From assembly GCA_949825045.1 (NCBI GenBank), contig OX463815.1:19771231-19835230 (forward strand): 64,000 bases of DNA, in the 5' to 3' direction. A model generated the notes under the pieces. It worked only from the letters and a program-made list of their open reading frames with translations. It was not told the DNA's origin and ran no database searches. A program made the translations under genes and the position numbers. Shown piece by piece: positions 1 through 64,000 of the stretch (its first letter is position 1; each line of letters opens with the position of its first letter). This stretch comes from Argyresthia goedartella. Lineage: Eukaryota > Arthropoda > Insecta > Lepidoptera > Argyresthiidae.

Positions 1-344
1 CTTGGCTGTGTAGATGTATATCTTGCATGCCTACATATATCTGAGGCTGATTGTACATTAAGTCAAGTTACACCAGTGCTGCAGGATCCTAGTCCATTGG
101 TTTCCTACTAACATTACAAATATTGCATTGACTATTTTGATCGAAAATCAGTGTAAACATAGTACCATGTTGGTTACCATCTGATAAAATAAGGTAGATT
201 TTCAAGCGATTTGTACGCTCAGTTCGATACATTTATTTGACAAAATCACTATTATCAGATTGAAAATAAGTTCAAGTTTTCTGATCACGGCTTACTGCAT
301 CAAAATTATAAGTGTTTTATTTAAGGCGATGATGGAATAAAAAT
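1..344. other. AT-rich stretch, no gene seen
   Basis: I see no open frame with recognisable protein similarity, no splice-flanked exon and no clear repeat on either strand. Confidence 0.5.
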
Positions 345-795
345 GCGCTGTCGAGTGGAAGTGAGATGCAATAATTACTCGCGAATAAGAAAAAGCGGGA
401 TGCCAATAATGCACTCGCGACTAATCTGAAACAACGTAAGCGCCAAAACGTAAAAAAAAATCATAAAAAATAAACTATTTCAGGGAATTAACTTTCAAAT
501 TGAAAATCGTTAGAAATAACAATTGTTCATACATTGCAATTATCACACAGTCATATTCACTTACTACTGCGGTGTAATAGGATAAAACCATAAAAAAAGG
601 GTTGACTATGTATTTATTTTCTATCGAGAAAATTTTACCCAAACATGTTTTCCAATTAAGAATCTCTAGATTATATAGTCAAATTACATATACCAGAAAT
701 TAATTACGATTTGCCCAGTATTTCCTGAAAAACACATGAAAACAGCACCCCATATTTATTTAATCAGCGTCTTAATTTAAGGTTTAAGTTTTTCT
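345..795 (+). repeat. Dispersed repeat D, uninterrupted copy
   Basis: This AT-rich segment matches the sequence that flanks the DIRS element on both sides (48719-48916 and 53923-54130). Shared landmarks in the same order are CTAATCTGAAACAA, a run ending in AAAATAAACTATTTCAG, ACTACTGCGGT-TAATAGG, AAAAAAAGGGTTGA, TCTATCGAG and AGATTATATAGTCAAA. The copy is continuous across the point where the other copy is split, so it serves as the empty-site reference. No coding capacity is visible. A more diverged copy may lie at 35768-36160. The class of repeat is unknown to me and its true ends are not defined. Confidence 0.75.
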
Positions 796-2783
796 ACAAA
801 ATCATTGATTTATTATTTAACAAACGAAAATCATAGAGTTACCCAAAGTTATTTATTTTTGTCACAATTGATAAGTTTATTACAAATGTTAGAAAAATAA
901 ATAACAAACTTCCAAATAGTAATCGGATAGGGTATTACATGGTTGAGTTTACTGGTAATGGGCTCTGCTTTAACAATATACATATCAAATGTTCAATTAT
1001 CCTGTATAGGTAACCTCGTCAATTTATAGAAGGTAGGCAACAGTGACGCACGTTTACGTGACAAAGCGGTGATATTACCATAGTATGTATAAAAAACTAT
1101 GGAACATGAACTGTGAATAAACTAAAAGTTATATAATTGACCGAGCGAGCGTCTAGCTAGTGCATGCAGATGCAAGCACTAGACGCTTCGCTCATGCTCA
1201 AAATGCAGCTGTCTGTTTTCGCCTACAGGTCGCATTTTGCAAACGATTTCGACAAAAATTAGTCCCTTGTTTTTTTTTTGGTCTATCGCCTTTTTAATTG
1301 GTGGGAAAAAAGGGGGAAGTTTGCTGTAGCGTTATTTATCGAGGGATTGCAATAAAATTTGAGAGGCACACTGAGGACTTCATTCTACAACAGATGTTGC
1401 AAAAAAATAGAAAGGGGGGGGGGGGGAAGCACTTCGGGGTATTTTCGACCCCCTGTAACTATGTTGTAGATAAAACTAGACACCTGAACTCTGTGACTAA
1501 TAGGCTATAATTTAAACAGGAAAATTCTCAAAATTAAATACACTCGAACCGATAGCAGTTAAAAGTTCCGTCATTTTGTCACTGACTGACTCATCGTCAT
1601 CATCGATAATCAAAATTCGAATGGTCATGAGGGATCGCGAGATCTACTGTACCCACAGAACTAGTATATTACGTTAATCAAAGTATCATCAACTCGCAAT
1701 ATGTATTGATATAACCATATTTTTATAGTTTGTCCAAATATTCTCATACAATTTTTAATAGGGTAGCAGAGGCGCACTACACACCGCATTACACACAATC
1801 AAGTTATTGTAAGCACACCTTACCCTTCAACCACTTTTTCCACGCATCTTCGCAATTATCATTTTACAGCGAAACAATTGACTGTTACAGTTGAACTCTT
1901 ATTACGTAAGGTGATATAAAACTGCGTACACACCCGACAGTTGGCTCGTCCGCAGCCGCAATCACTCATCCAGTGGTCACACCTCCTAAAAAAAAAACAG
2001 TTATTGAATTTTGCGATCCTTTCTTCCTTTCGCAAGGGCAAACGCGAAAGATTCCCAATCTTGAACATCCGATTAGCTCTACATTTTAAGACAAATCTCC
2101 TCTGTCGATTTGGTTTAAAGGAAGACATTACGCTGACCTCGAAAAGCCTAAAAATGCAGAATTCCTCTGGAATACCTGGGAAGTCAAATTCTGTAATTGG
2201 TCAACGTGGAGACAACTGAACAATTCTCACGGGATTTTACTCTAACTTTAAGACAGATAATAATCAATTTCGGTCATCCACTACAGCCTTTTTAAATCCT
2301 TGATAAAAAGCGAAAGAGAATGGTGTGTCATAATAATCTGCAATCAGGTTGTAATCGCGTGATCGAGTGCTCTCTCACTCTCAAAAATACTGGTTACGCA
2401 GTATGAAAAAGTTGCTCGAATTTCCGATGTGTGCATATTAGGTATCTTTAATCTACTAGACTACATTAGAACTGAAGCCCGACTCTGCTACAAAAATGAC
2501 GGCGCTATGACAATGACGCGACGTTGTCGTTTCACTTTAGGGATAATTAATTTTACATTTTTAGGGAAGGTCGAATGAGAACCTCCCACAGATATTATTC
2601 TGGCAGTATAACAATGGTTTTATAATTAAGTAGTTAAATATGCTACTTCTAAAAATCCACACTTCTATCCTTACGCAAGATACTAAGAAACATATTATCC
2701 ACAAAAACTTTTTTCTTACTTTTCTTAAACTAAACATGACGTATTATAACATATAATATCATAACGTAAGATAACATTCGCAT
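796..2783. other. No gene recognised
   Basis: AT-rich DNA. The short open frames carry no recognisable motif. The only structures I see are an imperfect foldback at 1142-1194 (CTAGTGC facing GCACTAG, with GAGCG/CGCTC outside it) and a G-run near 1417-1428. Confidence 0.5.
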
Positions 2784-2938
2784 ACAGGCACATTAATTGC
2801 TTCTGGCCCCATACTAGGATACCCATGTTGTGGGAACCAGAAACAGCGCCTGTTTTTTTTTCTTCCTGCCTAGCCGGGATTCGAGCCCGGGACCTCTCGC
2901 TTGGGAAGCAGTGCCTTGACCGCAACACTACAGAGGTC
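2784..2938 (-). mobile_element. tRNA-derived SINE, family A
   Basis: Read on the minus strand it begins GACCTCTGTAG and carries a tRNA-like head with an A-box-like region and the B box GGTTCGAATCC-type motif (here GGGCTCGAATCCC), followed by a body that ends near GTATCCTAGTATGGGGC and GAAGCAAT. The same head and tail occur at 11813, 16632, 27198, 27394, 58964 and 63974. RNA polymerase III promoter boxes are internal. It is a mobile repeat, not a tRNA gene, because the cloverleaf 3' half is followed by unrelated body sequence. Confidence 0.85.
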
Positions 2939-4039
2939 AATGGTAGACGATTGTACCTAAGAGTTAATACTAGTCTAAACAAACTTACCATCACCCAACA
3001 TTCCATTGTTTGGAGATGAAACAATGCTTGTTCATGATTGTGGTGAGGTGTTTGTATATTTTTAGACGAATAATTGACACCTAAAGAAAACCGACACTGT
3101 CACATCATTGTCATTGAATCGTCATCTTGCTAGTAGAATCAAGTGCCTGGAGAAAGTTCGCTCCCACTTGAAATGTTTGGCACGTCTCCAGGGCCGCGAC
3201 AGGTGCTAACATGTTTTATGTAAATTGCAATACGAGTTATCCGAATTTGAACTATCCAAATTAATAACATTATGTAACCGTCGAATGTGTATATGTTTGA
3301 TAATCATAATGGCTGTAGGTGGAGCTCAGCAAACGATCGTTTTATGGCTAATTCTTACTATAAAATTTTATAATTAAAAGGATAATTTATTTATTATCGC
3401 GGAGAAATCGAAAGTAAAACGTGTTGTCGGTATTTATTTGGTGATCCATCAAATTAGATAAGTAACATTGGGACGTATTATTTAATTTGTAGTACGCTTA
3501 CTTAATTTGAGTGTCAATCATATTGGACGTGTTTGGTGCGTGCTCTGTTGTCCGTAAAATTGATTCAATCACAGAATCGTGGGAGGTATACTGTCCAGTA
3601 CAGTCCATTGTGTAGCACAGGAGTTCTTAAACTTTACACGCTTGTACAGTGGGCCTCGCACAGCCGTCACATAGGGAGTCGATTTATGTATAGGGTGTAA
3701 CAATAATGCTTAGGAAGATATAAATCACAATGAGGTGTCTGGTAGCCGATTTATGTGAAGCAGGGAGAAATTAAGTTCCCATCACATTAAAAGTTCTAAA
3801 CCTAATAAAATATAATAGAAATGAAATAAAAATTTAAAAGGCAGTTATCGCAGTTTCACGTAAAAACATCTTAATTTTACACATGAAATTATTGATTCAT
3901 TTCATGAAATTATGAATAATACTATCGCATGCATTTTTTAGTTATAAGTTATAATTTTATATCTATTTGATCATTATTTTTAATATATTGAATATTTATG
4001 AAATTTACTATTTATTTGTCAACGCGAACCCATATATTT
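2939..4039. other. No gene recognised
   Basis: AT-rich sequence without a supported exon. No repeat with clear ends was found. Confidence 0.45.
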
Positions 4040-4700
4040 AGGATGTAAAGGTGGCTTTATCAGGGCCTCCTCCAGAAAGCCACATTTCTCGGTCTTGTGC
4101 TGTGTGCATCCACTCATGTCCTGCCATCTCTTTTATTTCATCGTCCCATCTTTTGTAAGATCTTTCTACTCTCCTTGCCCACTGGTCCACTTATGGTCTG
4201 ATAGTCTTGAGATATGCCCAAGCAATTTCCACTTTAACTTTAGTGTATGCTCTAGTGCGTCTGTTCTCTTTGTTCCCTCTCTGATAGCGCTTCTAATTTT
4301 TTGAAGTTTCCCTGTTGCTGTCAGACAGCGTCAAGGCCCTTTGACATGTCTGTATTTTTTCTTTGACCGCTTTTGTACAAGTCCATATCTGTGCTCCATA
4401 AGTTAGGCAGGGTAAAATGCATCCATCCATCGCGGTTTTATTCAACGACAGTGGAAGGTTGCTTTTAAAATTTTCTAAGTGACCAGAATCTACTCCAGGT
4501 TTTATTTATTTTTCTGTGGACTTCTGTTAAGTTGCTGTTGTCTTGATATGATATATGTATGAGTCGACATATTCTAATTCGTCCCTATCTATATATATGG
4601 GTGTTCTTTCAGTGTTTGACAATTTTTTTGTCTTTGAAAGAATCATTTCTAGCCCTATTTCTTTACTGGCGGTTTGTAGGGTCTATATCATACGATACAG
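4040..4700 (-). pseudogene. RTE-like LINE, reverse transcriptase C-terminal fragment
   Basis: On the minus strand, broken frames contain IGLEMILSKTK, then IDRDELEYVDSYIY and CILPCLTYGAQIWTC in the order found downstream of the reverse transcriptase catalytic core of RTE-clade elements; the LTYGAxxW block is the most diagnostic. The C-terminal part (toward 4050) is still legible as a Trp-rich basic stretch. There are in-frame stops near the middle and no endonuclease or RT catalytic core, so it is a dead 5'-truncated copy. Clade assignment is from motif memory only. Confidence 0.75.
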
Positions 4701-4913
4701 CATAATTCTCAGAAAATAGCAAATATACGAAATATATGGTACAGACTCTAAACCTACTAACCTCTCATAATCATACGGTTACGAGCTGAAGTTTAAGCAA
4801 CATCCAGAAACTGCTTCTTGTAATCGGAAATCTTTGCAGTTATTTTAATTAAAATTGTCACCACAACTTTCATTATGCAAATGATAATTATGTATTTATT
4901 AAAGTATAAACAG

Positions 4914-5185
4914 AGAGCTCCGTGGTCAAATGGTTTTTACGCTTGCTTTTCCACAGGAGATGCATGTTCGAATCCTCACCTCAAATTTAACTTAAGTACA
5001 TTATCGAACGTTCAGTGTTTCGGATGACACGTTAAGCTGTAGGTCCCGACTACTATCGCTACGTTGTAGTGGACGTCAAACCCCTCCACCAACCCGCACT
5101 GAGCCAGCGTGTTGGAGTATGGCTTAATCTTACTTGTACCTGGGTAAAGGCCCGTGCCCCTCGGTGGGGACATTTATCGGCTAAA
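4914..5185 (+). mobile_element. tRNA-derived SINE, family C
   Basis: It starts GAGCTCCGTGGTCAAATGG (A-box-like) and has a B-box-like TGTTCGAATCCT about 35 bases on, then a long body with CGGATGACACGTTAAGCTGT, CCCCTCCACCAACCC and a conserved end at GGGTAAAGGCC-GTGCCCCTCGGTGGGGACA. The same body occurs at 44070-44561 (plus) and 46700-46893 (minus). Confidence 0.8.
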
Positions 5186-8100
5186 TTTATTATTTATCAA
5201 GTACAAACGTTTGTGCTCCATGTTTAAAGATGAATTCCTCATTATAATGCTGACTACCGCCATTAAAAACGAAACTTTATTAAATTCTCCGATATAATAA
5301 AGAATAAAGAGCTATCTAAGAGCGTTTTGTGCTGTGCACATTGGGAAACTCTGGTTTGGCTTTTCAATCGCCACTTGAATAGCACAGTAATTATTTCCTG
5401 ATCATTCATGCTTTACGTACTGTGTGTGTACTTGTCGATCTAAATTATCTGAAGAGCTTTAACTGCAGTAGAGCAATGAATTAATCACGTTACCGCGAAA
5501 TGCCATCTCTCTTACGGGGAGGCGAAAGCAGCGATTTGCTGGTGCAATTATAGGTATTTTCAGTTAAATATTCATCAATCCAACCATCGTCTATTTGTTG
5601 ATGTTGTTGATAGATTACGTCGATATGTGTTTACCTATACATACACATACTTTGTCATTATTTATAAATTGTGTACCTAACTTAGGGTAGTCTAGCAGTT
5701 CTCGTGGCTCGAAATGTCACTGGAGTTTCATGTTAAAGTTTTTATGGTTACTGCGACCCACAAATCAATTTGGTTTCGGTTATTGCCAAATGGGAAAGGC
5801 CTTCTTTAATACAGAATCTGCCAAGTTTTACATACCACATAATGCAGCACACATAATGCAATATGCACATTACGTACTACTGACACAAATACATGAAATA
5901 AGTGTGTTCACTGTGAGGTGACTTTTGGCTTTGAACAAATTATTCTTCCGTCTCTTTGAATACAATTCATTGCAAATATAAATGATTAAAAACGTTATTG
6001 ATAACGATATTGCCAAAAAGTATAGTCAGAGATGCAAAATACTTAGGCACACTACCTACTTCAAAAACATTATCAGAATAACTTTGACAACTCTTTATAC
6101 ATTTGTATGAAGTTGTCGAAGTTAATAACATAATAGTTTTGATTCGCGTTGGAAAGTAGTGGATTAATGACTTTACAGCGATGTTAAGCCGAAAATTCCG
6201 AATCAGATATTATGTAGTGAAATGTTCCATACTTTGCCATTTTTGTTTAATGAAACCTCACAATGATTACGTAGATGAGAAAAAGTTATCAATGTCGCTC
6301 AATTACAACAAATATGCTGGCGTTTTAATACTCGTATCCTTTTCAAAGCTGAAACCCGTGGGTCGCCAATCTCCTAAACGCGACCTTATAGACAAAGTAG
6401 GTATAGTTTTAAACCTTCCTTGCAAATGGTGCATCTAATTTTGGGCATGATTGTTTCAGATTCCTGAATGGACGAGCTACTTTACTTCACGGTTTATTAA
6501 CTTAGCAACACACGTGTGCTTCCATACAAGCATAAACAGTAAACTATAGAAATGGTCTCCACTCCCGCGCCGGCGAAAGTCTTTGTTTTCTCTAGAGAAG
6601 TAGTCTGGTTAGGTTACTTTGGCGGCAACCGTATAAGATTTCTTTTTACAAATGAAATAATGAAAGTTCTTTGTAAATCGATTATTGAAATACCTATTTA
6701 CTTTCGTTTTAAACGCGGTTTTGAGACTGGCATTTGACATAATTAATTGAACCAGCTAATCTCAGTTTGATGTCTTGTGGATTTTATTGATGTTTTCTTC
6801 TGTTTCCGAATCAGAAGAAAACAATTTAGATTCCTTTAATACTTTAGTTAATACAGCATTATGTTACAGAAAGAGGTGTGAGCCATCCCTACTAAAATAA
6901 AGAAACAGATAAGCACGCTTTGCGCCTGGCTATCATAAATATCAACTAAAGCATACCTACATTGAGCCCTTATTGGGCCAATCCGGATTATCTCAATAAG
7001 CATATCGTCAAGATAGTCGCATACAAGTCGTATAGAGCTGCGGAACAACTACATATATACCTGACTGGTTCTTTATTGTACCGATTCGCTCTGATAATTA
7101 TTTATCGGCTTGCAAACATTTGCGGAAATATCTGCATTTTTGCGAATAGAGATTGCCACAGGAACGCAGACTAAATTAGATTGTTTAATTTATTTTATTA
7201 CTATTGGAGGTAGTTCTGTTGCGCTATGGTTTACCTTATTTTAAACAGTTGTAGAAAGTAATAATGGCATAGTAAATGATATATATTAAAGACCATACTA
7301 TAAATTAATAAATAATAACTAAAGTAAAAGTACAAAATGCATTTATTGATAGGTAATCTGGATCATCATTTTCAAGACTTCAAGTGACTGTGAATTTATA
7401 ATGGCTTTAACTACAATATCTATTGAGAAGATTATTTTGTAACATATTGCATTCTGGCAAATTATTACATCAACACCTTGAGCTCTGTCCAATAAGCTAA
7501 GACATTTAAATCGATTGTCAAATACGTTCTAAAATTATGAAACATATTATGATGGTCTATGCGCATTGAATGACGTAAATGAATAAAATTTATTATTATT
7601 AAAGGTCATCCTTTCTTTCATCCGATAGCCGAAGCCATTGATTTTGTATTATATTTGAATGTACGATTATTTTCATGCAATTTCACACTATTAGACGAAT
7701 CTGACGCCATGTTATATTCCAGGAAAAAAATATTTAATGAAATTAAAATCGAACTTATTCTCTACTTTTGTTCCTAACACCTATGGAAGGCATACTGTAA
7801 GTGTAACTATAGATGCGCCACAATCCATACAATCTCAACACTAATGCGGTGCGGTAATGTCCCAGTCTGTACCCAACCGCGATGATTCCGAATTCAGATC
7901 ACGCAATGAAGACGCTGAGAAAAACTATTGCGCCATACAGGAAGGATGGGTCTTCCGCGATACGCTAATTTATACGTTTGAAACTGTTTAAAGGAGTGCC
8001 CCGGGAGCAGATAGATTGAGGACCGTCATCAAATCGAAATATGAAAATATACGAAACATATACCATAATCTATGTAAAGCTTAATATGTTCCCTTTACTT

Positions 8101-9015
8101 GGAAAAAAACTCATATCCAACCTTTTGTTCAGAATAATTCCTTTAGATTAGATAAAATATTTTACGAGGCCATACTAAAATAGATTTGTAGAGTATATCG
8201 GTGTAGAGTTGATGACAAATGACACACCGGCGGTATGTGTCGAGAAAGTACGGTGTTGATAGATAATGACATATTAGGTAAAACTTAAACTCAGTAAACT
8301 GTACATAGAAGTTAAGATTATGTAAAAGAATATCTACAAGTACCTAGTGTATAACTGCAGGACACTCGATGAACCTACTCGCAATAATAAACATACTCGA
8401 TACATAAACAAGGACATATAATCTAATGTGATATTGTTCCCCTGCGCTTGCACACATAACGTGACGATAATGTGAGGTAATACGACATCATGGCATGACA
8501 AGGCCGACGGGTACCTACAATATTTGTACAGAATTATTTACAGTGAAAACTCGTTTTTGGGAGAAGTTATGCCATTACTAGTAAATTGAAATGACCATCT
8601 TTGAAGTGCTATTGCTTCTAAAGAAGACACTTTATAAATCCAGAAAATTATATGTAATTAAGACATTCCTTTCCTTCAATTGTAGTGTTTGAAAACATCA
8701 TAATGTCTGTGTCACATCACATAATGTGACGTTTTTCACCTTTATCAGATTTGGAAATAATATTGATATTAAATTATTATGTTAATATCTTGAAGTTCAC
8801 AATATCTTAAAACGTAGTGTTAAAAATTATAGAAATAATCCGTGGTTTTTGAAAAATAGATAAAACTCACAATTTTTGCGCTGTTCTGCTGAATCAGCGA
8901 CTGACCTAACAGCCAAGTTGCAGTGCGAGCTGTTATGCACTTTATTGTGATGTGGTTGTGTTGATAAATTCAACCCCCACGAATCGAGTTATTAATTTTA
9001 GCGCCACAAGAGCCT
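5186..9015. other. No gene recognised
   Basis: Nearly 4 kb of AT-rich DNA. The open frames at 5730, 6181, 6552 and 6962 show no domain, no splice context and no biased composition, so I do not call them genes. No terminal inverted repeats were noticed. Confidence 0.4.
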
Positions 9016-9075
9016 TAAGGACTTTACTTACACTCGTTACGGTCGGCTGAAGCCGGCTTTGACGAGTAGAGTCCT
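9016..9075. repeat. Imperfect foldback
   Basis: AAGGACT and CACTCGT on the left face ACGAGT and AGTCCTT on the right around a GC-rich centre CGGCTGAAGCCG. The arms are about 27 bases with several mismatches and gaps. It stands out from the AT-rich surroundings. Nature unknown. Confidence 0.4.
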
Positions 9076-10596
9076 TTAGACCTTGGAGTAATTTTGATGT
9101 GAATAAGTACATACTTCGCGGCTCAGCTAAGTATTTCTAAATTCTTCTTAATAAGCCTCTGCTATGTTATGTTATTCTTCTAAATAAAAACTAAGGATTC
9201 TAATCTCAAAAAGTACCGTAGACTTCATAAATGTTTGGATATTATCAGCAACCGAATCACTTCGCATGCAAATAACCCGGCTTGCGTTTCACATGTTCGA
9301 TTTAAGAGATCTTTGGTTTCTTGCGATCACTAAACCGCGACAGTTCGTATCTCCGACCATTTCCTTTTGTAAACTAATCAAGCGATTAAATTTCAAGTGC
9401 ACGAAACCTTTGTAACGGGACCCGCAAAATGAGAGCCTTCCGGTAGTTTTAACGACCACTAATTGCCTATGACCTCTATGTCAATCCTTCTCCGAGTCAA
9501 TGTCCCCGAGTATCCTGAACTTACCATAACTATTTGCTACTGTAAAATCCAATATTCTATGAACGTGGTAACGATATTTTCGCTATTGGACCTTATGAGT
9601 AAATATTTCCTTTCTATTCTGGCAAGCCTGATACACACTCCCTTACTCTCATATGTAGGTATGCAGAAAACCGTACATAGCCTGTGTATTAGACATTACT
9701 TTAGACTTAGTAAATGCGCCGTAAACGCTACTGTAAATTCTATTAGAGACACCTTTTAAAGAATACTGTTTTATGCACATGGTCGGTATAAGTGCTTCCT
9801 GCTTCTGACACAGCTTTATTTCTTTGTTTCTTCTATATTGAAGTCTGAGGAATTCTGAACGAAGTAAAACCCTCTTATGCGGTAGCAATTTATTCCATTT
9901 TCAAAATCGCTTTAATAGTTAGTTTAGTTTTGACGCTTCGTCGTTTTAGTTCTATAACGTGTTGGCGTCAGACACTTGTGTCAATGAATTGCTACGGCAG
10001 CTGATTGTGGAAACAGCTCAGGATGTCTTCCTGGTCAATTATTCATTATGCTATGAATATACTCGTAGTCAGTGCTGTGAGCAACAGATATAGCTTAGTT
10101 ATATCTGACTGTACTGTTTCTGACTGTCTTCTTGCTTGTTGGAAGATATTTCTCCCGCGTTTGACACTTTTCATGAATTACGAACCTGGTGCGCATGTAT
10201 CGGAAAAACTAGCAACTCGATTCGTGGTGTTTGAAGTTTCGGAAAAACTCTATATTTGAACTGCTGTAGACCTTGCGAGACTCTCTTTGCATACCATATT
10301 AAAACAAATTAATAAATGTTCATCGTGCTTCAAATTTTCCAAGCCCGCACACCCCTTCAAGTACATATATCGGATTAAAATGTTGTAGATGTTCGGACTA
10401 ACAAGTTGCGTCTTGATTTTTGAACATTTTTCTAAATGGCCGACATATGTTTATTTTACCTTTTTCAACCCCCTAAAAATAAACAAAACTGACAAAAAAA
10501 GCATTTTTGCTCAAGCTAAAACGGAGACGTTTCGTCATGTTATTAGACTACGGCAGAACAGCGCGGTGTATTTTATTTATTTTCCAAAAACACTTA
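9076..10596. other. No gene recognised
   Basis: No supported exon or transposon. The open frames at 9463 and 10005 have no recognisable similarity. Confidence 0.4.
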
Positions 10597-10649
10597 TTAT
10601 TTCTGTAATTTCAAACACCATTGTATAGTGTTTGAAATTACAGAAATAA
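10597..10649. repeat. Perfect hairpin, 22-bp arms, 9-nt loop
   Basis: Arm 10597-10618 is the exact reverse complement of 10628-10649 (core TTTCAAACAC / GTGTTTGAAA). No flanking direct repeat and no resemblance to the MITE ends in the window. Confidence 0.9.
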
Positions 10650-10744
10650 ATCAGTGGTAATTTTAAGATATTTGGAATACCTATTTTTGTTGCAAGAACC
10701 ACATCAATATTCTTTTTCGATCCAAGAAATAACAGGTAAAAAGG

Positions 10745-10802
10745 AACTATATGAAGAAAAAACTAAATAGATGTTCTATTTAGTTTTTTTCTTCATATAG
10801 TT
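10745..10802. repeat. Near-perfect hairpin, 27/28-bp arms, 3-nt loop
   Basis: Arm 10745-10771 pairs with 10775-10802; the only difference is one extra T in the right-hand T-run. It lies about 95 bases from the hairpin at 10597 but shares no sequence with it. Confidence 0.9.
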
Positions 10803-11812
10803 TGCATTGACATTATGATGTTACAAAGACTATTGAAATAAAGGGATTGGAGGAAAGGAATTTTTTCTGTATTTGAAAAGAGTCTCTTTTATATTATAAG
10901 TATTATAACGCTTCAAAGATGGACAATCTTACTTAGTTAGCTGGATCTCTTGTAACAGATAAAATTGCCTTTGGGCATATATTATTTTTGTAGTATTTTT
11001 TCTGCATACCTATTTGATTATGATCACAATAAAGAAATTATGAATTACTGTTAAGACATAGCAAGCGGCAATGGGTCAGATCACCGTTTAACAAAACAGG
11101 CTAACCCATACTATAAGCCGATTTCATTACGACGGCGTTTCCTTCACCGGGAGAAAATATATTATAATTAAATATATAGTTTTCTATCCGTACCGCGTTC
11201 TGCGGAAGTGAAACGCGAGATTCCCATTTATAATGTCATACAGTTATTATAAGGACCACATTGCGAGCGTGGAAAACATAGACCTACTAGGTTTAATTAG
11301 CAGCTTTTGTCAGAGAACAATTATAGAGAGATTAATGCGAAGAATAATGGCGAATGTTGTCACTGAAATGGTGCTTTAGGAACACATTTTGGTGTTTGGT
11401 GTTCTTAATGAGGCTTTTGTAACTACATATTTTGGAGTAGTTTTGGACTGTGGTTTTCAAGTTACGTAAATCAAAATTGCAATGAAGCTGACAATTTAAC
11501 ACAAAAGAGATCGTAAGGTCAATTGGATTCTGAAAATATCGTGTCATGCATGATTATAAGACATGAACATAAAATATCCCGTAAATACTGTTTGTTAAGT
11601 AAGCATGCAAAGTGGTATTGATTAACTTATGGGTAGAGCGCTAAAAGACTAAACTTTTACCGAGCACACAACGACCCCTTGCTTGTACAGCCAATAGGCC
11701 TCTTGTACAGCCAATCTCACAGTCCTGTCCCAGCCCCATCCAGCGAGATATTAAAATAAAAAACATAGAAAAACTATTAAGAATATAGGTAGCATAAACA
11801 TAAACATTTATA
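10803..11812. other. No gene recognised
   Basis: AT-rich; no exon, no repeat with defined ends apart from short imperfect inverted words near 11152-11185. Confidence 0.4.
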
Positions 11813-11970
11813 TACAGGCAAATACATTGTCTTTGGCCTCAGATCGCGGCAAACAAAAAATAACGTAATACACATATACACATCCAAGACCTGTTGTTTT
11901 TCTTCCTCCCCAGCCGGGATTCGAACCTGTGACCTCTTGAGAAGCAGACAGAGCCAACAGCACAGAGGTC
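11813..11970 (-). mobile_element. tRNA-derived SINE, family A (diverged)
   Basis: The minus strand reads GACCTCTGTGCTGTTGGCTC, a shortened anticodon region, GTCACAGGTTCGAATCCCGG and a body ending at CAAAGACAATGTATTTGCC. The tail region that normally reads TAGTNTGGGGC is altered to GATCTGAGGCC, so it is an older copy. Confidence 0.75.
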
Positions 11971-14708
11971 GTCAGATAGTTCAATATTTTCGAAGGTTTC
12001 TGTCGAGTAGAAAGCGATATATGTCGCAACACAGGTCGCAGTGCTGTAGCTATACGGACGAGTAGTAAGTAACTAACTTCTGGCTTGCCCAACTTGTGCG
12101 TGCTTGGCTTACATTGATAGCAGCCTTCGACGACAATGCGAAATTGAGTAACGGTATCGTCCGTAGTCTAGTTCTGTTCAATATTAGACATGTTTGGGAC
12201 AAGTGCATGTTTTGCTTGTATAAGGGTGCCAGAAGACCGTGGCCTGGGGTTTGTATGATGAATGTTATGTGATTGTGAAGACACTGCTTCTCTCTGGTTC
12301 CTGCGATATTGGATATACTTTTGTAAGTTCAGTGGTGATGGATGTGACTTTAGGATACTGTTGTGATATATTTGCCACTTGGACTTTAGAATTTTGATAG
12401 GAATATGTTACTGCAAGATTTATATTCGATTGTTATGTCTGACTCGAACATTCTTTTGATTTCAATTGTCATTTTAGTGTTTCAAAGAGGCGGCAGGTAT
12501 TGAATTGAATGTAATGAATGGACTCACCTTATATGGTCAAATTGTTTACCTTGATCACATCAGTTACAAAGATTGACGAAAATTTCATACACTTATTATT
12601 ATAATACCAAAGAGATCAAACTTATTTATCAAATTAAAAAACTTGAATACGTATTGCACTACAAAGTTAACGGGATACCTGTAATTATTTAAATAATAAC
12701 ATATGAAGTATGTACCTTTTTAGAATATCGGCAATATAAATATCTACCATCTGTGGAACATTTAGTGAGGTAATGACCCAAAAGTATAACATTTTTTTGG
12801 TATTGTATTACAGTAAGACCTTTTTATTGGATTGGTTATCAGATAGTTAGACGCATGAAAGTCCAAGACCATTGATACAATGTACGCTGTTAAATATTTT
12901 GCAAGTTGAACCACGACATGACGATTGTGTCAAGTCCTGTGAGACCTGTGCAAATTCCGAAATCTGTAACTAGACGAGAACGTGACTTAGCATTTTGCTA
13001 GCACTCTAGGTTCGGACTCATTCAGTATGCAATATTTTCGTGTACATAACATCGGCGCATTTTAAATCAACCTTACACATAAGGTCAACCCAATTCCAGC
13101 ATGAATAAATCTAAAATGAATTCGGAAGTAGGAAACAAAAGCTTTAGGAGTTCAGCACCTGTTGTTATCGTTTTTAACTCGAACGTACAGCTATGAGTCC
13201 ACATCACCTACTAACTGATAGATAATGACACTTCCAAGTTGCAAGTGGTTATGCTAAAGATAAAAAGAATTGGAATTCTCCCTTAGACAATTGATTTTTG
13301 GTTCTTTACACATTACATATGAATGTGGAAGGAAGAATAATTTGGGCGGTAGAATAGCGTTGTAGAGGTGGCGAAGGCACTACAGAAGTTGGCGAAGCGA
13401 AAGGTATTATGTCAATAGCCGTTAGCAAATCTATATATTTTAAAAACAGCCACCTTGAGCTACCTCGGCCTTTACCACGCTTTAGGGGTTTACAATACCA
13501 CTAAGAATACCTTCATAATTTCTAAGTCAAAGTCAAAATTACTTTATTACTGTAGATATTTACTTATAATAAGTAAGGTCATTATTGGCCTGTTCTCTAC
13601 ATTGGACCACTGTGGAAAAAGGAGGGCGAAGAAACTCCATAGCTGGATAGCCCCTTGTCACGAAAAATGGAGTACCAAATGAATAACTTGCTAACGTGGG
13701 CACATCTGTGTCGCTGCCACCCCGTATCGGAAAGGCGTGACGCTATGTTTTGTATGTAGGTGCCAAATCTGTCTTTCTGTCTTGTATGGGATAAACGTTA
13801 ATTTATCACATGTCTTTACAAAGAGCCAACCTTACCTCAACTAATGTCTAAATTACCTATCCGACAAACTGCTTGAACCATCCGTCAAGTATCGTAGTAT
13901 ATAAAGTTAATTAGAGGTATAATGATCTGATATGCAATACAACCTGCAATTCAGTCGACGCTACAATGCTGATTATGAAAAGTTGAATAGATTGTTTATT
14001 GCGGAAGGCAACGAACTGCCGCGTTCATGCTAAGGTATACTTTTGGCACTAAACCTAATTTCATACAATTTGGTGTCTTTTTGGTACTATATTGGAGTAG
14101 CTTAAGTAGAACGCGGTCTAACAACACAATGATATACCGGCAACTTTATTTGTAATACGTTTTCCTAGTCTATGTAGACAAATATTAACATTTTTTTCAT
14201 GTTGTATTCTGGTATTTTGCATTAATAAGATGCTAACATAAATATGTAAAATTTCAAACCAATTGTATAGTCGGGTTTTCATTCTCTACATTATAGAAGA
14301 GCCGGTCGCTCATATTAAAAATTATAAATCACACATCGACGTAAATAGTTGGATAAAATGTTGATTTCACCGGTTCAACAATAATATTATGCTTATGGAT
14401 GTCGTGAAACATCGATCATGGCTATTGTGTGGTAGAGTACCATAGTATGAGAAAGTAAGAAGAACAATAGATGCATTAGCTTAATTTATTGAAGTTAAGT
14501 CTTTGTATAATGACGGACACACGATATTCATATAAAATTTAGTATGTTTGAGGCATATAAATGGAATGGATGATAATGTTTGTGATTGTTTCAGCACAGC
14601 CCTAAGCACATAGCAGGCTCATAAGTGCTGGTCAAACTTTCTTCATTCACGCTTTCGTTTGCTGGATAACACCTGACTGCATAGATGAGCTCGCTTTTAT
14701 ACATAGGT
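11971..14708. other. No gene recognised; one probable repeat near 13520-13780
   Basis: No supported exon. At 13520-13780 the text TCAAAGTCAAAATTACTTTA and the later GCTGCCACCCCGTATC resemble words common in lepidopteran repeats; the CCACCCCGTAT word recurs at 58359 and, weakly, at 62262. No other structure was found. Confidence 0.4.
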
Positions 14709-14773
14709 ATAAAAAACTGAGTTCTATTTATGTAGTGTAGAGACACTACATAAATAGAACTCAGTTTTTTTAT
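14709..14773. repeat. Near-perfect hairpin, 30/31-bp arms, 4-nt loop
   Basis: 14709-14738 pairs with 14743-14773 around the loop AGAG; the only difference is the length of the A/T run. No target duplication visible. Confidence 0.9.
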
Positions 14774-15050
14774 ATCACTTAAATCATCAATTTCTTCTCC
14801 CGGTTAGTCTTAGGCATACTCTTAAGTGAAACAAACTCAAACTCACTCGAAATCCAGTAACCACCCTCAATATGTCCACACAAACTATTTCCGCGAAAAG
14901 CACAAACCAACACGCCAAGTAACAACACTTATTCAGGAACAACAAGTTACCCAATAAGCGATATCTTTTCGGTAAGTTGCAAGAATGTTGAGCGATTCGG
15001 CATCAATTGGTATATTGTACTAATAGTGTAGCGTGCGCGTGGAAGGAAAG

Positions 15051-15431
15051 TGTTGCGCGGACTGTCTGGTGGGCTGCGCGAGCGCAGACCGGCCGCAGAC
15101 GGCGGCGGTGGATGGAACACTTTCATCATGGCTGTACTATGGGGGTGCGCCGGTCGATGCCTGAGGACCATTTATTAAAGCGACAAGTTTTACAAGTATA
15201 AGCACAGAATATTGGATGGTTTGGTAAACATTACACCCTTAGCGCTTCATTATATGTTCCTGCGTTGGTGTGACTGTGGATTGTGTCTGCCCTCATGCAT
15301 CACTACCTACATTCTTGAACCATTCTAACCGAAACTTTATGCCATGGTCTTGTTAATAAAATTGAACATACTGAAAACCTATTTTACTTTGCTAGGTAGG
15401 CCTAGGACCACCGTTTCAATGGCGCCCAACG
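15051..15431 (+). mobile_element. Possible LTR plus primer-binding site
   Basis: 15420-15431 reads TGGCGCCCAACG, the form of a tRNA-Lys-type primer-binding site used by many insect LTR elements. One base upstream a segment ends in CA (15417-15418). A TGTTGCGCGG word at 15051 could be its TG start, which gives a 368-bp LTR with an AATAAA at about 15354. No gag or pol follows before the Helitron, and I found no second LTR, so this may be a remnant or coincidence. Confidence 0.4.
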
Positions 15432-15789
15432 TAATTCGTTAGAATGGTTCGCCGTGTTTGTGTGGTATCTAACTATCCTGGTCATTGTCTTGTAGCTGTA
15501 TAGTGTAGTTGTTAGCATTGTTTTTGTTTACTTGTCATTTATTTTCTGAGTGACATTAGTTCTTATTGTCTACTGATCTTCGGCATATAGGTTTCCAACC
15601 TCATTCAACCACCTTTTGCTATTATAAACCTTGTAAATAGGAATCGTAAATGTATCCCATAGTTATCTGCAAAAAATAAAATAACTGCCACTTTGCCATT
15701 TGGCATACGCCGCGTTCACTTTAAAACGTAAAGTTGAATGCGATTTTCTCATTTTCTGTCGATTTATCTTAATAGTGTTGTACACTGCA

Positions 15790-15870
15790 ACGATTCGGAT
15801 TCAGCGGTAACGAGGAGCTGTGGCACAGCATTACAATATTCCTCCCTACAGTAGCGCAACGAATGTACTT
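15790..15870 (+). repeat. Repeat word shared with 23477-23504
   Basis: The 28-base stretch beginning CAATATTCCTCCCTAC and ending AGTAGCGCAACG (15835-15862) is present as an exact inverted copy at 23477-23504, with weaker similarity upstream (GGCACAGCATTA versus GCCACATAA). The flanks diverge. Confidence 0.7.
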
Positions 15871-16231
15871 AGCAACGGAGGGGAACTCGCGGGGAGGCGG
15901 GCGGCGCGGGCCGTGTACGACAGATATGCTCAGTTTGTGGTACGGAACATGGAGCGCGGACGCGGGCGTATTTTTGCTTCAATTGTCATTATTATTAGTA
16001 ACAGGCCTCTGCCCGCAGCTTCGCTCGCGTGACCTACAGGAAATTAATAATAATTTTTTTTTCAGAAACAAACATTATAAGCTCTCTTACTACCTGTCAA
16101 TTGAACTACAATAATATAATATATCCAAAATAACGAAATAAGGACGACATTATCTGTAAAATTTAATTATTATCTGGGAAGCGTTTGTGAAGTGATCTAC
16201 CGCAGTATTTCCTTGTAAACGATATTTTTTT

Positions 16232-16933
16232 TTCCTTCAGGTGCTAGAATCACCAGGTTACTCCGTGAGCTTACTCTGGAGCAGGCCACGTATTACTGAC
16301 CTTGTGAAAAGCAGCTCTCCCTTAAGTCTACCCCTGCCAAATTAAGATTTTGGTCTTGAGATTTATTTATGGTCATGGCAAAGCAGAGTTTGACGGGAAA
16401 CTGCGCTCTTTTGAACTCAAAGGGGTAGTTCGATGGTGTTATTCTCTGGATTCTCTCAGGAACAACCCGTCAGTACAGTTGCCCCGATGACATTGCCTTA
16501 CAATGTTTTCACTCGCAATCAGGTGCCATTGCATAGCTTTGGCGGGTTTAAATTACGCAGCAACATAACTGGGGCTCCAACTCTCAATTATAATATGTGT
16601 TGAGAGGCTTGGAGGTTTCAATGTGTTTTTTTACATACATTGCTTCTGGCCCCACACTAGGGTACCCAGTGTTGTTGGAACAAGAAACAGCGACGTCACA
16701 CACATATAAACATCCAAGCCTTGGTTTTCTTTTTTCTTTAGCCCCAGCCGGGGATCGAACCCGGGACCTCTCGCATGGTAGGCAGAGCCATAATCGCCAC
16801 GCCACAGAGGTCATCATATTCAACCGGATAATGTATGGCATCATCGTTGTATATCACTGAGTCTACTGATTTATAATTATTTTCAACTCTTTAGAACGAC
16901 CTCAAAAGAATTTCATTGATGATTGTGGCTTGG
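16232..16933 (-). pseudogene. Helitron helicase, C-terminal part
   Basis: Beginning next to the LINE insertion, the minus strand reads INEILL, then ENNYKSVDSVIYNDDAIHY, matching the YKSxD block of Helitron helicases. After a family A SINE the sequence resumes in shifting frames with PSNYPFEFKR-like, FPVKLCFAMTINKSQ-like and VACSRVSSRS-like blocks that are the hallmark final motifs (FAMTINKxQGQ, YVACSR). I read these by switching frame; several stops and frameshifts are present. In a live element this region supplies the C-terminal helicase motifs for rolling-circle transposition. Confidence 0.75.
16632..16812 (-). mobile_element. tRNA-derived SINE, family A
   Basis: On the minus strand it starts GACCTCTGTGGCGTGGCGAT, has the B box GGGTTCGATCCCC and a body with ATATGTGTGTGACGTCGCTG and a tail CCTAGTGTGGGGCCAGAAGC. 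It splits the Helitron helicase between the YKSxD block and the final motifs, so it inserted after the Helitron. Confidence 0.85.
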
Positions 16934-19900
16934 TCTTTTTTTTGGTGTTAGGATGGCACATTCGCATAACCATTCTGCAGGTTTTCATACCAGCTATGCT
17001 GACCTTCTTGTAGTTTTTAGTGATCTGAACATACATGGCATTCTTGTTTCGGAATCATTTCTCAAGCCGTCTCTTTCTTCTGCCATGTATGCTCTCCCAG
17101 GGTTCAGTCTCTACCGGAACGACAGGATAGGCAAGGCTGATGGCGGTGTTGCTATCTACCTTCGTTCTGACATCCCATGCAAAGTCATCAGCCAGTCGCC
17201 AAGCCTGTACTCTGGTTCTGCTGAACACCTGTTCCTGGAGATATTCTTGCGTCACAACAAAGTCCTCCTGGGTGTCTATTATAGCCCCTCTCTTCGAATC
17301 GACTATTTTAACTCTTTTGAAACCCTTCTCAGTGACTTGACTCCACTTTATAGCGACACCCTAATTCTCGGCGACTTCAACACTTGCCTTCTCAAGAATA
17401 ACGGTCGCTCAGCGAAGCTGAATTCTCTTGTAAGTTCCTCTAGAGGCCACTCACTTTCAACCACACTGCACCCCCTCTCTTCTAGATCTAATGATTACTT
17501 CTGACATGTCTAAGGTTGCTGCGCATGGCCAACTTAACGCCCCTTTCTCCTATCACAATCTTATTTACCTCTCTTATAAGATAAAGCCTCCCAAGCGTGC
17601 AGCTAAATTCCTTGACATTCGTAGCTTCAAGGGCATGGATATAACCTCCCTTAATTCAGACGCCTCTTCTGTCGACTGGTCGCCTGTCTACGGTAGTGAG
17701 ACCATTGATGACAAAGTACGGATCTTCAACTCTATTGTCCTGAGCTTGTTTGATAAGCATGCTCCGGTCAAGAGGGTTAGAGTTCAGCATCTCCCTGCAC
17801 CATGGCTTACTGACACCATTAAGGGTCTGATGGCTAAGAGAAACCGTGCCAAGTCTAGAATATAAGAGGGATCCGACCGATGGGAATCTTTTAATTTTTT
17901 CGCCTGTGTCGTGATTCTAAACGCCGTCATATCTACGAATGTATCGAGAGCTATACTCGTGCACAGGTCTGGAAGTTCCTGAAGACCCTTGGTGTTGGTA
18001 AGTCCCGGGACTTGGCAGCCGGAAATGTCGATCTCCGGGGTCTCAATAGTTTCTTTGCAACTCCCCCAGTCGCGATGGACCCCCTCGTCAAGGATGCAAC
18101 CCTTCGTAACCTACGTTCCAAGGCAATAGCCCTCAACTCAGCATTTAATTTTATCCCTGCCGGAATCGGCGCAGTAAGGAGGGCAATACTAGCAATCTCG
18201 TCGAAGGCCATAGGTGAGGACAAGATCTGTTCTCAGATGATAACAACTATCATTGATGTTCTGTTACCTCTCATCACCTACATAATTAATGTGTCGCTTG
18301 ACCAATGTTGCTACCCCAGCCAGTGGAAATTGGCACTTGTGATTCCCCTCCCCAAAACGTCCAATCCCGCCTCCTTTAAAGATTTCCGTCCCATTTCTAT
18401 TCTGCCTATCCTCTCCAAAGTCCTGGAATCCATTGTTCACTCCCAACTCTCCTCCTACCTTTCCTCAAAAATGTTACTGAATCCCTACCAATCAGGTTTC
18501 AGGCCGGGTCACAGCACTACCACAGCACTGCTCAAAGTCACTGACGACATTCAATTAGCTATGGATCAAAAGCAGCTTACGGTCCTTACACTGCTTGATT
18601 TCAGTAGCGCCTTCAACTGCGTCGATTTCGATATACTAGTTGAAATTTTAAAGTCACTTAATGTCTCCTCGCACTCTGCTCGCTGGTTTTACTCCTGAGA
18701 GATCGCCAGCAACGCATTAAGTCTGAGGAGATCTCAACGGACTGGTGTGATCTCTCCGCAGGTGTTCCGCAGGGAGGAATCCTTCTCCTCTCCTCTTCTC
18801 GGTATTCATTAACTCCATCTCTGACGTTCTTACCTCTTCTTATCATCTGTACGCAGATGACCTTCAAATATATCGGCACTTCTCTCCGTGTGATGTGAAT
18901 CTGACAGTAGAGGCTTTGAACGCTGATCTCGATAACATCAGGAAATGGGCTACCTCATATAGTCTGCTTGTCAACCCGGGCAAATCGCAGGCCATGATTT
19001 TGGGTACTCGTCACTCTCATAACCTAGTTCAGAAAATGCCCGTCGACCCTATAGTGTATGATGGTAACATAATTTCATACAGCGAGAAGGCCAAGAATCT
19101 TGGGGTTGTATTTGATAAATTGTTGTCCTGGTCGCCCCATGTTTGTGAGGTCAGCAGACGAGTCTTTGCGTCATTTCACTCCCTACGGAGATTGCAGCAC
19201 TTCCTGCCGCAGCAGACTAAAATTACCCTTGCCCAGTTCCTCCTACTACCTTTAATCGACTATGCGGATGTTTGCTGGATCGGTGCGAACGAAGAACAAC
19301 TGAACAAACTCGAACGACTTCAAAACCTCGGGATTCGGTTTGTCTTCGGGCTGCGCAAGTATGACCATGTCTCACATTATCGCAAGGAGTTGGGGTGGCT
19401 TCCGATCCGATTTCGTCGTGATATGCACGTTCTCTCCTATCTGTTCAACATTTTGCGAAATCCCCGCTACCCCTCATATCTTCGAGAACGTTTCGAGTTT
19501 ATTTCCTCCAGGCATAGCAACCGGAGATCCCACACGATGTCTCTTCTTTCTACTCCTCGGCATAACACTGCCGCTTACAAACACTCGTTTAGGTTAACGG
19601 CGATCCGACTGTGGAACGCACTTCCCTGCGCTATTAGAGATAGTCCCTCAATTTTCACTTTTAAGACAAGATTGAAAGAGCATTTCCTTTCTCTTTCGTG
19701 TTAGGTACTTTTATATATGTATATATAAGTAGTATATGTTTGATATATATTTTATTTTTTGCTTTTGTATTTTATTTAGTGTAAATCATTTACTATATCA
19801 TTTTTTTTTTTCATTCATTCATTTTTTTATTATATCATTTATTATGTTTTAGTTGTAAACAATTAGATGTGTACAGTTTTATTGCGCACTAGGACTCTCC

Positions 19901-20038
19901 TGTTGCACAATTTTTCCTGTCCTGCCTAGGTTTGCTAGTAGAAATCTCTCTTTAGAGATAAGCTCGCCTTTGCTCTTAAAATGTTTTGTTACCTTACTAT
20001 TAAGATTTCTGTGCAATAAAGAATAAAGAATAAAGAAT
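16934..20038 (+). mobile_element. CR1/jockey-like LINE, nearly full pol, inserted in Helitron
   Basis: A plus-strand non-LTR retrotransposon of about 3.1 kb with apurinic endonuclease, reverse transcriptase and a 3' untranslated tail. The left boundary is set where the Helitron reading INEILL stops; the right boundary where Helitron text (ISNIRDK-like, minus strand) resumes. The 3' end is a short tandem repeat, AATAAAG repeated about three times at 20015-20037, which is the tail style of CR1-type LINEs. The first ORF (gag-like) is absent and the endonuclease is truncated at its N terminus, so it is a 5'-truncated insertion. A related 3' tail lies at 56300-56446. Confidence 0.85.
16950..19704 (+). 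pseudogene. LINE pol: endonuclease plus reverse transcriptase, frameshifted
   Basis: Endonuclease blocks: ISESF-like start (LVSESFLKP), DGGVAIYLRSDIPC, YYSPS and LILGDFN in frame 16923-17504, continued after a frameshift by LDLMITSDMSKVAAHGQLN (17485 on). Reverse transcriptase blocks: LVIPLPKTSN, FRPISILPILSKVLE, NPYQSGFRPGHSTTTALL, LLDFSSAFNCVDFDIL (the D of motif A) in 18012-18698; then, after another frameshift, AGVPQGGIL-like, YHLYADDLQIY (catalytic AxDD) and the C-terminal domain through 19704 (stop at 19702-19704). At least four breaks: near 17490, an in-frame TAA near 17863, near 18690 and near 18790. It cannot make the enzyme. Clade is my inference from motif style. Confidence 0.85.
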
Positions 20039-20366
20039 AGTTTATCGCGGATGTTACTAATATCTGGGTAGATTTTAACTATAAGCTCTTCTACAGTTTT
20101 CATCATTGTGCCTAACTCTGTACGGAGACTTATTTTAAGATCCACTTCTGGGTAATTACCATTTCCAATTTTGAGTAAAAGGTCTGTTCAGCAGAAATAT
20201 CTCCCCTCAGATGGACTCTCATATTTTTTGTAAGACTAAGTTTGGTCAGTGATGGCCACAAATAAGACCGCTTCACACACGCTTTGCTTTGCACTTCATC
20301 TGCTCGCGTTCTCCTGGGCACTACTGGTAATATTTGCCGGAAATCACTTGCCAACAATACAGTAAC
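20039..20366 (-). pseudogene. Helitron helicase, middle part
   Basis: Minus-strand frames read GVTVLLASDFRQILPVVPR, the Walker-B-following block of Helitron PIF1 helicases, then SKACVKRSYLWPSLTKLSLT and NMRVHLRGDISAEQ, ending with MMKTVEELIVKIYPDISNI right where the LINE begins. This gives a precise junction for the LINE insertion. One or two frame changes are present. Confidence 0.8.
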
Positions 20367-20601
20367 ACCCGAATGGCCAAGTCTGCAGTGACGCTGCCTA
20401 CGAAACCAAGGGTCCCGGGTTCGAGTCCCGGTGGGGGCAAATATTTGTTTGATGAGAACGGATGTTTGTACCCTAGACATGGTTGTTTATCTATCTAAGT
20501 ATTAATATTTATCTATATAAGTATTAGTATCGTTGTCTAGTACCCAAGATACAGGGAATCCTAGTTTGGGGCTAGATCAATGTGTGTAAATAGTGTCCAA
20601 G

Positions 20602-20634
<33 letters not shown>

Positions 20635-20635
20635 G
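20367..20635 (+). mobile_element. tRNA-derived SINE, family B
   Basis: Begins ACCCGAATGGCCAAGTCTGC, has the B box GGGTTCGAGTCCCGG, a body with GAACGGATGTTTGTACCCTA and a tail GGGAATCCTAGTTTGGGGC, AATAGTGTCCAAGG and an (ATT)n run at 20605-20635. It interrupts the Helitron helicase directly upstream of the GVTVLLASDF block. Related copies: 26734-26968 (minus) and a tail-only piece at 38117-38185. Confidence 0.9.
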
Positions 20636-21373
20636 ACTATTCCTTATATCCTGCAAATATCTATTTAAGCTTCGAAACCTCCCTTATGAGCCATGGTACT
20701 CTCATCCCAAACAATTAATTTAGTTTTTAAAAGTACTTCAGCCATATTGTTTTTTTTTGAAATAATAATAATTTCAGTTTATATTAAATTAAGAGGGAGT
20801 TTAAACGTAGAGTTTGCAGTTTTACCAGCTTCCAGCAGCGTGACAACAATTCCAGAAGACGCGATACCGCGATAGCTTTTCATTTTGGTCAGTACTAAAT
20901 TAATGAAAAAAGTCTTACCTGTTTCACCAGGGGCATCCAAAAATAAGGTCTCACCTGCCCCTATCGCAATACTGGAAAGTATTTTTTATAGACACCAATT
21001 TGTTCGTGGGTTAGAGAGTCTTCACCGCTTGACACTACTTCTGCTAAAGAATCAATATTATAACTTATTTACTTTAGGTACTCCCGGTTGAGCAAGACTA
21101 CAGACCTTTGAGGCTGGGGCAACCCATATTGCTGTAGGTTTTGTTCGCCTAATGCTAATACAGCTTCTTCTTTTAAGACCAGACACTTATTATAGATTTC
21201 ATCTACCAGTTGATCTATTGCCAGAAAGTATCTCCACTTATTGTTATATATATATAATCTTCAGATAGACCATCTTTGTAATTTTCCCAAAGACTCTGTG
21301 GGTTTTGATTTTTGACAGAATGCCATTTTAAATGGGGATTCACATAATGCTGCTTGCTTCCTCTAGGGAAGTA
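20636..21373 (-). pseudogene. Helitron helicase, N-terminal part with Walker A
   Basis: On the minus strand, PQSLWENYKDGLSEDY is followed by QYGLPQPQRS-like text, then LTHEQIGVYKKY and a Walker A block FLDAPGETGKTF, then CKLIVWDESTMAHKGGFEA-like sequence (the Walker B DE). All are characteristic of Helitron-encoded helicases. The second G of the usual Walker A GGTGKT is E here (GETGKT). There are several stops and frame changes. Confidence 0.8.
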
Positions 21374-21514
21374 AACCAATTTCAGTCATCCTCCAGCAAC
21401 CCAAGTGTCATGCAAGCTAATTGAGAAGTTGGATGGAGGACGCCATCGACGGTCTTCAAGTCGTCGTAGGATGATGGTCGTTTTTATGGACCCCCTAAGA
21501 AGGTGAATTTAAAA

Positions 21515-21689
21515 AGAAAACCTTTCTTAGTGCACTCTTAGACCTCATTCATAAGGAACCAACTTGCCAAATTTGGAAACTTTAGACCCAATGGTTTGGG
21601 CTGTGCGTTGACTTTGTATACACAACTTCATCCCCCATTTCACCCCTTCGGGAGTAGAATTTTCTGGATGACATTCAAAGTCCATATGC
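21515..21689 (+). repeat. Short dispersed repeat E (lepidopteran style)
   Basis: Contains CCAATGGTTTGGGCTGTGCG, the reverse complement style of which (CGCACAGCCTAAACCGCTGG) recurs at 39766-39785 within a longer copy. Typical of abundant noncoding insect repeats whose text reads like TTAGACCCAATGG followed by CCCCATTTCACCCC. Confidence 0.55.
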
Positions 21690-22990
21690 AGCTGGCTATG
21701 CTTTTACAATTATACCCAGAGAATTATAGGCAATTGGAAACAAGTTGTCGGCTTTGCTTTTATCACAACTAGTAATCGGCGAAAAATTTTCGAGGAATGG
21801 ATAATAAATGCGATTAAAGAATTGTTTGCATTGGGCTTTAAAGTAAGAGTCTTGTCTGATCAAGGGTCAGATTTTTCAAAGTTTTCTAAATCAAGAGGGA
21901 TATCAAAAGAAACCCGTTATTTTGAAATATATGGGTATTATAAGTATTTTAAATCATATCTTTGATGTTCCTCATCTCATTGGGACGATATCTATAAATG
22001 TTACCAGTCAGACAAACAAAAAGATTATCGGTGTGCTCCTAAATTATTAGAATAACATATATCAATCACCAAACGATTTCCAAAAACAAAAAATGCGGTT
22101 AGCAACACAAGTTCTTAACTTATACAAACGCAGGTGATTTGAACCCACATAATTGGCACTGTTGAGTTTATCGATGTTATGGATAAACTCTATGATTTAT
22201 TAATTTCCATCAATCTTTTTTTCCCAAAGCCTTACAACAAACCATATCAAGATAACGAATTACAGCGAAATTTTTTGCTCAAAGGGCAAAATTTGTTGAC
22301 TAGTTTAGTGAGGCATTTTCTATGACAATAAATGCCACTATCCGGTTGTATGATGATTTGGAGAAAGAGTCTGGCTTCGATGGATTTTATTTGCTGACGC
22401 GAAGGCTGAATAATGAGTCTAGAATTTTTTATTGGCGTTATACGTCAAGCTTGTGGGAATTGTAGGGAACTGACTTGTATTCAGTTTGAGCGAGTCAGAT
22501 GTTAAAATTATGTAACGGTAGTAATTGTGCTGGATTTCGATAATGTTTTATCACAATATAGTAATTTTATCTAGCACAAATCCATATTAGCACGCCATGA
22601 AGAGGTAATCCGTCCATCCACACAAACGCTTTCAACAAATTTTGATATTCCTGAGCAGAATAGTTTCCTATATATTTGTGGTTATATATCGTCAAATTAT
22701 TCTGATGAACAAACAACAAACGTGCTGCATGATTCCTTTGGTGGACTACAAGTACCTCCAGCTGATTTCGATGAATACTGTACTAACCTAAAAGCCTGTT
22801 TTAGACAAAATATCCACTCATTTGTTGGAAACATTATTTCAGATAATTTATTTGAAATACTAAGTACTGTAGAATTTAAATCACGGCCACGTTCATGTTT
22901 CCCCCAATTTTTCCTGATCAGATTGTTCATCCGAATGCGAATATACAGTCAAATTTTATCAAAGAAAATGAAAAATATTCAAAAATAATG
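21690..22990 (+). pseudogene. P-element/THAP9-type transposase remnant
   Basis: Plus-strand frames read YAFTIIPR, then IIGNWKQVVGFAFITT (the GNWKQ-VG block), IKELFALGFKVRVLSDQGS (the DQGS catalytic-domain block), DVPHLI (the xDxPHLxK block), LYDLLISINLF, then FDGFYLLTRRLNN (the LTxRLNQD block) and a C-terminal LQVPPADFDEY. The order fits the P-superfamily RNase-H-like transposase. Stops and shifts occur at several points (for example after 21950 and near 22325), the THAP DNA-binding domain is not visible, and no terminal inverted repeats were identified. The cut-and-paste activity is lost. Confidence 0.75.
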
Positions 22991-23033
22991 TGTCACCTAA
23001 ATGCAACACATTTAAATATATAAAGGGTGTAAC

Positions 23034-23287
23034 AGAAAGAAGGTAACTAGCCGAAACAAGGTTGTTAGGGGCATCATTCTGAACAACTTTCAGAATGGGA
23101 CCAACTTGATCAGAGCAACTTTATTTTTCTCATCTCAGTACATTTTGGGCCGAGCGCTCAGCTGATTTGTATGAGGGAGTGAAAGATAAAGTTGCTCTTA
23201 TCAAGTTGGTCCCACAGTGAAAGTTGTTCAAAATGATTTCTCTAACAACCGCCTTTCGGCTTGTAACCTCCTTTTTGTTAAACCCTG
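23034..23287. mobile_element. MITE with long inverted arms
   Basis: The ends AGGGTGTAACAGAAAGAAGG and CCTCCTTTTTGTTAAACCCT are imperfect inverted repeats, and the pairing continues inward (GTTGTTAGGGGCATCATT / AATGATTTCTCTAACAAC; CAACTTGATCAGAGCAACTT / AAGTTGCTCTTATCAAGTTG). It has no coding capacity and is a foldback-like nonautonomous DNA transposon. Flanks are TA-rich, so the target duplication is uncertain. Confidence 0.85.
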
Positions 23288-23476
23288 TATAGAATTGATA
23301 ATTACATTAGATTTGCAATAATCACAATTATTTTGAATGTACAAATGAATAAATGATTACATTAGAATAATAACAATCACAATTGTTTTATTTCCCATTT
23401 TGTGACAACCCTAGCATATTTGCGTGTGACAGCGTAAGTACCTACACTGGCGGCGGGATCGCGCGACATCAAAGGC

Positions 23477-23504
23477 GTTGCGCTACTGTAGGGAGGAATA
23501 TTGT
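23477..23504 (-). repeat. Inverted copy of the 15835-15862 word
   Basis: Exact 28-base match on the opposite strand to 15835-15862. It lies in a locally GC-rich patch (23440-23580) with no gene. Confidence 0.75.
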
Positions 23505-23639
23505 TATGTGGCGTTATATTGGCTGTGGCGAGCGCGACTGAGTAGGCGGCCTGTGGAAACACTGCGTCGCGAACTTTTGAGCCTTTAAACGATTCGGCAG
23601 GTGTCACAATTTTCACTAGTGTAAAGGTTCCCAAACTTT

Positions 23640-24850
23640 TTTACTATGCGCCCCTCTTGTATGTGAAGTTAAACAATATTTATTATTTTGTTGGTAAGAA
23701 GGGCCAGAATAAGGAAAACTAGAGGAAAGACTGCGGAAAGTGGTGGTTCTTTAATCTTTGTAAAAAAATATATTAAGGTGAAACAACGGAGGGCTATTCT
23801 TGCACTTACTGTAGAAAGAGAAATGGAGCTACCCTGTGTTGAGTTAGATAGTCATATTATTGTTGATGGATGGGATGAAAAAGGCCATGGCAATTTCGAA
23901 ATATTTGAGAAAAACTGTGGAGGAAGACCTTACTTAACTATGTTATAACTGAAAAAAGTTAGTTATTTGTATATCTTAATGTAGATTTGCTTGTGGATAC
24001 AACAACGATAATGAATGAAACAACGATAAATAACTTTATTCAGATCATTAAATGTAAGTATGTCTTGTATTTCTAGAGCCGACCAGAATTACACTTAGCA
24101 GCCAAATTTTGTGACAGTGCATTCACAAGTAAAAATGTAATTAACTGCTTACAAACTGATCACAGCGGTCAAACAGTTGAATTCGTAATTGCTTGAAAGG
24201 ATAAGACTGATCCACCAATTTATAGGCGTATTTAATTCCATAGACTAGAAAGTCGTATACAAAGAACTTAGATATAAATTTGACAGTCCGGATAAATGAA
24301 CAGAACCCGAACAAAATCAATTCAGATTATGCAAACAGAATTCAATAAAGTAGATCTTAAAATTAAAGAATGTCGGTGACAACAACGGTAAATCTAAATT
24401 TAATGACTGGGCAACTTTTGAAATTCGTAAAAGTAAAGTTGTCTTGTAAGACCTTTATGAAAAAAAAATAACTGAGATAGACAATTCATGTCTATGTTAA
24501 AAATATTCCAAAACTTTCAAGTTGATTTTGCACATTATTAGAAAAATACAAAATTCAAATAATATCAAAACGGTTTGACAAATAATAAACCGTGAAACTG
24601 ACAAAGTTATACCACGGGACAATGATTTCTGCTTAAAGAAAATTAAGTGAAATCCTTATATCCAAATATTCATCAATGTACGCTTACTTACAATAGAGTG
24701 TCTAAATTCATTTCAATATAAAGCAGAGACTCTTATAAAAAACAGCACTTGCGACTGTAATGTAAATTTTAAATGTAATCATGAATATACCCAGTATTTG
24801 AAAAAATACTCAATCATGTGAGCATTTGATTAAGGGTACTCTTTTCAATT
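23640..24850. other. Unclassified, possibly decayed transposon
   Basis: An 86-codon plus-strand frame at 23688-23948 and scattered short frames after it show no motif I can assign with confidence. The stretch IIVDGWDEKG faintly recalls ISXO2-type transposases, but the neighbouring motifs are lacking. Confidence 0.3.
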
Positions 24851-24869
24851 ATACAATCTTCAACCGTAC

Positions 24870-25593
24870 AAAACAACTTCATTCGAAACAATTCGGTTTC
24901 ACTAGGGATAAATAAAATGCAGGCAGCAATTGCAGAAAGGATTTCCCTATCCGCATACTATCCGACAGCAAAGCAGTTCTGCAAGCCCTACAAAGCAACA
25001 CCATCAGTTCTGGGCCTGTATACAAGCGTAACGGAGCCCCGTCAGAGGTATGTAGCCACAGTATCGTTACCCTGCAGTGGATAAAGGGACACAGTGGCTC
25101 GCGCGGCAACGACGCAGCCGACGCACTGGCAAGGTTGGGTTCGGAACAGACGGTGGAGGGACCAGAACCCATAATACCATTGCCATTCAGCTGGTTGAGG
25201 AAAACCCTACGACAACACACAAAGGTAACTCACCAACGTTATTGGTCAACCTTGGATACCTGCAAGCAAGCCAGACAGGCCCTCCCGATGATCAGACTCT
25301 GATTGTCGCGTAAGCTTCTGAAGCTCAAGGGGTCATAGCTTCTCTTGGTAACCGGAGCGATAACTGGACATGCTTTGCTTAATAAACACTTACACACTCT
25401 AGGTGTCACGGACAGCCCCCTGTGCAGAGCCTGCATGGAGGTCGAAGAGACAGCCACCCACGTCCTGTTGGAATGTTCCGGCGTGGCCATCTACCGGGCA
25501 ACACACCTTGGGACACCGAGGTCGCTCCAGGAAGTCGTCGGCAACATTAAGGGTCTGCTAGGCTTCCTACAGGAGCTGGGTTTGGAGGAGTAG
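24870..25593 (+). pseudogene. LINE RNase H and C-terminal zinc-binding fragment
   Basis: Plus-strand frames give LSDSKAVLQALQSN (RNase H aspartate), VTLQWIKGHSGSRGNDAAD (the WIKGHSGxxGNxxAD signature with two catalytic residues) and, after a frameshift, SPLCRACMEVEETATHVLLEC (CxxC and HxxxxC zinc-binding end), finishing at a stop at 25591-25593. This architecture is the 3' end of RNase-H-bearing non-LTR elements (I/R1/Jockey relatives). The upstream reverse transcriptase is lost except for a possible QFGFT at about 24890. Confidence 0.85.
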
Positions 25594-25699
25594 TGCCCCC
25601 AACCCACGTCACGCAAAATAGGCGCAAATTTAAGACGCCGAGTTGCGAGAAAATGGTAAACTATAACTATGCAGCCATTAATCTTATATCTCATATTTT

Positions 25700-25785
25700 C
25701 TCTGCATGGGAGGTCGCACAGCATGCTATCGGCGTTTTGCGATCTGTCCAAGGCATTTGATTGTGTTGATCATGATACAAAGTAA
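25700..25785 (+). pseudogene. Tiny LINE reverse transcriptase fragment
   Basis: Reads AFCDLSKAFDCVDHDT, motif A of a jockey-type reverse transcriptase, with nothing else of the enzyme around it. Homologous pieces sit at 38690-38760 and 43185-43240 (both minus strand). Confidence 0.7.
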
Positions 25786-26086
25786 AAAATAAAATTCTGC
25801 TAAAATCGGTTTCAAAGTGAGAGTTGCTTACTTACTTACGCTCTTACCTATGACTACACTTTCTATTATAACTTGTATATGTCACCGTAAGATTGTCAAA
25901 ACCGTCGCCTTATTCATAAACGTCTAATAAACCTATTTTAACTATAATGCCGTCATAATTGGTTTGTCTTTGTCTGTCACTTTGAAAATTGTGAGAAAAT
26001 GACAAAACACATTTTAGCTATCATAGTTTGTAAAGTTTATAAATAATAAATAAATAAAGTAAATAATAATGAGGAGTTTATAAACT

Positions 26087-26375
26087 GACGAGTTAGTTTG
26101 TAAACTATCGACAAATTGTAAACAGGACCGACAGGGTTTAGAATTTACGTTTATTTAGATTTTATTCAACTCAACACAAAGACTATTCGGGGGCTTCGCT
26201 GCGCTCGCCCCCTTTAGTCTTCACACAAGCTACCGCAGTGTTTGCCCAGGTAAACTTAGTTTGCAATTCAAGTTTAAACCAGTTCACAATTTGTCGGTTT
26301 TATTATATACTAACGCGTCATATCGTAAGCTGTACGGTACAGTTTACAATTTATCGATAGTTTTTAACTAACGAG
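26087..26375. mobile_element. MITE with about 35-bp terminal inverted repeats
   Basis: Left end has GTTAGTTTGTAAACTATCGA and AAATTGTAAAC; the right end has GTTTACAATTTATCGATAG and AACTAAC in inverted order. A second inner set (TTCACAATTTGTCGG) is also inverted. No open frame. A fragment of the same family lies at 46440-46500 upstream of eIF2B3. Confidence 0.75.
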
Positions 26376-26733
26376 AGAAAAAACGTACTATAAATAATTA
26401 TCATAGCAACCTGTTGTGCTTAAAATAGTGATTATATTTTTTTTTGGTACTTGATACTTAGATCGTCCTTTGCTGAACATTTCAATTCTTCTATTTACAT
26501 GTAGGATCACTTTACTACTTTTATGGCTACCCCTCGAATTTTCAATTTTTATTATAGAAATTAATTAAATTGATGCCAGTAAAATATTATTCCTTATTAG
26601 CTAGAAACGGATGCAATCGGGGTTTCTGTGCTGTAATACCGGTTTAACTCGGTTAGCTCCGTTATGTCCACACAAGGGATGTAGGGTTGTGGGGTAAGCC
26701 ATTGCGAATTTAACCACAATATAAATAAATAAA

Positions 26734-26968
26734 ATACCTTGGACACTATTTTCACATATTGATCTAGCCCCAAACTAGGATTCCCTGTATCTTGGGTACT
26801 AGACAACGAAACACATACTTATATAAATATTATACTTAGATAGATAAACAACCATGACTAGGGTACAAACATGCGTTCTCATCAAACAAATATTTGCCCC
26901 CACCGGGACTCGAACCCGGGACCCTTGGATTTGTAGGCAGGGTCACTGACGACTCGGCCATTCGGGTC
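26734..26968 (-). mobile_element. tRNA-derived SINE, family B
   Basis: Minus strand: ACCCGAATGGCCGAGTCGTC, B box GGGTTCGAGTCCCGG, body GAACGCATGTTTGTACCCTA, tail GGGAATCCTAGTTTGGGGC and CCAAGGTATTTTATTTATTT. Its head end is fused to an inverted head fragment (see 26950-26985). Confidence 0.9.
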
Positions 26969-26985
26969 GTCGAATGGCCGAGTCG
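26950..26985. repeat. Head-to-head SINE foldback, 14-bp perfect arms
   Basis: CGACTCGGCCATTC (26950-26963) and its exact reverse complement (26972-26985) flank an 8-base loop. The right arm repeats the first bases of the family B head in opposite orientation. Confidence 0.85.
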
Positions 26986-27197
26986 GCAGCATATGTACCT
27001 ACCTCTCACAGAAGTCCGCACCTTAATAGGCAAATCAACCTGAAATACGCTGTACGTAGTAGCTACAAACCAGACGAAGTTCGAGGTGTACAACATTGCA
27101 GTAAGTTTTATGTTGCTTGTACTTGCAGACTATGTCAATTTATTAGTTGGATTCCATGGTGGTGGTGTCGTGTTTGATAGCGTCAGTATGTCAGTAT

Positions 27198-27373
27198 GAC
27201 GATCTCTGTGTCGCGGCGGTTGTGGCTCTGCCCACCATGCGAGAGGTCTCGGATTCGAACCCCGGCCGGGGTTACAGAAAAAAGATCCCCAGGTCATGTG
27301 TGTGACGTCGCTGTTTCTGGGTCTCACGAACTAGTATGGGGCCAGAAGCAATGTAAGATGTAAGTATGTGCCT
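27198..27373 (+). mobile_element. tRNA-derived SINE, family A
   Basis: Starts GACGATCTCTGTGTCGCGGC, B box GGATTCGAACCCCGG, GTGTGTGACGTCGCTGTTTC and tail CTAGTATGGGGCCAGAAGCA. It is followed 20 bases later by a second copy in the same orientation. Confidence 0.9.
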
Positions 27374-27393
27374 TTATGTAATTGTGTATGTTT

Positions 27394-27565
27394 TGACGAC
27401 CTCTGTGGCGTTGCGGTTTGATAGTCGGCCTCCCAAGAGGTATTCGAATCCCCGCTGGGGAAAAAGACAAAAAATATCCCCAGGTCTTGGATGTTTATAT
27501 GTGTGTGACGTCTCGGTTTTTGGTTCCCCCGACACAGGTTATGGACACGGTCCTATGTAATGTAT
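27394..27565 (+). mobile_element. tRNA-derived SINE, family A (tandem neighbour)
   Basis: Starts GACGACCTCTGTGGCGTTGC, has B box GTATTCGAATCCCC, the GTGTGTGACGTCTCGGTTTT block and a diverged tail near TATGGACACGGTCCTATG. It lies directly before the splice acceptor of the orphan exon. Confidence 0.85.
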
Positions 27566-27652
27566 TGATGTTTCTTTATGCGGTCTTATATTTGACTGCT
27601 CTGTATCTTGCAGCGGTTACACTAGATTGTTAAAGTATTTTATTTATTTTAG

Positions 27653-27981
27653 GTATGCTTGGATTTAACTCACTAGAGGTGAGACGTAACACCGAACAGC
27701 TTCTGACTGTGTGTCGATTATTGCGAGGCGACAGTGACTGCGCAGCGCTTGTCAGTGCCGTATGCGCGCTTTACGTGCCTGACAACTACCTACGCGCTCG
27801 AAGGCACCAGCTGCTAGCGGGCGGCTCGCACCGCACGGTGGCGCGCCTGCAGTCTCCGCTGGTCCGGGCACGGAATAGCCTCAATGCACTGTTGGCCGCA
27901 GCACCATTGAATGATCTGTTTGGTGATGCATGGAGGGATATTGTGCGAGAATGTGGAAGGTTCTGTGAGAAGATTGCATGA
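27653..27981 (+). CDS. Terminal exon of an unrecognised gene
   Basis: A 109-codon open frame that ends in TGA at 27979-27981 and is preceded by a polypyrimidine tract and TTTTAG, so I read it as the last exon of a spliced gene, entered in phase 1 (two bases complete the first codon). The ATG at 27655 is in frame but has a weak context. The protein is Leu/Ala/Arg-rich and helical in character (VSAVCALYV, ARLQSPLVRARNSLNALL, WRDIVRECGRFCEKIA) and ends in a compact amphipathic helix. The exon is clearly GC-richer than its flanks, with CpG-rich codons, as expected for a real coding exon among AT-rich repeats. I do not recognise the family. Upstream exons were not found; the preceding 300 bases are two SINEs. 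AATAAA-type signals occur about 200 bases downstream. Confidence 0.7.
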
Positions 27982-28166
27982 TAGTGTAGTCTTGTAATTA
28001 TTTTCTCGAATGTTTATGGATATAATGATAATATGGTAACTGCATTTATACGATTGAATTTAACTTATTATATTTGACATAATTATGGTAAATTAATTTG
28101 TAATAATAGAATTGTATTGTATTTTCTAATTTTGTATATTTGTGTCGACTTGGCTTTGCTGTAATG

Positions 28167-28211
28167 GCACAAATAGATTATGTAAATAAATAAATAAATA
28201 AATAAATAAAA
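28167..28211 (+). repeat. (AAAT)n microsatellite with polyadenylation-type words
   Basis: A run of AAATAAATAAAT about 190 bases after the stop codon of the orphan exon offers several AATAAA signals for that transcript. Confidence 0.7.
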
Positions 28212-29335
28212 TCTTGCATAAACCTTTTGATAGACAAAAATAAAACATTACAAACTTTACAAACAGAGCGTAAAGTACAATGAGCATAACCTTGACTCAC
28301 GGAAAGTAAGGGAAACATGAAATTAAAGGTACTTAGTCTGATCATAAGACTTCTAAACATGAGTGCATATGTTCGCGTCAGGTCGGGATAGCCTTGTAGT
28401 AAGAGGAAGACGCGGAGGCGGTGACGTTTCGCCACTCTCGCCCACCTCCCGCAAACCCGCAAAGATCCTGCGTCAACTTTGTCATGGTGCTGTGCGAGTC
28501 CGCATCGACCACGTTTATCGACTTCTGTATTGCTCACGTTGATGCTTGTACTTGCACTGGTTTATTAAAATGGTAGTTCAGTTACCTTTTACTCATGTAT
28601 GAAAAGGAAAAAGCAATGATCCATTCCCAAGCCTCAAAACTCGCCAGAAGTACCGAAAAATTGTGACATTGAAAATTTTCGAAAAACTTGTTTAGAAAGT
28701 AGAAAATTGTAACTGGGTGAAGGATATAAGATACGAAAAAGATATGGAAAATGTTAACATAAATGTCGGAGAAACCAGTTCCGAAGATTTATAAAGCGTT
28801 TCTAGAGATGATGATAGCATAGGTTCATTTCATTTTGGTTATGATAATAAAAATATAATATTAGTTTAAAAGGCGATCATATTCAACCTTCATTTTGTCT
28901 TGTACCATTTTGGTTACCATCGACATAGACTACATCTGTAAAATAGTGCAAAACCAGGTAAACGTGTCGGCTATATACAGTCCATAATTGATAATACATT
29001 ACATTATTGGCCCAAAAGCACTGAATATCTGGACCCTTCAATCTTGCCGCCTCTTCCGCGATCGCTCCTGGAGGCGTCTCCTGAAAAGCCCGTGGGGTAC
29101 AACGCTAGGCCTGTGATATATGATACCAAGTATTGCTTTCCCTCTGGGTCACGGACAGCTTGACCCGAGTCAACTCTAACTTAGTGTCAAATTTGTACAT
29201 TCCGTTGGATTATTCTGTAAGGCTTTAACTGGAATAATAAAACATTGTAAAAATATACTCAGAAGAAGCTCAGGAACTCTGTATTTCAGTATTTCAGTAA
29301 ACAACATCAAAAGAGCCCTGATTGAGATCGTGCCT
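28212..29335. other. No gene recognised
   Basis: No supported exon. Around 29010-29180 a GC-richer passage could be part of an old repeat, but no partner was found in the window. Confidence 0.4.
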
Positions 29336-29379
29336 GTACAAAGTGCCGCTTCGAGGGAGTGACCTCTCTTTCTCGCATA

Positions 29380-29426
<47 letters not shown>

Positions 29427-29479
29427 GTTACCCCCTCCAAGCAGCACTCAGTCACAAATAAGCTGGGCGCGACCTGTAC
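29336..29479. mobile_element. Small MITE with an internal (GA)n expansion
   Basis: Ends GTACAAAGTGCCGCTT and AAGCTGGGCGCGACCTGTAC; inside is GACCTCTCTTTCTCGCATAGG, which also occurs in the MITE at 32425-32538. At 29385-29422 the element has a pure GA microsatellite that the other copy lacks. Confidence 0.7.
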
Positions 29480-29613
29480 TATGCGATCACGACCTAGAAT
29501 CATGTCAGGACAGGACGGACAGCCGTATAATGTTGACACAGACCTACATTACGAACACTTAAGGCCGTTTTGTATGGCTGGTAATCGTTCAACTTACTAG
29601 TACTACTTATATG

Positions 29614-31111
29614 TAGGGTTACCAGATACAAAATTTAAAAGGACTGAGAAAATGCCTGATTCCCATAGAAAAAAACCTGAGATTTTCTCGAAAAAACAAA
29701 TTTTTGCTTCTGAGTGACGCGTGGGTGGGAACTAGTGGGAAGTGAGTGCAGAACCATAGAGCCATCACCACTCCTACGCACCACCCCGCGCGCGCCTCCG
29801 CGACATGTGACTCAGGGTCTCCATATTTTTTTTTCCTTAATTTAGGGGATTTGTTATAGATTTGGGGAAACGAACGAAAAGCTTAGGGAAATTTTTAGGG
29901 AAGAAAATAAAAAATATGCTCTACAGATTTAATTCAGGTTAAAGGATGAAGATGTAGAGCAAAATGAGCAATAATAATAAATGTGGTTTTATAATATAAG
30001 TAAGTGAAACACATTTATTTCCAAAAAAAAAATACAATTTTACGGTACATAATTTTGCCAAACCGTGAGGTTTGCTGGCAGATTATTGCCTCGTTTTCAT
30101 ATTTTAAGTTTTACATTGTATAGAGCAAACGCACAAAGTAAACATCACAGATGAACAATAAATATCCTAGCAAAGGCAGGAAAGATAAAAATATAAATAA
30201 AAAGGAAGTGATGAATTATGAAATGGTGTTTCATTGTAACAATATAAAAGTTAATATATAGGGCCTTTTTATCGTTTTTTTTTTGTTTGTACTTTATATA
30301 TTTCGATTCAGATTCAATTCTTAATTGAATATAAATAAATAAATAATCTTATTCAATGTCAATATTATACTTACTTATAAGTACAAGTCAATTAAAAAAA
30401 AAAGAAAAAAAGACTACACCGTTTCGGAAGGTGGGCTTTGGGGTCAAGAAGAAATGGCAAGGAACTCCCCCATATCTCCTTTTTTAAAAGTGACTTCACA
30501 ACATGTACTGGTTTCTGTCTAAGGAAATTCACCGGCAAGTGATAGACTTGATCCATCGCTCCTCGTCGAATTTCTGTGCGTGGAGATGGTATGGACCATG
30601 CAGTTTTGACGTCCAAGTATTCCTTAATACTATAATAGGACTTTCTTATCGGCTCATGTGTAACATAGTTTTTGAACCTCTTTTCAGGAAGGATCAATGA
30701 TTCCTGTGGTATATTATTGTAAAAGCGAATACAGTGCCCCATGAATGATGTGCCTACTTTACTTAGTCTAAATAATGGTAGCGTTAACCTATTTCTATTT
30801 CTAGTGTTAATTGTATGGCTATCACATTCAGTTTTAAATAAAGTACGTTTTTTCTTACGTGCATATATTTAGTTTGGTTAGTTCGAGTAAATGGTATTGT
30901 TCTATTACTTGCACGAATTGTATATAATATAAAAAAATAAACTACAAAAATAAGTAATTAAAATGAATTCACAGCTTCAAGAACCTTATTTTTTATGAAT
31001 ATATTAAGGAAGATTATTAATTGTTATTGTAGTAAACAAGATCGAAATATATTTTTTTTATTGAAAAAACAAAAAATTCAGAAATATCTGGTCTGAGATA
31101 TGGTAACCCTA
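29614..31111. mobile_element. 1.5-kb TIR element containing a LINE fragment
   Basis: TAGGGTTACCAGATA at the left end faces TATGGTAACCCTA at the right end. The interior is AT-rich with poly-T runs and holds a minus-strand LINE C-terminus (30380-30880). No transposase was seen. The short imperfect ends leave some doubt that they are a pair. Confidence 0.55.
30380..30880 (-). pseudogene. LINE reverse transcriptase C-terminal fragment
   Basis: The minus-strand frame reads HTINTRNRNRLTLPLFRLSK, then GHCIRFYNNIPQES, FKNYVTHEPIRKSYYSIKEY; this is the extreme C-terminal domain of jockey/CR1-type polymerases (HNTRN...RLxxSxxxF...FYNxLP). A 3' untranslated stretch with poly-T on the plus strand (30393-30410) follows. 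Upstream catalytic motifs are missing, as in a 5'-truncated copy. Confidence 0.75.
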
Positions 31112-32424
31112 CTTACAAGCAGCTAGTTTGAGCACCTGGATTCGTGACGTCATACGGCGCTCTGATGATATTATATTCCAGCGAGGTGCCCAAATAATGT
31201 GACCACGTTGGATGTAGTTAGGCGCCCTTTAAGTTAAGATAGCAACTCTTGTTAATCTCATTTCAGCCAATCACGTACCACTATTTTGAATTAATCTTCG
31301 AATCCCGTTAAAGGTTTTGAATTTTATTACCATATGGTTCAAAAATGCCCTCAAAGAATCAAAAATAATTTGATGGGTCAATCGGCTGATACATTTGAGC
31401 ACTCTTTCTGAATCTGGGGGTTGCCGGTATACATAACCTGGTGTAATCGTACCTATTATGTAACATTTCTCTAGGTATAACGTGTACTTGTGAACTGCAG
31501 TTAGATAGAACCTATGCAGCTCTGTGCAATAAAGCTATTTGATGAAATCGATAGCTGTGCTCTGAAACACTAGCAGTTGCAAAACTAGGTAGTAAACAAT
31601 TTCCAACGAAATTGGAACAAGCCTTTCTAATAATTCAGAGAAGAATGCTATTCTTTGGAAATATGCACGGTCGCAACCATCTTGTTGTTTATAACTCTGC
31701 ATCTAATTAGTTGCATACATTATTCCTAAACAAAGTATACGATATAATCAGATCTGACGCTTGGACACTTTTAAAATAATCTTTAAGAATTTCAAAAATG
31801 TTCGAAAGGTGGAATAGGCATAGAAGGACGCAGAGGCCGAAACAGACTTTTGGAAATCTCAAGTTACGCATATTAGGGGGATTGGTTGTTTATTAGCTTG
31901 TTGATCATGAATGAGTGTCAACTTGCTTTTGCAGTAACTTGATTATTTTTGCTCAATAGAAAAATCTCCCGAACTTATCACAAAATCCGTTCTTTACAAT
32001 ATCGCACCAATTTGGAAATTTGAATTTACTTAGGTAGGATATTTGTTATTTTTTTAATCGTTAGAAACAATATTAAGTTATGTTGCTCTTTTCGCTATAG
32101 AGAGTTGCTCTTTTGGCTAAGAGAGTTTTTTAAGTAAGCTGAAGGTGAAAATTCAATATCCGTTGTCGGGATATTTAGTATGTAGGTACCTACCAACGTG
32201 GAATTAAGTAAGAACCGATCAGTTGCCACATTGAAACCCGCGGCTCACCCGGAAGAAGAAAGAAGAAGTGCATTGAATCAACAGATTTTAACGTTATCCT
32301 TGAAAGAAGAAGAGCCAAGAACCAGTTGCTGTTTACTTTAGGTGACCTACTGCATAAGATGAGCATTTGCATGTACACCAACCACAACATTACCCAATGC
32401 TGTGTAGCAACAAACACTCGAGAT
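31112..32424. other. No gene recognised
   Basis: No exon, transposon end or strong foldback noticed. Confidence 0.4.
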
Positions 32425-32538
32425 GTACAGTTCGCGCCAAGTTTATATGGACCTCTCTTTCTTGCATAGGGTTTGATGGGGAGGAGATGGAGGGGTAACA
32501 GCTCATTCAGAGCGAAATAAACTTGACGCGAATTGTAC
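32425..32538. mobile_element. Small MITE, 114 bp
   Basis: GTACAGTTCGCGCCAAGTTT at the left faces AAACTTGACGCGAATTGTAC at the right (18 of 20 pairs). The interior shares GACCTCTCTTTCTTGCATAGG with the element at 29336-29479. Confidence 0.85.
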
Positions 32539-33020
32539 TATAAGTATATGACATTTCAACACTAGAGAAATGAGTCATCTCAAGTTGTTACATGGTTGTT
32601 ACCATGAAATAAATTAAGGTGGAAACAGTCCTAAAAGGGGTCGCTTAGCTGAACACACAAACAAAATACAGTACATGAGGGTGATAAACCAGACTTGGTA
32701 GAAATCAATTAGTGTACGACGTATACTACACGTACACTGTACGTACGTTAAAATTTAAAACTAGATCAGATACACCACTTGATAGATGCCAACATATTAT
32801 CTACTGAATTCTGACTCTGTATATGGTTGATATCTTATTCATTATTTTTTTGGGTTTGTTTCGTAATTGGCATTTCACAATTTATATTATTATTATTATT
32901 ATTATTATAACGTTCAAGACTGCTGTGAAACAACTGATAAATATTTAAATAAATAAAATCTACACTAGTTTTGTGCCCAGATGCACAACCGATAACTTAA
33001 TTTTTTATTTGAGTCACGCA

Positions 33021-33125
33021 AATAGATAATATTTACATAACTTTGAGTGGTTTTAATGGCCGAATGCACAGAAGAGTAGCATTCGGCCATTAAAACCACT
33101 CAAAGTTATGTAAATATTATCTATT
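33021..33125. repeat. Perfect hairpin, 47-bp arms, 11-nt loop
   Basis: 33021-33067 is the exact reverse complement of 33079-33125; the loop is ACAGAAGAGTA. No mismatch or bulge in 47 pairs. The flanks (CACGCA left, CTACAA right) show no duplication. It is not a member of any MITE family seen here. Confidence 0.95.
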
Positions 33126-34116
33126 CTACAAGAATAAGATATGAAATAATGTGCAATATAAGATATTCATAACTTAGTAGTTATCCCAAAGTTAATCAGA
33201 CAGATGCATTAGCCAACAGAAACTGCATTTCGCTAATGCGTCTTACGTAACGTCTTCATTTGCCACCTGACTTGCAACAGACTATGTAACGGTTAACCCA
33301 TACTCCCATGTTATCTGTGTGCAATATCAAGTTAATCTATTCTTTGCTTACTGTACCAATGTAGGAAGCGCGACTATTCTTATCTGTCATTGGATTTATA
33401 GTGGCTTGAGTATATATCTACCTACTTCGGAAGTAAAGGCTTAAATGACTTTGATTAAGTAATATGAGAATGTAGAGGCAATTATACACAAATCTGGTGG
33501 TGTACGTGTGTTACAGACAGAGAGATGTACTCTTGAGTTTTGCCAGGCTTTGCATCTAAAGGTTTGGTCTTCGCATGCATAGGTACCTATTATCGGTTTA
33601 CAGGCGTCGTTGGTACATTAACATTTATATGGTGGAGGTGCCTTGTGAATAATCGTAGTTCAGATCTAATGAGCTTGGTATCTAGACTAGGGCAGCTATT
33701 TGTCTCGTGACATTCGGTATCAGGAAAAGACGGCCAAATCGCGTGAGCCTACGGCTAATGCTGCAATGCAACGTTATATTTGGCGGTACAAAACACCTGC
33801 ATCATTACATTTATATTTTCTTGCGTTGTACTTACATTCTCAAGTGTTATCTAATCCTCAAACACTTAGAATGGTCAGTATTTTGTAATTTGAACTCAAT
33901 CGACGTAAATGCTGAACTAATGACCGGGTAAAATAGATAGTATTTATTTCCGTATTGTATTATATCTGTCTGTTGGGAATTAGCTTTATTTTTCCGCTGC
34001 ACCTACGATCTTGTTGCTAGATATCCAGTAGAGCATCCATGAAACTAAAAAAGAAAGCGATATCATGGATACTAGCTTATCGTCAGTTCATTTTACAGCA
34101 CTTGATATCCCAGTGT
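33126..34116. other. No gene recognised
   Basis: The overlapping short frames at 33700-33931 show no motif. Nothing else found. Confidence 0.4.
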
Positions 34117-34154
34117 GGGATCACTATTGTAGGTATACCTACAATAGTGATCCC
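34117..34154. repeat. 38-bp perfect palindrome, no loop
   Basis: GGGATCACTATTGTAGGTA is followed immediately by its exact reverse complement. Confidence 0.95.
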
Positions 34155-34442
34155 TTCTATAGAAAGTGTGATGGAACACATCTAAAAGTATGTGTTGCAC
34201 ATGCCGGTCGACCCAATTTTTCTGCTCGTACACATCTACATGTACACCTACGTGCTGTTACTAATTACAGCCCGCATATTTACGCCACTTAAAATAAACT
34301 AAATAAGGTTCTCTTATCAACGTTTGACAATCATATCGTAAATGTCACCTGTGCCTACGCCCCATCGCAGAATCATCAACATTGGACAACAAAGACAATG
34401 GACCCTTGTCTGTGATAATAATAGCAATGCATAATTATCTAC

Positions 34443-34832
34443 ATGTTATTATTTTCAGAAACATCCGGCGTGATCACATATAGACTATTCTCCACCGGCA
34501 CCAACATCGTAGCTACACTACAGTGTGCCCTTTGTAATAGGGACAGTGGACAAAAGGTCTATCGCGATATTCGCGATCGACGAAATAATAAAATAAAATT
34601 TCCTGAAGAGAGGGGTGATGATTATCAGCAACTGCGTGATTTAGACTGGCAATGTGACTTAGCATTTGTAGCAGATTTTACCGGAAATCTGAGCACATTA
34701 AATCTGCTACTGCAAGGCAAGAATATAACATTAACAGATCTGATTAGAGATGAGTCGTCTAAAATTTCATACCTAGTCCACCTGTTCCTAGTCCGCAAAA
34801 ATACTCGAGCCAAATACCTGTTTGGAGTCTAA
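34443..34832 (+). pseudogene. hAT/ZBED-like transposase fragment
   Basis: The frame contains LRDLDWQCDLAFVADFTGNL followed by STLNLLLQGKN. This matches the block (WLCDLAFLxDIT-HLNxLNLxLQGK) of hAT-derived transposases of the ZBED5/SCAND3/GTF2IRD2-like group. The N-terminal 55 residues (CALCNRDSGQ) are not recognisable and no zinc-finger BED domain or hAT dimerisation domain remains. It ends at a stop at 34830-34832. A domesticated gene is unlikely from such a short piece. Confidence 0.6.
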
Positions 34833-35387
34833 CCTGGTATCATCCGTAAAGCACCTAGTAAAGTCACGTTAATGCAGATTAAGGCGTTTCCAGGTTAAAC
34901 AGAGATATCTGCACTTCGGAATTACGTATAATATTTTATATGTGCTATGCGGGCTCAGGCCAAAGTCACAGATTAGCTAGACCGCTATTATACCTACTTT
35001 ATATTGAGTAGATATGAATGAACCTAATCAAGTGCAAAATTTCTATCTACCCACAGGTACATAATAGGCATAGCGCGTATACGTGATACTCGGTGGATCA
35101 CGTCCAGACGCTTGCGGACCAGGTGCCGACTAGTATTGAAAAATACAAAATGCCGGGACCTGTTCTAGTCTATACGCCTCACCTCTAAAGCTGATGAGTT
35201 CTATTGCAGCATTCCAAAGTCAAGCAGCTATTTGTTTGACTATGTTAATTGATATCTAAAGAAAAAAAGACAACAATTCATAAACCTAAAAGACCACATG
35301 AAAATACCTCCCACATACAATGCCACTAAGTATATTACACTGCAGAAGTATAGGCAGTGCTTCAGACTTTGAAATTCGCTTTAAGAA

Positions 35388-35482
35388 CTTCGAATTCACA
35401 AAGAAATGATCTTTTTGTGGTCATTTCTTTGTGAATTCGAAGGATGCTTTAAGGGCCTTGAATGAAGTCAAGGCCCTTAAAG
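35388..35482. repeat. Two adjacent perfect hairpins
   Basis: First: 35388-35409 pairs with 35421-35442 (22 bp, 11-nt loop). Second, four bases later: 35447-35461 pairs with 35468-35482 (15 bp, 6-nt loop). The word GCTTTAAG precedes the first (35379-35386) and starts the second (35446-35453). The pair abuts a truncated SINE tail at 35485. Confidence 0.9.
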
Positions 35483-35484
35483 TA

Positions 35485-35540
35485 TACAGGCACGTATATT
35501 GTCCCCTAACTAGGATACCCTGTGTCATGGGAATCAGTTA
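35485..35540 (-). mobile_element. SINE family A, tail fragment
   Basis: ACAGGCACGTATATTGTCCC, CTAACTAGGATACCCTGTGT and CATGGGAATCAG match the minus-strand tail of family A (compare 58964-59020). The tRNA head is missing. Confidence 0.7.
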
Positions 35541-35767
35541 GCTTTAGAAGTAGGAAGAGTAACTCACTCTTTTATGTTACGTCCATTGTGCAGGTACATA
35601 TCAGGCGAATGCACTGGTAGATTACTGACGTAACCTCATTGTACGCTGGCCGATGCATTCTAATCCTTGGAAAGTTAGATCATTAGATGCAGGTAAGGAG
35701 TTGCATTCTTATCTAGACAAGCATGTACAATTGTTTAAGGTTATACCAAAAAATATATAAAGGAATA

Positions 35768-36160
35768 CGAATGTAAACGAAAGTGACAGCGTTAATTACT
35801 TCCATTTATGAAAGAAAAGCAAACAATGCGCTCGACTCGAACTAAAATAACGTAGCGCCGAAACACATAAATGTTTAAAAATAAACTACGCTATTTTGTC
35901 AAAAAGATTTTTAAGGAGAGTTTACGAATTCATAATATCCACTTTTTGAATGCAATTCCGCAAAGAAATTAGTCCGGATTTTAGAATTACAGGAAAAAAT
36001 TAAACAATTTAGAGGTCTTTTCGTAGTTGGATTTTATCGAGAAAATTTCATCTAATCGCGTTTTTCTTCTGTGAGAATCTTAATCAAATACCTTAACCCA
36101 AAAATGTAATCTGTAGATGACTTAATAATGGAGTAAATGGATTCCAAAAAAAACACATTT
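35768..36160 (+). repeat. Diverged copy of dispersed repeat D
   Basis: The order TTAATTACTTCC, AAAGAAAAGCAAACAATGCG, AACGTAGCGCCGAAAC, AAAATAAACTA and later TTATCGAGAAAATTT follows that of 370-640. Similarity is patchy, so boundaries are approximate. Confidence 0.5.
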
Positions 36161-36684
36161 TTTGGTATCGCTCTACTCAGTTAAGGCTGTCAAGGTTTCT
36201 TAAGGTAGGGGAGCGGTTGCCGGGGTCTTTTCGTGACGTCATTATGGCGAGAAACTTCAGCGCAAGGTCGGTATAGCATGAGATGTGACCCGGTTTTTAG
36301 GGTTCCGTACCTTTAAAAGGAAAACCGGTCAAGTGCGGGTCAGACACGCACACCAAGCTTTCCGTAATAAATATAGCAAAAAATAATAATAAGGAACTCA
36401 CTTAACATACACCTAGCCACAATATCACTATCATTCTTCACCAGCAAATAATTACTTTGTTTTTCATAGTGTTTGTATGATCGACAAAGCTGTATTTGCG
36501 GTTTTAAACTGCGTATTTTATTTTGTTCAAACTATTTTTTTAGTGTTTATTGAGATACACAACATATATATTTTTTAGATTTTTCACTCTCTCACTTTAA
36601 AAGTTGGAGGGGTGCGGGGGTGGTGGGGGGCACAAATTTTCCAGTTTGGAAAGGTCTTATCTCCTCACCTATCATTATAAAAGC

Positions 36685-37005
36685 TCGTACAGGACCCATC
36701 ATGCCCTCACTGTGGCTTGGAAAAAAGTAGCGAGCACTTCTTGGGAGAATGCGTAATGTATTCAAACATAAGATGGCGAACACTAGAGATGGATAACATT
36801 AAAGCAGATGACTTGTCAAACTTAAAGTTTAGCGACATCCTAGAATTCATTAAACGAACAAGAAGATTTGGGGAGGGACATCTGTTGATCCAACAGTAAT
36901 CAGTGCCCAAACACTGGGAATTGGGTGAAATAGTCACGATAGAGGACCGATCACCCGTCAGCGGGTTCAGCGGGCGTCCCACCTCATAATCATCATCATC
37001 ATCAT
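36685..37005 (+). pseudogene. LINE 3' end with zinc-binding C-terminus
   Basis: DPSCPHCGLEKSSEHFLGEC (CxxC...HxxxxC) then IRWRTLEMDNIKADDLSNLK and FIKRTRRFGEGHLL to a stop at 36897-36899. A short untranslated stretch ends in a (TCA)n run at 36988-37006, the tandem 3' tail of a LINE. Only the last roughly 75 codons inserted. Confidence 0.7.
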
Positions 37006-37314
37006 CTTGTCTATTTAACGACTTACTATAAGGAAAAATGGTTTCAGGAACCTCAACGACATTTTTAAAGACCTATCTATAAACACCCCACACATATAGG
37101 TTTGATGAAAAAAGTTTCAGCACCATGTGTTTGGGGGAGCCCTCCTTATTTTGTATTTTTTTCAATTATTGTATAAAAACTGTAAAGCGGTTCCCAGAAT
37201 ACATCTACATACCAAGTTTCAACTGTGTAGTCCTGATAGTTTCGGAATAAAGTTGCTGTGAAATACGGACGGGCGGACGGACAGACGGATAGAAGGACAG
37301 ATAGACTCGACGAA

Positions 37315-37605
37315 ACACCCTTGGCCGAAGATACGCGAGGAAATTCGGCATGATTCCGCGGCTGATTTTACGTTCCGACGCATTCGGCTGATATGATAAG
37401 TGCCGAACTTACGCGGCAGAAATTCAGTTGCGCAACTTCGTGTGCGTCTCGTTCAGTAGAGGTCTCGGCAATTGAAGCGCCCGACCGAAGTTTGATGTAC
37501 GCTATAACGCAACGTAATTTCGGCATTATGTGCCGACAGTAATTCAAATAGCATTGCAGGCGTAATCAAGCCGAACTTCGGACGTGTATCTTTGGCATAG
37601 TGTGT
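37315..37605. mobile_element. MITE nested in the GGGTTCCGTA element
   Basis: Left end ACACCCTTGGCCGAAGATAC and right end GTATCTTTGGCATAGTGTGT pair with a few mismatches. The body repeats CGAA/TTCGGC words (CCGAACTT, TTCGGCATT). The host element reads GACGAA on one side and AAGGGTTCC on the other. Confidence 0.75.
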
Positions 37606-37651
37606 TAAGACAACTACTAAGGGTTCCTTGTTTCTCTACGGAACCCCAAAA

Positions 37652-38060
37652 ACGAAACCATTAAAGGATCACTCGTGCGTCTGTCCTAGTTATAGGTGTG
37701 TAAAAGTAATATTAAACGACCGAATGTGGAGCCGATTAACATAAAATTTGGTTCACTTATGTATTTATGTGACCCGAACACGAACGTGTCACCCTAGCCA
37801 AAACATTTTGGGGCAATTTTGAGTGGCATATCAAAAATAAAAAACAACGTTTTTTAAACTGTGTCGTTTGACATTTCAAATGAAAGGGCTTATTGTAAGG
37901 ATTTTAAATATTTTTAATAGTTTTAAAGATATATATTTCATAACTTTGAAATACTTAGTTACAAAAATATTTAAGAAAAAAGGCAAAAAAATACCATACC
38001 CAAACTACAATCTAGTGAGAATTTGATGCACTTGATTTTACCAGCGTTTAACAATAAATT
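37652..38060. repeat. Further GGGTTCCGTA-family body sequence
   Basis: AAAGGATCACTCGTGCGTCTGTC, TTTGACATTTCAAATGAAAGGG-like text is typical of the internal part of the same family, here without its ends. Confidence 0.45.
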
Positions 38061-38116
38061 ATTAACTGTGAACCAAATTCATGGTTCAAAACAAAACATC
38101 ATTAACAGCATCAAAA

Positions 38117-38185
38117 TATAGGGAATCCTAGTTTGGGCCTAGATTAATGTTGGTAAATAGTGTCCAAGGTATTATTATTATTATA
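38117..38185 (+). mobile_element. SINE family B, tail fragment
   Basis: AGGGAATCCTAGTTTGGGCC, AATAGTGTCCAAGGTATTAT match the 3' end of the copy at 20367-20635; the head is absent. Confidence 0.8.
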
Positions 38186-38389
38186 GCAAAAGTAATCGTA
38201 CAATAACTATCACACGATTCTTAGTAAGTCTCTGAGAAATATTTAAATATCAATTTTATCCTCGTTATTCCAAAGCAAAAGTTACATTCCTAAACATTTG
38301 GTTAGCTTATTGTGACCATGGCAAACATTTTGTCTTTCAATTTTAAAGACCAGTGAAGAATCATCAGCAAGTAACATTGTGTCAGTCAA

Positions 38390-39320
38390 TTTCTCCACCA
38401 TAAAAGGCATATTTTTAGATCATTCATATACCAGGAATAAGAAAGCGCCTAATATGGAACCTTGTGGAACGCCGACTTTTACATCCGATCCATCAGATTT
38501 AACACCCTTGACTTCTGTCTTTTGAATTATATTGCTTATGTATCATCTTAGTAACGCTTCATTTGTAACTGCGTAATGATTTCATTTAATTCAATTCAAT
38601 TCAATTTCTTTATTTCAGACTTCAATATCCATAATAACAGTCGGTACATTAAAATATCAATTCACAAGTAAAATATATCAACAAACATTTAATCAATACC
38701 GCATTCTGATCAACACAATAAAATGCCTTCGATACAATTAAAAAAATGCCGACAGCATCCTGTGTGGCCTCCCATGCAGAGAAAGTATGCCTGCCCTGCA
38801 TCCATAGTCGATTCATCCCGAGTGAAACCGTTTTGTTTGGCGTGGAGTTGTTTTGTACGGTTAAAGTATGTGACCATTTGGTTGAGTATAATTTATACAA
38901 ATATTTTACTTATAGCTGGAAGAACATATTGGTCTGAAATTTGAAGGATCACCCTTATCTCAGACTTGAACTGAGGTTTCAGTTTACTGTGTTTCACGAG
39001 GTCTGGGAAAGCTCCATCGTCAACACATTTATTGCATATATCAGCTAAGTGTGGGGCTATAACCAGAATTACTGAACCAATGACTTTGACTGATATACCC
39101 CACAGGTCTTCAGTATTTTTAAGTTAAGTTAAGTAATCTAAACGTTTTGACATGTCGTGGGGAGAGCCATGTTTAAATTTACAATCTACATTACGGACGC
39201 TAGTTTTTTAACAAAGTCTCTGCTGTAAGCAGATGAATGACGCTCTGTTGTGAGTAAGGGTACATTGGTGAAGAATGTTTCGAAAGCTCGAGCTCCTTTA
39301 GCGTTGGATATAACAACATC
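38390..39320 (-). pseudogene. Jockey-like LINE reverse transcriptase remnant
   Basis: In order on the minus strand: FETFFTNVPLLTTE (about 39290), GISVKVIGSVILVIAPHLAD (39110), CVDDGAFPDLVKHSK (39040), DAVGIFLIVSKAFYCVDQ (38740; motif A with the catalytic D altered) and VGVPQGSILGAFLFLVYE (38480; motif B). Every block needs a frame change and stops are frequent. The catalytic AxDD block is not visible. It is a dead, internally eroded copy. Confidence 0.75.
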
Positions 39321-39379
39321 ATCACATATACATATATCTTTAAGCAGAAATCATTGACCATTCGTATAACTTTGCCAGT

Positions 39380-39495
39380 TTCACGGTTTTTTATTTGTCA
39401 AACCTAATACCCAATCCCAATGCAAGAAACTTGAATCCCATTGTGCGGTGGTATGGAACCCTTCGTGCGCGAGTCCGACTCGCATTTGACCGTGT
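39380..39495. repeat. GGGTTCCGTA-family MITE end
   Basis: ATGGAACCCTTCGTGCGCGA and GTCCGACTCGCATTTGACCG form the conserved right end of this family, with no matching left end close by. Confidence 0.55.
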
Positions 39496-39719
39496 GTTTA
39501 ATATGTTGTTATTGCCCCTGAGAGAAGTTTATTACCAAATTTGAAGCCCTGAAATCCCTGTGCTTCCCGTAGTGCTCGAAAAACTGCAAAATTCTAGCAC
39601 TTGCTGCAGAGAAAGCTACCTTTTAGGAATCGTTATTAGAGTATATTAACTCTACTTTGGTTAAGTAAACTTAACTTGATACAAATTGAGTGCAACCAGA
39701 GCTCCTGGTGGTAGGTCCT

Positions 39720-40170
39720 CCAACTCGTCCTGACTGAGTGACTCACTAACTGACCGATATATCGACGCACAGCCTAAACCGCTGGTACTAGAGACATGAA
39801 ACTTCGTTCAAGGCCTCCTTATAAAGCGAAGGCTAGCACTAAGAAGGGGTTTGGCGAAATTATTCCCCTAAGGGTGGGAAATGGGGGGTTACAAGTTGAG
39901 TGAAGGAACATAAATGAAAATCAAAAACCACTTCACTTATGAAGCTGACATTTTGCAGGTATGTTGTTTATGGTCTGAGATGTCAATTAGGCAAGTTATT
40001 TAAAAAAAAAACCCTGCTAAGGGGGGAGGAGGGTGAACTTTGTATGTACAAGAAAAACCTACTTGAAGCTGTAATTTGGCAGGTACCTATGTATATAGTA
40101 TAGAGATATGAGACATCCGTTCAGTAAAGTTTTCATTGAAATTTGCCCCCACATGTGTTTGGTAGATCGA
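39720..40170 (-). repeat. Dispersed repeat E, longer copy
   Basis: CGCACAGCCTAAACCGCTGG is the inverted form of a word at 21588-21607. The body has two related phrases, GAAGCTGACATTTTGCAGGT and GAAGCTGTAATTTGGCAGGT, about 120 bases apart, which suggests an internal duplication. Noncoding. Confidence 0.5.
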
Positions 40171-40199
40171 TGCAAATCCTTAAAATGAACCATTTAGGC

Positions 40200-42490
40200 C
40201 AAACTGTGTTCGTCGAAGTTGTTTCTTTTTTTATCGATGGTTTTTGACGAAAGAACCCAGAATTTTACAGTTAATTGGGATTTCGAACTAAAACTGATTT
40301 CTTTTTTAATCATTTCATGGACATGCCAGTTAGTTCCATAATTTTGCAGTTTTTCGAGTAACACAGGGTTTTCAGGGTTACAAACTTGTACTCTCAGAGG
40401 TACTAACAACATAAAAAAAAGATACATGAGCGTTAGCGACGTTTGCCATTTTTGTGTCGATATATTTGTTTATACAATACTCGTACAAATGCATTTGATT
40501 CAGTACGGACTGAGTTACCGATAAATGGGGAATGGTTGCATCGCACTTCCATAAGCGTGTCAGTGAGGAGACCAATGGTTACCTGCTTACAATGTGGCGT
40601 TGATAAAACGTTCACAGAATGCCTCATTAATATCTAATAAGGAGTATGCATGAGCAGTTTGCACATTGCACTTCCTGCTTGCGTGCGTGGTGTCTTTACT
40701 TCTCTATGCAGCTCTTTAGCTGGGACAACTATAGCCAAAGGTCTGTTGCCACTTTTTTATGTTTCAGTGATGGGATTCAATGATAAGTTGTCAGGTTAAA
40801 GGCCTATGGTAGGAAAACATCCTCTGGCAAATTATTTTGTTTGTTTAAGGAGTGTTATTTTTAATAAAAAATATAACAGAATCACGAAGAGTTGTTTTAT
40901 GAGTTAGCGCTATCAAGTCATCTTTGTAATTAATTATCACATAGAAAATTATTGCTGAAATTGTACTAAAACGAAAGTTTCACCAGCATTTGGTGTATAC
41001 CATTTTTTACATCTTTCCCGTCAATTCTCCACGGATTTGTTAAGGTACAAAGTGCCGCGTACGTGATATGTCGTGAAATTTGCGAAGATATTTGAATCAT
41101 TAATTTGGTAATTCGCAGGGGGTATTAAAACACGTCTCTTATATCCCTTTGATTTATAAAACTCGTGTAGTTCAATATTTGTTGCTGTAGCGGAAACAGA
41201 AATACACATTCTGTGAAAATTTAAACTATCTACCTTTTAAGGTTTATGAGATAATGGACAGACAGCGGAGGCTTATGGGTATGGGACCCTAAAAATTGTG
41301 TCATTTTATTTATTGAATTATTTAAAATTAGCAGCCACTTTTCATATTATTAGAAATAACTTTGTAACGACAAAGTTTAGGCGTAAGTTTGATAAGAATT
41401 TACAAAGCTGGTTAAGTGGTTAAGTAGTCATACCTTTTTTTCAGGAGATTCTCAATATCGGTCATCTGATTGCGGAAAGAAAAATATGCACTCGGTTTTT
41501 TCCCCAAGTAATTCAATATACGTATCTAACAAAACTCTTATCTGGATATATTGGTAAACTATCTTTGTTTTACAACAATAAGAACTTAGAAAACTTATCA
41601 TTTGCAGCGAAAAAATGAAACCATTAGTACGGTAAACGTTTGGAAAATTTCGGTAAACAATAATTCTTGGTAACACTATGTTTTTATTTTCAATATTTAA
41701 ACTGGTTTTTTGAAATTAGGTAAGCTGTCTTCACCTTTGCATGAGAGACCATTATTTACAGGACATCTTGTATAATAGAATACATAAATCTGCTGAAATA
41801 TATATTGCCTCACCACTCATGACATAAAAAAATACTTTTAAAACTGTACTTATATATAATCACTGAAATATGAATGTGATGGTAAGACCGAGAACCTACG
41901 AACGATTAACCGAGAACCTACGAATGATTAACCGAGAACCTATATACTAATGATTAACATATAACAAATGATCTATTTATGCTGGTCAAATTACCGTACG
42001 CATTTATTTATGCATGACATAATATAGTTTTTAGTATTATCTCATTCACACACACTCACTTATATTCATACACAAAAGAGAGGTTTCCCCTAATAAATTT
42101 TAGATTTAGTCATGTTTTTGTAGATTAACCTATCTTATTTGCTTCAGTTCCTGCTATAGACCTGTGTAATATTTATTAGCAATACATGCTTTTAAGGACA
42201 GAGCACTGAGGCCTGAAATACAGGTTTAAAACTAGCTCTGGCTCAGATGGTTCAGTTATTTATGTGTCACATATTCGTAAAGCACGTAAAATCTTGTAAG
42301 CTTCTCAGTTTTTAATCGCCTAAATAAACGATTATAAAAATAATTATAAGTTTGAACTAGGGTCCAAAGCCCACACTCAACGCCACAACGAAGATAGAGC
42401 GGTATAGCTAACTAAATATGTATCTATTGCTGTCGGAAATTAATGTTTCAATTATTATTATTACTACTATTTATTACCATATATTACCAG
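40200..42490. other. No gene recognised
   Basis: No supported exon. A short plus-strand frame at 40443-40637 ends with TCLQCGVDKTFTECLINI, which may be a worn LINE C-terminus but is too short to call. The phrase CGAGAACCTACGAA-TGATTAACC is repeated about three times at 41888-41945. Confidence 0.4.
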
Positions 42491-42557
42491 GATATCACAG
42501 GACATTATATTGATATTATTGGTACACGTGTGTGTAAATATAATGTCCTGTGATATC
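42491..42557. repeat. Perfect hairpin, 20-bp arms, 27-nt loop
   Basis: 42491-42510 is the exact reverse complement of 42538-42557 (GATATCACAGG / CCTGTGATATC). Smaller foldbacks follow at 42791-42809 and 42947-42976. Confidence 0.9.
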
Positions 42558-43029
42558 GTCTAAGTATGCACTCATTGCCAATAAGAAGTTTCGGGGTACC
42601 TAACATAACATAATATTTACTACAGGAACATACTTTGCTTCTAGCCTTCATTTCAAAGGGTTCACACCAGATCGCTGCGAACAAAGGCAAAACAAACCAT
42701 TTTAACCGTCGAGTTTTTTTTTTAATTCTCTAGACATTCTAAGTACAAATCCAAGCATTCGGTATGATTTTTGTAAGTATAATGTGGTGTCACTATGATA
42801 TAGTGACAACTCTGGATTAGAGTTGTAAATTAACCGTTAAACCCAAAAGAGCACGGTTAAATGCTCGCTACTGTGGCTATTGTGCAGTTAAATCGGTTAG
42901 ATATTCATATATCTATAACATGCTGACACTACTGGAAATATAAAATACGTGACATAACTATAAAGTCATGTCACGTGTTTTGACATGACTTCTTGGACCT
43001 CTTGGACAATCTTGGACCTTATGATGACG

Positions 43030-43375
43030 GACATACACGCCGATAGGGTGACTGTTTCAGCTGAGGTAGAGCCGCTAGTGCCTGCAGACGCGTATCATCC
43101 GCCGTTAGAGGTGATATTCCAACGTATGGTAGATCCAACGCTTTATTTCTAACTCCGTAATTATTTAATTTCATTAGTAGCGTATCATGATCAACTCAAT
43201 CAAATGCCTTCGACAGATCGCAAAAAACTCCGACAGTATCCAGAGGCCGCACTGGCCTCTGCGCCAAAGATAGGCATCACAGTGCACCTCTTCTACACCC
43301 CTTTCCCCGCTGCTGGTATACTTTCTGAGCAGGTTTTTTAAAAATAAAACAGATGGCGTTGAAGTCATTACGGTA
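43030..43375 (-). pseudogene. LINE reverse transcriptase fragment
   Basis: The minus strand reads TVGVFCDLSKAFD-VDHDTLL-like text across a stop (43240-43185), then MKLNNYGVRNKA (43160), the motif A region of a jockey-type polymerase. The same segment appears alone at 25700-25785 and within 38690-38760. It lies just downstream of the eIF2B3 stop codon. Confidence 0.65.
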
Positions 43376-43523
43376 AATTTCTTCTCCTTTAGCGCACGAT
43401 GAATGTGGTAAATATAGCAGATATAACAAACTCAGCAACTCATTTTAAATTACCATCAGAAAAATCCGTAATAAAATAATTATAAATATATTATTCATAT
43501 AAAATAAAGTATCAAATAAAGAT

Positions 43524-46048
43524 TCATCCGAGCGTAATCACATTGTCGCTGGTTTCCGCATGTAACTGATGATTGCTAGTGGTGGATGCAGATACTATGT
43601 GGTGCGGACCGATCAGGCAGAACTGTAGGAAGCAGCTATTCTCGATAGTTGCTCCAGTGTAGACTATGCAGTCTTGCAGGACAGATCTGCAACGTGAAGG
43701 AAATTATTGATATTATAACAAAATACTAAATAAGCTAAATAAGGGATATTTGGCATTATTTTCATTACGAAATGCAGCTACAAATAAGTAATGGGTTTAA
43801 TTTGTTTATACACCTCCTGGGATGTAAAAGATGTATCGAAAGATAAACAGATAGTCAGAAAGCCATAAGGTTTTTAAATTAAGGTTCTAAAGGTTTTTAT
43901 TTAAGAATATTGCATTGAATTTGCATAATGTGCCATAATTTGAAGATGCCAGTGATAGAATTGTGATGCAAAAATAATTTAGTGCCAAACATTTCATTTC
44001 ATGGAATGCTTGGGTTCTGGTGCAATAATTAAGCTATGCATATATGTAAAAAAAAAAACTAATATGATTGAGCTCCATGATCTAATGGGTTTCACGCTTG
44101 CTTCTTCCACAGGAGATGTAGGTTTCGATTCCTGACCATTTACCAATGAGATAATTAGTTTATCTTAAGTACAATCGAACCAACTGAATCATGACCCACT
44201 TGCCTGATAATTCGTTTGAAATTTTCAAACTTGCAAGATCTATCGTAATGTCAGTGTCTAATCAAATGATAACAAGTTTGTTACCAAGGAAATAAACCTT
44301 CAAGCGAATTTCGACCTACTTGCATTTAAGGGGTTTAGCAAAATAAGCTTATGGTGGGTCATGATTCAGATGGTTCGATAGTACATTATCTGACTGTGTT
44401 TCGGATGACAAGTTAAGCTGTAGGTCCCGGCTACTATCACTACATGGTAGTGCTCATAAAACCCCTCCACCAACCCAAACTGAGCCAGTGTGGTGGAGTA
44501 TGGCCTAATCTTACTCGTATCCGGGTAAAGGCTTATGCCCCTCAGTGGGAACATTAATGTGTTGTCTTACCCTTCCTTCACTGTAACATTGTTCATCAGC
44601 ACACAATTAGTGATCCTGACTTTATTCTCAACAGTACAGTTACAACCAATAAATGTCTGCTTTATGGACGTCTTCTCACTGATTACAGTTTTGTCTCCCA
44701 CTGTACTCTGATCACAAATCTGTCTAGTTTTCACTTCGCTCGTAGGATGAAATCTCTCTGTGAGAGGAGTACCTGTGAGCGCCTCCCAATTGGCTAAAAT
44801 CTGCAAAACGAGCCCTCAATTAGTACCTACAAAGTTAAACTTCAAACATAATGGGATTGGGATGAATGTTGGCTCAGTCCTATATCATACTTATAAATAA
44901 TACATAATACCAACCTTATGATTAGCCAAGCAAAATGTTGAAAGTGTATTGACCCTAATCCCAAAAGTGTTCTTATCAGGAATATGAGCATAACATCTTA
45001 TTAAATCATTGCAATACACTCCCTTATTGCCATTTGTGCGGTCATTGTATGAAGATATTAATCTTATTTGGCTTTCATAGCCCTTTTCTACGGCATAATC
45101 AAACACATCTTTAGTGACTTCTATATTTCTCTCGGAAGTGCCTTGTTTGTTTGCTAAATCCTTGGGTTTGCTCAATTGTTTTTTTACAATATATGGCAAG
45201 AGCTCCCCTTTTACCGACGTGAACTTATCTGCCTCTACTAAATAGTTAAATACCCAATGCTTCATCACATATACATGGGCATCTAACAAGCGACTGAACA
45301 TGCTTATTGAGTCAAACTTCTTTATGATAATTCTTGGCAGCGTCACTTGGTCCTCAAAGTCACTTGAACTGGCAACAAACACCAGTCTTTGAGTTTCTTT
45401 ATCAATGCAGACTAGATCCCGGTCAGGTTTCACTTTGGACTTCAGGCCAGGTAGTTCAATCCATTCTTCTGGTCCTTTGTCAAAGAATAAAGTTGCGAAT
45501 GCTGCATCATGTTTACGATAGAGATTCAGTAATTCTGTGACATTAGCGTCTGTGATAAGATCACCAGATACAACTGCAAGGTCAGTGAAAACTCGGTTGC
45601 TGATGTGTTTTAGAGTATCTGCAGTTCCCCAGTCTTCTTCTGATGGTATAACTACTAGATCATATTTTATTTTAAGAGGGCATCTTTCTAGTGCACTCAG
45701 TATGTTAGATTTGTCCTCATCCAGTACCACAATCATAGTTTCTGAAGAAAAAAAAACATGAGATGATGCAATATTTTTATATAGCAGAGCAAGTACTTAT
45801 ATGCAATAACTACAATCTGTTATTGTGGACGGGTAGAGTTTAAAATGTTAACAATGGTTTTCGTCTACCGCAAAGTGTAGTAACTTACCTTGAAAGCCAA
45901 TCTTTTCCAACATGTTCAAAGAATACCACAGCACTGGGTAAGGTCCAACAGGCAGGAGGCACTTAGAGACAGAGCCCCCGACATCAGGCAGACGAGAGCC
46001 TCTCCCAGCTGCCAAGACCACGGCTTGGAACTCCAGAATCTTATGCAT
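43524..46048 (-). CDS. EIF2B3: Translation initiation factor eIF2B subunit gamma
   Basis: Four exons join to 460 codons (459 residues): 46048-45889, 45741-44915, 44800-44571 and 43686-43524, with GT-AG junctions and consistent phases (1, 0, 2). The N-terminus has the nucleotidyltransferase-like signature VVLAAGRGSRL (residues about 10-20) and KCLLPVG; the middle carries VVSGDLITDANV; the C-terminal 110 residues form left-handed beta-helix hexad repeats (QICDQSTVGDKTVISEKTSI, VRITNCVLMNNVTVKEGSVL, QDCIVYTGATIENSCFL). Length matches the roughly 450-residue family. eIF2B is the decameric exchange factor that reloads eIF2 with GTP; gamma pairs with epsilon in the catalytic subcomplex. I chose the ATG at 46048 because the in-frame triplet further upstream is GTG. 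The exon 2 donor is AAG|GTTGGT, slightly off consensus. Intron 3 holds a SINE with a nested MITE. The frame is intact, so the gene is probably functional. Confidence 0.95.
44070..44561 (+). mobile_element. tRNA-derived SINE, family C, split by a MITE
   Basis: Head GAGCTCCATGATCTAATGGG, B-box-like AGGTTTCGATTCCTG, then after an insertion the body CGGATGACAAGTTAAGCTGT, ACCCCTCCACCAACCC and GTAAAGGCTTATGCCCCTCA. It lies in intron 3 of eIF2B3, antisense to it. Confidence 0.85.
44174..44379. mobile_element. 206-bp MITE inside the SINE, with target duplication
   Basis: Left end ATCGAACCAACTGAATCATG (44174 on) and right end CATGATTCAGATGGTTCGAT (to 44379) are inverted with one mismatch in the first 20, and the pairing extends 6 more bases. 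AGTACA occurs immediately on both sides (44168-44173 and 44380-44385). The intact SINE at 4914 has a single AGTACA at this place, so the insertion is proven by comparison. Confidence 0.9.
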
Positions 46049-46439
46049 TTTTGGCACTTCCTTATTCCGTGAGGGTTATGGGGCTGAAACATGATAGAAT
46101 ATCGCGTTGGTGGCAGAATCGTGAATACATATTAGATGCGGAAAGTCGGTAATTTAAAAAGGTACTTACAAACTAGCTTAGAGGTAACAATATTCAATGT
46201 TTTAACTTAATTTCGACGAAAAATGTTGTTGGTGATCGTCGAGTCGTGAGAGAGATGAATGAAATGAAACCCTAAATGTAATGTCAAGTATTGAACTGTC
46301 ATCACAAATGAAAAACACAAATTAAAAACATGAACACAGCCTAGCTGCTCAACTTCAAAAATATTGTCAAATCTAAAAAGCTGCTACCATCGTGTTAGGT
46401 TGACATGTAAGAACAAAAGAAACTCTCGTGAACTCTCGT

Positions 46440-46500
46440 CTCGTTCACAATTTGTCGATAGTTTATAAATACTTCGAAAATGTATAAACTGACGATTCTT
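46440..46500. repeat. Fragment of the 26087-type MITE
   Basis: TCACAATTTGTCGATAGTTTATAAA and ATAAACTGACGA match the end region of the MITE at 26087-26375. It lies about 400 bases upstream of the eIF2B3 start codon. Confidence 0.6.
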
Positions 46501-46529
46501 GTTTTTTTTTCCAGTAGCTTATACAGTTT

Positions 46530-46682
46530 GATTCTTCATCCACTGGAAATACTAAATAGGATTAAAGAGGACCCTATTTTATCGACATAAAAATGATTTT
46601 TTAAATAAGACCGTGATGCCCCTTTTTCACTTTTCGGAACTAAGATTAATCCTAGCCTGATGATACTTCCAGTGGATTAATG
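46530..46682. mobile_element. Small MITE
   Basis: ATCCACTGGAAATACT and AGGATTAA on the left face TTAATCCTAGCC and ATACTTCCAGTGGAT on the right. Confidence 0.65.
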
Positions 46683-46699
46683 AGGTGAGATAAATAAAT

Positions 46700-46893
46700 T
46701 TAGCCCATCAATGTCCCCACCGAGGGGCACAGGCCTTTAACCGGATACGAGTAAGATTGAGCCATACTCCATCACGTTGGCTCAGTTTGGGTTGATGGAT
46801 GGGTATTACGATACATGCTGCCAAGTAGCGATAGTAGCCTTGATCTGCGCGTGAGAAGCAAGCGTGAAACCCACTAGACTAGACCATGGAAAG
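46700..46893 (-). mobile_element. tRNA-derived SINE, family C
   Basis: Minus strand: CATGGTCTAGTCTAGTGGGT, GCTTGCTTCTCACGCG, then the shared body (ATACTCCATCACGTTGGCTC complement) to TGTCCCCACCGAGGGGCAC complement. The B box region is degraded. Confidence 0.75.
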
Positions 46894-46989
46894 CTAATGT
46901 AATAAAACAATAAAAAATATCATGTACAATTAATATAATTTATTTTGTTAGAAAAAAACAGATGTACAGTTATTCCTCATAGACTATCA

Positions 46990-47820
46990 AGCTATTTTCG
47001 ACGAAATAAACAGAAAAGTATTAGATAATACCTGTAATGAATTATGGATCTGATGTAGTTAACTCGGGTGAGAGTATTTGTAACGCCTTTTCAAATTACT
47101 TCCAATTCACATTCTTACATCCTGACTCACCTTCCGCAAACAGTCAATCAACATTGCTGCCCTCTTCTGTAAATTTGCCTGATCCCGCTTCTGATATTTC
47201 TTCTGTTGAGATTGACATAACTGTGGTGCGCGAATTACTACTTAAGTTAGACCCTCCTAAATCCGCGGGCCCTGATCATATTCCCGCGCGCTTTCTTATT
47301 AACAGTACTAAAACCATATCATTACCGATTACCCTTCTTTTAAAAAAATCATTATCCGTCTGTACTGTCCCTAATATCTGGAAATCAGCTTATATCATCC
47401 CAGTTCACAAAAAAGTACAAAAATCAGACATTTTGAATTACAAACTCATTTCCAAACTCTGTTTGATTTCAAAAGTATTTGGGAAAATTTAAACGATAAC
47501 TTTACTACTACTATGGACAAAGGGAAACAGGTTGACGTTATATATACCGATTTATATACGGAATTAATTATAAGCTCCTAATCAAACTTCAAAATATAGG
47601 TATAAGAGGCAATCTCCTCAGGTGGTTCTCATCATACATAAGTAATCATTCACAGGCTGTGATAATTAGCAATTACTTGTCTAGCTGGGTATCAATCCTT
47701 AGCGGTGTTCCCCAGGGTTCACTGCTTGGACCTTTACTTTTGTTATTTTCGTGAACGACTTCATTCTTCACTCATCTAGACATCTCTGTTTTGCAGATGA
47801 CATGAAAGTTTTTTGACATG
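46990..47820 (+). pseudogene. Jockey/BS-like LINE reverse transcriptase, internally deleted
   Basis: A 151-codon frame (47037-47492) has ELLLKLDPPKSAGPDHIPAR, the AGPD block preceding the catalytic core, and IWKSAYIIPVHKK. After a stop and shift, INYKLLIKLQNIGIRGNLLRW, then SILSGVPQGSLLGPLLLL (motif B) and CFADDMK-like text (AxDD). The region between ISKVFGKI and INYKLL is far too short, so the motif A region is deleted. A dead copy. Confidence 0.8.
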
Positions 47821-48718
47821 AAGTATTAACATTTTATATATATTTATTTTTTCATATTTAATTATATTTTAATTCATTTCAAGAGTTTGCAGTAGCAAAT
47901 GTTGGCGAAAATTACCATCATTCTTTATATGAACTTTCAGTTTCCCTTCCTTATGTACCTTGCCTTTATGATTCCACTTTGTAACGTTTTGAATTCCGCC
48001 TATATGTAACGTTATCAAATGAACGTAACGGTTTTATTTTCCTAAACTTGTTTTGTTGGTTTCTAGATTTTTATTTCATACTAGTAAAATACTACTTATT
48101 TATTAGATCAAGTAATCAGACGTGCAGTTGATGCATTTCAATTAAACAAAACTATAACTTATCTCAGTAAATTATGCGTTATAAAGTGGAAATATTTTTT
48201 CGTTTCGTTACTCGGCGCACGTTCTAACATAAATGGTGCAAACACAGAGCCTTGAAGCTAACTTTAGAATGGTATAATCAATAGAACATGTAATAGGAAA
48301 ATTAAAATGAATACTATTTAGAAGTTTATTTCTTCAAATTGTCGAGATATCGACGTTACAAAGTAGGAATTCCGCATATGCTTAAAGACGTGATACACGA
48401 TAAAAATTAAAAATAATTATACTTTTATCATTAAAACCCCTATAATTATGGATGCTTTATTGTCTATAGACACGGAGTCGGTGTTCCTATGCATGCGCAC
48501 CTGCATTGCCGCGGTCCTGTACAGCTCGCGAAGGGTATAGGCATATCGCATTTTTTATTTAGCACTATTTATTTACACATATATCTAAAACTTATACATA
48601 ACATTATTGTTACTTTTGATATGCATAAATATTCGTTGAAATAAAATATAGTTTTTCGTAAATCCGGGAGCACCGACACAGGCACGCCATCCTCCACGAA
48701 AACCACACTCAACTAACA
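47821..48718. other. No gene recognised
   Basis: AT-rich, with the phrase TTTGTAACGTTTTGAATTCC at 47978 and an inverted relative near 48350. No exon. Confidence 0.4.
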
Positions 48719-48916
48719 AGATCGCGGACGGAAGTAAGAAGCGTCAATTACTCGGGAATAGAAAAAAAAAAGGATAGCAAATATCGCACCTAATCTGAAA
48801 CAAAGTAAGTGCTATAAATAAAAAATCATAAAAAAATAAGCTGTTTCAGTGAGATATATTAAAAAAAAATTGTTAGCAATAACGATTGTCATGTCATACT
48901 CAGTACTACTGCGGTA
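48719..48916 (+). repeat. Dispersed repeat D, left half of the occupied copy
   Basis: Collinear with about 345-574 (CTAATCTGAAACAA, AATAAGCTGTTTCAG, ACTACTGCGGTA). Broken at TAATA by the DIRS element; the other half resumes at 53923. Confidence 0.75.
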
Positions 48917-48964
48917 TAATAGAGACGTTTTACCTGAAAATAAAACGTTTATTAAATACTTACC

Positions 48965-49154
48965 ATATTCAGGGCCTAATTAAAAACATGAGAAGACATC
49001 CTTGATTTTCAGTGCTAAACTAGTGACGTATATCCGGTCCGTCCGTTCCCGCCCCCGGATGTTCGGTTAAGCCGCGTGGTACCTTGTTTGCGCGCGCGCC
49101 CCACCACACCACCGAGGCAGTTCGGATTGTTGAATTCGAATTTAGCTTCATTGG
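48965..49154. repeat. DIRS inverted terminal repeat, 3' copy
   Basis: 190 bases from ATATTCAGGGCC to GCTTCATTGG, the exact inverse of 53715-53904 by my reading. Outside it is a 43-base extension (48922-48964, beginning GAGACGTTTTACC) that the other end lacks. Confidence 0.92.
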
Positions 49155-49189
49155 ATCTCTCATGTCCACCAGGCAGATTTAAAAAATAT

Positions 49190-49293
49190 TAGGCCCTGAA
49201 TATGGTAAGTATTTAATAAACGTTTTATTTTCAGGTAAAACGTCTCTATTAAATATCTTGACCGATATTCAGGGCCTAATTAAAAACATGAGA
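49190..49293. repeat. DIRS internal complementary region
   Basis: 49190-49246 is complementary to the element's 3' outer end (48922-48977: GAGACGTTTTACC...), and 49252-49293 is complementary to its 5' outer end (53876-53917: ...GATATT). They meet at GTCTC-TATTA-AATATC (49242-49257), which represents the joined ends of a circular copy. Confidence 0.92.
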
Positions 49294-49820
49294 GACGTGT
49301 TTGATATTGCCTGGTGTTGGTGGACGCTAATGTGATTCGTAAACATACATATTTAAATAAAAGTAGGTAAGTTTATGTTGTGACATACAGAAATTATGAA
49401 TGATTCAGGTATTTTGATAAACAAGTAAGTATCTATCTATAATTTATTCGGACTGATCGATGATCCCTTAGGAAGAAACCTAAAGTTTACATGTACTGTA
49501 TGTAGGTTAGGTTAGTACCTATGACTTATGACATTATTGTATCTGTTCTGTATTGCTTTCTGTTAAGATGAGGTGATTAGTGTGGTTTAAGGAAATAAAA
49601 TTAACTTGTAACTTATAAACAGGTATTATTATTCATCTTGATAGAACCTGCGTAGAAATGGTACCAAACCAGTAAATAAATTAGGTAGGTATTACTAAAA
49701 TCAGCAAATATAAATCAAACTTTGGAATAAAGTATTGAACAATACATAATTGTCTTGATTACTCGACAGGGGAGAATAGGTTCGGAATCAATGACACTCT
49801 TCTATCTCCAGATTTTACTT

Positions 49821-50590
49821 CTATTTGATAAAAATTTGGAAGGTTTTAGCAGACTTCCAGTTGCCTCGGGATAGTATGTCATCAATGGGAAAGTGTTCGA
49901 TCCAGTTTTTGGATGCAACAGCTGATCTGAAACTGCCAGGCGTAGCATTGATGTTTGCATCTTGAAGTAGTTTCTTCAGCCAGCCCCCTATGATTGTACG
50001 TGCAGCAGCTTTGGGGTCGCCTGTAGTACTCACAAACAGATTATCGCACTTAGCAGCAATTCGCCTAGGTTTCCCCAACTCAATGAGGCGGCGTATCCAG
50101 TAGATAGGATCCAGTGACTTGTCCTTATTCTTATTTAGCTTCCATCCCGATTGTTGATGGGTAATGGAGTCAGTTTTGGAGCCAAAAGATGGCCATAAGA
50201 TTATGCTGTCATCTGAAATAACACAGTGTTCCTGAGTAACGGTATTTAAAGTTAAATCGTGTACACGTCTACCCGAGCATAGTAGGAGTAAAGCAGCCGC
50301 TCTTTGAGAGGTGGCAAATAAACTTGATGAATTGCAGGTTCTTTTAGAAAGATGGTTTACAAGGGTGTCTATATCCCAGATGGGGGCTTTTATAGGTTTA
50401 GGCTTAGCTAACCCAATGGACTTTAGGACTTGTTTTACAAGTGTATGTGAGCTTAGCTTATTACTTTCACTGGGATCACAAAGAGTAGACACTACAGATT
50501 TATGAACAAGGATAGTGCTCTATGAAAGGCCTTCCTTTTGATGTAGATCAGTGAGGAATCGGGCCAGGTCTGAGCCTGTAGGTTTATGTG
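49821..50590 (-). pseudogene. DIRS tyrosine recombinase, inactivated
   Basis: The domain runs from LARFLTDLHQKEG (about 50580) through an in-frame TAG (50520-50522) to VHKSVVSTLCDPS, then the catalytic-arginine block ALLLLCSGRRVHDLTL, the second block GSFRSAVAS (H-x-x-R type, with S instead of H) and the final GNWKSAKTF. The catalytic tyrosine expected shortly after GNWKSxxTF is not in frame: the frame ends FQIFIK-stop, while the frame one base over carries F-Y at that place. This suggests a one-base loss in the A/T run near 49828-49836. In live elements this enzyme inserts the circular DNA copy. Confidence 0.85.
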
Positions 50591-50712
50591 TATGTACCTT
50601 GTGAGTTATGGCCCAGTTTCGCCAACGGGTTCAAGCTGGTTTATACGTATTCTCAGAGTGGATTCACGCCAGCTCGAACGGAGCAGAGCTTTTTGTTCCT
50701 CGCTCCAGTGAC

Positions 50713-52622
50713 TTAGGTGTTCTTGCCAACCCCACATCTCCATATCTCCAGCGTCATCTCCGATATGTTGGGGGGCGGACGTCCCGTCGTTACATCGACT
50801 AGGACCTGCGACAGGTTCCTTATCGTGAATGGGGGTGACAATGCGCGGCTCTTCAGGTCTGGTCTCCAGTAAACTTTGTGCCATCTCGGGGCTACGATCA
50901 GGTACACACCCAGTGCATTGTTTAAGTGCGTCAATATTCTGGGAATGAGATAAGGCGGCGGGAACAGCCATGCCAACTTGAAATCCCACTTGCTGCCTAG
51001 AGCATCGTACATGCTCGCCTGGTTGTCGGTTCTGTCCAGTGTACAGTACGTTGGAACCACGTGAGCTCTCCTGGAAGCAAAAATATCGATTACGGGGGTT
51101 CCCCACTTGGCAAACACGACATTTGTTATGTTTGACAGGAGATGCCATTCTGGTGGGTCTTTGAGACGTGATAAATGGTCTGCATCGCAGTTGTAGTTCC
51201 CTGCTATGTGATAGATGGACATGTGAATGTTGTTATGGTCCAGTACTTGTAGCACTTTCATTGCCAGCTCCGTAAGGGCTATAGATTTTGCCCCTCCCTC
51301 TTTTCTTAGATAAAAGACGAGAGTTTTGTTGTCGCACTGTATTAGCAGCGACTGTGAGCTCAGGAGCTGATAATGATGGCGTAAAACATTTAATATGGCC
51401 AACATCTCCTATGAAGGTTCTGCTGTGAGGGTAGCCATGAGCCTGTTATTGAGATTTCGTTTAATTTGGCCCCCCAGCCGATGTCGCTGGCATCTGTTGT
51501 TAGATAATGAGACGATAGTGGGACATGAAGTAGAGTACTCTACTGACAATTCAACTGCCACCATTCTAACTCGACTAGGGCTTTCGCAACTAGAGGAAAG
51601 GTTTTTGTCATCTTTAGTTTCAAGGCCTTGTTGGCCTGTAACTGTAAATACCGGTAATTTAGACGACCCCTCGGTACAGCAAAACTGGCAAAGTTCAGCA
51701 GGCCAATGAGACCTTGTAACTCTTTGACGGACGTTGTCCGTGTTATCAAGATTTTGGATACCGTGCAATGTATTTTTGCTACTAACCTCTGAGGAATGTA
51801 TTTCGCGTTCTGCCATGTGGTTGCAAACAGATTTGTCTGTGTTCACTTGCCAGCCTAGGTGGGCGAGCGTGTTCAGTGTCAACGACACTTGATTTATGAG
51901 AGTGGCTTTGTTTTGATGAGCCAGCATAAAATCGTCGAGATACACGATGATCCGGATACCGTGATCGCGGAGGTATTGTGCTATCCAGTTGGTGATTGAG
52001 GCGAATATTCTCGGTGCTGAACAAAGGCCGAAGGGTAGGCACGTCATTTCCAGTATTTGTGGGTTTTTGTCGCCGTACAGAAGGCGGAGAAACCTTCTGT
52101 AGCCTTCGAATACAGGGACATGGAAGTATGCCTGGTGAATGTCCACTTTGGCCAACCAATCCTTGGGTTGTAGAAAATCCGTTCCCCGATGAACATTTAT
52201 TAGTCTGAAAAGTCGAGTGTTGACGTATTGGTTCAGATTTTTTAAGTTGAATATGGGCCTCCATGTGCCGTCGCTCTTGGGGCGCAGGAATATCGGGGAA
52301 ATAAAGCTGGGCGCACCTTTTCTAGCACACCCTGCGAGATCGTGTTTTTCATTATTTTCGACATTTGTTCTGATTCTGGTGTTTTCACACTGCGACTGTT
52401 TGGAATGTGCAATGGTGGTTTCAACACAAAAGGAATGCGGGATCCTTGTATAATTTTTAGAATGTATGTGGGAGCTCCCAACTGTTTCCAACGATTGTAG
52501 TACATGCGGAGTTGTCCGGCGTGAAATTTTGCATGCATGTGCATGGCATAGTCTCCTATCCCGGTGGGATGAGGGAGAACGTCTGGGTTGATAATCCCTT
52601 CCTGACCTGTCGGGTAGACCAC
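50713..52622 (-). pseudogene. DIRS reverse transcriptase, RNase H and methyltransferase-like region
   Basis: RT N-terminal block [20 protein letters not shown] and [14 protein letters not shown] lies in one frame (52622-52320). After a shift near 52325 come [45 protein letters not shown] (motif A), [13 protein letters not shown] (motif B) and [12 protein letters not shown] (catalytic YLDD). Another shift near 51800 leads to [18 protein letters not shown], a TAG at 51540-51542, [12 protein letters not shown] (RNase H) and, after a shift near 51405, LLIQCDNKTLVFYL and GNYNCDADHLSR (RNase H). The final part, TPVIDIFASRRAHVVPTYCT then FKLAWLFPPPYLIPRILTHL and VAPRWHKVYWRP, is the methyltransferase-like region typical of DIRS. 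At least three frameshifts and one stop. Confidence 0.88.
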
Positions 52623-53523
52623 GGCCGCGTGAACCCCGCGCGCCTCGCCCGCGAAACGAATTATTATTTATCCTGCCTCGGGCCGAAGTATGATACTGGC
52701 TTTGATTATGATATTGCGCGCGATTGTTATAAGTTGCGGCCTGTTTCTGCGTCTGACTGCGGGTAGAAGTGGAAGTATTGTAGCGAGACTTTCCTTCCAC
52801 CCAAAACACATTTTTAACTCCACCCGCTTTTTCCAATAAAGCATTAAATTTGTCGGCTTCAAATAGATGAGAACCTGACGGCGCAATTTTGCGTAATGTA
52901 TTTTTGTGGTACTGGTCTTTTACTGATGAGAGTATGCCTTCTCTGCGATATTGAATAAGTTCAGCCCGGTGTCCACAGACGAGCTGGAGAGCGTCGTTTG
53001 AAATCTTGCTATACTCGTCGTCGGCATATCGGACGTTAATCCAGTCCTGGCTATTGAATCGCTGCAAATCTTTTAATTGTTGTGTTAGTTCGGGAGACGC
53101 CTGCGGTACAGCGGGCACCTTGATTTTTGTACCAGTAAAAATGTTAAGATCGACCTCGAAAGCCGAGTCAATGTTGGCGGGCTCGGACTCCTCAACGTGA
53201 CCTTCGTAGAGGTCTCCACTAACATTAGGGTAAATCAAGTCATGCCGTGGTTCACAATCATATTCGTGAAATTCCTGTGTAGCAGCAAGTTGACTTTTAA
53301 GATCTTTAATCTCGTTAAAAAGAAGATCGAACTTACGTTCCTTGATGCGTTTGCGCCGTCGGTACCGCTTCTTGCGATCGTCGCTTTCCGAGAAACTCAA
53401 CGAGGACGAACTAGAATTGTCGGAGTCCGAAGAGCTCACCGGTTTCCGCCTTTTCTTGCCTTTATCCTTACGCGCCGCCGAGTGCTCCAAACTGGACGGA
53501 ACCTCCGGGGTTTCTTGCTCCAT
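52560..53523 (-). pseudogene. DIRS gag-like protein
   Basis: Starts at ATG 53523 ([11 protein letters not shown]). It has a Ser/Asp-rich and Lys/Arg-rich N-terminus ([20 protein letters not shown]), a short coiled-coil-like stretch ([19 protein letters not shown]), a folded middle ([39 protein letters not shown]) and a Gln/Asn/Arg/Gly-rich tail ([13 protein letters not shown]), a nucleic-acid-binding style end. The uninterrupted frame runs on to 51409, but beyond about 52560 it is fused to reverse transcriptase text only because of a frameshift, so I end the gag here. Confidence 0.75.
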
Positions 53524-53714
53524 TTTACACAAACGAACGGTCACACCGTTGGGTATCTTTTATTTGCCTGCAATAAATCAGAAAATTCTAAGAAATTCTT
53601 TAACGAACAGTTGGTTATAATATGCAAAAAAAGTTCTCACGTCACGATGTATAGATTTTTGGCGGGCCGTACTCAGGAGCTGAGCAGCGACTGTGCCGTG
53701 CGAAAATCAAGACG

Positions 53715-53904
53715 CCAATGAAGCTAAATTCGAATTCAACAATCCGAACTGCCTCGGTGGTGTGGTGGGGCGCGCGCGCAAACAAGGTACCACGCGGCTT
53801 AACCGAACATCCGGGGGCGGGAACGGACGGACCGGATATACGTCACTAGTTTAGCACTGAAAATCAAGGATGTCTTCTCATGTTTTTAATTAGGCCCTGA
53901 ATAT
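53715..53904. repeat. DIRS inverted terminal repeat, 5' copy
   Basis: Inverse of 48965-49154. It contains the CGCGCGCGC run and, read on the minus strand, leads toward the gag start about 190 bases further on. The outer 13 bases (53905-53917) differ from the other end. Confidence 0.92.
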
Positions 53905-53922
53905 CGGTCAAGATATTTAATA

Positions 53923-54130
53923 GGAAAAAAAATAAAAAAAGGGTTGAGTTTGGATTTTCTTTCTATCGAGTTTTTTTTTAACCAAACACGTTTTCCAAAA
54001 TGAAAACCCTAGATTATATAGTCAAAATACATATAACAGAAATTGATAACGATTTGCTGAGTATTTCACGAAATACACAGAAAAACCCATCCTAATTTAT
54101 TTGCATAGCGTCTTAAACAAAAAGTAAAAT
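53923..54130 (+). repeat. Dispersed repeat D, right half of the occupied copy
   Basis: GGAAAAAAAATAAAAAAAGG, TTCTATCGAG, AGATTATATAGTCAAA and CGTCTTAA continue the match to 580-780. Confidence 0.75.
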
Positions 54131-54588
54131 TTTAGAAAAAAACGACTTCAATTAAACTCTATTTGTTACCAAAACATACCTCCGTACGTGTCTTTATTAA
54201 TTAAAGAGTTTTCCTCCCTTTTTTTCCTTGATCCCATCAGAGGAGGAGGATAAGTTGTTGAGAACGTCTCCTGGTACCTAGGTCACCCAACCATCACTGC
54301 CATTTCCCCATTATAGCTGAGAAGGAATTAATGAAACTTCATAGGAACCCGTGCACTTTGTGCCAAGTCTTTGAAGTTCAGTATGGTCTTACTTAGGTAT
54401 GGTCTTAAGGATTTAGGAAACCACCAGAACTTGTGCTTTTAAATTGATGGGCTTCTATCAGACACACTTTCTTGAGTAACAGCACTTTTTATAGGTTTTA
54501 GGATGTTTGGAATCCATTTCTAAGGTTTATAATTCAATGAATAGCCGTTCTTAACTATGTCAGAAATTAAAATTGTCGACTACACTTC
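54131..54588. other. No gene recognised
   Basis: No exon or repeat with ends. Confidence 0.4.
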
Positions 54589-54712
54589 GGCCGGGTTCAG
54601 AATGCGATTATGACATTTCCTTAATGCGCACATATATTAAGCAATATTTTTCATTGCAGATGTCAAAAATTTATGGGTTTTGAGCTGTCAGGATCGCATT
54701 CTCTCAGCGGCC
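54589..54712. mobile_element. Small MITE, 124 bp
   Basis: GGCCGGGTTCAGAATGCGAT and TGACA at the left face TGTCA, ATCGCATTCT and GCGGCC at the right. Confidence 0.75.
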
Positions 54713-55119
54713 AGACTTTAGTAAGAAGTTTTAGTACGCTAGCTTTTGGAGCCGGATTCGGTCAATTTCTAACCAAGATGCCAGATAATAAGTTATCAGA
54801 AATTATGATCTGTGTAAAGATCATTTATCAGCCACGATATGTCAAAAAATAAATAGGCGTTCTTCGATATGTCAGAAGACTTCATCATCAGTATTCAGTT
54901 CCACTTCACCAAGTGCAGATTCCAGATCCACGAACTACTATACAGTATACGAAAAGCGCTATAGGTATGCATTTATTATTTCTAGAACTTCGTCGTCGAT
55001 TTCTCCATGACCCATTATTAGGTCTTGGCTGACGTTAAGGCGTTGTTGAGCAGCTCTCCTGATACGTCACCATCACATCCACTTCACTATATGCATTATG
55101 ACTAGATTACTTTACTTAT

Positions 55120-55325
55120 GCCCGATTTCACCAACAATTAAAGGACACTTAGCTCTTTTCCGTAGCTGTCTAGCGATTGTTTCGGTGGCCGGACTCTTAT
55201 ATTTAGGGGGTCCCCAAGGAGCCTAGATGACCCTTGCAATTAGGGCAAATTGAAACAACCGCTAGGTGGCCCCTGAGAGAAATAAAGTGTCCCCTAAAAG
55301 ATAAGGATCGTTGGTGAAATCGGCC
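55120..55325. mobile_element. MITE, 206 bp, GCCCGATTTCACCAAC ends
   Basis: The left end GCCCGATTTCACCAAC faces the right end GTTGGTGAAATCGGCC. Subterminal AGGACACTTAG and AGTGTCCCCT are also inverted. Noncoding. Confidence 0.8.
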
Positions 55326-55368
55326 ATTAGCAACCTTAATGAAGTATCCATATCGAAACCTGTGGGAT

Positions 55369-55409
55369 ATTGAGCAGTTTGGTGGCCATCTGCCACCAAA
55401 CTGCTCAAT
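55369..55409. repeat. Perfect hairpin, 18-bp arms, 5-nt loop
   Basis: ATTGAGCAGTTTGGTGGC (55369-55386) and its exact reverse complement (55392-55409). Confidence 0.9.
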
Positions 55410-55489
55410 GGTGGTATGTATCATCAGTTCCAATTAACTTTGTAAACTAAATTTTGCTATCTAAAGTTCAACCCATTGACCTTTCACTC

Positions 55490-55640
55490 CAACAGCACCT
55501 CGTTTATAAAAATCCGTCAAGCCGTTTGAGATGCAGCGTGTGCTAACGAAATAGACACACAAACATACATACATACATACATACAAACATACGCTAGAAA
55601 AACATTACCCTTCTTTTGGTGCAGTCGGGTAAAATACAGA
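55490..55640. repeat. Dispersed repeat end with (ACAT)n run
   Basis: AAAATCCGTCAAGCCGTTTGAG, GACACACAAACATACATAC and ATACGCTAGAAAAACA are the usual 3' text of a common insect noncoding repeat. Confidence 0.5.
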
Positions 55641-55821
55641 AATTGCTTTAGTTCTGCATATAATATTTTAAGAGTTCTATCGATTTCACTAGGATCCCAT
55701 CATCAGATCCAGACCTGATGTCAATTGGACCTATCTGAAGAACCCTGGCAAACAAAAAAAAAAAAAAACGGTCCATCTGCCTTGGAGCAATAACTGAACA
55801 TACATAATCATCCTGACAAAT

Positions 55822-56055
55822 GAGGGTTTTCGATACTTTTTCTGCCACCAGGCGGCGCCCCGTAGGCGTCAGGTCTAAACAGCTGTCAGATAGTACAAAG
55901 TCAGAAAACCCTCGAGGGTTCGATACTTTTTCTGCCACCAGGCGGCGCCTCGTAGGCGTCAGGTCTAAACAGCTGTCAGATAGTACAAAGTCAGAAAACC
56001 CTCGAGGGTTTTCGATACTTTTTCTGCCACCAGGCGGCGCCTCGTAGGCGTATAA
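55822..56055. repeat. 90-bp minisatellite, about 2.6 units
   Basis: Units begin GAGGGTT at 55822, 55914 and 56004 (periods 92 and 90; the second unit lacks two T). Each carries TTTCTGCCACCAGGCGGCGC and CAGGTCTAAACAGCTGTCAG; the unit junction is the palindrome AACCCTCGAGGGTT. The third unit is cut short. On the minus strand it is open (LVAEKVSNPRGFSDFVLSDS repeats), which I take to be incidental. Confidence 0.9.
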
Positions 56056-56299
56056 TTTCAACAGAATCTTTGATCAGGTACATAGGTTCAAGAAAAGTAG
56101 TTCCGCGTAGGGGGCGCTACGTGTCTAAGACAAACAAAGAGTAAGTAAGTGTTATGGGATAACTTCGTCCCATTGACGTTTCAGTTGGTTGGGCAAAGAA
56201 TTATCGAGGATAAAATGATGATTTAGCAATTAGGGCTATCAGTATGTATTGTTTGTAGTGTATATTACTCGTAGTACTTATAGAGTTTTGTTATACGCG

Positions 56300-56446
56300 C
56301 AGGTCTTCGCCCGCTCAACCATCACCTTTCCTACCCATCATGGTTTCTGGAAAAAATCTCTTTTTAGAGATATGCTCGCCTTTGTACATGTTTTTTCTAT
56401 TAAATGTTATCTGATGTCTGTTTTGTGTAGTACAATAAAGAAATTA
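56300..56446 (+). mobile_element. LINE 3' tail related to the element at 16934-20038
   Basis: GGTTTCTGG, AATCTCTTTTTAGAGATA and GCTCGCCTTTGT, followed by ACAATAAAGAAATT, parallel 19940-20022 of the LINE (AATCTCTCTTTAGAGATAAG, GCTCGCCTTTGC, GCAATAAAGAATAAAG). No coding part remains. Confidence 0.7.
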
Positions 56447-56604
56447 CGATATGATGTACCTATGAAAGGGACATACATCATTTATCTTGGATCATTTATA
56501 AGGGCCTATTACATTGTCCAATAAATGATCATATGCCTTGTAAACAATCATAGTTCTTTCTCTCTCATCTTTATGGGTTATGTGTGAATGATAATGATAT
56601 TATA

Positions 56605-56607
<3 letters not shown>

Positions 56608-56652
<45 letters not shown>
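56608..56652. repeat. (TAA)n microsatellite
   Basis: About 15 uninterrupted trinucleotide units. Confidence 0.95.
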
Positions 56653-56655
<3 letters not shown>

Positions 56656-57366
56656 TATTGGATCGAAGATGAATGATCATAGGCCTCATAAGATCCTAGC
56701 TCTTATCCAATTTAAATTACATCCATGATAATCTCTTTGTACCTATTACATTAATAAAATTCTTTGAATCTATTTAATCCAATATAGATATACTCCCAGC
56801 CGCCCGGCAGCAGTTTTTTTTAAAACAGCAGTCTTGCCAGCAATATTTCTTTAATTCCACTAAGCATGTTGTGAAGTTACGCCAAAATTTATTTGTACAG
56901 TTATCGCTAACATCACAGTAATTTATTGCCATAGCAAAACATAAAAGGCAAAATAACAAACTTTATGGATGGATTTTGTATCAGGAAATTATGAAAATAA
57001 ATGTTCATTCAATATAGAAAAACATTTTCTTGGATCCGATCTAGCAAAAAATGAAAAATATTGGAACAAACACGTTATGATTACTGAGTTGATCTACGTT
57101 CATGCGACAAAGAAATTTAAAATTTATATTACTCCACAATATTTTTGATCCAAGATAATCATATAGTGTAATTATTATACAATAGTAAAGCAAGATTATT
57201 CCAAGAGTTTTGTTAATCAGAGAAATGAATTGTCAATATTCATAGAATTTGGTTTTGACAATGTTTGACAAAACTCAGACACTAAGTGCCCTCTACAAAA
57301 AACTTTTGTGCAATCTTCCCCATTCTCTAAACAATTTCTAAATTAACACCCAGGGATGTAGCCTTT

Positions 57367-60300
57367 TTATTCTTCATAACTCAGAGCTGGTGGTGTAACA
57401 GAGATGTTGTCTGGCGCCAGATCGGAGGAATCCATCCAACCTGACGCCATTCCCAGCTCTGTAGAGTACAACCTCTCCATAGGAGGTGTCATCGCAAAAC
57501 CACTTTCCATTGTGGGCATTTCTGAGTTAATGTCTGCCGCTGACTTAGCTCTATCTGGTACAGGTTCTTCATCTGGAATTAGTAAATTGAAGAGTTAAAA
57601 TCGTGGCCTAAGTTTTAAGCCTAAATTCAAGCCAAAAGGTAGGAGGTGAATATAAAAAATGTGTTCTTCTTCCTAAAGAAACAATCTTATCTTGAGATCT
57701 TGCCCTGACGTGATACCGAATTACGGAACTATCTTACCCAATTGTACTTTTCAGTTTTTTTCACATACCTTCCATTGGCACTGAAAGAGCTTCTGCAGGA
57801 CTAGAAGGTCTGTTGCATGACATACAAGGTCTACCCGTATTATCGATCTTATATGCCTGAAACAAGAAAATGAATTTGCCTTAAGAGTCTAGTTATCAAG
57901 TTACCAAAAGAGATAGTCAAATTAGCTCTCCATATTTGACTTAGTATGAAATGCTCATTGGCTATTTTTTTTCCTGATATTCGTGTCTAAGAGGTAAGAA
58001 GCCAAGAGTTTTCGAATGCAGTAGGTCAACTTCATTTAATGGACCCGAGAATGCCGTGGCCTATTGGATTCTCAACACTTGGATTCCCAAAGGATCAGGT
58101 CAATTTAAGTAAGAATACACACCTTCCCATCAGAACCGAATCCAAAGTGGAGTTCTCTATCGAAAGTCTTCAAGACGATGCCAGCTGGAAACCGCGGCAT
58201 TGCCGTGGAGACAGTGTGAGCCCCGCCACAATAGCGGCGACAGAAATTAGCCCTGGGGACAAATTCATCATTACCAGGAAACTAAACTTATAGAATAGAA
58301 CAGGTTCGTGAATAGCCACAGCTTCGACTGGTAAAAGTAGGCATAGCTTGCCCTTGCCACCCCGTATAAAAAAAAGCGAGGCGCTGTGGTGTGTTCGACA
58401 AAACATTCTCAAGATAAAATACTCATGATTATAGGAAGAAAGAACTTTTTTTTTATATACAGGCTGTCCCAAAAGTTATACATCACAGCGACACCGAAAG
58501 TAGCCCTGCCTCAGGTGCATCGATCAAGCCTAACGTGACCTCAGTTAAAGTTGCTTGTAATTTGAGTAATCGTGAGTTTACCTTTCTTACGAGGCGGAGC
58601 CCCGGGTTGGTGAGTAAATGTGGCATTAGTTCCAATTTTATGCTCTTTGATACAAGTGTTATATCATACTGCATCGGCATAACATAGGATACGATAAATT
58701 GATTGAATAGATTAAATCCTCAGCAAAACATTGACATCGCTTTTGATCAGCTGTCGTGAATATGCCGGCTCAGAAATGGTATAACACTTTCCCACAAAGA
58801 GCATAGAATTGGAACGAATGCCACATTTACTCATCAAATTGTGGCTCCGCCTAGTAAGAAAGGTAAACTGACGATTACTCGAATTAATTGCAACTTGTCA
58901 TGTTAGGCTTCATCGATGCATCTGAGGTGTCGTTGTGAAGTATGACTTTTGGGACAGCCTGTAGGCACATACATTGCTTCTGCCCCCCAACTAGGATACC
59001 CTGTGTCGTGGGAACCAGAGACAATGACGTCACAAACATCCAAGGCCTGGGGGTTATTTTAATTATTCTTCCCCGGCCGGGATTTGAACCCGGGACCTCT
59101 CGCTTGGGAAGCACAGCCTCGACCGCAACACCAGAGAGGTCATCGAGTTAAAGCAGCTAATAAGAAATATTTACCGATGGTCAATGACATGAGGTATGGG
59201 GTGTCCAGGGTAACATAGTCCATGGTCCCCATCGTCTTTTCGCTTCAGATCGCCTTCAGCGCCAACTTTATCCTTATTAGTGGTCAAATTGCCAGTTGTG
59301 GCGAACCCGGTCGCTAGTGAAAGATTAGCCGGCGTGGCGCAGGACACGCACGCGGTGTCCCGCAGCAGTTGGCGGGAGGTCGCGGCGGCATTCGGTTCCC
59401 CGATTATCTCGGACATGTCCTGAGTTTTAGCGTGTATTTTCTTCAGATGATGGTTAATCTCGTCGCGCAATGAAATCACTTGGATTGTGTCAGCCTTTTC
59501 GTTGAGCTCCCTCACGAGGTCGTCGATAGCTTTCTGTGATCATAATCATTAGTGCATGCATTTGACCTAATGTCTATATAAAGACCAAAGGCCTTTTCTC
59601 AGCAGTACAGAGGTGGACAGATATTAGAAACACCTATAGTCCCCGTCACGAGAAGCTATATTTTTTGTAAATAAAGATTTTCTACTAAGTTACTTAGCGA
59701 CAATTCAATCAACAACAAACAATCCCAAATTCAATCAACTCAAAGTAATATATGAAAATAACGAGCAATTTTACTTGGTCGGTTTATATTTTAACGGTAT
59801 AAAGCGCTGTCGTCTTAGATTTTGATATACTGTAACAAGTGCGACTCAGGGAACGTAAACATTTTGGCCGCGGTTGTTTTTTTTGTTAATTATTGTATTA
59901 TTGATATTTTTACTAAGTTCTTATAATGGATCGTTTTTGTTAATTATTGTATTATTGATATTTTATACTAAGTACTTATAATGGATCCAGGACCCAGTAC
60001 GAATTGAATACTATACAGATTTGAATCTAAGAAGACAGGGGATTCCCATGAGTCAATGGACGCTACACATTTCGAGCAATGGTGAGAATATTCTGTGGTG
60101 GTAATGGACAATGCACCATATCATTCAAGGCATCTTGGAATGATCCCTACTACTTCTTTTAAAACTTTTAACCGGTCCAATACCGCGCCAACGCGCGAGG
60201 CACCGCGATCTTGAACCTTATGCCATGTTAATAAAATTCAAAACCAAAACAGGAATGGCAGAATTGCCATGGCAGGTCAGTCCTTAACAAAGAATTTATC

Positions 60301-62771
60301 TTTCGATCAAAATGAAATTAAAACTGAATTGCTGTAGAATGTTAAAGACATTAAAGATATTTTTAAAACTTATGCAGTGAATGAGCTCGTAAAAAATATA
60401 ACTTATCTCGCAGGTTACTATTGAAAGGAGGAAGCGTTGTGTGGAGCACGTCATCAACGAAGAAAATAAATTTTATGGCTAAAGACAGTCTTGATATCCA
60501 TGAAACTGATTCTGAAAAATAATACTCGGAATTGTCTGACAACAGTAATTAGATGTGTGTGTGTGTGTTAACATAATTATATCCCTGTATAAAAATAAAA
60601 ATCATTACAAAACTGTTTTATTTTATTTTATCCAAAGGTTGCAAGGTTGCTGCAAGTGTGTTTACAAAATTTCAAGCTTCTCGTGACGGGGACTTTAATA
60701 ATTATAACCAATGATGTTCAGTTTAAGCTAATGAATAGATTTTTTAAATTTTCAAATGTTAGTGGCTGGTGTTATATAACAGCCAAATTATTATTGCATA
60801 GAATAAATAACAAACAAATGCCATATCAGTTAAAAATCGTTTTTTTAGGGTAGTATTTATCCTTTTCCCTATCAGCCCGGTTTTTTTTTAATTATGTGCC
60901 GATGTTCACTAAATGATGGATAACATCTAAAGTATTCTAAATCTAAATATTTTCCACTGGCTACCCTTTCTTGATAAAATTTTATGTCACGCCTTGGTGA
61001 ATTGCCATAGGTTTTTTTCAGCTTAGGTGGTTTTTTAAAGTAGCAAGGGTGATTCACACACGAAGATTTCCTTTTTTTATTATTTTTACCTTATATTTAA
61101 TCTAAGTATTTCAGAATTAAAAAAAAATGATCCTCGCAAGAAGACCTTTCATTTGACATGTCATGTTAGTTTGAAAGTTGTTTTTTTTATTTTCTGATTG
61201 GCCCCCGAATTGTGTGCCTTTAATGACGTACGTTCCACCTGGCTTTGATCGGATTGCAAGACCAAATGCTGCTCTGGATGCTGTTAGTTCACCGAAGACG
61301 ATGACAGAGTTACTTTCACGGAACCCAAGTGTAAACTGGTGTACCACTATATATGTGTTGGTCTTTGTATGGGTCCCCACGCGTCCTGTAAGTGGGATAT
61401 TTCAAGGTGAACGGGGATACGGGCGATACGGGAAGTCAGGTCATCAATGACCTGGCGTCCCGTATCGCGCACTGTAAGTATTCCCTGTTTGCGGACGATC
61501 TAAAACTTTACAATATCATTAAGTCGGAAGCTGATGTGGATGTGCTGATGTGCTGCAAAAGGACCTGAACGAGATAGCGATCTGGTGCCGTGATAATGAG
61601 AGAACTTTTACCAACAAGAGAACGCAAACGGGAGCTTACGTCAGTAAAAGCATATAATTCGGGGGCCAATCCGAAAATTATTAAACTTTCAAACTAAAAT
61701 GACATGTCAAATTGATCATGACATTGACATTTTTTTAAATTCTGATATACTTAGATAAAATTTAAGGTAAATAAACAAAAAAAGGAAATCTTCATGTGTG
61801 AATCACCTCGCTACTTTAAATAACCACTTAAGGATATTCATTGTGAAAAAACCTATGGCAATTCATAACATGTGGGTTATTGTACTAGGTGTTTCTAATT
61901 GACTAACCTTCATTGCATGTTTACATATGACGATGATTGATAACCCATCTATCCTCTACACACCTGCCAAGTGATTTCTTGATTATGAAACTTATCGTAA
62001 GCAGCTACGATCCGTTTCTCCAAGTCGCCACGGACGGCACTGAACTGGTCTAAATGGACTAAACCGTTCAGGTCACACTGACCCGCCTTGTCCTTCAGCG
62101 CATCCTCCACCTCGTCGCGATCGCTTTTCATCTCACGAAGATTGTCAACTACCTTCCTCAAACCCTGGAATAATAAATGTTGCCATAAGGTGAGTTCATG
62201 GTTACTATAGATATGAAATAAACTATTGAATAACTGGCTAAACGTTGGCACAGTTGTGACTTGCCACCCCATATGGGTCAATGGGCAACAAATTTTTAAA
62301 ATATCCAACAAAACTGTTAATTTAAGCGCCCAGCCCAAGTTCACCTACCTAAATTACTGGAACCTAAAAATATCGAGACCAAAATTTTAGGTTTAACTAT
62401 TAGGTAGTCGCTTAAATACCTACCTCGATCTCCGCAGAAATGTGAAGCATAATTTCTCTCAAATTCTTCTGCGACGCCTGCGTGTGCTCGAAATCCATTT
62501 GCAGGACTGTGAATCGACCGTTGAGCTCCGCCACGGCTGTTAAGATTTAAAAGTTAGTTCCTACATCTCATAAACCGAAGAAATAACATAATGTTGTAGC
62601 ATAATTATAAAGAGATCAGGTGCGGCAGAGCTAAATCGAAAAATTATCCTAATGATTTAAATATTTACCAACTGGATCCCCACTGCTATTAGCTAACGCT
62701 TCAGCCATATTGTCAAGGCTTGTTTCCAGCTCATGTTGCATCTGTGTCATCAGTTCTTGATAGTGAGTCAT
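57367..62771 (-). CDS. DUF4795 / QRICH2-like coiled-coil protein, 3' seven exons
   Basis: Exons 62771-62669, 62536-62424, 62164-61964, 59533-59175, 58252-58123, 57856-57769 and 57572-57367 join in phase to 399 codons and a TAA at 57367-57369; all introns are GT-AG. Residues 1-190 are heptad-rich coiled coil (MQHELETSLDNMAEAL, LREMKSDRDEVEDALKDKAG, LVRELNEKADTIQVISLRDEI). Then come the DUF4795 marks: CVSCATP (about residue 201), RYCGGAHTV (266), LHFGFGSDGKAYKID and RPCMSCNRP (312). The two CxxC pairs may bind metal. In vertebrates QRICH2 is a sperm flagellar/ciliary protein; a similar role here is inference. The first visible exon follows a TAG acceptor, so the ATG in it is probably internal and 5' exons lie past the window. 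The 2.4-kb intron 61963-59534 is filled with transposon debris. Confidence 0.88.
58458..58963. mobile_element. Long-armed MITE, 502 bp, TA target
   Basis: CAGGCTGTCCCAAAAGTTAT (58460 on) faces ATGACTTTTGGGACAGCCTG (to 58961), flanked by TA on each side. Arms of over 200 bp pair almost end to end (AGGTGCATCGATCAAGCCTA / TTAGGCTTCATCGATGCATC; TACCTTTCTTACGAGGCGGA / CGCCTAGTAAGAAAGGTA). The ends and the TA duplication suggest a Tc1/mariner-type origin. It sits in an intron of the DUF4795 gene. Confidence 0.9.
58964..59141 (-). mobile_element. tRNA-derived SINE, family A
   Basis: Minus strand: GACCTCTCTGGTGTTGCGGT, B box GGGTTCAAATCCCGG, TTGTGACGTCATTGTCTCTG and tail CCTAGTTGGGGGGCAGAAGC. It directly abuts the MITE on its left. 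Confidence 0.9.
59638..60694. mobile_element. 1.06-kb DNA transposon remnant with about 34-bp TIRs
   Basis: AGTCCCCGTCACGAGAAGCT at the left faces AGCTTCTCGTGACGGGGACT at the right and the pairing runs on through TTTGTAAA / TTTACAAA. Inside, VVMDNAPYHSRHLG (about 60098-60140, plus strand) matches the DNA-facing DN-YHS block of DDE transposases. A 49-base phrase (GTTAATTATTGTATTATTGA...) is repeated in tandem at 59884-59992. The transposase is otherwise unreadable. Confidence 0.8.
61423..61468. repeat. Foldback with 22-bp arms, 20/22 paired
   Basis: GCGATACGGGAAGTCAGGTC / GACCTGGCGTCCCGTATCGC around a CA centre. The right arm is reverse transcriptase coding sequence (NDLASRIA), so the left arm is the added inverted copy. 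Confidence 0.85.
61445..61615 (+). pseudogene. Jockey-like LINE reverse transcriptase fragment
   Basis: NDLASRIAHCKYSLFADDLK (catalytic AxDD) then LYNIIKSEADVDVL, a small shift, and LQKDLNEIAIWCRDNERTF. It lies in the centre of the inverted 215-bp arms and shows nothing of the rest of the enzyme. Confidence 0.8.
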
Positions 62772-63973
62772 CTACAACGCAAATATAATGAAGACATAAA
62801 CGAATAATTCAGATTCAAATACGGGCTTCACACTAAACTACCACCGGAAAATTTCCGCCGGAAATATTTTTCAAGATGTCGATGGGATTGAGTGTTTACA
62901 TTAAACCGATTACACCTAGGATAGAGCGGAGCGGATATTTCCAAAAATATTTTAATGGAAATTCGTTGAAAATTAATTTTATGTGCTTGTTCATTAATTA
63001 TTTTAGTAAAATTTATCAAGCAACCTATTATTCAATTTTATTAAATTATAGTTCATTATTAAAATGTCAAAAAAGCATGTCCATCCCTTAATTTCACCCA
63101 TCTAAGGCCCAGTATTTGGCCGTTACTAAACTTGGAGATAATTGTGTTCTTGACCAAACTACGTTATTCCAATCTAACAATATAAAAGAATTACTGCAAT
63201 ATCCGGAAAAATACAAATGCAGCTCATTTTTGTAGAACTGCTCAGATGAAGGTAACTCTTTGTGTAGAATTTTTTCATCTACATGTTCATATTTACCGTC
63301 ATTTTTCGATAAAGAGAAACATAAGCGTGGTCAAGGTCGTTACAAAAATTAAGTACGTTTCTTTGACTTAACAAAATTATAATCATCATTCATGTTGCAG
63401 TAAAAAAGTTATGACCAATTCCGTAAAGACAGTACCACCTCATTCTTGACTGCCGTGATTACTCTACAGTATTAAAGTAATAAATTTATATATAATTTGA
63501 TTTTATTATTTTTACCTAGATTTTTACAACTTCAAGTACAGAAACATTACAAGCCAAATAAATTCGAAGTACCTGCAAATTTAATTGACTTGTGATGTTT
63601 ATTTATATAAAAAACAAGGTATTGTTATAATCATAAGGCCCTTCCTTCTTCCTCCTCCTTCGCTTTTGTATAGATTCTTTACAAATTTCTTTACCCAGGG
63701 CATGTTATTAAATGATAGTTTTCACATCGAGTCGTTTCGGTGCAGATTCTTTACAGAGAGTTCACGCGCCTCTGCACAGAATCTATACAGAGTAGCCGGC
63801 CTCCCCCTTCCCATCTACATGCGCATGTCCGCTCACTCACAGTATCGCTTACTCACAGTATCGCTTACTAACTCACTCACACTCACAATGTCTAATGAAC
63901 GATACCGTACGGAAAACATACCGAGCCAGTGAGAAAGTGTCTCTCGGCAGAAAATCTGTACAGATTTTGACAG
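62772..63973. other. Probable intron of the DUF4795 gene, no exon seen
   Basis: AT-rich; I searched the minus strand for a coiled-coil exon with splice sites and found none. The repeated words TCACTCACAGTATCGCTTAC at 63832-63866 are a short tandem duplication. Confidence 0.4.
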
Positions 63974-64000
63974 ATGACGGCCTCTGTGGCGCAGCGGTTG
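63974..64000 (+). mobile_element. SINE family A, start only
   Basis: GATGACGGCCTCTGTGGCGC and AGCGGTTG are the first bases of the tRNA-like head; the window ends here. Confidence 0.8.

Follow-up and report, generated by a model that had tools for sequence, protein, structure and literature searches.

How a DIRS retrotransposon joins its target can be asked at a single locus in the genome of Argyresthia goedartella, where a stretch of 64,000 nucleotides, hereafter called the window, contains both an inserted element and an uninterrupted copy of the repeat that surrounds it. The preliminary description of this locus proposed that the recombinase had exchanged strands between a circular intermediate and the target within a shared 5-base core, TAATA. 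The question raised is how much of the border sequence is really shared and what kind of event leaves such borders. Our analysis indicates that the DIRS1-like element very probably inserts by exchange with the target at a shared 3-bp AAT, and that TAATA is a preference.

The DIRS1-like retrotransposon spans positions 48917-53923 of the window, with its sense strand on the minus strand. TAATA was found at 48917-48921, 53918-53922 and 575-579, and TATTA at 49247-49251, confirming to the base that the word is present at both borders, at the corresponding point of the repeat copy and within the internal complementary region (ICR). The word shared in this copy is 6 nt long, TAATAG or CTATTA (48917-48922, 53918-53923, 49246-49251 and 575-580). 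The left terminus (48917-48980, plus strand) is 100% complementary over 64 nt to 49188-49251, and the right terminus (53876-53923, plus strand) is 100% complementary over 48 nt to 49246-49293. The ends and the ICR (49188-49293, minus strand) agree as had been claimed, and the two ICR pieces overlap by exactly 6 nt, the joined-ends core CTATTA at 49246-49251, within which ATT, or AAT on the other strand, occupies 49248-49250. The inverted terminal repeats (ITRs) consist of a left arm at 48965-49154 (plus strand) and a right arm at 53715-53904 (minus strand), 190 nt each and 100% complementary. With AAT as the core, the left border TAATAG (48917-48922, plus strand) would be made up of the target's T at 48917, the core at 48918-48920 and the element's sequence from AG onwards, and the right border TAATAG (53918-53923, plus strand) of the element's T at 53918, the core at 53919-53921 and the target's sequence from A 53922 onwards. 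TAATA is common, with 304 occurrences when both strands of the window are counted, so that finding the word is in itself no proof; the evidence comes from its position at the two termini and within the ICR, together with the other copies. Split direct repeats (A1 ... B1 A2 B2) were not found; the long repeats in 48000-55000 are inverted, and the sole direct-repeat family reported there is a 29-nt pair belonging to the terminus and the ICR.

The ORFs of the element lie on the minus strand. The largest, of 711 aa (51409-53544), joins a basic, gag-like N-terminal part to a reverse transcriptase (RVT_1, E 3e-18); an ORF of 230 aa downstream of it (50713-51405), without a Pfam match, is the RNase H region by position. 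The third (49821-50492), a fragment of 223 aa also without a Pfam match, is by alignment a tyrosine recombinase with 44 homologues, some of which are named 'Tyr recombinase domain-containing'. These are DIRS-type tyrosine recombinases, and those that carry names come mainly from moths and butterflies, with one from a psyllid; the GRRVHDL and SFRSA blocks are conserved among them, and P0023 gave a Phage_integrase match below the cut-off. The window recombinase ends in FQIFIK, before the catalytic tyrosine, while most relatives read ..KFY in the alignment and keep the C-terminal tyrosine. The recombinase thus reads off before this residue and the coding sequence is spread over several frames, so that the window copy is, judging from its reading frames, defective. 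No integrase domain was found by Pfam among the three window ORFs scanned, nor a match to the methyltransferase (MT) domain that follows RT/RNase H in DIRS1-like elements, the frames being broken in this copy. The identification as a DIRS element was upheld by the ITRs, the ICR, the RVT_1 match and the recombinase homologues, and the assignment to the DIRS1-like type follows from the ITRs, the ICR overlap, a 3-bp junction equal to termini and target, and a reverse transcriptase accompanied by a tyrosine recombinase, not a DDE integrase. PAT and Ngaro are likewise tyrosine-recombinase retrotransposons, but they have split direct repeats in place of the ITRs and ICR seen here.

The element interrupts a host repeat, whose left part (48730-48916) and right part (53918-54116) flank it, and whose uninterrupted paralogue lies at 357-775 with the site TAATAG at 575-580. 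The proposed alignment of the flanks to this copy was reproduced, with 73% identity between 48730-48889 and 357-526 (E 3e-19) and 79% between 53918-54116 and 575-775 (E 8e-40), and the last bases before the insertion site also align (GCGGTATAATAG versus GCGGTGTAATAG). The repeat is very abundant and young, with 830 candidate places in the genome, the best 40 of which were scored and were all 99-100% alike, one being the window copy. Because the 'empty target' at 357-775 is part of so abundant a repeat, and is 73-79% alike, it is by sequence comparison a diverged paralogue and not the allele; an empty site can be read as claimed. Five fetched paralogues of the window site (74-84%) differ at the site, reading TATAATAG, TGTAATAG, TAAAATAG (twice) and TATAAAAG. 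Because target and junction are equal over 6 nt, the window copy alone cannot separate a 3-bp from a 6-bp core.

The borders were then surveyed across other copies of the family, which is young and has hundreds of candidate places in the genome. The genome search scored the best candidates only, namely the best 40 of 531 for a left-end query that contained TAATAG, the best 40 of 473 for a right-end query that ended short of the border, and the best 150 of 1360 for a recombinase query, so that all copy numbers are lower bounds. A right end was readable in 21 of the 40 full-length stretches (39 plus the window), and the aberrant right end of L009 was excluded from the right-border count by the anchor rule. 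The left anchor was present in 9 of 12 and 34 of 40 left-end stretches. The 39 fetched copies that made up the initial left-border sample were biased toward TAATAG because the query contained this word, and further left ends were therefore collected via the recombinase gene.

AATA followed by G was present at 49/49 left borders (47 unique), where the base before AAT was T in 34, A in 14 and C in one, and TAAT was present at 49/49 right borders (47 unique), where the next base was A in 43, T in three and G in three. When the two borders of a copy were paired (n = 34), AAT stood on both sides in 34/34, TAATA stood on both sides in 21/34, and 13/34 lacked TAATA on at least one side. The expectation that each border equals the circle core therefore failed at 5 bp and was satisfied at 3 bp. 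Neither small deletions nor filler occurred in these 34 pairs, whose borders are uniform to the base. Within 6.4 kb there were 28 pairs, with AAT on both sides in 28/28 and TAATA on both sides in 17/28; in L018, L022, L025, L080, L081 and L084 the borders were matched up across 9.6-13 kb from their position and orientation, one of them being a segmental duplicate, and this reliance on position in 6/34 pairs counts against a 3-bp core. The left ends obtained via the recombinase gene were not selected by their borders and comprised 38 unique ends after removal of duplicates and of L122, which is flanked by an inverted ICR from this family. AAT was read in 35, ATT in two and AAA in one, and the 3/38 without AAT also count against a 3-bp core.

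The ICR core was identical in 40/40 copies, among them those whose left base is A or C, and also in 6 additional stretches. Because this core is constant while the outer bases vary, the base before the left AAT and the base after the right AAT are, on comparison of the copies, not carried by the element. In the pairs with a left base other than T, the element's T still preceded the right AAT (11/11), and in those with a right base other than A, the element's A still followed the left AAT (3/3). Almost no variation was present among copies for a co-variation of termini and ICR, and the fuzzy anchor was some bases off in several rows.

Joined sites were searched for 13 insertions, and empty sites were visible for L012 and L085 among the best 40 matches listed per search, all of one repeat. 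L012 has the borders AAATAG (left) and TAATAA (right), and its empty site read CAAAATAAC in 4/4 fetched places with contiguous matches. L085 has the borders TTAATAG (left) and TTTAATGT (right), and its empty site read GGTTAATGTATC in 4/4 fetched places, identical around the site and in two of them identical over 153/153. At both sites AAT occurs once in the empty site and once per border, and in the empty sites the two sides meet with no base lost or gained. Target bases, like the borders and the ICR core, are here read directly, and the varying outer bases at L012 and L085 belong to the target. The exchange is limited to between -1 and +2 at L012 and to between -3 and +1 at L085, and these two limits together indicate that it lies inside AAT. 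The flank comparisons of L036 versus L047, L038 and L045 gave no clean alignment at the site. For L078, one window match across the site (43132-43236, 88%) reads AGT versus AAT in L078, which neither supports an AAT core nor is close enough to count against it.

Some insertions have cores that differ between the two borders. A left ATT together with a right AAT was found in three independent insertions, namely L136, the C26 group and C10:8548554. The empty paralogues of L136 (91-95%) read ATT in 5/5; its right end reads A-AAT, and this A in place of the element's usual T before AAT counts against a 3-bp core. The C26 group comprises six duplicated left flanks, 98-100% alike, with ATT on the left and, in copy L125, AAT on the right, and its six empty paralogues read ATT in four, AAT in one and ATA in one. 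The right flank read of L123, a sister of L125, differs, which indicates that the duplicates of this group were rearranged. A genome-wide scan for patterns with a changed middle base returned 8 left ends, all ATT and from these three insertions, the total of ends being uncounted; it returned no right ends, with a pattern that required the usual T and was blind to L136. In L137, with AAA on the left and AAT on the right, the empty paralogues read AAT in 4/5, and the left AAA is probably a later change.

The core at the right border can thus be different from that of the left border and the target. Such differing cores, the left one matching the target, are not a plain 3-bp duplication, and the right core fits an origin from the element; a single strand lineage of a recombination product would look like this. 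It is possible, though doubtful, that the recombinase tolerates one core mismatch with a fixed polarity, the left core (on the element's 3' side) being the target's and the right core the element's. This polarity was seen in 3/3 independent insertions (C26 group, C26:16929636 and C10:8548554). Since chance alone would put all three on one side with p 0.25 (two-sided), and left versus right exceptions in the border samples gave p 0.085, the polarity is a hint only. If it were true, one strand lineage would regularly survive, as with single-strand exchange (e.g., of a single-stranded joined intermediate), in contrast to an exchange of two strands with random segregation.

TAATA as the shared core accounts for the window copy and for the 21 pairs that carry it on both sides, and T before and A after AAT are indeed over-represented. 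In the recombinase-derived left ends with AAT, the preceding base was T in 22/35 and A in 13/35, with T expected at 28% from the window (p 1e-5), and A followed the right AAT in 41/47 against 33% expected (p 3e-14). The neighbours favoured at -1 and +1 are those of the element's own junction, but this does not hold at -2, where A occurs in 26/47 and the element has T; a weaker T excess at +7 (30/47) was also seen, for which no explanation is offered. However, the 13 deviating pairs occur while the ICR core stays the same in 40/40 copies, and at L012 and L085 the empty site holds the deviating base in the target, which makes a TAATA core extremely unlikely. Cores of 5 or 6 bp were ruled out by the border pairs, the constant ICR core and these two empty sites. 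What the preliminary description had proposed therefore stands in its principle, an exchange between element and target at a shared core, and falls in its length, which is 3 bp and not 5. TAATA is refuted as a requirement, and T-AAT-A is a strong target preference.

A staggered-cut target-site duplication of 3 bp with a strict taste for AAT would likewise show a single AAT in the empty site and a copy at each border, and it could be rescued if each ATT left border had undergone a single later A-to-T change. The ATT in the matching empty sites argues against such a change. The three independent ATT/AAT insertions, with mostly ATT in the empty paralogues of two, speak against the duplication, as do the AAT between both end complements in the ICR of 40/40 copies and the tyrosine recombinase encoded by the element, and we consider it very unlikely; the mismatched cores bear out the earlier claim that core copies lie at the borders without a plain staggered-cut duplication. 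A shared stretch that is short and AT-rich would suit a recombinase-free route, in which linear cDNA is inserted at AT-rich microhomology by end-joining or by homology-assisted repair, and the title of Malicki et al. 2020, a paper cited in PMC9210276, reportedly speaks of linear single-stranded cDNA intermediates. Given borders that are uniform to the base in 34/34 pairs, without small deletions or filler, and two empty-site sets in which nothing is lost or gained at the join, this route is barely conceivable.

In the preferred reading, exchange at AAT, the cDNA ends would be joined, by copying from the ICR in the published model, to form the junction ..GATATTT-AAT-AGAGACG.., which the recombinase would pair with a genomic AAT, preferably T-AAT-A. 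Strand exchange would take place within the 3-bp AAT or at its edge, so that target bases would remain outside the core and one core would lie at each border. The closed-circle intermediate, the recombinase as the agent and the order of strand exchange are what we infer. The model of DIRS target choice and joining has so far rested largely on few copies, and the exchange can be pinned to three bases in a young family whose many copies are nearly identical and whose empty sites can be read. Core identity, which is needed, can now be separated from the one-base extension on each side, which is preferred. Insertions with naturally mismatched cores allow recombination to be distinguished from duplication and may reveal the surviving strand. 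For the annotation of DIRS borders, the rule follows that host DNA begins with the base next to AAT on its outer side.

The published DIRS model already contains a 3-bp junction that matches the target. The accessible text of Piednoel et al. 2011 (PMC3266345) describes a DIRS1-like 3-bp circular junction identical to a genomic word and integration without duplication, with ATT ends as the commonest type in its Table 3, and the earlier remark that insertion sites are rarely this explicit was thus overstated. According to the same text, DIRS1-like elements (DIRS-1 of Dictyostelium) share with this family the ITRs, an ICR complementary to both ends with an overlap at the junction, unequal end extensions, a recombinase gene, and sense-orientation ends ATT/ATT with the junction AAT. 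The present case differs in that the word was tested on 34 border pairs and two empty-site sets, the preference extends one base to each side, and a few targets are one base off the junction. The present analysis adds resolution to the single base, the preference for flanking bases and the cases of mismatched cores; neither insertions with mismatched cores nor a preference for T-AAT-A was found in the accessible literature, which is weak evidence of absence. Crypton DNA transposons, in the accessible part of PMC3212892, also have a tyrosine recombinase and terminal direct repeats of 4-6 bp thought to be the recombination substrate, but their repeats are longer and they are without reverse transcriptase, ITRs and ICR. 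In the accessible part of a review (PMC5633606, after Cappello 1984), DIRS-1 shows no apparent sequence preference when it enters copies of itself, whereas the element studied here, which belongs to a different family, prefers T-AAT-A.

Six copies of the DIRS element on contig C26, located between 1.49 and 3.73 Mb, were found to have one left flank in common, which was 98-100% alike among them. The left border of all six was ATT, and their right flanks differed. These copies represent a single insertion that was multiplied via segmental duplication. Past the core in the right flanks, T was over-represented at the seventh base, where it occurred in 30 of the 47 unique insertions; this excess was absent from the element's own junction. 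The host repeat represented by its uninterrupted paralogue at window 357-775 is very abundant, and its interspersed copies are almost identical, with the best 40 of 830 candidate places scored showing 99-100% identity.

In the genomic stretches L122, L151, and L174 (C11:8561000-8562730), a left end meets, at the core, an inverted stretch of internal complementary region (ICR) together with downstream sequence, all from this DIRS family, and a further terminal piece precedes the inverted stretch. Either the copy has been rearranged, or an element inserted into the core of the ICR in a copy that was already resident. The right terminus of the copy in L009 stops as GGTCAAGATTGAATGCAC without reaching the core, so that this border is either aberrant or was altered later. 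In addition, complementary changes were observed at the same position in two different copies, one in the left terminus of L017 (GACACG) and the other in the ICR of L024 (TGTCT). These changes may be a trace of copying between the two, or may have arisen by chance.
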